Shown here one piece after another: positions 1 to 33,959 of a stretch of 33,959 nt of DNA. Source of the DNA: a virus; the IMG/VR virus record IMGVR_UViG_3300023296_001263, positions 1 to 33,959 of that record. One strand, given 5' to 3'. Under the pieces are notes generated by a model. It saw nothing but the letters and a program-made list of their open reading frames with translations. It searched no databases and was not told the DNA's origin. Every line of letters begins with the position of its first letter. Position 1 is the first letter of the stretch. The position numbers and the translations under genes are program-made.

Positions 1-127
1 ACTAGCATGGCGAACGAAGAACTGAAAAAAGAATTCATGGCATTTGGCGAAGTAGTAGCGATTGAGGCTGTTGATCGTTTAATACCGGCTATTTTTAAGG
101 CAATTGTCGAGGCAACAGACAACGAGT
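1..127. repeat. Terminal direct repeat, left copy (assembly overlap)
   Basis: Bases 1-127 are identical to 33833-33959. An exact end-to-end overlap of 127 bases is what a de Bruijn assembler with k=127 leaves on a circular or circularly permuted molecule, so the window most likely represents a complete genome of 33,832 bp. A genuine short terminal repeat of the virion DNA cannot be excluded from sequence alone. Confidence 0.95.
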
Positions 128-207
128 TTGACAACATGTTAGTTGATCAACTTCTACCGTTGGTTCAAACTTACGCTAGAACGCTAGCTGAGAAAATCGA
201 CGCATAA
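7..207 (+). CDS. Small hypothetical protein in the lysis block (66 aa)
   Basis: The 66-residue protein is acidic to neutral, predicted helical, and has no transmembrane segment or family motif that I recognise. Its amphipathic helices carry hydrophobic faces such as AVDRLIPAIFKAIVEA. Across the circular junction it starts two bases after the stop of the membrane coiled-coil protein ending at 33837, and it precedes the endolysin, so it is co-transcribed with lysis genes. The same start reappears at 33839 in the terminal overlap. A structured, gene-free stretch (208-304) separates it from the endolysin. The function is unknown; a lysis accessory or small virion protein are both possible. Confidence 0.75.
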   Translation: MANEELKKEFMAFGEVVAIEAVDRLIPAIFKAIVEATDNEFDNMLVDQLLPLVQTYARTLAEKIDA

Positions 208-256
208 TTTTAGGCACTGCAAGTGGTGTAGCGCCTTTGCTTCTTTTTGTTATCCT

Positions 257-291
257 GTGGGCCCGGTCCTCTCCGGGAATACTGGGCTCAC
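257..291 (+). promoter_or_regulatory. Stem-loop between 66-aa gene and endolysin
   Basis: GTGGGC at 257-262 can pair with GCTCAC at 286-291 (one G-U pair). Inside it CCGG at 263-266 pairs with CCGG at 273-276 around the loop TCCTCT. The 3' side continues into GTTTT. It lies 14 bases before the endolysin start, which has only a weak Shine-Dalgarno. It could be a weak terminator, a processing site, or a structure that delays endolysin translation. This is inference from base pairing only. Confidence 0.45.
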
Positions 292-304
292 GTTTTGAGA
301 ATCA

Positions 305-982
305 ATGAGAGATAAAAAACAACTCTGGGTACCGTTCGCAAAAAAACCTTTTACTACTCCAGGTAGAGGGCTATACAGAAATGGGCCAAACAGAGACCTG
401 CCTGAAGGTATGGTGATCCACTATGCCGCAAACCGTATACAGAAAGACCCGTATGAAGAAGGTCTAGCAGTAGCTCGATATGGGAAGACTCAGGGTCATT
501 CCTACTTTGTAATCTGTAGAGACGGCACGATCATTCAAACAACACCGTTGAATCAGTGGGGTTCTCATGCTGGCAAAAGCAAGTGGACTGAAAAGGGTGA
601 GCGTAAACGATACTTGATAGGGGTTTCTCAATACTATGTAGGTGTTGAAAATTGTAATCCAGGTATTTTAAAAGAGGTCGATAAAGAACATTGCGAGACT
701 TGGTATGGTGTGATTATTCACAAATCAAAACTCGTGCACACAAAACAATCTAATCGTATGCCAGGTGGCTGGTGGTTGCCGTTAACAGCGGCACAAAAAG
801 AGGCCAATATTAAACTAATACTTTGGCTGGCATACAACGACGCAAATTTTTGTTTGAAAAACACAGTGGCCCATTCAGATGTATCACCAGATCGGAAGGT
901 AGATCCGGGAGGTACATTATGGACCACTGCCCACATTAATCCAGTGTCCGTCGAGGAACTGATTCAGTATATAGAAGGATGA
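305..982 (+). CDS. N-acetylmuramoyl-L-alanine amidase (endolysin)
   Basis: This 225-aa endolysin is of the Amidase_2/PGRP fold and cuts the amide bond between MurNAc and L-alanine in peptidoglycan at the end of infection. Visible features are the first zinc ligand H39 in VIHYAAN, the family strand GHSYFVICRDG (64-74), and the C-terminal ligands H190 and D200 in AHSDVSPDRKVDPGG. There is no signal peptide or separate cell-wall binding domain, so it should need a holin to reach the wall. It is followed by two overlapping small genes starting with an ATGA overlap at 979. The ATG at 305 is the only start that keeps the N-terminal strand; its Shine-Dalgarno is weak and a hairpin lies just upstream. 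Confidence 0.92.
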   Translation: MRDKKQLWVPFAKKPFTTPGRGLYRNGPNRDLPEGMVIHYAANRIQKDPYEEGLAVARYGKTQGHSYFVICRDGTIIQTTPLNQWGSHAGKSKWTEKGERKRYLIGVSQYYVGVENCNPGILKEVDKEHCETWYGVIIHKSKLVHTKQSNRMPGGWWLPLTAAQKEANIKLILWLAYNDANFCLKNTVAHSDVSPDRKVDPGGTLWTTAHINPVSVEELIQYIEG

Positions 983-1197
983 GAATGTCAGCAATTCAAA
1001 GATTCATGTTTCAAAGATTTTTATCGTGGTTCATAACTTGGGTTCAAAACCAAATTAATAGATACGTAAATGACAAGGAACAAGAGGCAAGGATAAAAAC
1101 TAATGATACTAAACAAATTGAAGAACTCAAAAATGCGCCTAATAACGCAGCTAAAATCACAGCTATCAAAAATATTCTTAATGGGCCTGCTAAGTAG
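979..1197 (+). CDS. Small basic protein with amphipathic N-terminal helix, possible inner spanin or holin
   Basis: The 72-aa protein starts in an ATGA overlap with the endolysin stop. Its N-terminus (FMFQRFLSWFITWV, about residues 9-22) is aromatic and hydrophobic enough to bind or cross a membrane, and the rest is charged and helical. The next gene, a lipoprotein, begins inside it in another frame at 1103. This is the Rz/Rz1 arrangement, in which an inner-membrane spanin subunit contains the start of the outer-membrane lipoprotein. The membrane segment is shorter and less hydrophobic than a standard inner spanin, so a holin-like or antiholin role is also possible. No sequence family is recognised. 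Confidence 0.7.
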   Translation: MRMSAIQRFMFQRFLSWFITWVQNQINRYVNDKEQEARIKTNDTKQIEELKNAPNNAAKITAIKNILNGPAK

Positions 1198-1462
1198 CTG
1201 TTACACAGCGCCCAAACCGCCACCGATCACTATATGCTCTATTGATTTAGTTAGCAATAATTGCATAGAGTTTACTCGGCCCGGATGCTACGACTGTAAA
1301 TTTGATCTCGCAGGGGTCAAACGTATTAAAGATTTGGACGGATACTTCGCTGTATCGCCCGAACAATACCAGACACTCCGCAATTATTTTAATAGAGCCA
1401 TGAAACGTGGCGCAAATACTTGCGAAGATATTAAGTCTGTACTCGATATAGTTAAAGATTAA
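1103..1462 (+). CDS. Lipoprotein, putative outer spanin (Rz1-like)
   Basis: The 119-aa protein has a basic N-terminus, a short hydrophobic stretch IFLMGLLSS and the lipobox LSSC (lipidated Cys about residue 33), followed by the proline-rich start APKPPP typical of Rz1-type outer spanins. It starts inside the previous gene in a different frame. The mature domain is longer than classical Rz1 and has several cysteines (for example GCYDCKF). AAGG ten bases upstream supports ATG 1103; ATG 1133 would give a more normal signal peptide. The expected role is outer-membrane fusion in the last step of lysis. Its stop shares the four bases TTAA with the convergent ssb gene. Confidence 0.7.
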   Translation: MILNKLKNSKMRLITQLKSQLSKIFLMGLLSSCYTAPKPPPITICSIDLVSNNCIEFTRPGCYDCKFDLAGVKRIKDLDGYFAVSPEQYQTLRNYFNRAMKRGANTCEDIKSVLDIVKD

Positions 1463-1839
1463 AACGGTATATCATCAACTGCTTCAGCATCTGGTGCTGG
1501 TGCTGGCGATGCTGCTTCTTTTTTATCTAAAAATTCTATATTATTTGCAACGATCTCTGTTGTGTATCGCTTCACTTCATTTTTATCAGTCCATTCACGA
1601 GTGCTGAGACGACCTTCAACAGCAATTTTAGAACCTTTTTTTGTATACTGGCTCACAAGCTCAGCTGTTTTATTCCAACATACAATGTTATGCCATTCAG
1701 TTTTTGAATCAAAAGATCCATCAGCTTTCTTGATCTTCATGCTGGTTGCAACTGAAAAGTTACATACTGGCTTTTCTGATGTGGTGTGCTTCAACTCAAT
1801 ATCGTTTCCGATATTCCCGATGATGATTGCCTTGTTCAT
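1459..1839 (-). CDS. ssb: Single-stranded DNA-binding protein
   Basis: The 126-aa SSB has an OB fold at residues 1-105 with the family signatures MNKAIIIGNIGNDIEL, TEWHNIVCWNKTAE and GSKIAVEGRLSTREWTDK. A short Ala/Pro linker is followed by the acidic tip DDIPF, the peptide through which SSB recruits replication and repair proteins. It coats single strands in replication and in ERF-type annealing. It is the last gene of the minus-strand recombination operon and starts in an ATGA overlap with the previous gene. The DDIPF tip is the form seen in many proteobacterial SSBs, a weak hint to the host. Confidence 0.95.
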   Translation of the reverse strand: MNKAIIIGNIGNDIELKHTTSEKPVCNFSVATSMKIKKADGSFDSKTEWHNIVCWNKTAELVSQYTKKGSKIAVEGRLSTREWTDKNEVKRYTTEIVANNIEFLDKKEAASPAPAPDAEAVDDIPF

Positions 1840-2186
1840 ATTGTATCCTTCTTTATTGAATGCAGATCCGCTACTGCGTTAACTAACTTACTTAAATTCT
1901 CATCGACTTTAGATTTGCAATGTTCGTGCTTTTCATGGAACTCATTTGGTTCAGGGTAATCATAATCGACGGTGTAACTATTAGATGCCCAGTTAGGCAG
2001 AAACAAAAGTCTCAACGCATTAGGTAGAGTGTCAATAATCTTTAAATCACCAGGGGCGAATGATTTTGGTACCTTGGATTTTTTTCCAAAGAAATATACA
2101 AAGGCGAATCCATTCTTACTCACTGCCTGCACAATTCCTATGAACCCCGTTTGATCTATAACAATGTCTAGAGATTTATAATTCAT
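1836..2186 (-). CDS. Hypothetical protein in recombination operon (116 aa)
   Basis: No family is recognised. The N-terminal half (residues 1-50) alternates hydrophobic residues (DIVIDQTGFIGIVQAV, GFAFVYFFGK) in the way of a small beta-barrel such as a KOW or Tudor-like domain. The C-terminal half is charged and helical with His- and Glu-rich EFHEKHEHCKSKVDEN. It overlaps RusA by 11 bases upstream and ssb by 4 bases downstream, so it is translated with recombination functions. A nucleic-acid binding accessory role is plausible but unproven. Confidence 0.8.
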   Translation of the reverse strand: MNYKSLDIVIDQTGFIGIVQAVSKNGFAFVYFFGKKSKVPKSFAPGDLKIIDTLPNALRLLFLPNWASNSYTVDYDYPEPNEFHEKHEHCKSKVDENLSKLVNAVADLHSIKKDTI

Positions 2187-2619
2187 TTTTCTCTCTATAT
2201 AGCCTGATGACTATCCTGTTTTCAGGGCTATAAAACTTTTGAAATTTTACTGATACAAACTGACAATCATCGTGCCATATAAAAGGCTTCTTGTTCTGAA
2301 AATCTTCGACCAGTTTCCCGAGGTTCGTACAATCTGGTTTCACTGTATGTAATTTTCTTTTAACTGACTTAGGGCGCTCAAAATAAAAATCAACTTCCAG
2401 AAGCAACGGGCATGTTAAAATCTCGCCGTTGTACTTCTGGATGAGTGTGTTGTATATAACTTTTCTAGCCGAATAAGTTTTCTTGGGAGTTTGATAGTTC
2501 CCATACTTATTAATTGCAGGACGCTGGTTAGACTGAGGCTTCATTTCGACGACCTCATCTAGGATCAATTCAAATAAATCTTCACCGAACTTTTTGACCT
2601 GTGACATTTGTAATGACAT
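2176..2619 (-). CDS. rusA: RusA-like Holliday junction resolvase
   Basis: The 147-aa protein has the RusA-family core KPDCTNLGKLVEDF (94-107) followed by WHDDCQ (115-120), matching the conserved acidic and lysine residues of RusA enzymes that resolve four-way junctions. Visible candidates are D96, K102, D117 and D118. The second aspartate of the E. coli PDxDN motif is Thr here, a variant I recall from other phage members. It would resolve recombination or replication intermediates before packaging. It overlaps the ERF gene by 38 bases in another frame. The start is either ATG 2619 or ATG 2607; neither has a strong Shine-Dalgarno, so coupled translation from ERF is likely. Confidence 0.85.
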   Translation of the reverse strand: MSLQMSQVKKFGEDLFELILDEVVEMKPQSNQRPAINKYGNYQTPKKTYSARKVIYNTLIQKYNGEILTCPLLLEVDFYFERPKSVKRKLHTVKPDCTNLGKLVEDFQNKKPFIWHDDCQFVSVKFQKFYSPENRIVIRLYREKNEL

Positions 2620-3169
2620 TGGCTAAATCTTTTATTGGTTTTCCTTGGAGTTTATCGCTTATTAATTTACCATACTCCTCAGCTGAAACGCCAGCGCTCT
2701 TTAGCTGCTGCATAACAAAGATTTTCTGCTTGTCATGGCCCATGTAAATCTGATCTTTTACCTCGTACTTGGGTTTAGCTTTTGGAATATTCGCATCAGT
2801 GTCTTCATCAACTACTGACAACGCAAATAACTCATTAATACTATAGCGCCGCAGGTAGGTTGAAATCTTGCCATAGTCCTGCGCAGCTTTCCCAGCATCC
2901 GCGTTCGGAGTGAACGGCATAGTCTTAGTGTTGGTTAAAACAACCCCGTGCTCTTTGTGTATTAGATCAGTGGTTATGGTTATATGGTTAGCTTCTGAAA
3001 GCTCTGTATGATGGCTTAAACAACATCCATGCTTATGAAGAACTGGTTTAATCGTGTCCATGATCTTTTCAAGATTCGCATAAGTGTAGCCATAGCCCTT
3101 AGCATTTTTCGTGACGTCTTCCATCTCATGCCACATCTCAAAATATATTTTGCAAAATTCTTTATTCAT
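2582..3169 (-). CDS. erf: ERF-family single-strand annealing recombinase
   Basis: The 195-aa protein matches the ERF superfamily: N-terminal YGYTYANLEKIMDTIKPVL (about 26-44), the central AAQDYGKISTYLRRYSINEL (about 95-114) and the following DEDTDA. ERF proteins form rings that anneal complementary single strands, as in P22 circularisation and recombination. The neighbours (Gp157-like upstream, RusA-like and SSB downstream) make a complete phage annealing module. The C-terminus is a helical charged tail. It overlaps the upstream gene by four bases. Confidence 0.92.
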   Translation of the reverse strand: MNKEFCKIYFEMWHEMEDVTKNAKGYGYTYANLEKIMDTIKPVLHKHGCCLSHHTELSEANHITITTDLIHKEHGVVLTNTKTMPFTPNADAGKAAQDYGKISTYLRRYSINELFALSVVDEDTDANIPKAKPKYEVKDQIYMGHDKQKIFVMQQLKSAGVSAEEYGKLISDKLQGKPIKDLANVITNVTGQKVR

Positions 3170-3675
3170 TTTTTGTAAATCCTTAATGCTGTAACTGGTT
3201 CAAGATATCCGTAATCAGACTTCCCGTTATCCTGGATTTCAATAAGTATCAACTCTTTGTTTAATTTTCTTTCAACGACCTCGTTAAAATAGATACCAGG
3301 GATTTCGCTCTCATCTCGCACCACAAGCTTTGGTTTCGATTTAGAGATTCCAAGTCTACCTTGTTGACCTTTGTAAGGAAGATCAGGGAACTCCGTAAGA
3401 ATGTTTTTAGTGTTTTCTTTTAGAGCTTCTAAGCTTTTAGTGAGTCTCATCTTGTACTCGCGCCATTCCTCAACCCGCTTACCCGTGGTTTCAATAGCAT
3501 CTTTCATGTAACCCATGGCGAGTATGCGGCGATCAACTCCGTCACTCACATCATCCATGTTCAGCTCAAACTCTTTTTGAACCAGGTCAGAGATTTCTTT
3601 ACCATCGTCGATTGCTTCCATCATTCGAGTGACAATAGCAGCACCGTCCCATAGTGGGATTTTATTTTTGCTCAT
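3166..3675 (-). CDS. Gp157-like protein, recombination-associated
   Basis: The 169-aa protein resembles the Siphovirus Gp157 family: a helical, coiled-coil first half (residues 1-95, with RVEEWREYKMRLTKSLEALK) and a beta-rich C-terminal half with GRLGISKSKPKLVVRDESEI and a late hydrophobic strand. Family members sit next to annealases and SSBs in many phages, as here; their biochemical role is not established. It overlaps ERF and the upstream ribbon-helix-helix gene by four bases each, so all are expressed together. Confidence 0.8.
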   Translation of the reverse strand: MSKNKIPLWDGAAIVTRMMEAIDDGKEISDLVQKEFELNMDDVSDGVDRRILAMGYMKDAIETTGKRVEEWREYKMRLTKSLEALKENTKNILTEFPDLPYKGQQGRLGISKSKPKLVVRDESEIPGIYFNEVVERKLNKELILIEIQDNGKSDYGYLEPVTALRIYKK

Positions 3676-3890
3676 ATTCTCACTGCCTCAATTTTAGAGT
3701 TTATTCTAATTTTTTTGTTTTTAAATTTCTGCTCGATGATTAAGCGCAGGACTAAACTGATAGGTATACCACTTCGTTCAGATTCAACTCTTATTTGATC
3801 CACAATCTCGTTAGGTAACCTGAGATACATAGGTTGAGACTTCACACCGAACTTTCCTTTAATAATTTCTTTACTTTTAATTGTTGCCAT
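3672..3890 (-). CDS. Ribbon-helix-helix DNA-binding protein, candidate early regulator
   Basis: The 72-aa basic protein has a strand SQPMYLRLPNEIVDQIRVES followed by RSGIPISLVLRLIIEQKF, the beta-helix-helix layout of Arc/MetJ/CopG-type repressors (about residues 17-55). It is the first gene of the minus-strand operon and faces the divergent primase gene across 58 bases, the usual position for an autoregulator of both promoters. A good Shine-Dalgarno (AAGGAG five bases before the ATG) supports the start. Target and sign of regulation are not known. Confidence 0.8.
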   Translation of the reverse strand: MATIKSKEIIKGKFGVKSQPMYLRLPNEIVDQIRVESERSGIPISLVLRLIIEQKFKNKKIRINSKIEAVRI

Positions 3891-3948
3891 TTCGACTCCT
3901 TAGTGATAATCAATATAAACAACTTAGCAAATTCTAAAAGGTTTTAAA
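3891..3948. promoter_or_regulatory. Divergent early promoter/operator region
   Basis: These 58 bases separate the minus-strand recombination operon from the plus-strand replication genes, so both promoters must lie here or in the flanking coding ends. The stretch is AT-rich. On the minus strand TTGCTA, 16 bases, then TATCAC precede the Shine-Dalgarno AAGGAG; on the plus strand AATATAAAC lies about 25 bases before the primase Shine-Dalgarno AAAAGG. Matches to sigma-70 consensus are only partial. The ribbon-helix-helix protein encoded alongside is the natural candidate to bind it. Confidence 0.45.
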
Positions 3949-4725
3949 ATGAATTTATCTGACAATTCTATTAGTGTTTCCTACAGCACAGACAAAAGCA
4001 TGAACCCCAAGCGTTATTCAAAAGATTTCAAAGTGCACAGGTGCACTAGCTTTTCCGATGTATCTAGAGCCGCATTAAAATGCGTATGGTCTGGAATAGT
4101 TTGGAAGGATGGGGTTAGAGCACAAAGCAGCTTTGATTACTCTAGCCTCTGCGTACTCGATTTCGACTCAGGCATAAGTATCCAGCGGGCCATAGAATTG
4201 TTTTCTAAATACTGTTGTATTATTGGTACTACCAAATCACATACAGAAGAAAATCCGAGACTGCGAGTTATCATTCCATGGGAATTAGAAATTAGAGTGC
4301 TGGAATTATATAAGTACAACATGAAGCACATTATTGACATGGTTGGATCCGATGTTGCTTGTAAAGATGGTGCCCGATTTTTCTACCCATGCAAAGAGAT
4401 AGTCTTTTCAAACATGTCTGGATACCCCTTACTAATCCGCAGAGAAATTCCTAATAGAGATATCTATTTAGATCACAAACAAAACGTCGCCAATATGAGA
4501 GGGCTTCCTCACTGGGTGAACGAATTTCTATTCAATGGGAACCACTATGGCAAAGGTCGCAACAATACATGTTTCGCAGTGTCCATTTTTTTAATGGAGC
4601 TTAATTATTCAAAAGATGAAATAATCGGAAAACTCAAATCAGCCCCATTCTCACGTGAAGATTTTAGCGACCAGGAGATTCTCTCCGCGGTTAACAGCGC
4701 CATGCGGCGTTTTAAAGGATTTTAG
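3949..4725 (+). CDS. Archaeo-eukaryotic-type primase (PrimPol) with PriCT domain
   Basis: The 258-aa protein has the AEP catalytic pattern: CVLDFDSG with D71 and D73 as metal ligands, then TTKSHTEENPRLRVIIP with H98 and basic residues R104/R106. The C-terminal part (from about residue 195) looks like a PriCT helical domain (GKGRNNTCFAVSIFL, then acidic helices and a final SAVNSAM). It should make primers at the phage origin. The partner helicase is encoded as a separate gene 11 bases downstream; in many phages the two are fused. A Shine-Dalgarno AAAAGG is present. Confidence 0.85.
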   Translation: MNLSDNSISVSYSTDKSMNPKRYSKDFKVHRCTSFSDVSRAALKCVWSGIVWKDGVRAQSSFDYSSLCVLDFDSGISIQRAIELFSKYCCIIGTTKSHTEENPRLRVIIPWELEIRVLELYKYNMKHIIDMVGSDVACKDGARFFYPCKEIVFSNMSGYPLLIRREIPNRDIYLDHKQNVANMRGLPHWVNEFLFNGNHYGKGRNNTCFAVSIFLMELNYSKDEIIGKLKSAPFSREDFSDQEILSAVNSAMRRFKGF

Positions 4726-4736
4726 AAGGATACGTT

Positions 4737-6380
4737 ATGACAGAAGATGACAAGAAGAAGGAAGACAGGGAGCCGCAAACTCCCGGAAATAGTAATGTCA
4801 AATCCATTGGCAACACTAGCGGAGAAGTTCGAGAAAAGCAAGATCGCCGTATTAAAGAAATCGAAAAAGATAAAAATGATTTTTTAACGATGGAGACAAC
4901 AGTCCTAACGAATTTTTGGGAGGTGATCGAAGGCAAGAAATTAATCAGAACTCCTTTTACATTGCCAGAAGTAAAAATTAAATTTGAAACAATATTTAAA
5001 AAAAATATAGTAAATCTCAACGGAATATTGACTTGTGTTGATGACGATAACCTATGGGAATTAAAAGATGATCCTGAGTTTTTTGCATTTTTACAACACA
5101 CATTAACGTTAAATTGGGCTACCGGTGCAAATATGCCTACACAAAAGCACTTTTTCTCATATATGCGTCAATTCTGTCCAAAGTATGCTGATATTTGCAA
5201 ATATCCCCACTATCCCCGTGTTACGCAATATCTATGCCAAAATGACATAGAACCAGAGAATAATGGCAAGTTGGGTGAGCTTCTAACTTTTTTTAAGCCA
5301 GCAACGGATGTTGATAAACACCTACTTGAAGCATTCTTTATAACTCCGAGTTGGGGTGGGAAGCCAGGTACTAGGCCAGGGTTCAGCATTCAAGGGGTCG
5401 ACGAAGATATCAAAGGTGGAATCGGAGTTGGTAAAACCACTGTCTGCGAAAGCCTGGCTAATATTTTTGCCACTAAGATGCTAGATTTTAGCATCACTGA
5501 CTCTAAAAGTTTTTCCATGAAAATGCTGGGCAACCAAAACAATTCTCGAATTATTCGCTATGACAATGTTAAGACCGATAAACTCGACAGTGATGTCATT
5601 GAGTTTATGCTGACTTCAAGCAGTTTCACTACTGATAAAAAATGGGCCAGCTCTGTAACTCTCCAGAATTATTACACAACTGTGATAACGTTCAACAACC
5701 CATCCTTTTCAGAAGACATGGCAGCCAGGCTGATCAACATTCACTTGGAACGACCTTCCTTAGCTGAGCGGCGCGTATTTGCGAAAGAGCTACCTGAGTT
5801 TATTGAAGCTAATAGAGACGCAATTATAGCGGATATTTTATATAGGCTACAGAATGCTAAGGGTGAGGTTGACTGTGAATGGGGGACAAGGTTCCCAGCT
5901 TGGGAAACAGAGGTCTTACTCCCTTCATGTGGTCAAGCAATGCCAGAGGTTCTAAAAACCATTTTAACCAGACAGGGTGTTATTTCAGAGTCCTCAACAG
6001 CAGCTGATGACATTGCTGAAATATTTGAATCAAATATCCGCGACGCCATACGTCAGACTCGTCAAGAAAACGGCGGGACTAATGACTTGGAGAACAGCTG
6101 GAAGGCGGATAATGAGATTCAGTTTTTTGTCCCTAGTGCCATACTTAGAGACTGGCTAATCAGGTATTACGGTAAAAAGTTCGGCCCAAAAAAGACTGCT
6201 CAGTTTACCAAAGAACATATGAGCGATGAAATCATGGTTTGTAATTTTGGTGATATCCGTGGGTTTTGCATAAACATGAAGGGTACCCCTAGCTTCGATA
6301 CTGGAGCCTATCCGATTTATAAAAGCAAAAACTACGAAAAGGTAGACCTGCTTTCCACAAAGATAAAACGTCAATCTTAA
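4737..6380 (+). CDS. D5-type (DUF5906-like) superfamily 3 replicative helicase
   Basis: The 547-aa ATPase has Walker A GGIGVGKTT (about 228-236), a Walker B-like IIRYDN (272-277), sensor asparagines in VITFNNPSF (about 317-324) and an arginine finger in AARLINI. This is the D5-like SF3 helicase core that forms ring hexamers. The first 110 residues are charged, possibly an interaction arm; the C-terminal 100 residues may be a winged-helix DNA-binding domain. With the primase it forms the replication pair. As no DNA polymerase gene is seen, host polymerase is probably recruited. The candidate origin lies directly downstream. AAGGA precedes the ATG. Confidence 0.88.
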   Translation: MTEDDKKKEDREPQTPGNSNVKSIGNTSGEVREKQDRRIKEIEKDKNDFLTMETTVLTNFWEVIEGKKLIRTPFTLPEVKIKFETIFKKNIVNLNGILTCVDDDNLWELKDDPEFFAFLQHTLTLNWATGANMPTQKHFFSYMRQFCPKYADICKYPHYPRVTQYLCQNDIEPENNGKLGELLTFFKPATDVDKHLLEAFFITPSWGGKPGTRPGFSIQGVDEDIKGGIGVGKTTVCESLANIFATKMLDFSITDSKSFSMKMLGNQNNSRIIRYDNVKTDKLDSDVIEFMLTSSSFTTDKKWASSVTLQNYYTTVITFNNPSFSEDMAARLINIHLERPSLAERRVFAKELPEFIEANRDAIIADILYRLQNAKGEVDCEWGTRFPAWETEVLLPSCGQAMPEVLKTILTRQGVISESSTAADDIAEIFESNIRDAIRQTRQENGGTNDLENSWKADNEIQFFVPSAILRDWLIRYYGKKFGPKKTAQFTKEHMSDEIMVCNFGDIRGFCINMKGTPSFDTGAYPIYKSKNYEKVDLLSTKIKRQS

Positions 6381-6427
6381 ACACGCCAAATAATCAATTT
6401 TAGCAGATCTGATGGGGGTTTTTACCC

Positions 6428-6526
6428 GGCCTCCTCCTGGCCGACTCCTGGCCGACTCCTGGCCTACCTGGCCGATAAATTGGCCGACTCCTGGCCTGCT
6501 GGCCGCGATCTGGCCGCGATCTGGCC
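6428..6526. repeat. GGCC box array with 11-bp periodicity
   Basis: GGCC occurs ten times in 99 bases, starting at 6428, 6439, 6450, 6461, 6470, 6482, 6493, 6501, 6512 and 6523. Successive spacings are 11, 11, 11, 9, 12, 11, 8, 11 and 11. Two sub-repeats can be read: CTCCTGGCCGA and CTGGCCGCGAT. Spacing close to one DNA helical turn would place a protein bound at each box on the same face. Three further boxes lie at 6586, 6717 and 6725. Confidence 0.85.
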
Positions 6527-6604
6527 GACCAAAAAGATAAGTAATTATAGTAAGTTATATAGTATATATATATATATATTATATAGGCCAGTAGAATATA
6601 TATT

Positions 6605-6626
6605 TATATCTTATATTTAAGATATA
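6605..6626. repeat. Inverted repeat in AT-rich tract
   Basis: TATATCTTA (6605-6613) and TAAGATATA (6618-6626) are perfect inverted arms around TATT. It sits in the AT-rich half of the candidate origin. It could be an initiator binding site, a hairpin extruded on melting, or chance in AT-rich sequence. Confidence 0.5.
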
Positions 6627-6791
6627 GGTTATTGCACAGTATATATACAGTTATGCATAATAAATAAACTAAATAGTGATAATCCTAATATAAGAATGAG
6701 AATTCTCGTTTGAAGTGGCCTGCTGGCCTCAGCACTCTTTCCTGTAAAAATGACACCCCACCCATAAGCTGGGTTCAGCTACTATAAATAC

Positions 6792-7088
6792 ATGGCAACT
6801 AAATTTGATTTCGACAGATCAGGGCATAAGTTCACCCGGAAGCAGAAACGGTCCCTAATGCGCTTGTGGTTCAAACTGGTCCTGCAGCACCCATATGTTT
6901 ATCAATTGGATCTAGACATAGAATTAAGAGACCAGAGCCTATATATCCTCATGCATGTTCAGAGCAACTTAACAGGGGAGACACTATGTCGGTTCGAACA
7001 CGAGGAAAAGGCCCTGGATAATAAACTTATCGGGCTATTAGCAATTAAGAAAAGGATTGTGGGACATTATACGACGGATATTCATTAA
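6792..7088 (+). CDS. Hypothetical protein after the origin (98 aa)
   Basis: The 98-aa basic protein is of unrecognised family. It has a basic N-terminal helix (FTRKQKRSLMRLWFKLVL) and a beta-rich middle (DLDIELRDQSLYILMHVQ). It is the last plus-strand gene before the convergent accessory block and its stop codon shares TTAA with the gene on the other strand. Its start lies shortly after the GGCC boxes at 6717-6728, so those could regulate it. No upstream Shine-Dalgarno of note is visible. Confidence 0.7.
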   Translation: MATKFDFDRSGHKFTRKQKRSLMRLWFKLVLQHPYVYQLDLDIELRDQSLYILMHVQSNLTGETLCRFEHEEKALDNKLIGLLAIKKRIVGHYTTDIH

Positions 7089-7510
7089 CCAGTGATTACG
7101 TAGTATCCAGCAATGTTAGCTCGGACAACGATATCATCAGCTTTCATGTTGATCCATGATCCAGCAGTCACAATGATATTCATGCCAGTTAAAACAGCTC
7201 TAGTCTGTTTAGCAATCTCATCCTGATAGATTTCTGAGTGAATCGTGGTATCAGTGGGGCCAATAGTATTCTCGAATATATCTACTACCGCACCGTTGGC
7301 TGCAATCGATCGGTCACCTGAAATTATGATGTCAGTGATAACGAAGCGATGCCCTGTTAAAGGCGGAACCACGTTCACTGCTACATTGTTACCAGCATTC
7401 TGCACAAAGTAAAACTTTGAGTATTCAATAGGGGCAGTAATGAGCTGCCCTCTAATGGTTACACCGGCTATGTTATTTTTTACGCCGCCTTTTATTTTGG
7501 TATAAATCAT
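7085..7510 (-). CDS. Beta-rich hypothetical protein, possible virion component (141 aa)
   Basis: The 141-aa protein consists almost wholly of predicted strands (NNIAGVTIRGQLITAPIEYS, TGHRFVITDIIISGDRS, ANIAGYYVITG). There is no signal peptide or membrane segment. Its C-terminal pattern ends in a strand-rich GYYVITG, comparable with the GYVRTT end of the upstream neighbour, suggesting related beta-sandwich domains. It is the last gene of the minus-strand accessory operon, nine bases after the 214-aa gene. Head or tail decoration is a reasonable guess from composition, but the gene is outside the morphogenesis block and the function is unknown. Confidence 0.75.
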   Translation of the reverse strand: MIYTKIKGGVKNNIAGVTIRGQLITAPIEYSKFYFVQNAGNNVAVNVVPPLTGHRFVITDIIISGDRSIAANGAVVDIFENTIGPTDTTIHSEIYQDEIAKQTRAVLTGMNIIVTAGSWINMKADDIVVRANIAGYYVITG

Positions 7511-7519
7511 ATTAAAACT

Positions 7520-8164
7520 CTAATGTGGTTCAGCAACAGCAGTTGTCCGTACATATCCAGCAATTGCAAATTGCACTATCTGAGATGAGTTACCAGTTGG
7601 TGGAGTATAATTTATGGCAAGAGAAGAACCTTTGGGCAAAGTTATTGCTCCTAAGCCTACGACTGTGCGTCCCGTATTACTTGCAGACAAAGTTGAAATT
7701 GTAATCAGACCCGTTGACACTATTGGAACCTCGGCAGTCGCACCTTTGTAACAATCGATGGTATAAGTATTTGCAGATCCAAAGTTTTGGTTTGATGCAA
7801 CACTGCTAGTAGGAACAAGCACTGGTGTAGCGTTTGTTATGATTGCGCCAGTAACTGGGTTTCTTAAAATATCAAATTTACAATTAACTGCTGAGCTGGC
7901 TGCTCCAGTCGAGTTGCCTAGATTATAGATCAGAGCTGTAATTACAAAATCGCAGGTCTCATGGTTTTTAATGTAGAGCACTGAGGTTTCAGTTGCATCG
8001 GTTAAAGTGATGTCACCAGTGTTTATGTTCACTTTGGTTGCAACACCAGTGTCAGCTGAATGCTCTGATTCACTCTGAGTAATTGCTGTGGTAGATAAAT
8101 TTTGGTTTACGTCTACTCTTGCAACGTCGCCGGTGATACCATTTTTTATCGAAAATTCTGCTAT
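7520..8164 (-). CDS. Beta-rich hypothetical protein with apparent ATA start (214 aa)
   Basis: The open frame extends well upstream of the first ATG/GTG/TTG. The only canonical start (GTG at 8032) has no Shine-Dalgarno, whereas the reading frame back to a stop at 8180-8182 encodes a sensible N-terminus (IAEFSIKNGITGDVARVDVN). Between that stop and position 8164 there is no ATG, GTG or TTG. ATA at 8164-8162 lies seven bases after AGGA and one base after the previous gene's TAA, ideal for coupled translation. The protein is beta-rich and Ser/Thr-rich with no recognised family; a virion or surface role is possible. Confidence 0.72.
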   Translation of the reverse strand: MAEFSIKNGITGDVARVDVNQNLSTTAITQSESEHSADTGVATKVNINTGDITLTDATETSVLYIKNHETCDFVITALIYNLGNSTGAASSAVNCKFDILRNPVTGAIITNATPVLVPTSSVASNQNFGSANTYTIDCYKGATAEVPIVSTGLITISTLSASNTGRTVVGLGAITLPKGSSLAINYTPPTGNSSQIVQFAIAGYVRTTAVAEPH

Positions 8165-8165
8165 T

Positions 8166-8405
8166 TTAGGTTCCTGTAATTAGTTCTAACTGAAGTAGTA
8201 TTTTATTTAGAAGATCGTTAGTGCATCTAATCTGATCTGCAACGATTACATCGTTTGCCATTATCCTACCAAATTTATCTATGGCAAGGGCAGTACCATC
8301 TGCATTTGTTATAGAATCAGGACCGATTCGCAGGGCAGTTTTTCCTTTGGCGTCTTCGATGAATTTATCGTATTCCCGGTCGCCTCGGTTGGTTGACATA
8401 CCCAT
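8166..8405 (-). CDS. Hypothetical protein (79 aa)
   Basis: The 79-aa protein is of unrecognised family. The N-terminal half is charged (GDREYDKFIEDAKGK), the middle has the short-strand pattern GPDSITNADGTALAID common in phage fibre and baseplate proteins, and the end is a Leu-rich helix (NDLLNKILLQLEL). It has a good Shine-Dalgarno (AGGGAG before ATG 8405). Its stop sits one base before the ATA codon proposed to start the next gene. The three genes 8405-7085 look like one functional unit. Confidence 0.75.
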   Translation of the reverse strand: MGMSTNRGDREYDKFIEDAKGKTALRIGPDSITNADGTALAIDKFGRIMANDVIVADQIRCTNDLLNKILLQLELITGT

Positions 8406-8446
8406 GTGGTTCTCCCTTTTTGTATATTGTATACGAGAGAGGGCAA

Positions 8447-9265
8447 CTAATCTTGTAAAATTATTGGCAGAACTATTCCAGGTGACGTATAATTTGATCC
8501 CCTATGTCTTACACAGGCTCTAACGTAATATACTATCCCTGAATAATCATAAGAATACGGGACATATAGGGTAGTACTTACCCCTAAATGTATGGTGGAT
8601 GCATAAGAGCATGCGGGTGGTTCAGGATCCAGCGACATTTCTAAAAATATATTGAATCCGTCAAATGAACTCAGTTTGGTTCCAGAGCCGTCTATAATAG
8701 TTGCTGAGGCGCTAACGAATTGAGGGCCAATTAAAGTATTTAGGGTTAACTCTGAAACTTCTATTGTATCTATTGCGTCGTTTATAGTTGTAAAGTTTTT
8801 TCGAATACCGTCGGTGAAAGTATTATCTTCAATATTATAGGCACAAACTTTAACCTTGTATTCAGTTCCTGGATCTAGATCCATCTTGATGATAAAATCA
8901 GTACCAGAATTCGCAAGATATTCTACATCGTCTTTATCGCACTTAATTACAAAATTTGATTCACTGACTTTTACTATATGAATTGCAGGGAGCCACTCGG
9001 TAGCTACAAGATCTGCTGCGGGCTTATTCCAAACGATATCAAATGTAACCTCGGCACCGTATCCAAGTATCAGATCATCCTGGGTTATGGTAAAAGATTC
9101 AATGTCAGCATCGTCCAGTGTTATCTCTTGGCTTATTATCTCTTCGGTTATTACCTCACCACTTACTATTTCTTCAGTTGCCACCTCATCGCTCAGGCCA
9201 CCGTCGCCGCAGCTCAGGCTGAAAAATGGGTAGATAAAAAAGCAGATAAACATATAGATTCTCAT
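8447..9265 (-). CDS. Secreted lipoprotein with FN3-like beta domains (272 aa)
   Basis: A signal peptide (MRIYMFICFFIYPFF) ends in SLSC, a slightly unusual lipobox. The mature N-terminus is an acidic linker with a repeated TEEI-S-E motif, then one or two domains with fibronectin type III-like strands (DLDPGTEYKVKVCAYN is the clearest). I chose ATG 9265 over 9313 because it places the signal peptide at the N-terminus and has AGGAAAGAGA upstream. A lipoprotein made by the phage would sit in the host envelope, where superinfection exclusion or receptor masking is the usual role. It could instead be a moron expressed outside lysis. Function unproven. Confidence 0.75.
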   Translation of the reverse strand: MRIYMFICFFIYPFFSLSCGDGGLSDEVATEEIVSGEVITEEIISQEITLDDADIESFTITQDDLILGYGAEVTFDIVWNKPAADLVATEWLPAIHIVKVSESNFVIKCDKDDVEYLANSGTDFIIKMDLDPGTEYKVKVCAYNIEDNTFTDGIRKNFTTINDAIDTIEVSELTLNTLIGPQFVSASATIIDGSGTKLSSFDGFNIFLEMSLDPEPPACSYASTIHLGVSTTLYVPYSYDYSGIVYYVRACVRHRGSNYTSPGIVLPIILQD

Positions 9266-9279
9266 GATAGTTCTCTTTC

Positions 9280-9444
9280 CTATTCGGGTTCTTCTCCGAT
9301 CCACTGAGTCCATATGACTCTAAACAGCTGGGATTTACTAATTCCCAATGCTTTCGCTACGTTAGTGAATTTCTTGCTATCCTTCTCACTCAGCGAGAAT
9401 GACATAATCTTTATTGGGCGGTCCTCAGGCAGTCTTTTAGCCAT
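9280..9444 (-). CDS. Small ribbon-helix-helix-like DNA-binding protein (54 aa)
   Basis: This short gene reads MAKRLPEDRPIKIMSFSLSE, then a helix KDSKKFTNVAKALG, a turn, and a second helix SKSQLFRVIWTQWI. That is the strand-helix-helix plan of Arc/CopG-type regulators; KIMSFSL would be the DNA-contacting ribbon. Its 5' end overlaps the previous gene by 34 bases and its stop lies 14 bases before the lipoprotein start. A regulator of this accessory operon is the obvious reading. Confidence 0.7.
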   Translation of the reverse strand: MAKRLPEDRPIKIMSFSLSEKDSKKFTNVAKALGISKSQLFRVIWTQWIGEEPE

Positions 9445-9662
9445 ATCTTATGTTGTCCTTGTGGTTCAGATTCGTTGTTGGTCATCCTGAAATATCGTTC
9501 TATTAGCCGATCATCGACTCCCATCTCTAGTAAACAGTGGGCCATGTTAACGATCACCTCATGTTTTACACGAGTATCTTCGATGTTTAGTTCTTCCATG
9601 TTCAGCTTAAGAGACACCATTGATTCGCAGATTCTAGCGATTGTGAAATGTTTCTGGTTCAT
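9411..9662 (-). CDS. Hypothetical protein, first gene of minus-strand accessory operon (83 aa)
   Basis: The 83-aa helical, charged protein has no recognised family (helices around FTIARICESMVSLKLNMEEL and HEVIVNMAHCLLEMG). It begins after a purine-rich GGGGAAAG leader and faces the small terminase across 118 bases. It overlaps the 54-aa ribbon-helix-helix gene, which suggests the two act together. Function unknown. Confidence 0.7.
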   Translation of the reverse strand: MNQKHFTIARICESMVSLKLNMEELNIEDTRVKHEVIVNMAHCLLEMGVDDRLIERYFRMTNNESEPQGQHKIWLKDCLRTAQ

Positions 9663-9780
9663 TTTCTTTCCCCTTTTGTTAGTATATATATTAACGGCAC
9701 TTTATTAACTATTTTGTACATAACTTTCTAAACTCCTGTAATATTGGGGTAATCTGAAGGCTATTTTATTAACATTCGAG
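9663..9780. promoter_or_regulatory. Divergent intergenic region with candidate late promoter
   Basis: This AT-rich gap lies between the minus-strand accessory block and the plus-strand packaging and structural genes. On the plus strand TTGTAC (9714-9719), a 17-base spacer and TGTAAT (9737-9742) make a moderate sigma-70 candidate that would read into the small terminase and the whole late region. The TA-rich run near 9680-9692 could serve the minus strand. Assignment is by pattern only. Confidence 0.4.
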
Positions 9781-10257
9781 GTGATTTTGAAGCGAGGCAG
9801 GCCAACTCATTACAAGCCTGAATATTGTGAGGCACTAATTGAGCACATGGCTGAAGGCAAGAGCTTTGAGTCATTTGGCGCTGATATCGATTGTCATCGG
9901 CAAACTCTCTATGATTGGTGTAATAAGCACGCCGATTTTGCTTACGCTAAAAAAGTAGGCAGCGAGAAGTCCTGGAAATGGTGGGAGAAATTGGTAATTG
10001 ACCAAGCCACCGGCAAAATTGATGGCAATGCGACGATGATTATCTTCGCTTTAAAGAATAGGTTCGGATGGCATGACAAGCAAGAGGTTCAGCATACTCA
10101 TCAGTTAAAACCTTCGATTATCGAGTCATTAGATGGTAGACAGACCATACTAGACATGTCGACGGAACAAAACCTTGAGGGGCTAAAACCCATGAAACTC
10201 GGTGGTAAGAAGGAAAAGAAGGTGAAAGATGAAGACGGACCTAAAAAAAGTAAATGA
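9781..10257 (+). CDS. terS: Terminase small subunit
   Basis: The 158-aa protein begins KRGRPTHYKPEYCEALIEHM and has a helix-turn-helix GADIDCHRQTLYDWCNKH, the pattern of terminase small subunits that recognise the packaging site. A middle helical region (SEKSWKWWEKLVIDQATG, MIIFALKNRFGWHDK) would form the oligomer ring, and the C-terminus is a Lys-rich tail. It would deliver concatemeric DNA to TerL, which lies two kilobases downstream past small genes and neuB-like. The start is either GTG 9781 or TTG 9787; GAGG ends six bases before the TTG, favouring 9787. Confidence 0.85.
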   Translation: MILKRGRPTHYKPEYCEALIEHMAEGKSFESFGADIDCHRQTLYDWCNKHADFAYAKKVGSEKSWKWWEKLVIDQATGKIDGNATMIIFALKNRFGWHDKQEVQHTHQLKPSIIESLDGRQTILDMSTEQNLEGLKPMKLGGKKEKKVKDEDGPKKSK

Positions 10258-10510
10258 GCTGCTGGGTGGATTCATTGATGAGTTTCTGGATTTGATTGGC
10301 CCTGAGCCTGATAGTGATGATCGAGAGGCTCTTATAGTCACTTCTATGGCTGAGTTGTTGTCGATAGTACCGCCGCAGTCGTATCAGCTTATTGTGAATA
10401 CAGCTATTAGAGTGCGCAAGGATAAAGTGGCTCAAGTTAACGCGAATTTCGCTATCAATGACGCGATTGACGAAGCTTTGAAAGGTGGTTCAGATGTTCA
10501 AGAAGACTGA
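10229..10510 (+). CDS. Hypothetical acidic protein (93 aa)
   Basis: The 93-aa, mostly helical, acidic protein has no recognised family. The N-terminal LGGFIDEFLDLIGPEPDSDD and the middle PPQSYQLIVNTAIRVRKDKV suggest a helical bundle. It overlaps the end of the small terminase by 29 bases and the next gene by 17, so it is translationally coupled into the packaging operon. Function unknown; a packaging or head accessory role is suggested only by position. Confidence 0.75.
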   Translation: MKTDLKKVNELLGGFIDEFLDLIGPEPDSDDREALIVTSMAELLSIVPPQSYQLIVNTAIRVRKDKVAQVNANFAINDAIDEALKGGSDVQED

Positions 10511-10676
10511 TAAAATATGTAAGAACTGTGTGTGGTCTGAGTTCGGCGCTATTGAAGACCACCGAAAGTGTAAGTACTTGCCGCCAGTACCGGTGGTTCG
10601 CACAGGAGGTAAGATCAGCTCTATCTGGCCTCTGGTTCATGTATGTGATTACTGCTCGAAGTGGGAGAAGAAATGA
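10494..10676 (+). CDS. Small zinc-binding protein, CxxC pairs (60 aa)
   Basis: The protein has CKNC near the N-terminus, a lone Cys in HRKCKYLPP and a CDYC pair near the C-terminus, so it very likely binds a metal, most probably zinc. No family is recognised. AAAGG ten bases upstream supports ATG 10494 over GTG 10485. Its stop overlaps the next gene in an ATGA. Confidence 0.7.
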   Translation: MFKKTDKICKNCVWSEFGAIEDHRKCKYLPPVPVVRTGGKISSIWPLVHVCDYCSKWEKK

Positions 10677-10774
10677 GCCTTTGGATGAATGTAAATGCAG
10701 CTATGTGGTTAGAGCTAGCGATTTTTACTGTAGGCTGCGTGGTAACGATTATCATATTTAAGAAGTGGTTGTAG
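10673..10774 (+). CDS. Single-span membrane microprotein (33 aa)
   Basis: This 33-residue gene starts in an ATGA overlap with the previous stop. It reads MSLWMNVNAAMWLEL, then a transmembrane stretch AIFTVGCVVTIIIF, and ends KKWL, so the N-terminus is outside by the positive-inside rule. It is one of three tiny membrane proteins in 700 bases. Coupling by overlap and the clean hydrophobic segment support a real gene. Function unknown. Confidence 0.6.
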   Translation: MSLWMNVNAAMWLELAIFTVGCVVTIIIFKKWL

Positions 10775-10794
10775 CCATGTGTGGTGGATCAGTG

Positions 10795-10968
10795 ATGAAA
10801 TATTTAATAATTTTAGGTTTGTTCTGTTATTCAGTAGCGATTTTCTGTTATTTTGTTAGCGAATACAATAGTACAAACAATGATTTTTATCAAAAGCTTA
10901 TTTGTTCGATAGGGTTCATGTTAGGAATAGCAATTGGAGTGTTAAGTTTATGTCTGGTGAGACGGTAA
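10795..10968 (+). CDS. Two-span membrane protein (57 aa), holin-like in layout
   Basis: The protein has two hydrophobic segments (YLIILGLFCYSVAIFCYFV and LICSIGFMLGIAIGVLSLCLV) joined by a short polar loop with EYNSTNNDFYQ and ending RR. This is a hairpin topology with both ends inside, as in class II holins, though it lies far from the endolysin. ATG 10795 follows GGTGGA at a good distance; GTG 10765 and ATG 10777 are alternative upstream starts. Function unproven. Confidence 0.65.
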   Translation: MKYLIILGLFCYSVAIFCYFVSEYNSTNNDFYQKLICSIGFMLGIAIGVLSLCLVRR

Positions 10969-11291
10969 AACCGAAAGGGTTGATGTTAGGCGGAGGAATG
11001 GACTGGGGTATATTAAACCAGGATGTCTATTCACTTGGCGAAGCTAATGCCCAGCGCAAAAAGATACTGAAGTTTTGCCAAAGCAAGACCTGTATGCAAG
11101 GTGTTAGTCATACGACGAGACTCAGGTACGTGCATGGTTTACCAGGCAGAGCTATTGAGATTAATACTCTGAGTGATATGTGTCCTAAGTGTGAGTACGC
11201 TTTATTCCATAGTAGTAAGTACTCAGATCAGTACAGATTGGATGATATGGAACAGCAAGAATTGGCGAGGTCGGCAAATGATGTTAGATAG
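10950..11291 (+). CDS. Hypothetical protein with cysteine pairs (113 aa)
   Basis: The N-terminus is glycine-rich (GLMLGGGMDWGIL). Later segments contain CQSKTCMQG and MCPKCEY, which look like split zinc ligands. No family is recognised. The start at ATG 10950 is favoured because GGAG lies about nine bases upstream and because an earlier start at 10902 would overlap the membrane protein. It overlaps the two-span protein by 19 bases and the following membrane microprotein by 14 bases. Confidence 0.68.
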   Translation: MSGETVKPKGLMLGGGMDWGILNQDVYSLGEANAQRKKILKFCQSKTCMQGVSHTTRLRYVHGLPGRAIEINTLSDMCPKCEYALFHSSKYSDQYRLDDMEQQELARSANDVR

Positions 11292-11358
11292 CTGGGGCCC
11301 AGTGTTTTGTTGCTTGGTATTCTGTGTGTTCATTTTATATTTAGTTTGGGAGAAGTAG
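11278..11358 (+). CDS. Single-span membrane microprotein (26 aa)
   Basis: The 26-residue peptide begins MMLDSWGP, continues as a 16-residue hydrophobic, Cys- and Val-rich span (VFCCLVFCVFILYLVW) and ends EK. GAGG seven bases before ATG 11278 supports translation, and it ends immediately before the neuB-like ATG. It may be a membrane regulator or may mainly couple translation to the synthase gene. Small size keeps the call tentative. Confidence 0.55.
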   Translation: MMLDSWGPVFCCLVFCVFILYLVWEK

Positions 11359-12327
11359 ATGACTTATATTATAGCTGAGGTTGGCTCAAACTTCAGGACT
11401 TTTGAAAACTGCGTAGAGTGTATTGAATTAGCTGCTGAGTGCGGCGCTGATGCTGTGAAGTTCCAGAAATATGACGATGTATCTTTGTATGGTTTTGATG
11501 CTGGCAAAGATATGGCTCAGTACTCCATTGATGGTGATTGGATACCAGAGTTATCAGCCCATGCGAAAGATCTGCAGATAGATTTCGGAGTGACGTTCTT
11601 TAACTGTGAAGATGTAGACAAGTATGGTGAGTACGTAGATTTCTTTAAGATCGCTAGCAGTGATATGAATGATCATGAATTGTTTATGGCTATAAAAAAG
11701 AAAAGAACTAGTTTGAAGAAAGTATATATCTCAACTGGTGGTCACACTCTCCTTGAAATAGGTAACAGATATCACATTATCAAAAGTCATCTTAGCGATA
11801 ATGAGTTCGATTTTATGTATTGCGACTCATCGTATCCAGCAGAATCAATTGATAGCAAAAAGGTTTTTGATCTATTCAGGATGATTAGTCAAGAGCCATG
11901 CATCAGTGATCACACTGTAGGGATAGCCAAGATATGTTTATCGAATGAGATGTTTAAGTACAACGTGGTTGAGAAGCATGTGAACTTGCTTGATATTAGA
12001 AGACGACCGGACAGTGGTGAGTTTGCAATTAGCTATAACATCTTCGCTGACATGGTGAAGAAGATTAAGATGACTACAGCTAAGCCGCTTGAGAAGACTG
12101 AAGACTCAGTTCTGAAGTCAGAGGAATCAATGAGGTTATTGCACAATCGTCGTTTAGTAGCTATAAAGAAGATAGCAAAAGACGACATATTAAAAATTGG
12201 AGATAACTTTGGTTATTTTCGCGGTTTGGCTCCAGAAAAGGATTATCTGGAATTCCATCACATAGATGTGATTAACGGCACGGAAGCTACGAGAGACTAT
12301 GGACCCGGGAACTCAATTACGATTTAA
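11359..12327 (+). CDS. neuB: NeuB/PseI-type nonulosonic acid synthase
   Basis: The 322-aa TIM-barrel synthase would condense phosphoenolpyruvate with a six-carbon amino sugar to give a nine-carbon nonulosonic acid (sialic, legionaminic or pseudaminic type). Family signatures are ADAVKFQ (30-36), FKIASSD, STGG, SDHTVG, VEKH, and RRPDSGEFAIS. A C-terminal SAF (antifreeze-like) domain contains RRLVAIKKIAKDDILKIGD followed by FRGL. Length is slightly under the usual 335-350. It lies alone between small packaging-region genes and terL (29-base overlap), 16 kb from the other sugar genes, so it is late-expressed. Sub-specificity (NeuB, LegI or PseI) cannot be decided by eye. Confidence 0.9.
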   Translation: MTYIIAEVGSNFRTFENCVECIELAAECGADAVKFQKYDDVSLYGFDAGKDMAQYSIDGDWIPELSAHAKDLQIDFGVTFFNCEDVDKYGEYVDFFKIASSDMNDHELFMAIKKKRTSLKKVYISTGGHTLLEIGNRYHIIKSHLSDNEFDFMYCDSSYPAESIDSKKVFDLFRMISQEPCISDHTVGIAKICLSNEMFKYNVVEKHVNLLDIRRRPDSGEFAISYNIFADMVKKIKMTTAKPLEKTEDSVLKSEESMRLLHNRRLVAIKKIAKDDILKIGDNFGYFRGLAPEKDYLEFHHIDVINGTEATRDYGPGNSITI

Positions 12328-13621
12328 GCCACATTCTTTAAAGCAGCAGGCTTGTCTGTTCTCTGAAAAGAGAATGATAATCTTAGCGTGCGGTATTCAG
12401 TTTGGTAAGACGTCGGTGGGTGCTTGGAGAACTAAGCTTTACATGCATAGGTTCTCTGATCCAAGCGATAGTTTCATCATAACCGCACCTAGTTATAAGA
12501 TTATGCAGCAGGCTACGTTGCCAGCTTTCTTGAGTATCATGGAGGGTTGTGGCGAATACAAAAAAGGCGACCAGATGTTTGAGATGCATGGTGGTGGCAA
12601 ATGCTTTATGCGTACCTCAACCGATCCAAACTCAGTAGTTGGTATCACTAACGTTCGTCATATCTGGGGCGATGAGGCTGGTATCTATCCACTGTACTTC
12701 CACCAGAATTTACAAGCACGATCGTCATTCAAAGAATGTCCGATTATATATACAACCTCACCGTATTCATTGAACTGGATCTATGCTGACTACATACGTA
12801 AGCGGCAGAAAGATCCGAATTGTTTAGAACATCTAGAGCTGATACAGGCTAGGTCTGATGAGAACCCATACTTCCCTAAAAAAGAGTACGAGCAAAAGCG
12901 TGCTACAATGGACCCAAGACAATTCAACATGATCTACGGTGGAGAGTTTCATAAACTTGAAGGCCTTGTATACGACATTTACGATCAGGATCTACATAGT
13001 ATCGAAGCTGTTCCTGATGACGCTCAGCCTTATTATGTTTCTGGCGTGGATTGGGGTTACACGAACCCGGCGGTTATTCTAACTTTTGGTGTCTGTAGAA
13101 AATACGGTGTATTCCTTGTCAATGAGTTCTACGCAACCAGTAAGACTATCGGTGAGATGGTTGAAGCTGCTAGGCGTATCAAGAGGTTATTCGATGTTCA
13201 AAGATTCTTATGCGATCCAAGTAGCCCGGCGAATATTGTTGAGTTCAACAAAGCAGGGCTTACAGCTATTAAAGCTAATAACGATATCCGTTCTGGTATC
13301 GATGCTCTTTACGAGCTGATGAGCATGAACATGTTCGCGGTGGTTGGTGACTGCGCCCCGAACTTTACCGATGAAGTCAGCATCTACCACTATCCACAAG
13401 ACAACAACATCAAGCCAGATCAAGATATTAAGGATCGGCTACCAGTGAAGCAGCATGATCACGCAATGGACGCGGCTCGATATGTGGGTCTATATCTGAA
13501 GATGACTAAGATGAATTTGAAGCGAGCACCGACAGTGCCGGGCATGAGTGCCACTGATACCAGGCTGCACGCCTCGGATGAACTACTAAAAAGACAACTA
13601 CAAGAGGAATACGACTGGTGA
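12299..13621 (+). CDS. terL: Terminase large subunit
   Basis: The 440-aa packaging motor has an ATPase domain with Walker A-like ACGIQFGKTS (30-39) and Walker B VRHIWGDEAG (119-128, catalytic E126). The nuclease domain starts at SGVDWGY (metal Asp) and ends with DHAMDAARY. It translocates DNA into the prohead through the portal and cuts it. It starts inside the neuB-like gene and its stop overlaps the next gene in GTGA. The order TerL, zinc-ribbon, portal, scaffold, coat is normal for short-tailed phages. Confidence 0.95.
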   Translation: MDPGTQLRFKPHSLKQQACLFSEKRMIILACGIQFGKTSVGAWRTKLYMHRFSDPSDSFIITAPSYKIMQQATLPAFLSIMEGCGEYKKGDQMFEMHGGGKCFMRTSTDPNSVVGITNVRHIWGDEAGIYPLYFHQNLQARSSFKECPIIYTTSPYSLNWIYADYIRKRQKDPNCLEHLELIQARSDENPYFPKKEYEQKRATMDPRQFNMIYGGEFHKLEGLVYDIYDQDLHSIEAVPDDAQPYYVSGVDWGYTNPAVILTFGVCRKYGVFLVNEFYATSKTIGEMVEAARRIKRLFDVQRFLCDPSSPANIVEFNKAGLTAIKANNDIRSGIDALYELMSMNMFAVVGDCAPNFTDEVSIYHYPQDNNIKPDQDIKDRLPVKQHDHAMDAARYVGLYLKMTKMNLKRAPTVPGMSATDTRLHASDELLKRQLQEEYDW

Positions 13622-13938
13622 TTTATCCATATGAATGTAACAGCTGTAAGCATGAGTTCGAAGTAACCAAGACAGTGAAGAATATTGACCTTGAGGAAAA
13701 ATGCAGTAAATGCGATAGTATAGCTACAAGATACATTGCATATACTCAGTCGTTTTCGGGTGAGAAAGATTGGAACCAGCTGGAATGGAATCCGGCATTC
13801 GGTAAAGCTTTAACTCCTAGGCAGGCAGCTAAGGAAGCTAAGCGTCAAGGTCTTATAGAGCTTGGTACTGAACCAATCGAGAATATTCATAAGCATCACG
13901 ATGCTGAACTTAAGAAGAAGTTGGAATATAAAATATGA
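13618..13938 (+). CDS. FmdB-like zinc-ribbon protein (106 aa)
   Basis: The N-terminus IYPYECNSCKHEFEV with a second pair CSKCDS about 20 residues later is the FmdB-type zinc ribbon found in small regulatory proteins and often beside phage terminases. The C-terminal half (LTPRQAAKEAKRQGLIELG) is helical and charged, a common ending in phage homologues. The start is GTG 13618 overlapping the terminase stop; its own stop overlaps the portal ATG. Its role in packaging is not known. Confidence 0.8.
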   Translation: MIYPYECNSCKHEFEVTKTVKNIDLEEKCSKCDSIATRYIAYTQSFSGEKDWNQLEWNPAFGKALTPRQAAKEAKRQGLIELGTEPIENIHKHHDAELKKKLEYKI

Positions 13939-15749
13939 TCATGGACGATCAGAGAATTGGAAACGACGGCGCAAACCAGGATCAAGATGAAGCCAGTGCA
14001 AAGACTGTGCGTCATGTGATGAAATTGTTCCGTAAAGCAAAAAGATATCGTGAGAAGTACGACAAAAACTGGTTGCATTATTATAAGATGTTCCGTGGCG
14101 ATCAATGGGATGGCGTAAAAATGCCAAGCCACCGCCAGAAAGAGGTCATCAACTTGATCTGGCAGACAATCCAGTCGAGCTTACCGTTGCAAACTGATGT
14201 CAGACCAAAGATTACCTTCATACCTGAAGACCCTACTGATCAAGAATTCGCAGAAGTTCTGAACCATATGTCCGAGCATGACTGGGATACATACGACTGG
14301 TTGGCGAGAGTAACTGAAGTAATCTTAGATGGTTATATATATGGCCAGGGGTTCAGTTCGCTTCATTATGATCCAACTGTAGATGGAGTTGGAGCAGCAG
14401 TATACAAATCTGAAGATCCATTTTATTTATATCCTGATCCTGATGCTGAGCAGATCAATGATGATATGGGCGAGTTCTTTATCAAGGCTGAGCCAGTCAG
14501 TACTGAGAAATTACGCAAGTCATTCCCAGAGTTCGGTGACGAGATCAAATCTGATGTCCGTGATGTTTTAAAGAGTTCAAAGACTTCGTTGAATGATTAT
14601 AAAGTTCGCACAGTTCCTACAGATAGGGATATGCCGGATGTATCATTTTTCGGTGGCGATGAAGATACTGATTCAGATAAAACGTTAATGATTACAGCAT
14701 ATTTAAAGCCTCAAGATACTGAGGACGAGCTAGAAGACACGGGAGACATCAGTGAAGATGGTAAGCCGCAAACTAAGGTGGTTGAAAAGAAGCTGTATCC
14801 TCGTGGCCGTCGTGTGGTTATTGCTAACGGTATATTGTTGTGGGAAGGTGAGCTCCCATATGCTCATGGCAAGTTTCCTTTTTCCAAGTATCTGAATTAC
14901 ATATTGCCGAGAGAATTCTACGGCGTGTCCGAAGTCGAGCAGCTTGAGAGTCCACAGCGTACTTTCAATAAGTTGGTCAACGCTTCGTTAGAAATACTTA
15001 ATTTAATGGGCAACCCTATATGGGTGGTTTCAACTGATTCGGGGATAGATCCTGAGAATCTCGTTAATCGTACGGGACTCGTGGTTGAAAAAGAACCTGG
15101 TTCTGAAGCACGCAGAGAGATGGGCGCTCAGATATCACCGTCTGCTTTGCAGATGATTGACCGAATGGAACAGTGGTTCAATAACCTTGCTGGTACTCAA
15201 GATGTATCACGTGGGCAGACCCCTGGTTCAGTTACAGCGGCGAGTGCTATTGAGCAATTGCAGGACGCAGCTCGAACTCGTATTAAACAAAAGCAAAGAA
15301 ATCTAGACTCTTACATCCGTGACGTAGGAAAGCAGTACGCTCCATTGATCCTTGAGAAGTATTCAGCACCGAGAGTAGTGCGCATTACTAACGACAAGGG
15401 CGATGCTGAGTATTTTAAGATTCACATGGACCCAGGTAAGACGCCTGAATCTTATTTAGCTAGCATTACTCATTATAGACCTAATGAGGCTGGCACCTTG
15501 GTGGAAGTCAATCAAATTAAAGAGCTTTTAGTAAAAGGCAAGTTTGATGTGAAGGTAAATACTGGATCTAGTTTACCGTTTGCAGTGGCTGATAAAGAAA
15601 ACAAAATATTAGCTTTATTTGATCGTGGTATTGTCGATGAGAAAGAAGTCCTTGATGCTTTGGAGTATCCAAACAGGGATGAAGTTCTACAACGGCTTGA
15701 GCAACGTAAAGCACTTTTAGCGGAACAAGAACAATTACAAGGAGGTTGA
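13935..15749 (+). CDS. Portal protein (P22-like)
   Basis: The 604-aa protein matches the long portal family of short-tailed phages. Visible features are the N-terminal helix VMKLFRKAKRYREKYDKNW, then HYYKMFRGDQWDG, VINLIWQTIQSSLPLQTDVR, the wing with DPFYLYPDPDAEQ, and the late AGTQDVSRGQTPGSVTAASA that precedes the crown helices (TRIKQKQRNLDSYIRDVG). Twelve copies form the vertex channel for DNA entry and exit and the docking site of TerL and tail. Residues about 245-290 form an acidic insertion (DTEDELEDTGDISEDGK). ATG 13935 overlaps the previous stop; ATG 13941 is an alternative. Confidence 0.93.
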   Translation: MIMDDQRIGNDGANQDQDEASAKTVRHVMKLFRKAKRYREKYDKNWLHYYKMFRGDQWDGVKMPSHRQKEVINLIWQTIQSSLPLQTDVRPKITFIPEDPTDQEFAEVLNHMSEHDWDTYDWLARVTEVILDGYIYGQGFSSLHYDPTVDGVGAAVYKSEDPFYLYPDPDAEQINDDMGEFFIKAEPVSTEKLRKSFPEFGDEIKSDVRDVLKSSKTSLNDYKVRTVPTDRDMPDVSFFGGDEDTDSDKTLMITAYLKPQDTEDELEDTGDISEDGKPQTKVVEKKLYPRGRRVVIANGILLWEGELPYAHGKFPFSKYLNYILPREFYGVSEVEQLESPQRTFNKLVNASLEILNLMGNPIWVVSTDSGIDPENLVNRTGLVVEKEPGSEARREMGAQISPSALQMIDRMEQWFNNLAGTQDVSRGQTPGSVTAASAIEQLQDAARTRIKQKQRNLDSYIRDVGKQYAPLILEKYSAPRVVRITNDKGDAEYFKIHMDPGKTPESYLASITHYRPNEAGTLVEVNQIKELLVKGKFDVKVNTGSSLPFAVADKENKILALFDRGIVDEKEVLDALEYPNRDEVLQRLEQRKALLAEQEQLQGG

Positions 15750-15750
15750 T

Positions 15751-16071
15751 ATGATAATGGCTGACGAAGCTAATGTAGCGGCGGCTGACCCTCAAGGTGA
15801 GATGGTTGGAAACGAGCAAAACGAGGCGGGTGGCGAAAATGAGATAGTTAATCTAATCAAAGGTATTTCAGATTCAATGACTACTTTGTTAGGTGCTATG
15901 GATCAGGCTGAGTCTATTAACCCGCAATCGAAAGAGATGTTGGGCAATTCTTTGGCTATGTTCCAAGAGGCAATGACTAACGCGTTTGATCAGAGTGCTG
16001 CAGCAACTCCGCAGGATAATGCGGTACCCATGCAAAACCCTGAGGGAACCCCTCTAAGGCCGGGTGCTTAA
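15751..16071 (+). CDS. Hypothetical acidic protein between portal and scaffold (106 aa)
   Basis: The 106-aa acidic, helical protein has Asn/Gln- and Ala-rich ends and no recognised family. A central helix NEIVNLIKGISDSMTTLLGA could form a coil. It has the strongest Shine-Dalgarno seen here (AAGGAGG six bases before ATG), implying high expression, and sits where phages place internal head or scaffold accessory proteins. Confidence 0.75.
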   Translation: MIMADEANVAAADPQGEMVGNEQNEAGGENEIVNLIKGISDSMTTLLGAMDQAESINPQSKEMLGNSLAMFQEAMTNAFDQSAAATPQDNAVPMQNPEGTPLRPGA

Positions 16072-16072
16072 T

Positions 16073-17029
16073 ATGCATGCTTCGAACGAAGAGATATTAG
16101 AAGATATCGCCAGTGAAGAAACCGTAAACGGGCAGAGTGAAGAAACAGTTCTTCGTGATGTAACGAACGAGAGCGTCGAACCAGAGGCGCAAGATAAAGC
16201 AGCTGAGTTTGCTTTACAATTTAAGTCTCCAGACGATTTACTTACTCATAAGCTTCAGTACAAAGCGAATGGTAAAGACATCGATGAAGATATATCCACA
16301 ATTTTGAAACGTGCAAGCCAGGGATACAATTATTCTCAGAGCATGGCCGAGTTCAAGCAACGCGTCACTGAATACGAACCTAAGTTCGCTCGGGCTGATG
16401 AGTTGTCTGAAAAGTATGGTCGCTTCGAAGAATATGCAAAAGAGAATCCTAAATGGGCAGAGCACTGGGAAAATGCGTGGCAAAACAAAGACGGAACGTT
16501 GCCAAGTGGTGATGCTTTAAGTCAAGAACCTGGTGAAGAACCTCAGAATTTAGGCGATTTAAATATCGATAAACTCAAAGAGGTTTTTGGTGGGATTGTT
16601 GATGAAAGGCTTCAGTCAGTGCAGAAGTTCGTCGACCGCGCTCAGAATGATGCTACGGTAGCGGAGCAGAAATCAGAAGATGAAGAGTTGTTCAGAGAGA
16701 TTCAATCAACCCGTGATGAGTATAAGGGCATTGATTTCGATTACACAGACCCTGATAAAGAGGGAATGAGTTTAGAACAGCAGGTAATCCATTTTCAATC
16801 TGCAAACAACATGGGTAGTTTTAAGACAGCTTTCAAAGCTTTTTATCACGATCAGTTGTTAGCTATTGACCGTAAGCAACAAAAAGAGGCGTGGTTAAAA
16901 GAGAACGGTGAAAATCAACGAGCAGGCATCGTACCAGGCGGTCGATCTACCTCTAGAACTCAAGATTTTTCCAAATCAAGTTATGATCAAATTACTGATT
17001 TTATAATTAAACAAGAAAAACTAAGTTAA
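16073..17029 (+). CDS. Scaffolding protein
   Basis: The roughly 318-residue protein is very acidic and helical. An N-terminal acidic arm (EEILEDIASEETVNGQSEET) leads into long charged helices and a C-terminal basic tip (RAGIVPGGRSTSRTQDF, then IIKQEKLS) suited to binding the coat protein. Position directly before the coat gene and composition both fit a prohead scaffold, which guides assembly and is then lost. No protease motif is seen. The start may be ATG 16073 or GTG 16064; AAGG lies four bases from the latter. Confidence 0.8.
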   Translation: MHASNEEILEDIASEETVNGQSEETVLRDVTNESVEPEAQDKAAEFALQFKSPDDLLTHKLQYKANGKDIDEDISTILKRASQGYNYSQSMAEFKQRVTEYEPKFARADELSEKYGRFEEYAKENPKWAEHWENAWQNKDGTLPSGDALSQEPGEEPQNLGDLNIDKLKEVFGGIVDERLQSVQKFVDRAQNDATVAEQKSEDEELFREIQSTRDEYKGIDFDYTDPDKEGMSLEQQVIHFQSANNMGSFKTAFKAFYHDQLLAIDRKQQKEAWLKENGENQRAGIVPGGRSTSRTQDFSKSSYDQITDFIIKQEKLS

Positions 17030-17041
17030 AGAGGTTTAAAC

Positions 17042-17962
17042 ATGGCACTAGCACTTGACCAGCTTAATGCGATCACTGAAAAGTATTTTGTAAAAAAGCT
17101 ACATGACAATATTTTTGATTCAAATCCATTACTACGAAGAATGAAGAACTCTGGTTCTTATAAAAGCGTAGGCGGTGGTACTCAGATTTTAACACCATTA
17201 AACTATGCAACAACTACTGCTGCTGGTTGGTATTCAGGTGCTGATACTCTTAGTACAACTGATAACGATAATATTACGGCTGCAGCTTATGACTGGAAGT
17301 CTCTTTATGCTGGTGCTTCCATCACTGAAGAAGACGAAATGAAAAATAGCGGCGAGCAGGCTCAGTTGAACTTGCTTAAGTCTAAGATCATGATCGCTGA
17401 GAAGACATTAAAAGATAGTCTTGGTACTGGTCTTTTCTCTGCAGGAACTGATTCTAAGTCAATCGTTGGTTTAAGAGACATCGTTGCAACTGATCAAACC
17501 GTGGGCGGAATCTCGCAGACCGATAATGCCTGGTGGTCTGGACAGGTAGATTCTTCAACGACAACTTTGACTATGGCAACTTTGAATGCTGTATACCAAG
17601 ATTGTACTGTAGATTCAGAGAATCCTGACTACCTAGTTGGGACTCGATCGACCTATAATGACTACTATGCATTGCTTCAGCCACAGCAGCGATTTATGAG
17701 CGAAGATGAGGCAAAAGGCGGATTTTCCTCTTTAATGTTCAATGGTTCCGTCTTTACTCATGATTCTCATTGCCCGACTGGACACATCTTTTTGCTCAAT
17801 CTTGATCATCTATGTTTGTTCTATCATCCTAAGAGAAACATGACTTTCGAGCCATTCCAGAAGCCGATCAACCAACAGGTCAAAGTGTCGCGATTCTTAT
17901 GGATGGGAGCGTTAGGTTCAACTAACAACAGACTTCACGGTAAGATGTCAGCATTGACCTAG
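17042..17962 (+). CDS. Major capsid protein
   Basis: The 306-aa protein follows the scaffold. Its pattern (N-terminal helix LDQLNAITEKYFVKKLHDNI, then SGSYKSVGGGTQILTPLNYA and a long spine-type helix NSGEQAQLNLLKSKIMIAEK) is that of HK97-fold coat proteins of small podoviruses and siphoviruses. It has Shine-Dalgarno AAAGAGG. It would form the icosahedral shell and is a potential acceptor for the glycosyltransferase encoded two genes later. A hairpin follows its stop. Confidence 0.9.
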   Translation: MALALDQLNAITEKYFVKKLHDNIFDSNPLLRRMKNSGSYKSVGGGTQILTPLNYATTTAAGWYSGADTLSTTDNDNITAAAYDWKSLYAGASITEEDEMKNSGEQAQLNLLKSKIMIAEKTLKDSLGTGLFSAGTDSKSIVGLRDIVATDQTVGGISQTDNAWWSGQVDSSTTTLTMATLNAVYQDCTVDSENPDYLVGTRSTYNDYYALLQPQQRFMSEDEAKGGFSSLMFNGSVFTHDSHCPTGHIFLLNLDHLCLFYHPKRNMTFEPFQKPINQQVKVSRFLWMGALGSTNNRLHGKMSALT

Positions 17963-17974
17963 TAATGGGTGTGA

Positions 17975-18000
17975 ATGGGAGTGGAATTGTTCACTCTCAT
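17975..18000 (+). terminator. Hairpin after the coat gene (possible partial terminator)
   Basis: ATGGGAGTG (17975-17983) pairs with CACTCTCAT (17992-18000) as a nine-base stem with one G-U pair and loop GAATTGTT, followed by the T-rich ATTTGAATTTTATT. It lies in the 68-base gap after the coat gene, where phages often place a leaky terminator or processing site so that coat message is the most abundant. Confidence 0.55.
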
Positions 18001-18030
18001 ATTTGAATTTTATTAAATAAGGTTTTTAAT

Positions 18031-18516
18031 ATGGCTTATAATTCAGCAGGCCCGGTAGTATTTGCGGGCGTAAGTGCAGTAACAGCAACTCGTGGGGCGA
18101 ATGATCCACAGGTTGGTACTCGTGCGACTATCGAAGGCGAGACTTATGTATATGTTTACAACGAAGGTGGCGAGCAGATTCAACCATCTTATGCAGCAGT
18201 ACTTGATGCAAGTTCAGCAACTTCAGGTTACTCTGTAACTATTAGTTCTGTATCAGGTGTTGATATGATGATCGGTGTTTGTAAGCACGCGACTATCACA
18301 ACTGGTGCTTATGGTTGGTTGATGGAGCAAGGCTTCGTTAACGTTGAGATGGAAGCTGACAACTCAGGTGTAACTGGTGCTATTTTAGCTCTAGCTGCTA
18401 ATGGCGAGTTTGCTGCCAAATCTAATTCAACTGGATACGCAGGTAAAACTGTAGGCCAGATGATGGAATCTATAGCATCAGCAGCAAGTGGTCTAGCGTA
18501 TATTTCTGTATATTAA
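18031..18516 (+). CDS. Putative head decoration protein (161 aa)
   Basis: The 161-residue, strand-rich, Ala/Gly/Ser-rich protein directly follows the coat gene. Its text (for example QVGTRATIEGETYVYVYNEG, GVCKHATITTGAYGWLMEQG) resembles the small beta-barrel decoration or cement proteins that are added to the mature shell. There are many Ser and Thr residues that could serve as O-glycosylation sites, relevant because the next gene is a DUF115 glycosyltransferase. No specific family is recognised. Confidence 0.68.
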   Translation: MAYNSAGPVVFAGVSAVTATRGANDPQVGTRATIEGETYVYVYNEGGEQIQPSYAAVLDASSATSGYSVTISSVSGVDMMIGVCKHATITTGAYGWLMEQGFVNVEMEADNSGVTGAILALAANGEFAAKSNSTGYAGKTVGQMMESIASAASGLAYISVY

Positions 18517-18536
18517 TTTTGTATTGAGGCCGTGTG

Positions 18537-19556
18537 ATGAAAACTCGTAATATGGTGGTTGAGTATCAGAATCTGATATTTCAGCCTCCGGTTCCTAAGG
18601 ATAGTCTATTTCAACAAGCTTGTAGTAATGATGAAACAACCATTACTCACTGGCTTGATACTTGGATTGCGAACATAAAATCGAATCATGAATCACACGG
18701 CCCTTTTTCAGAAAACGGTCTTGGACAATTGTTCGGGCAATACAGACATAGACCTGTGATCGTTGCTGGCAGCGGGCCATCTTTGAAGTATAATGCTGAT
18801 GAACTGAAGAACCGGAATGGGATACCTCTCGTGTCGTGTCTTCATAATTTTCATTTCTTTGAAGACCGCGGAGTGGAACCAGAATATTACGTAACACTTG
18901 ATGCTGGTGATGTTACAGTAGAAGAAGTCTCAGAGGGTGGACTCAAGGACGAGTCATTCTACTGGGATCTTACAAAAAATCGCTCGTTGATTGCGTTCAT
19001 AGGGACGAGTCCAAAGTTAATAGAGAAATGGCAAGGCAAGATATATTGGTTCAATGCACCAGTGCCAGGCGATGAGTATATCAAGAGAGTTGATGAGATT
19101 GAGAAGTTTCATACATTGGTATCGAATGGCGGGAATGTACTTGGTGGATGCTTATATATTTCCAAAGGTTTCTTTGGCGCTGGCTCTATAATCTTTACAG
19201 GAGCTGATTTCAGTTTTGGGTACGATAGAAAGTTCCATGGCTGGGATAGTAAATATGATCAGAATATGGGGAACTGTGTTCCTTTGGTTGATGTATTTGG
19301 TAATAAGATACCGACATGGCAATCCTATGCGAATTTTAAGGGTTGGTTTGATTGGGTGGCTTTGCATGTACCTGGTATTTATATCAATTGTTCTGAAGGC
19401 GGTTGTTTAGGTAGTTATCCAGATGGCAATTTGAATAGTTTTAAATATATGGACTTAAAAGACTGTATAGCAATGTATTCAATGTGCGATAATCTTAAAG
19501 AACAAAGTGTTAATCCAAAGGTCGAAGGACCGGATGGAATGAAAATTCTTTTCTAG
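18537..19556 (+). CDS. DUF115/Maf-type glycosyltransferase (MptE-like superfamily)
   Basis: The roughly 339-aa protein carries the DUF115 signatures: HRPVIVAGSGPSL (about 71-83), a VSNGGNVLGG segment (195-204), FTGADFSFGY (220-229) and the late YINCSEGG (282-289). This family includes Maf proteins that add pseudaminic or legionaminic acid to flagellin serines or threonines, and, more distantly, MptE 6-hydroxymethylpterin kinases. It lies in the head block, after the coat and putative decoration genes, while the same phage encodes nonulosonic acid synthesis. The best reading is a transferase acting on a virion or host surface protein. GAGG seven bases before ATG 18537 favours it over GTG 18534. 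Confidence 0.8.
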   Translation: MKTRNMVVEYQNLIFQPPVPKDSLFQQACSNDETTITHWLDTWIANIKSNHESHGPFSENGLGQLFGQYRHRPVIVAGSGPSLKYNADELKNRNGIPLVSCLHNFHFFEDRGVEPEYYVTLDAGDVTVEEVSEGGLKDESFYWDLTKNRSLIAFIGTSPKLIEKWQGKIYWFNAPVPGDEYIKRVDEIEKFHTLVSNGGNVLGGCLYISKGFFGAGSIIFTGADFSFGYDRKFHGWDSKYDQNMGNCVPLVDVFGNKIPTWQSYANFKGWFDWVALHVPGIYINCSEGGCLGSYPDGNLNSFKYMDLKDCIAMYSMCDNLKEQSVNPKVEGPDGMKILF

Positions 19557-19565
19557 GAGTAAGAA

Positions 19566-19835
19566 ATGGCTTATACAGTCACTGAGATAGAGCGTACAGT
19601 TTTTGGTAACTTGAACGTACGAGCATTAAAAATTACAGCTGATGCTGGAACTGAAGCGATAGCAACTGGGTTTAACCGAGTAGCTTTTGTATCTGCAGCA
19701 CCAAAGAGCATGGCATCTGCACCATGGTCAATTTCAATCAATGAAGGCGTAGCTGGAACAGCTAATGCTGGCTATATCGGTGTAACCGGTGTAACTAGTG
19801 GCGATGATTTCTATGTTACAGTTTTCGGTAACTAA
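19566..19835 (+). CDS. Small hypothetical structural protein (89 aa)
   Basis: The strand-rich 89-aa protein (TVTEIERTVFGNLNVRALKI, GYIGVTGVTSGDDFYVTVFG) has a strong Shine-Dalgarno (AGGAG), suggesting it is made in quantity. Within the morphogenesis block this composition suggests a minor head or decoration protein. No family is recognised. Confidence 0.75.
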   Translation: MAYTVTEIERTVFGNLNVRALKITADAGTEAIATGFNRVAFVSAAPKSMASAPWSISINEGVAGTANAGYIGVTGVTSGDDFYVTVFGN

Positions 19836-19875
19836 ATTTATTTCGTTTTATTTTATTTAAGTATATTGAGGTCTT

Positions 19876-20238
19876 ATGAGAGTACGAGTTATTAATAAAA
19901 ATGTGCATGATCATGTTGAGAAGTTCAAAGGTGAGATTATTACAATCCCATCAATGGGTTCAATTGAGATGGGGCGGGATGATGCGGTTCTATTTTTAGG
20001 GCAGTATTTCGCAATGAAAAAAGGCAGTAACGGGTTACAGACGTCTGAGTCTAAAAAGATTCTTTCTTTGGAACCAATTTTAGATGTTAAAGCTATGAAG
20101 AAAGAAGCCGTAAAGACCGAAGAGCATGTATGTAATGCTTGTGGTTTTGTAGCCAAGTCTTCTTCTGGTTTGAAAGCACATGTTAAGGCCAACCATGCTC
20201 ATCAAATGATCGATGACGAGGCACGTGAAAATCTTTAA
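19876..20238 (+). CDS. Head-region protein with a classical C2H2 zinc finger (120 aa)
   Basis: Residues about 80-98 read VCNACGFVAKSSSGLKAHV and continue KANH, an exact C-x2-C-x12-H-x4-H spacing of a C2H2 zinc finger. The first 50 residues are strand-rich (MRVRVINKNVHDHVEKFKGE, IITIPSMGSIEMGRDDA) and may form a small beta-domain binding the head or tail. The linker (KKEAVKTEE) is charged. GAGG precedes the ATG. Whether the finger binds DNA or protein is unknown. Confidence 0.75.
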   Translation: MRVRVINKNVHDHVEKFKGEIITIPSMGSIEMGRDDAVLFLGQYFAMKKGSNGLQTSESKKILSLEPILDVKAMKKEAVKTEEHVCNACGFVAKSSSGLKAHVKANHAHQMIDDEARENL

Positions 20239-20249
20239 GCGAGGGTTAG

Positions 20250-20723
20250 ATGTACGATACTACTTACCCAGTAGAAAAGAAAAGAGAAGTTAAAATAGTC
20301 GGACGTTGGTTCATGAAACTGTACGGCCCAAACGGTGATTTGAAAGATGAAGCGTCGGGCAAGAATGTGATCACGAACTCAGGTTTAGCCTTTGTAACTT
20401 CTTTTCTTAATTCCGCTGCTGCTGCTGCATCTACCTTCACTATGGGTTACATAGCTATGGGTACTGATGCAACTGCAGAAATGAACACGGATGCAGCCTT
20501 AGGTACCGAGTTATCAAGGCACACAGGGACAGTATCTGTCTCAGGTACGATTTATATAGTAAAAGCAACCTTTGCTGCTGGTAGTGGTACAGGAGCTATT
20601 GCGGAATACGGTCTATTCTCATCGAACACCGGCGGAACAATGCTAAGTAGGGATACTGAAGCAGTTATCAACAAAGGTGCAGGTGATAGCCTAGAGGTTA
20701 CCACCGAAATTACGATGGGGTGA
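20250..20723 (+). CDS. Putative tail or head-fibre structural protein (157 aa)
   Basis: The 157-aa strand-rich protein begins with a 25-residue polar stretch, then MKLYGPNGDLKDEASGKNVI and TNSGLAFVTSFLNSAAAAAS. The pattern of Gly, Thr and Ser-rich strands (ELSRHTGTVSVSGTIYIV, AIAEYGLFSSNTGG) is frequent in phage fibre or tail proteins. Four bases separate it from the next gene. No enzyme motif is seen. Confidence 0.7.
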   Translation: MYDTTYPVEKKREVKIVGRWFMKLYGPNGDLKDEASGKNVITNSGLAFVTSFLNSAAAAASTFTMGYIAMGTDATAEMNTDAALGTELSRHTGTVSVSGTIYIVKATFAAGSGTGAIAEYGLFSSNTGGTMLSRDTEAVINKGAGDSLEVTTEITMG

Positions 20724-20726
20724 TAG

Positions 20727-21110
20727 ATGGCGTCATTTACAGTCACTATAGAAAATACGATTAATGTATTTGGTCCCGCTGAGCCGTCTGTATGGAATAC
20801 AATGGTTTGGGGGACTGATAATTGGTCTACGAACAGTGATAGTAAATTTAGTATCTTCAAAGTATTAGATGAAACAATAACTTTGACAGACGCCGTCACT
20901 AAACAAGCCACCACAAGTTACAGCGATACGGTGAGTTACTCATCTGACATTACAAGTTTATCCCTAACGGATGCAGCTGGTTACCAGTATAATATACTTG
21001 GGTACACTAATTTAGCGAACCTAGTGGAAACGGATTATTCTTCTGTGTCTAAACCTAGTGATGATTTTAGCGGAGTAGCTAAACCATCAACTGATTGGAG
21101 CGATGTATGA
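20727..21110 (+). CDS. Putative tail protein sharing a WNT-VWG-DNWS motif with the tail hub (127 aa)
   Basis: The Ser/Thr-rich 127-aa protein has no known family. Residues about 22-35 read VWNTMVWGTDNWST, closely matching WNTGVWGNDNWSAG near the C-terminus of the 634-aa tail protein at 21745. The C-terminus repeats a Lys-Pro-Ser phrase (SVSKPSDDFSGVAKPSTDWSDV spread over the last 22 residues). The shared motif suggests the two proteins contact the same partner. The stop overlaps the next start in ATGA. Confidence 0.72.
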   Translation: MASFTVTIENTINVFGPAEPSVWNTMVWGTDNWSTNSDSKFSIFKVLDETITLTDAVTKQATTSYSDTVSYSSDITSLSLTDAAGYQYNILGYTNLANLVETDYSSVSKPSDDFSGVAKPSTDWSDV

Positions 21111-21748
21111 CGCCAGCTGAGATGTTAACTATGGTAAGGCAACGGTACAATGCTGTTGGCGATAGTTTTTTTAGTGATGAATTCTTGTATGGTGGTATTT
21201 ACCAAGCTGAGAGTGAAATTGCAACTGAAGCCAGGGGTATCGAGAATACTTACCAATCTACTTCTACTAGCGGAACCCGTGAGTTGGCATATCCAACCAA
21301 TGCGAATGCAATTCGACGGATAGAATATAACGGTATCAAATTGATCAGACGAGAGTTAATTCATGATCCGAAAAATTCAATCACCGAGCCTCAAGGTAGG
21401 CCGGGTGGTTATGCGATATGGGACAGAGAAATAATCTTATTTCCAACACCTGATATAACAGGTGAAATAATAAAAGTATTTACTTTTGATCAGCCATCTC
21501 TTTTAACGGCAACTTCAACTTTGTCGGTTCCTACTCAGTACCACATATTCATTGTCGATTATATAATGTCTCTTATGTATGCCAAGGAACAGAATGATAA
21601 GATGGCGAGTTACCATTTGAATTTATGGAACAGATCGCTTATGCGTATAAAACGTGAAATAATGAAAAGTAAGTCTGCTGACTCTTATAGTGTAGTTCGA
21701 GATCAAACCTATCTTCCATCTAGACAAGGAATATGGTACAACCGATGA
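21107..21748 (+). CDS. Head-to-tail adaptor (gp4-like)
   Basis: The 213-aa protein begins MTPAEMLTMVRQRYNAVGD and has the layout of the podovirus gp4-type adaptor: an N-terminal helix pair, a beta middle (YGGIYQAESEIATEARGIEN, NANAIRRIEYNGIKLIRREL) and C-terminal helices with IMSLMYAKEQNDKMASYHLN. These proteins dock beneath the portal and seal the head. Start ATG 21107 overlaps the previous TGA. Its stop overlaps the next start in ATGA. Confidence 0.78.
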   Translation: MTPAEMLTMVRQRYNAVGDSFFSDEFLYGGIYQAESEIATEARGIENTYQSTSTSGTRELAYPTNANAIRRIEYNGIKLIRRELIHDPKNSITEPQGRPGGYAIWDREIILFPTPDITGEIIKVFTFDQPSLLTATSTLSVPTQYHIFIVDYIMSLMYAKEQNDKMASYHLNLWNRSLMRIKREIMKSKSADSYSVVRDQTYLPSRQGIWYNR

Positions 21749-23646
21749 AATCTAGAACTGGAAAAAGATATCCATCTAAAAGCAGAATGATGTTTGATGG
21801 TGGATTAAATAATAAGTTTGAGAAATCGACTATTCCAGAGAATCAGTCACCTGATTGCTTGAATGTGATATTCACTGATGGTGCGGTTGAGACCCGTGGT
21901 GGTTCTTCGAAAATGAATACCACAACCGTTGGTTCATTTGCTGCTCAAGGAATTTATACTAGACATGACGATGCTGGAACCCAAACCATGACTGCATGGT
22001 GGAATGGTTCGATGTATACATATAACGGTACTAGTTTTACGACCCAAGCCAGTGCTCAGTCTGTATTTACAGCAGCTACTAGAGTTTATTCAGCAGAATA
22101 TGAGAACCACGCATTCTACGGAAACGGCGGGAGTGTTCCATATAAGTATGGCGGTTCTGGTGATGAGTTCACTAGACATGGGGTTTACACTGCGAGCGCA
22201 ACAGCTTCAATCGCTACAGCCGCAACGGGTTCAGCACTAACGGGTGAATTCAGTTATGCGATCACGAATGTCAATACGAATTTGGTTGAGTCCGATTACA
22301 CGACTCTGGGTACTTTTACTGCAGATAGTGAAAACGCGGCGTTAACATCTTTGCCGGTAATGGCTCAAAGTTTCGGTGTAGATACAAGAAATCTATATAG
22401 AACAGTTACCAGTGGTTCAACTTTCCTGAGACTTGCAACAATCTCAGATAATACAACGACTACTTACGATGACGCGATATCCGATAGTAGTTTAGGCGTA
22501 GCCGCACCGGATGATAATGGTGTGCCGCCTAACTATTCATCGATTGTTTATCATGGATCGAGATTATTCTTTATTGATCCTGCTGATCACTTGATAAAAT
22601 ATTCTGAGATTGGCAATCCATATGTGGTCAAGGCTACAAGCTTTTTGAGGTTGGGTGATAACTCAGGCGATAAACCAAAAGCATTTGCTGTCTACGATAA
22701 CTCGCTCATGGTGTTTTGCGAGCAGAATCCTTGGATAATTTACATGGGTTCAACTACACCTTCAGAATGGCGCGTACTTAGAGTGCGGGCTACTTATGGT
22801 TGTAGGTCACCGCTAGGCCCATTTAGCTATGAGAACAAGGTTATGTTTCCAGCGATTAGCGCTGGTAAGTTTGTAGGATTCTCAGCGATCCAAGGTCAGA
22901 CTGTTTCTCCTTCAGCTTCAATATTAACGAATAGTGCTGTTGGCAGCGAGATGCAATCTCAGGCTGTTGAGCCAGATATGATATTGGTTAATGAGGGTGC
23001 AGTTGAGGGTATTTCGAGTTTTGTTTTTGAGAACAAAGCTTATATGACTTTGCCTTATGGTGTATCCCAGACAACTAATAACCGAATATATGTATTTGAT
23101 TTCTCTTATGGAAGGCTCAAAAAGCAGGATCCTAGCTGGGTGCCATGGACTGGAATAAGTGCTTATAACTTCGCTGAGCTAGACGGTAAATTATATTCAC
23201 AAAGTAGTATAGATAATGGGTTCGTTTACGAGCTAAATACCACGACTTATAACGATGATAGTGTTGCAATAGACAGTTATTATTGGACAAAAGAGTTATC
23301 TGGTTTTGATGGCGATGAGAATGTATTTAAAGATTATCGTGATGCTCAGATATTCTATGAGTTATCTGGCGGTTATAAGATGAATCTGAATGCACGAACC
23401 GATAGTGATTTAGGTAGTGGTAACCAGTATAATGTTGACTTAGATCCAGGTGGCACCTTATGGAATACAGGGGTTTGGGGTAACGACAATTGGTCAGCCG
23501 GACAAGGTGACGATGAATCAAAAGTATTTGTTGCGCCTATTAGAGGTAAGCGAATACAGTTTAAATTTTCAAATCAAAACGCGGTGAATCAGAAGTTCAA
23601 AGTTTTAGGTATGCGTTTCAGTTATAATGTTAAAGGGATCAGATAA
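21745..23646 (+). CDS. Tail hub/stabilisation protein (gp10-like)
   Basis: The 633-aa strand-rich protein starts MKSRTGKRYPSKSRMMFDGG and continues into NKFEKSTIPENQSPDCLNV, the opening typical of podovirus tail stabilisation proteins (P22 gp10 and relatives), with propeller-like repeats after it (YGNGGSVPYKYGGSG, GSRLFFIDPADHLIKYSEIG). Length is greater than P22 gp10. It would form the hub below the adaptor. The C-terminal WNTGVWGNDNWS motif recurs in the 127-aa protein. ATG 21745 overlaps the previous stop; ATG 21733 is an alternative. Confidence 0.78.
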   Translation: MKSRTGKRYPSKSRMMFDGGLNNKFEKSTIPENQSPDCLNVIFTDGAVETRGGSSKMNTTTVGSFAAQGIYTRHDDAGTQTMTAWWNGSMYTYNGTSFTTQASAQSVFTAATRVYSAEYENHAFYGNGGSVPYKYGGSGDEFTRHGVYTASATASIATAATGSALTGEFSYAITNVNTNLVESDYTTLGTFTADSENAALTSLPVMAQSFGVDTRNLYRTVTSGSTFLRLATISDNTTTTYDDAISDSSLGVAAPDDNGVPPNYSSIVYHGSRLFFIDPADHLIKYSEIGNPYVVKATSFLRLGDNSGDKPKAFAVYDNSLMVFCEQNPWIIYMGSTTPSEWRVLRVRATYGCRSPLGPFSYENKVMFPAISAGKFVGFSAIQGQTVSPSASILTNSAVGSEMQSQAVEPDMILVNEGAVEGISSFVFENKAYMTLPYGVSQTTNNRIYVFDFSYGRLKKQDPSWVPWTGISAYNFAELDGKLYSQSSIDNGFVYELNTTTYNDDSVAIDSYYWTKELSGFDGDENVFKDYRDAQIFYELSGGYKMNLNARTDSDLGSGNQYNVDLDPGGTLWNTGVWGNDNWSAGQGDDESKVFVAPIRGKRIQFKFSNQNAVNQKFKVLGMRFSYNVKGIR

Positions 23647-24278
23647 TGGCAGAAAAATTTGAGTTTTTACGGCAAAGAGCCAAGCAGGATGTGAACAAGC
23701 AAACTCAAGGTCGCCAAAATGCTTTAAAGCGTAGGTTTGCAGCTCTGGGCCAAGGTACTTCTGGTGCTGCAGTTAAATTAGAGCAGCAAGCTCAGCGCGA
23801 GGGATCACAAGAATTCGGTCGCAGGGCAGAAGCTATTGATTTAGCTGAGTCAACTGATAAGTCAAGAAAAGACGAGATTAAAGCAGGCAGAGCATTTCAG
23901 ACAAGTGAACGCGCTGCTAGTCAAGGTTTTGCAGCTGAACAAGCTAAATTAGGTCGCGAGTTTCAGAGTCAGGAACGAGGGACAGCGCAAGATTTTGCGG
24001 CTAGTCAAGCAGCACTTGGTAGGGGGCAGCAGTCAGAACAATTTACAAAACAGTTTGATGCTCAAACCGCACAATTTAAAAAAACCTTTGATGAGTCTTT
24101 TAGGCAATATAATGAAAACTTTGATCAAGCAGTAATTCAGTTTGAAACGCAGTTTGGCGAAGAACTTCGAATTAATAATGCGAATTTAGATACTGCTGAG
24201 AAAGTTTTTAAGGAGAACTCTAAGAAAGGTTCTGTGGATACCTTTTTTGGTGAGATAGGTAAAGCGTTTAAATTTTAA
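23646..24278 (+). CDS. Coiled-coil, Gln-rich putative ejection protein (210 aa)
   Basis: The 210-aa protein is almost entirely helical, rich in Gln, Ala, Phe and Glu. Residues about 78-121 contain two copies of a 22-residue repeat, beginning FQTSERAASQGFAAEQAKLG and FQSQERGTAQDFAASQAALG. A run of F-rich heptads follows (QFDAQTAQFKKTFDESFRQ). It lies between the tail hub and glycine-zipper proteins, where podoviruses encode proteins ejected with the DNA. It starts in a TAATG overlap. No family is recognised. Confidence 0.72.
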   Translation: MAEKFEFLRQRAKQDVNKQTQGRQNALKRRFAALGQGTSGAAVKLEQQAQREGSQEFGRRAEAIDLAESTDKSRKDEIKAGRAFQTSERAASQGFAAEQAKLGREFQSQERGTAQDFAASQAALGRGQQSEQFTKQFDAQTAQFKKTFDESFRQYNENFDQAVIQFETQFGEELRINNANLDTAEKVFKENSKKGSVDTFFGEIGKAFKF

Positions 24279-24310
24279 ATAGGATGATTGGTTTTAATTA
24301 AGGATTTATT

Positions 24311-24709
24311 ATGGCGACTGTAACAACACCTAGTTTACAACGAAAACCAAGCGGTATTGGTCAACTACTCCAGATAGGTGGTGCCGTAGCGGGCGGCGTA
24401 GTTGGCTTTGCTGGCGGTGGCGGACCTGCCGGCGCAATAGGCGGCGCTTCTGCAGGCGGTGCTTTGGGTGGTGCTGCTGGAAATTTATTAGAACCTGATA
24501 AGGCACCTGTGCAAGTAGGTACCTTAAATGCAGCACAACGCATGTCACAAGGTGGCGCAGCACCAACTATTCAAGCTCCGAATCCTTTGCAACAACTCGA
24601 GCAAGCTAGAATGGCTGCAAGAGAATTGCCAGCAGAACAAAGGCAAGAATATGAACCAGCTCTAGTAGCAGCGTTGATGCAAGCTAGAAGACAGCAGGGA
24701 GTAGCCTAA
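24311..24709 (+). CDS. Glycine-zipper putative ejection/membrane protein (132 aa)
   Basis: Residues about 16-60 form a Gly/Ala-rich zipper (GQLLQIGGAVAGGVVGFAGG, then AIGGASAGGALGGAAG) able to insert in a membrane. The rest is a helical Gln/Arg/Ala-rich tail (LQQLEQARMAARELPAEQ). Short glycine-zipper proteins in this location are typical of the small ejected protein that helps open a channel through the host envelope, by analogy to P22 gp7 and T7 gp14. Its stop overlaps the next start in TAATG. Confidence 0.72.
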   Translation: MATVTTPSLQRKPSGIGQLLQIGGAVAGGVVGFAGGGGPAGAIGGASAGGALGGAAGNLLEPDKAPVQVGTLNAAQRMSQGGAAPTIQAPNPLQQLEQARMAARELPAEQRQEYEPALVAALMQARRQQGVA

Positions 24710-25710
24710 TGGCTCAAGTAATTGTACCGCAAGCGGCGAAGAAAAAAGAATCTTTACTAGATTTGATTAAAACCGGACTTGGTGTAGCGTCTAGTATTTA
24801 TGGTATTAGAGCAGCTGATCAGAAAATAGATCTTTTAGCAACACAGCAAGAGGATGAAAATATTAAACTTGCAGAGTCAAAAGCTCGGCAAACAGGTTTA
24901 GCTACTCCTCTGTTACAGCAAGAATTAGCTGCCAAAGGGTTTGCGTTAAGCAGGGAGCAAGCGCCTGGTTTTAGACAAATAGGTGCTGATGAATCAGGGG
25001 CACCTGTGTTTGCTCAATCACCTCAGGGCGCGAAATCTGCAGCTCTTGCAAGCAAAAATCAGGCAGCAATAAGCAGATCTCAAGGTATTAGACTTGAAGA
25101 CAAGAGCCAAGAGGAAAAAGAAAAAGTAGCTAACGCAACTAGGGATTTTACTACTCATAAAAATGTAAACAAAGCTATGATTGGTTTCGATGCTGGTAAT
25201 CAAGTAAAAAGATTGTTATCTGAGAACAGCCCGGTTCTTGATCAGATTGGTTTACGTAGGATATTTAGATTATCTGGTGACGTCGGCGCTATTAGAGCAG
25301 AAGATTTAAAACAACTTGGTTCGAGCCCAGCGTGGATAGAGCGAGGTGTGGCGTTAATAAATAAAGGTCTAACTGGGCAAACAATTGAACCTAATGAGCG
25401 ACGTGCGCTTGTAAGATTTGCAGATGACATGCAAGAGACCAATAAGCAAATAATCGAAAAAGAAGCTGATAGGCTTGCTGGAAGTTTAGCGCAAGAAACA
25501 ACTTTAAATCGTACAGAAATATTAACGCTGTTAGATCCGTTGCAAGTATTGCCAGAAGCAATCCAGTTTGATGTAGCCAAATTTGGTGGAACTCCGACAC
25601 AGCAAAATTCTAATACCACATTGTCGGGAACTAATATTATTCCAAGAGCACAGGCTGCACCGCCAGCAGCTACAGACGAAGACGCGATTAATTCCTTTTT
25701 AGGACAATAG
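24709..25710 (+). CDS. Putative internal/ejection protein (333 aa)
   Basis: The 333-aa protein is mostly helical. The N-terminus (KKKESLLDLIKTGLGVASSI) suggests an amphipathic or glycine-zipper helix; the middle has long charged helices (RLEDKSQEEKEKVANATRDF, QETNKQIIEKEADRLAGSLA). The C-terminus is Pro/Ala-rich. Its place between the other two putative ejection proteins is the main evidence; no family is recognised. Confidence 0.72.
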   Translation: MAQVIVPQAAKKKESLLDLIKTGLGVASSIYGIRAADQKIDLLATQQEDENIKLAESKARQTGLATPLLQQELAAKGFALSREQAPGFRQIGADESGAPVFAQSPQGAKSAALASKNQAAISRSQGIRLEDKSQEEKEKVANATRDFTTHKNVNKAMIGFDAGNQVKRLLSENSPVLDQIGLRRIFRLSGDVGAIRAEDLKQLGSSPAWIERGVALINKGLTGQTIEPNERRALVRFADDMQETNKQIIEKEADRLAGSLAQETTLNRTEILTLLDPLQVLPEAIQFDVAKFGGTPTQQNSNTTLSGTNIIPRAQAAPPAATDEDAINSFLGQ

Positions 25711-25711
25711 T

Positions 25712-27709
25712 ATGCCTGATTTAAAGCAGACAGAAAAAGTATTAAACTTTATAGCGGATAACCCTGGTGATAAAAGATCGGGTGCAGCTATGCAAAAATT
25801 TGGATTACAACCGCAAGCAGTGCAAGCTTGGAAAGCGGTGCGTGATACTCCGGATCATCCTAAAAAAGCAGAGGTACGAAATAAGGTTTACGATACCATT
25901 GCTGAGAATTCTCCTGGAAAAGATCCTGGAAGACTTTCACCAGGTGGCGCAGGTTTTCTAAATAGGTTCGCTATCAAGAACTTGATTTCAAATAGTCCTG
26001 ATCAAGCACAGAAGTTTTTAACTAAGCAAGGCTTTGATTCAAGAATTGTGGACGGTGAGATAGAAGTAAAGAAACCAGGAGAACCTGAGTATGTTCAATT
26101 GGATTCGCCTAAGTTTGATATCTTTGATATTCCAGATTTAGCAAGTGATATAGCTGAAGCAGTTGCCACGGGTGTAGGTACATTTTTTGGCAGTATCCCA
26201 GGCGCTGCTGCAGGTGCTGCTGCTGCTGAAACAGTTAGGCAAGGCGTTGGTCTTGCTACTGGTGTAAGAGAAGATTTTGAACCAATAGAAGTACTTGATG
26301 CTACCGAATTAGGCCTTATTGGGGGAGTCGGAGGAAAAGTAGTTGGCAAAGGTTTAAAGTTTTTTGGCGATAAAATTGGTTCATTGATAGGTAGAATTGT
26401 TAAACCCAAAGAAGCTGCTGAAGAAATTATAGCCGCTACAAAAGAAATAGGTGGAGAAGCAGTTGCTGGACAACTACTAGACAATCAGTTGGTTCAAAAG
26501 CTGACAGCTCAGTTAGCTGAGAATCCTGGGACCTTAGCCGGTCAGGCTTTAAGAAAAAATGTTGCCAAAAACTTCGATGCAGCGGAAAAAGCTGCACAAG
26601 AAATAGTGAAAGATGCTTCTACATTATCCCCTTTTGAGGCAGGGCTGAAACTTACAAATGATTTTAAAGAAATTGTTGCAGATAGAATTGAGCCAGCTGC
26701 GAACATTTACAATAAATACGATAAGATTTTTAAAGAAGCAAAAATTGATAGTCCGCCGGAAGGCATTATAAAAGCCATAAAAGATGAGTTCGCCGATGTC
26801 TTCGCAGACGACGAAGCTACAAATGCATTAAAAAGTCTTTTATCAAAAACTGATCAGATAGATACTATTGACAAGATAACTAAATTTAGAACTAACATTA
26901 GAAAAATGGCTTCATCGAGTCAAAATGGTAATTTAATTGGTTCATTGAAACAGATATACAGAAAAACTTCTGATTCAAGATTAGAGGAAACTATATCTTT
27001 GGCAGGTGTGCTAGACAATCCAATGTTAGCTATTAAAGAAATTAAAGAAGCTGATGCTATTTATAAAAGCGTTGCCGACGATGTAAAGAACGTTTTCGTT
27101 GATCGCGGCAAAGTTGTCATTGGTTCACCAAAGAGGATCTTAGAGAACTTCTTTGAAAAAACTAAGGAAGTAAATGTAGTTAATAAACTTTTAGATACAA
27201 ATGACCCGCGTAGAATAAAAAAAGTCAAAGAAGCTTTTCCAGAAATTTTTGAAGTCATGCGTGAATCTAAGATTGGAAACTTCTTAGAAAAATCGTCATT
27301 AAAAGGTGAACTGAATAAAAACAATCTCGTGAAATCTATTGGAAAATTACCAAAAGAATCTGCTAATTTGATATTTGGCGAGAATGGCATTAAAAAAGCC
27401 AAAGCTCTGCAAACTTATTTGAACAGTTTTCCTGGCCCTTTGAATACGTCGAAAACAGATGTTAGTAGATCACTTAAAGAAATGTTTAATATATTCTCTC
27501 AGGCTGGTGCATTAGGTAGATCTCAATTATTAGGTCTGCTTACCAATTCTCAGCTGGGAAAAAACATGTTTCAAAAAACTGGGAATCTTCTTCAGAAGCC
27601 TAGTACCATTGGTTCATTCCAATTTGGTTTACAACAACTAAACAATATTAGACCAAGAGAGAGCCAACCGAGTATAATACAACCAACACCAAGTTTTAGA
27701 GGGCAATAA
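25712..27709 (+). CDS. Large putative internal/ejection protein (665 aa)
   Basis: The 665-aa helical protein is the longest product of the genome. It contains a glycine/alanine membrane-active segment near residues 150-175 (GVGTFFGSIPGAAAGAAAAE) and a second one near 200 (LGLIGGVGGKVVGKG), followed by long Lys/Glu-rich helices and a Gln/Asn-rich C-terminus. Size, position and composition fit the largest of three ejected proteins. No muralytic motif (lysozyme or transglycosylase) is seen. It overlaps the fibre gene in TAATGG. Confidence 0.72.
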   Translation: MPDLKQTEKVLNFIADNPGDKRSGAAMQKFGLQPQAVQAWKAVRDTPDHPKKAEVRNKVYDTIAENSPGKDPGRLSPGGAGFLNRFAIKNLISNSPDQAQKFLTKQGFDSRIVDGEIEVKKPGEPEYVQLDSPKFDIFDIPDLASDIAEAVATGVGTFFGSIPGAAAGAAAAETVRQGVGLATGVREDFEPIEVLDATELGLIGGVGGKVVGKGLKFFGDKIGSLIGRIVKPKEAAEEIIAATKEIGGEAVAGQLLDNQLVQKLTAQLAENPGTLAGQALRKNVAKNFDAAEKAAQEIVKDASTLSPFEAGLKLTNDFKEIVADRIEPAANIYNKYDKIFKEAKIDSPPEGIIKAIKDEFADVFADDEATNALKSLLSKTDQIDTIDKITKFRTNIRKMASSSQNGNLIGSLKQIYRKTSDSRLEETISLAGVLDNPMLAIKEIKEADAIYKSVADDVKNVFVDRGKVVIGSPKRILENFFEKTKEVNVVNKLLDTNDPRRIKKVKEAFPEIFEVMRESKIGNFLEKSSLKGELNKNNLVKSIGKLPKESANLIFGENGIKKAKALQTYLNSFPGPLNTSKTDVSRSLKEMFNIFSQAGALGRSQLLGLLTNSQLGKNMFQKTGNLLQKPSTIGSFQFGLQQLNNIRPRESQPSIIQPTPSFRGQ

Positions 27710-28509
27710 TGGCAAATCCAAGCGTAACCTATACATTTACAAATGGCACAGTGGCAGACGGAACTGAAGTTAACACGAACTTTTCAGATCTGATTGCAAG
27801 TTTAACTGATGGCACAAAATCATTATCTATAGATGCGATAACTGGGGCTGGTGCAGCTACATTTAATGGCAACACAACATTGGGGAATGCAGCAGGCGAC
27901 ACGCTTACTGTTAACGCTACAACTACTTATGCGAATCCCGTAAGCTTTGACGGCAACGTTACTCTAGGCGATGCGGTCGGCGATACTATCAATGTTAAGG
28001 GTACAGCTGATTTTGATGAGGACGCGACCTTTGATAAGGCAATCATAGTTACAACTGATTCATCCTTTGCTGCTGATGTTGGAATCGGTGAGCTTGCGCC
28101 AGATGTTCAATTACATTTAACGCAGAATGAAACTACAACTACTACTCAGATGAAAATAGAAAACCAAAGTGGATCAAGTGGAACCGGAACAGCTATAGAA
28201 TTCGCCATAGCAAACAGTAGTACTGCTAATGCAAAGATGATAGTTGAGAGAAGCGGAACCGCAGGTACTCAATTTTTATTTCAGAATGGCGATACTGTAT
28301 CTACTACACCGATAACCAGATTAAAAATTTTTCCAACAGGCGAAATAGGTATTGGAGGCAGTGGCGAGACTAGAACACACCAGCTTAATACAGGCACCGC
28401 TACAACAGCATCACCCGGTGCTAACGCTGATGTTCCAAGTCAAGTAGTAGGATATATAACTGTAACTCTTAATGGCTCAGCTAGAAAAATACCATACTAC
28501 GGAAACTAA
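27709..28509 (+). CDS. Short tail fibre protein (266 aa)
   Basis: The 266-aa strand-rich protein has an N-terminal segment VTYTFTNGTVADGTEVNTNF common in tail fibres. Two related repeats follow (TFNGNTTLGNAAGDTLTVNA and SFDGNVTLGDAVGDTINVKG), then a beta shaft, and the end AGTQFLFQNGD to SARKIPYYGN. It is short for a receptor-binding fibre and has no chaperone domain, so it may trimerise as a short fibre or connect to another protein. It is the last structural gene before the sugar operon. Confidence 0.78.
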   Translation: MANPSVTYTFTNGTVADGTEVNTNFSDLIASLTDGTKSLSIDAITGAGAATFNGNTTLGNAAGDTLTVNATTTYANPVSFDGNVTLGDAVGDTINVKGTADFDEDATFDKAIIVTTDSSFAADVGIGELAPDVQLHLTQNETTTTTQMKIENQSGSSGTGTAIEFAIANSSTANAKMIVERSGTAGTQFLFQNGDTVSTTPITRLKIFPTGEIGIGGSGETRTHQLNTGTATTASPGANADVPSQVVGYITVTLNGSARKIPYYGN

Positions 28510-28586
28510 TTAAAAAAAGGCTTGAAAAATAGCTGAATATTATCCACAATAAAGTATCTTTTATTTTAATTTGTCTATTGGTTATT
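28510..28586 (+). promoter_or_regulatory. Gap before the sugar operon with promoter-like sites
   Basis: These 77 AT-rich bases separate the fibre gene from the sugar operon. TTGAAA (28522-28527), 17 bases, then CACAAT (28545-28550) is a weak sigma-70 match. A perfect DnaA-box consensus TTATCCACA occurs at 28540-28548, overlapping the proposed -10 element. Either could be chance. No terminator stem is seen, so read-through from the structural genes is likely. Confidence 0.35.
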
Positions 28587-28808
28587 ATGTCTATTGAATT
28601 GCTCATCTGCTTGCCTATTGTTGTGTGTTCGTTAACACTCAATGCCTATTTATATCTCAAAATCAAAGAAAACAAGAAAAAGCCTCAGCTCACCGACGAC
28701 GCTAATTATTTACTTGCGACCCTTTTAAAGAGAAAAGCTTGTGTAATAGTTGAGATGGTTGATCCAGGTCAGATGTTTTTGTTTGGTTCAAAAGGTAGGG
28801 ACTCATGA
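28587..28808 (+). CDS. Small membrane-anchored protein at head of sugar operon (73 aa)
   Basis: The protein has one transmembrane helix near its N-terminus (IELLICLPIVVCSLTLNAYL) and a basic stop-transfer KIKENKKK, so the remainder is cytoplasmic. The C-terminal part (NYLLATLLKRKACVIVEMVD) may form a short helix-strand unit. It overlaps the dehydratase start in ATGA, so it may tether or couple the first enzyme of the pathway to the membrane. ATG 28587 preferred over TTG 28578. No family recognised. Confidence 0.7.
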   Translation: MSIELLICLPIVVCSLTLNAYLYLKIKENKKKPQLTDDANYLLATLLKRKACVIVEMVDPGQMFLFGSKGRDS

Positions 28809-29644
28809 AAATCGTAATATTTGGTGGTACCGGGACATTGGGTCAAGCTATTTGTAAGCTTATTCCAAAAGATGCTCAGGTATGGATTGTATCGCGTTGT
28901 GAGTTGAGGCAGAAAGAACTCAGATCTCAGTATCCTAATTTCAATTATGTGATCGGTGATGTTCAGAATTTTGGTTGGGCTGAGAAATTACCTAAAAAAG
29001 CAGATTACGTTATGAACTTTGCTGCTTCAAAGCACATAGAAGTTTGCGAAGATAATGTAACTAACTGCGTAAAAACTAATTATCAAGGCGTGGTTCATAC
29101 TTACAAGTACTCGCATCGATCAGGTGCAAAATATATATTCACATCTACTGACAAAGCTGTGAAACCAATCAATGCTTATGGTATGGCCAAGGCGTTAGGC
29201 GAGAAATATCTTGCTGACAAAAGCGATGCGACGGTTTTCCGATGGGGTAATATATTAGGAAGTCGCGGTAGTTTCTTTCATGTAATCTTGAACAAGCTTG
29301 CGAATGATGAGCCAATCCCTATTACTGACCCTGAGATGACACGATTTTGGATGCATATAGACGATGCAGCAGATTTCCTTTGGAGCAATCTAAATACAGA
29401 ATCAAGGCTCATGTATCCGGGAAAGGATATTATGGTCGCTTGTGGTTTAATGGATATACTCGATATTATCAGCGATGAGACTGGTTTGAATTATAGTGCA
29501 GATGTAGTCGGCATGCGACCTGGTGAAAAGATTCATGAAGACATCTATCACGATGAATTGGAGAGAGTCACTGAATCATCGAATTGGAATATAGAATTAA
29601 ATAGGGTCGACATTATTGAGCTGGTTCAAAGGTGTTTAGCATGA
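28805..29644 (+). CDS. PseB/FlaA1-like UDP-sugar 4,6-dehydratase (extended SDR)
   Basis: The 279-aa extended SDR enzyme has the Rossmann start IVIFGGTGTLGQAI (GxxGxxG), then AASKHIEVCED, the active-site STDKAVKPINAYGMAK with D116, K117 and Y125 in the same spacing as the H. pylori PseB triad D-K-Y, FRWGNILGSRGS, ITDPEMTRFWM and MRPGEKIHE. These match the polysaccharide-biosynthesis CapD/PseB group, which turns UDP-GlcNAc into a 4-keto-6-deoxy sugar, the first step of pseudaminic-type pathways. It is shorter than the usual 320-340 aa. It overlaps both flanking genes in ATGA, so the enzyme is made in step with them. Confidence 0.88.
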   Translation: MKIVIFGGTGTLGQAICKLIPKDAQVWIVSRCELRQKELRSQYPNFNYVIGDVQNFGWAEKLPKKADYVMNFAASKHIEVCEDNVTNCVKTNYQGVVHTYKYSHRSGAKYIFTSTDKAVKPINAYGMAKALGEKYLADKSDATVFRWGNILGSRGSFFHVILNKLANDEPIPITDPEMTRFWMHIDDAADFLWSNLNTESRLMYPGKDIMVACGLMDILDIISDETGLNYSADVVGMRPGEKIHEDIYHDELERVTESSNWNIELNRVDIIELVQRCLA

Positions 29645-30237
29645 TCAGCATTATCGGTATGGGAAATATGGGAAAGCGTTATGGCGCTATCCTAGACTAT
29701 CTTGGTGTGCCATGGAAAGGCGTAGACAAAGACGCTGATTTGACGAAGCTACCTGACTCAGATAAATTTATTCTGAGCAGTTCTACTGAAGCTCATTTTG
29801 ATAATTTAAGAACCATAGCGGAATACGGTAAACCTGTTTTATGTGAAAAGCCTATAACACAGAATATATCTGAACTCGATGATATTCTTAATATCTACAG
29901 AGATATCCCATTTAGAATGGTCAACCAGTATGAGCATTTGCAAGCACCTAGCTGGCACGATCACTCAAAGAAAATGACCTATTACAATTATTTTAAAACC
30001 GGCAAAGATACAATGTATTGGGATTGTATTAATATAATTGGCCTAGCCAAGGAAAAACCTGGAATACATAATAATTCACCAGTGTGGAAGTGTGCTATCA
30101 ATGGTCATAAATTGAATATTGCTGACATGGATACAGCATACATCACAGAAGTGAAAAATTTTGTGCGTGGTGACGTTGATAATAAAGATTATATTTTGAA
30201 GGCCCATAAACGTATCTATGAAAGGTTTTGGGTTTGA
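29641..30237 (+). CDS. Short Gfo/Idh/MocA-family oxidoreductase (198 aa)
   Basis: The protein has a Rossmann N-terminus ISIIGMGNMGKRYGAIL and the family motif CEKPIT, but only 198 residues, against 330-350 for the family. The large C-terminal beta-sheet domain that binds the sugar and makes the dimer is largely absent, replaced by a short unit (MTYYNYFKTGKDTMYWDCIN). It might use another pathway protein as partner, be a minimal phage version, or have lost activity. Full-length relatives occur in many bacterial sugar clusters beside SpsF and NeuB. ATG 29641 overlaps the previous TGA. Confidence 0.78.
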   Translation: MISIIGMGNMGKRYGAILDYLGVPWKGVDKDADLTKLPDSDKFILSSSTEAHFDNLRTIAEYGKPVLCEKPITQNISELDDILNIYRDIPFRMVNQYEHLQAPSWHDHSKKMTYYNYFKTGKDTMYWDCINIIGLAKEKPGIHNNSPVWKCAINGHKLNIADMDTAYITEVKNFVRGDVDNKDYILKAHKRIYERFWV

Positions 30238-30938
30238 ACAAAGTAATAATTGGCATACAAGCACGTTCAACCAGTGAGCGCTTGCCTGGTAAAAGTATGA
30301 TGAAGATATCCGGTCAGTATATGCTTGAGCGGACTATCAAGAGTTGTCATAGATCTTGTGATTATATAACCAATAAAGAGGGTTCAAATATCATCTGTGA
30401 CACGGTGGTTCTTACTCCTACAGGCGATCCTATAAAAAGGCAATATGGTAACCGCGCGAATATCTTTGAAGGTCCTGAAGAAGATGTGTTGTCCAGGTAT
30501 CATTTGATGTCTCAACAGTATAAAGCTGATTATTATGTACGAATCACGGGCGATTGTCCTTTGATTCCCAGTTTTGTTATTTCAAAGCATATAGTAGCTG
30601 CGTGTAATTACAAATACGATTACGTTTCCAATGTAGATGAAGCGTGCCGAACGCATCCTGATGGTTGGGATGTTGAAGTGATCAGCTCAAAACTACTCGA
30701 ATGGTGCCATGAGAATGCTACAGATCCTATGGACCGTGAGCATGTGACTACATATATTAGATCGAATACTCCGAGTTGGGCTCGCACAGCAGGATTTGTT
30801 GGATACGTAGATTTTTCTACTTTAAAAATATCGGTGGATACTCAGGACGATCTTACATTCGTTCGTGCTTACGATGAAGTTCTGGAAAAGAAAATGAAAC
30901 TTGCTAAAAATAAATATGATCGGGTTTTCAGGTTATGA
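30234..30938 (+). CDS. SpsF/NeuA-type cytidylyltransferase
   Basis: The 234-aa enzyme shows the nucleotidyltransferase start KVIIGIQARSTSERLPGKSM (CTP-binding loop), DTVVLTPTGDP, EEDVLSRYHLMSQQ, VRITGDCPLIP (metal Asp) and a late DTQDDLTFV. This is the SpsF/CMP-Kdo/NeuA family; it should activate an acidic sugar such as a nonulosonic acid as its CMP form. The start is probably TTG 30234, which overlaps the previous TGA and has AAAGG eight bases upstream; TTG 30228 is too close to it. It overlaps the aminotransferase in ATGA. Confidence 0.88.
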   Translation: MNKVIIGIQARSTSERLPGKSMMKISGQYMLERTIKSCHRSCDYITNKEGSNIICDTVVLTPTGDPIKRQYGNRANIFEGPEEDVLSRYHLMSQQYKADYYVRITGDCPLIPSFVISKHIVAACNYKYDYVSNVDEACRTHPDGWDVEVISSKLLEWCHENATDPMDREHVTTYIRSNTPSWARTAGFVGYVDFSTLKISVDTQDDLTFVRAYDEVLEKKMKLAKNKYDRVFRL

Positions 30939-32698
30939 ATGATATTCTACATAGATCAAGAAACGCTATAGCTCAAGGTGCTTTGACCAATTCGAAGCAT
31001 CCTGATTGTTATATATCTGGGCTACATCCTAGTCATATAAAGCGAGGTAATGGTGCAAAAGTATTTGACGGTAGAGGTCAGAGCTATGTTGATTTTGTTG
31101 GCGGCTTGGGTGCTGGTTTCTTTGGTTGGAATAACAAATATATCAACAACGCCATATCAAAAAGCCTCAACGACGGTATATGTCATTCACTTCCCACATT
31201 CTATGAAGTTGAAGCTGCAGAGAAATTAAAAGAAATATTCTTTTTTGTGGATTGCTTTAAATTCTTGAAGACTGGTTCAGAAGCTTGTATGGCAGCCATT
31301 CGCATTGCGAGAAATCATCATGGAGTTCAAAATGGAAACACGCATTTGCACGAAATGCTCGAAAGAAAAATCTTTGACAGAATTTCACATGAGAGACAAA
31401 AAGACGAACTTGAGAAGAAAACAATGCAAAGTATGCATCAAGATGTTTCAAGCCTCTCCGAAAATCAGGGAAATCAAAAGAATAGCTCAAAGGAAATACT
31501 CAAAGACAACGAAAGGGATAGCAGCGGAAAAAAAGCACTCAAAAATAAGATACGAGAAGAACAAAATCAACGGGAAAGCGAAAGTCTATCAAGCAGTGAG
31601 AATAGCAAAAGATACTGGAACAATCATACAAAAGCCGTGTCAGACATGTGGCGAGAAGAACTCAGAAGCCCATCATCCGGATTACACGAAACCTCTGTTC
31701 GTGACATGGTTGTGTCCGAGGCATCACGGGGAAATGCACCGAAATGGTTGATATTAAGTGACGGTTATCATGGTCATAGCGATCAATTTATTTCAATGTT
31801 ATCACCAGCAGGTGGCGTTCCGATAGACTATGGAATTTTACCTTTAACAGGCAATGAAGATTTAATAGAATTAGCAGCCGCAGTCATTATTGAACCAGTC
31901 GTCACTGACTATAGCGCTGAACGGATCGAGTACCTTAAAAAGCTGCGAGCTAAATGTGATGAGACGGGAGCCTTGCTCATATTTGATGAGATCATTACGG
32001 GGTTCAGATTTAAAAAGCATTCCGTAGCCAGTTACACAAATATCATTCCTGATCTGATCGTACTTGGCAAAGCTATGGCAGGTGGAATGCCGTTAGCAGC
32101 TGTGGGTGGTAAAAGAGAGATAATGAATGACCAGCGATATTTTGTTAGTTCAACCTATGCAGGTGAAGTAGCAAGTTTAGCTGGATGTATCGCGGCTTGT
32201 GATTTATTGTTGAAAAATCCTTCCTACAATGTGGATAGCTTGTGGACTGAGGGTCAGAAATTTATCAACATGATTAATAATAATAAATATTTTAAGTTGG
32301 AAGGCTATCCTACTCGTGGTCGATTTGTGGGCGACGAAGAAAAGATCAATATATTTATCCAGGAAACAGCTAAGTGTTACATGATATTTTGCAGATCGTG
32401 GTTCATTAACTGGAACATTATTGATGAGTTACCTACTTTATATCCAAGTTTTTCAGAAATATTGAGTTCAATTAATGATGGCAGCTCCAAGTTAGAGGGC
32501 AAGCCGCCGATGTCGCCGATGGCATCAGCATTTAGAAAGGAAAAAGAATGTCAGAAACCCCAGAAAATATCGTCTGTAACTCCCTTGAGGAAGCCGCCGA
32601 TCACATCGAAAAAGTCCGCTTCGAGGCCAACAAAGCCAACGACCAATTCCGCGAAAACTTCAAACAGCTCACGGGGTTCGAACCGGGACAACAAATGA
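30935..32698 (+). CDS. Class III (GSA-type) PLP aminotransferase with nested HNH gene
   Basis: The frame is 587 codons, of which roughly 400 are aminotransferase. Family features are YVDFVGGLGAGFFGWNN, KTGSEACMAAIRIAR, then (after an insert at about residues 129-270) KWLILSDGYHGHSDQFIS, IFDEIITGFRF and the PLP lysine K379 in VLGKAMAGGMPLA. The insert is Lys/Glu/Ser/Asn-rich, without domain character, and is the other-frame reading of an HNH gene (31320-31751). The frame also runs about 50 codons past the likely natural C-terminus (PPMSPMASAFRK) into the next gene. The enzyme would transaminate a keto or aldehyde sugar. Whether the product with the insert folds is unknown; the catalytic residues flank it. 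Confidence 0.82.
   Translation: MNDILHRSRNAIAQGALTNSKHPDCYISGLHPSHIKRGNGAKVFDGRGQSYVDFVGGLGAGFFGWNNKYINNAISKSLNDGICHSLPTFYEVEAAEKLKEIFFFVDCFKFLKTGSEACMAAIRIARNHHGVQNGNTHLHEMLERKIFDRISHERQKDELEKKTMQSMHQDVSSLSENQGNQKNSSKEILKDNERDSSGKKALKNKIREEQNQRESESLSSSENSKRYWNNHTKAVSDMWREELRSPSSGLHETSVRDMVVSEASRGNAPKWLILSDGYHGHSDQFISMLSPAGGVPIDYGILPLTGNEDLIELAAAVIIEPVVTDYSAERIEYLKKLRAKCDETGALLIFDEIITGFRFKKHSVASYTNIIPDLIVLGKAMAGGMPLAAVGGKREIMNDQRYFVSSTYAGEVASLAGCIAACDLLLKNPSYNVDSLWTEGQKFINMINNNKYFKLEGYPTRGRFVGDEEKINIFIQETAKCYMIFCRSWFINWNIIDELPTLYPSFSEILSSINDGSSKLEGKPPMSPMASAFRKEKECQKPQKISSVTPLRKPPITSKKSASRPTKPTTNSAKTSNSSRGSNRDNK
31320..31751 (+). CDS. HNH-type homing endonuclease nested in the aminotransferase
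   Basis: The 143-aa basic protein has a treble-clef N-terminus (ICTKCSKEKSLTEFHM then CKVC) and a C-terminal HNH-like nuclease region (CQTCGEKNSEAHHPDYTKP, FVTWLCPRHHGEMH), as in small phage HNH endonucleases. Between them lies a Lys/Arg-rich DNA-binding stretch. The start is probably ATG 31320 or 31332; a TTG at 31305 is unlikely. It is read in a different frame from the aminotransferase and ends seven bases into the restored enzyme sequence. The insert holds no room for a self-splicing intron, so it is an intronless mobile gene. Confidence 0.88.
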   Translation: MEFKMETRICTKCSKEKSLTEFHMRDKKTNLRRKQCKVCIKMFQASPKIREIKRIAQRKYSKTTKGIAAEKKHSKIRYEKNKINGKAKVYQAVRIAKDTGTIIQKPCQTCGEKNSEAHHPDYTKPLFVTWLCPRHHGEMHRNG

Positions 32699-32760
32699 CA
32701 GCTTTCACCACATATCAGATGGTAACTAAGTTATTATTTGGCGATAAAAAAGATGATTGA
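32548..32760 (+). CDS. Small hypothetical protein with aberrant codon usage (70 aa)
   Basis: The 70-aa acidic helical protein (NSLEEAADHIEKVRFEANKA, NDQFRENFKQLTGFEPG) is not of a recognised family. Its first 151 bases overlap the aminotransferase frame. In its first 50 codons, 23 of 27 codons ending in a pyrimidine end in C, whereas its neighbours mostly end in T, indicating recent acquisition. A clear Shine-Dalgarno AAAGGAAAAAG precedes the ATG. The function could be unrelated to sugar metabolism. Confidence 0.75.
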   Translation: MSETPENIVCNSLEEAADHIEKVRFEANKANDQFRENFKQLTGFEPGQQMTAFTTYQMVTKLLFGDKKDD

Positions 32761-33274
32761 TTATCGGCGAGGGGTTTATTTGAGGCCGCTCGATCCTGAC
32801 AATCTAGAGATATACAGAGAAGAGCGAAACCAGCCTGATGTGCGTAGATGGTGCCGTCAAACTGGTTTAATAGATGGGAATGACCAGAAAGCTTGGTATG
32901 AAAGGCAGCGCTTGGATACCACTATATCCATGTTTGAGATTGCCAAGAAGAATGGTGATTTTTTAGGTGTATGTGGTTTAACCTCAATTGACAGTGTTAA
33001 TCGTAGGGCGGAATTTTCGCTGTGGATAAAAAGATCCGAGCAGCGGCAAGGATATGCTAGAATGGGATTAGCAACACTTTTAGACTTTGCATTCGGTGGA
33101 TTGAACCTACATCAGGTTTGGGGAGAGACTCTCGAGAGCAATCCAGCATATCAGATGTTCATGAAAATGGGCTTCAGGTATGAGGGCACTCGACGGGATT
33201 TCTACTACAAAGATGGAAGGTTTTGGGGTGCTCAGTTAGTTAGCATTAAGAGGGCAGAATGGGAAGTATTGTAA
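32753..33274 (+). CDS. GNAT N-acetyltransferase (RimJ/PseH-like)
   Basis: The 173-aa protein has the GNAT fold of the RimJ/RimL type: YLRPLDPDNLEIYREERNQP, ISMFEIAKKNGDFLGVCGL, AEFSLWIKRSEQRQGYARMG (acetyl-CoA pyrophosphate loop, RxxGxA-like QGYARMG), then the late NPAYQMFMKMGFRYEGTRRD. This layout is shared with PseH, the acetyltransferase acting on the 4-amino group of UDP-sugars in pseudaminic acid synthesis. It could act on a ribosomal or other protein instead. ATG 32753 overlaps the previous stop; TTG 32738 is the alternative. Confidence 0.85.
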   Translation: MIDYRRGVYLRPLDPDNLEIYREERNQPDVRRWCRQTGLIDGNDQKAWYERQRLDTTISMFEIAKKNGDFLGVCGLTSIDSVNRRAEFSLWIKRSEQRQGYARMGLATLLDFAFGGLNLHQVWGETLESNPAYQMFMKMGFRYEGTRRDFYYKDGRFWGAQLVSIKRAEWEVL

Positions 33275-33495
33275 TATTTCATGTATTTATGAGCACTGTT
33301 TCAGTTGTTCTCTGTATTTGGATTCTATATAAAATCCATAAACCACAACCCATAGTTTACAAGAACGAATTCTCAGAAGGCACTTACAAGACTGTTGTTC
33401 AAACGCCTCACGGAGAATTCTACACAGAAGATAAAAGAAAACCAGTGGTTAACGACGACTCGACTCTTTTTGATCGAGAAGCTGAACTTCTGTAG
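33259..33495 (+). CDS. Small single-span membrane protein (78 aa)
   Basis: The protein has one transmembrane helix (IFHVFMSTVSVVLCIWILYK, about residues 4-23) then a polar domain beginning HKPQPIVYKNEF. The polar part contains a short strand pair (TYKTVVQTPHGEFYTE) and a final acidic helix. It starts inside the acetyltransferase gene by 16 bases. Position just before the lysis genes suggests either the end of the sugar operon or the start of the lysis cassette. No family recognised. Confidence 0.68.
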   Translation: MGSIVIFHVFMSTVSVVLCIWILYKIHKPQPIVYKNEFSEGTYKTVVQTPHGEFYTEDKRKPVVNDDSTLFDREAELL

Positions 33496-33516
33496 AAATA
33501 CGCCGAACAATCTTAC

Positions 33517-33837
33517 ATGACAGAACATTCACCAGTTGAAATGCTAAACCGGAATATTGGCTCAATTCTAGCAGCGCTATGTGTGTCCGCTATTGTAGGT
33601 GCTTACGGATTGGTTCACCAGAATGACACGAATAACCGGATCACCCTTGAACGTATAGATGCTATGACTCGTGAAGTCAATAAACAAGGCGTCGTTATTG
33701 AAAAGATCAGAGACCGGATTGAAAGTAATGCCCACAGTGGCTGGTCGAAAGAGGACCAAAAACGGTATACTGATCTTATAGATGATAATATAAAATTTTT
33801 AATAAGACGCGTAAAAAAATTAGAGGAAGGGTACTAG
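33517..33837 (+). CDS. Membrane coiled-coil protein, putative inner spanin or holin (106 aa)
   Basis: The protein has one transmembrane span (IGSILAALCVSAIVGAYGLV, about residues 15-34) then a coiled-coil of Arg/Glu/Lys-rich heptads (ITLERIDAMTREVNKQGVVI, and LIDDNIKFLIRRVKKLEE). A short inside N-terminus, one span and an outside coiled-coil is the topology of the inner spanin (Rz); a holin is also possible. In the circular molecule it is two bases before the 66-aa gene and shortly upstream of the endolysin, so it belongs to the lysis cassette. Confidence 0.75.
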   Translation: MTEHSPVEMLNRNIGSILAALCVSAIVGAYGLVHQNDTNNRITLERIDAMTREVNKQGVVIEKIRDRIESNAHSGWSKEDQKRYTDLIDDNIKFLIRRVKKLEEGY

Positions 33838-33959
33838 CATGGCGAACGAAGAACTGAAAAAAGAATTCATGGCATTTGGCGAAGTAGTAGCGATTGAGGC
33901 TGTTGATCGTTTAATACCGGCTATTTTTAAGGCAATTGTCGAGGCAACAGACAACGAGT
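33833..33959. repeat. Terminal direct repeat, right copy (assembly overlap)
   Basis: These bases are identical to 1-127, including the start of the 66-aa gene (ATG at 33839, cut by the window end). It should be counted once in the circular genome. Confidence 0.95.

Follow-up and report, generated by a model that had tools for sequence, protein, structure and literature searches.

The window, i.e., the whole 33,959-base stretch analyzed here, carries a 127-bp terminal direct repeat and is therefore a complete phage genome. Five of its genes form a cassette (28805–33274) encoding a PseB-like dehydratase, a miniature Gfo/Idh enzyme, an SpsF-type cytidylyltransferase, a class III aminotransferase, and a PseH-like acetyltransferase. 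A NeuB-type synthase is encoded separately, directly upstream of the large terminase gene, which it overlaps (Table 1). All of these families had been named, with their positions, in an earlier sequence-only reading that proposed a phage-encoded nonulosonic acid (NulO) pathway, and profile searches confirmed each of them: the HMM search it had suggested as a check matched PF02719, PF01408, PF02348, PF00202, and PF03102, with PseH the best NCBIfam model for the GNAT protein. The ATGA or TTGA overlaps that chain the genes are real (28805, 29641, 30234, 30935, and 32753), and the share of the genome spent on the pathway, put at about 15%, was computed as 16.0%, or 19.0% with the gene for a Maf-type transferase. 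That transferase was overlooked in the earlier reading, as were the splitting of one gene by an HNH endonuclease gene, a small ORF, and the completeness of the genome. Its scheme had neither transferase nor acceptor; a Maf-type NulO transferase is found behind the capsid genes.

Table 1 Features of the window discussed in the text.
Feature	Position	Strand	Evidence and remarks
NeuB/PseI-type nonulosonate synthase, 322 aa	11359..12327	+	PF03102, 87 bits, over cut-off
Terminase large subunit	12299..13621	+	phrog_2, 130 bits; anchor gene
Major capsid protein, candidate target	17042..17962	+	phrog_9953, 205 bits
Small structural-type (decoration-like) protein, second candidate target	18031..18516	+	Beside capsid gene in 30/30 records
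Compact Maf-type (MptE-like) NulO glycosyltransferase, 340 aa	18534..19556	+	PF01973; predicted fold
Fiber-type gene	27709..28509		Conserved; adjoins the five-gene cassette
PseB/FlaA1-type UDP-GlcNAc 4,6-dehydratase (SDR)	28805..29644	+	PF02719, 167 bits
Miniature Gfo/Idh/MocA enzyme, 201 aa	29632..30237	+	PF01408, 36 bits, N-terminal half only; a start at 29641 would give an ATGA overlap
SpsF/NeuA-type CMP-NulO cytidylyltransferase	30228..30938	+	PF02348, 59 bits, over cut-off
Class III (GSA-like) PLP aminotransferase gene	30935..32698	+	PF00202, two stretches
HNH endonuclease gene, lying inside the aminotransferase gene in another frame	31320..31751	+	phrog_2340, 91 bits
Small ORF	32548..32760	+	No family; between aminotransferase and GNAT genes
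GNAT N-acetyltransferase, PseH-like	32738..33274	+	PF13302, 67 bits; probable start 32753

The best solved match of the phage NeuB profile is the pseudaminic acid synthase 8H2C (168 bits), with N-acetylneuraminate synthases at ~104 bits, and Lys34, Ser183, His185, Glu205, and His207 (K, SxH, and ExH) are invariant in the phage alignment. The SDR profile finds FlaA1 (2GN4, 273 bits) as its best solved match and is also close to CapE-type enzymes, whereas the PglF-like 3PVZ scores 98 bits; none of 18 phage proteins departs from the catalytic positions T/S-D-K (here TDK) and Y...K. For the SpsF-type protein the best solved match is the cytidylyltransferase 6OEW, and for the GNAT protein it is a spermidine acetyltransferase. 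The NCBIfam equivalog cut-offs were not reached for PseB (TIGR03589, 143 bits versus a cut-off of 408), PseH (63 versus 93), or NeuB and PseI (TIGR03569 and TIGR03586, 99 and 93 bits, respectively), so the families are certain and the exact reactions are not. Because NeuB is closest to 8H2C and the SDR to FlaA1, we infer a product that leans toward a pseudaminic-like sugar. Several relatives also carry a small ORF where the window has one between its aminotransferase and GNAT genes (G003, 27783–28076; G006, 5677–5970; G008, 3777–4007), these ORFs being 70–97 aa long overall and 76–97 aa in the relatives.

Neither PseG (TIGR03590) nor a NeuC-type enzyme (PF02350) was found at E ≤ 1 in any of 19 records, the controls being positive. 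The usual pathway therefore has a gap, and the missing nucleotide-removing enzyme that had been noted for this genome is indeed absent, but as a rule of the lineage rather than a local gap. The miniature Gfo/Idh protein is also ~200 aa long in relatives, against a family norm of ~330–380 aa, and the full-length C-terminal domain is absent; the CEKP motif of its Rossmann domain is invariant in the phage proteins. Its AlphaFold2 model (pLDDT 89.9) predicts a complete two-domain fold in miniature, for which the best matches are GenD2 (Z 20.2) and KanD2 (Z 19.2), with GnnA and WlbA also matching and NAD-dependent glycoside hydrolases from this superfamily (8QC2-type) at Z ~17.7. Genomes searched with the alignment of this protein returned only ordinary Gfo/Idh proteins, matching at the N-terminal half. 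By elimination, since six phage pathway genes face six textbook steps, the miniature enzyme could be a UDP-releasing substitute for PseG/NeuC. However, GenD2, KanD2, GnnA, and WlbA are enzymes that we take to be dehydrogenases acting before an aminotransferase, and because the first two are the best folds, an oxidation followed by class III amination would be at least as likely as UDP release. PseG may possibly be supplied by the host.

The only aminotransferase in the cassette belongs to class III (PF00202), with no DegT-family PseC there, and the last ~50 codons of its gene overlap the next ORF. In relatives this enzyme is uninterrupted and ~400 aa long, whereas in the window an insert of 417 nt (31325–31741, 139 residues) lies between a conserved helix and the YHG motif. 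A chain of complete enzymes is therefore not quite what the window has. A group I intron or an intein as the cause was rejected: Rfam gave no match, and the HNH ORF, in another frame, takes up the whole insert. The aminotransferase frame is open through the insert, whereas recoding the HNH gene synonymously 5000 times never kept it open, which suggests selection for read-through. The interruption may impair the pathway of the window phage itself and makes us less sure that this phage produces the sugar without help.

Within the phylum Pseudomonadota, 14 of 398 genomes have a related class III aminotransferase (E ≤ 1e-66); for the phylum to which a Flavobacteriaceae MAG belongs, the figure is 48 of 296. 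ORF names in the bacterial clusters come from profile matches or, failing these, from the first residues as read by eye. The class III enzyme of the Pseudomonadota examples adjoins or is fused with SpsF and is accompanied by NeuB and PseB; one cluster (L248) adds PseC-like DegT, aldo/keto reductase-like, and PseG-GNAT-like fusion ORFs. Among the Bacteroidota examples, the class III enzyme is found with transketolase-like, KdsC-like phosphatase, and SDR ORFs. Judged by these neighborhoods, it is at home in NulO clusters, but additional to PseC there, which weakens a simple replacement of PseC in the phages. The earlier suggestion that class III stands in for DegT may be right, although bacterial clusters with a related class III enzyme carry a PseC-like DegT enzyme and a PseG-GNAT-like protein as well. 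In three clusters (L244, L245, and L247), a single open reading frame encodes the SpsF-type cytidylyltransferase fused to the class III aminotransferase. In three Bacteroidota clusters of NulO type (L254, L257, and L261), SpsF and the class III aminotransferase have two transketolase-like ORFs as neighbors; L257 and L261 also have a KdsC-like phosphatase and NeuB. These clusters could represent a different nonulosonate route.

The Maf-type product matches PF01973 at 62.8 bits (cut-off 34.6). This domain is the central one of Maf enzymes, a family of cytoplasmic transferases that attach nonulosonic acids to Ser/Thr of flagellin (PMC11339370, PMC13317340). The best fold for an AlphaFold2 model built from 16 phage sequences (pLDDT 86.9) is Maf itself (5MU5; Z 22.9, 3.0 Å, 243 residues), followed by archaeal MptE (Z 15.3) and sialyltransferases (Z ~9.5). 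The phage protein aligns to residues 238–514 of the 632 in 5MU5 and lacks the domains that bacterial Maf has on either side, one N-terminal and one helical and C-terminal. Its gene starts 18 bases behind the small protein gene that follows the major capsid gene, and it lies behind these two genes in 30/30 records. A structure-based search showed that distant other MptE-like proteins exist in uncultured viruses. We regard the gene content, the synteny, and the Maf fold as near certain.

In the capsid protein, residues 171–177 form a cluster whose Ser/Thr share across 30 phages is at least 90%. The small neighbor protein, for which profile searches gave no family match, and the fiber are both rich in Ser/Thr, the fiber family having the highest content of those measured (24%). 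The capsid Ser/Thr run and the Ser/Thr-rich neighbor may be the targets of the sugar, which we offer as a suggestion only.

Scanning with the Maf alignment revealed Maf relatives encoded on at least 122 IMG/VR contigs, 29 of which were fetched and, together with the window, make up the 30 records scored with profiles built in this analysis. In this set a gene order recurs, namely NeuB, TerL, portal, capsid, small protein, and Maf, then further along fiber, PseB, Gfo, SpsF, aminotransferase, and GNAT. NeuB is present in 25 of the 26 records whose NeuB site is covered (window included), all six NulO enzymes in 19 of the 30, and the six enzymes plus Maf in 7/7 closed genomes, i.e., those with terminal repeats of 114–127 bp (G003, G014, G015, G017, G024, G025, and the window). 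Chance is excluded because diverged records that are independent of each other repeat these genes and their order. The idea of a small phage with NulO-pathway families and its own condensing synthase is thereby supported, and these families are a conserved trait of the whole lineage, not a peculiarity of one contig. Departures from the pattern include PseB relocated beside NeuB, yet retained, in G010 and G028, and a miniature Gfo missing between PseB and SpsF in G032. There is one clear loss: G019 (L115–L116) has kept Maf but lost NeuB, PseB, Gfo, SpsF, and GNAT, so the pathway can be lost. At its cassette site (28140–29090) lies a 316-aa aminotransferase relic in which the PLP-lysine stretch LGKA, read by eye, has become IGAA, the lysine being gone.

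Maf and NeuB had no match among the 50,697 phage records of a cultured-phage collection, in which the aminotransferase gave weak matches to generic enzymes, many of them in unannotated or bacterial-looking records, and the closest capsid proteins of cultured phages are at most 32% identical. A search of the genome collection for prophages or hosts with the Maf alignment found no relative. Viral scans with the single NeuB and SpsF proteins of the window as queries likewise found no relatives, because the family is too diverged, whereas the Maf alignment succeeded. Between members, Maf and NeuB distances correlate (rho 0.53, p 0.002), and those of Maf, NeuB, PseB, Gfo, SpsF, and GNAT each correlate significantly with the distances of the capsid protein. 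The correlation of the aminotransferase with the capsid protein is not significant (p 0.054), and some exchange of the cassette between members is therefore likely. Since dS is mostly saturated between members, dN/dS is usable for G003/G006 only, where it is 0.10–0.23 in unsaturated genes.

It is likely that the lineage makes a CMP-NulO, and if it does, the genetics make attachment of the NulO to virion proteins a reasonably good expectation. Our explanation, which we hold to be probable, is a phage-encoded glycosylation of the virion in which a pseudaminic-like CMP-NulO is made and attached by Maf. The PseB-type SDR would produce a UDP-4-keto-6-deoxy sugar, to which the class III aminotransferase would add an amino group that the GNAT protein would acetylate. 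UDP would be released by the miniature Gfo/Idh or a host enzyme, after which NeuB would condense the sugar with PEP and SpsF would add CMP. Maf would then attach the sugar at Ser/Thr, as it does on flagellin, the likeliest acceptor among the virion proteins being the major capsid protein or its small neighbor. The data show the genes with their families and conserved order, the conserved catalytic positions, and the lack of PseG/NeuC, with the Maf and Gfo folds coming from predicted models; what each enzyme acts on and in which order, which sugar results, which protein accepts it, and whether the enzymes are active are what we infer. Several pieces of evidence count for virion glycosylation: (i) Maf and the pathway co-occur, both across the records with a covered NeuB site and in every closed genome. 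(ii) PseB has been moved but kept in two members. (iii) In bacteria, the related class III enzyme shares its clusters with SpsF, NeuB, and PseB. (iv) Maf and NeuB distances are correlated. (v) The transferase has the PF01973 domain and the predicted fold of Maf, a family known to put NulO on flagellin, and its gene follows the capsid gene and the small neighbor in all 30 records. (vi) The SDR catalytic positions are invariant, and the nearest solved structures are pseudaminic acid synthase for NeuB and FlaA1 for the SDR. Counted against it are the absence of PseG/NeuC, the unreached equivalog cut-offs, the interruption in the window, the fold that Maf shares with the pterin kinase MptE, the loss in G019, and the missing end domains of Maf. 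A version in which the pathway is self-contained, the miniature Gfo frees the sugar by NAD-dependent hydrolysis, and the minimal Maf decorates the capsid, giving the first phage-made sialic-acid-like coat, seems to us doubtful.

Other readings of the same genes have to be weighed. The phage could use the NulO to alter the surface (capsule, LPS, or flagellin) of the cell that it infects or lysogenizes and so block superinfection, and some members may be temperate, an ORF of G003 resembling a tyrosine integrase by eye. We consider this unlikely: the transferase belongs to the cytoplasmic protein-O type and sits inside the head gene block in 30/30 records, and the genome collection yielded no matching prophage. 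Little probability also attaches to a tail fiber or other tail protein, not the capsid, as the acceptor; the cassette adjoins the Ser/Thr-rich fiber-type gene, but the transferase gene is placed behind the capsid genes, away from the fiber. The Maf-type protein might even be a pterin or other nucleotide-dependent (MptE-like) enzyme, with the sugar serving, say, DNA or cell-wall modification. Archaeal HPPK MptE is the second-best fold and the Pfam domain bears the name MptE-like; nevertheless, the Maf fold is clearly better, sialyltransferases come next, and a CMP-NulO pathway accompanies the protein, and we judge this reading very improbable.

A more serious possibility, though not the one we favor, is that the pathway of the window is dead, its aminotransferase destroyed by the HNH insertion and the remainder decaying. 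The insert falls in the core of the PLP fold, and the C-terminal part of the window enzyme departs from the family consensus, whereas the frame kept open against all 5000 recodings suggests read-through selection and the remaining five genes look intact.

If virion glycosylation is true, phages of about 34–40 kb devote about one fifth of their genome to a sialic-acid-like particle coat, glycosylation with a phage-made charged sugar is a core trait of a phage lineage, and a flagellin-type transferase among head genes is explained. The minimal Maf would then be of possible use in protein engineering. Questions that follow are what the coat does (stability, adhesion, or avoidance of recognition by hosts or grazers) and how the pathway functions without PseG. 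None of the papers searched, among which were few subscription papers and no preprints, describes NulO synthesis encoded by a phage together with a Maf transferase.

The closest parallel is the NulO glycosylation of flagellin in Campylobacter, Aeromonas, and Clostridium, in which CMP-NulO genes are likewise combined with a PF01973 Maf and the acceptor is, as proposed for the phage, the surface of a self-assembling protein (PMC13317340, PMC11339370). Unlike those systems, the phage has no flagellin and no PseG, its aminotransferase is of class III rather than DegT, and its Maf consists of the catalytic domain only (340 aa) and is encoded behind capsid genes. The sps legionaminic acid pathway of Bacillus subtilis, which decorates a proteinaceous coat, the spore crust, similarly comprises a dehydratase (SpsM-type), an aminotransferase, an acetyltransferase, the SpsE synthase, and SpsF, but it includes the UDP hydrolase SpsG and a DegT-type SpsC (PMC7439481). 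Phage-made protein glycans like those proposed here are found on mycobacteriophage virions, where, according to Freeman et al. 2023 as cited in PMC12619734, phage transferases glycosylate capsid and tail tube proteins. The Acinetobacter prophage genes epaA/epaB and phage O-acetyltransferases act on NulO like the present cassette but without synthesis, modifying only the host-made NulO of the host capsule (PMC12053666, PMC6586298). The bacterial clusters L243–L262 resemble the phage in that the class III aminotransferase adjoins or is fused with SpsF and occurs with NeuB and PseB (Pseudomonadota), whereas the phage class III enzymes form one clade against the bacterial enzymes sampled (support 100/100). 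To our knowledge, no Maf-type enzyme is involved in the sps pathway, and we know of neither a phage-encoded NulO pathway nor a Maf-type enzyme in mycobacteriophage glycosylation. In the phage system, the enzymes and the type of decoration proposed are both known; what is new is how they are combined and where they occur.
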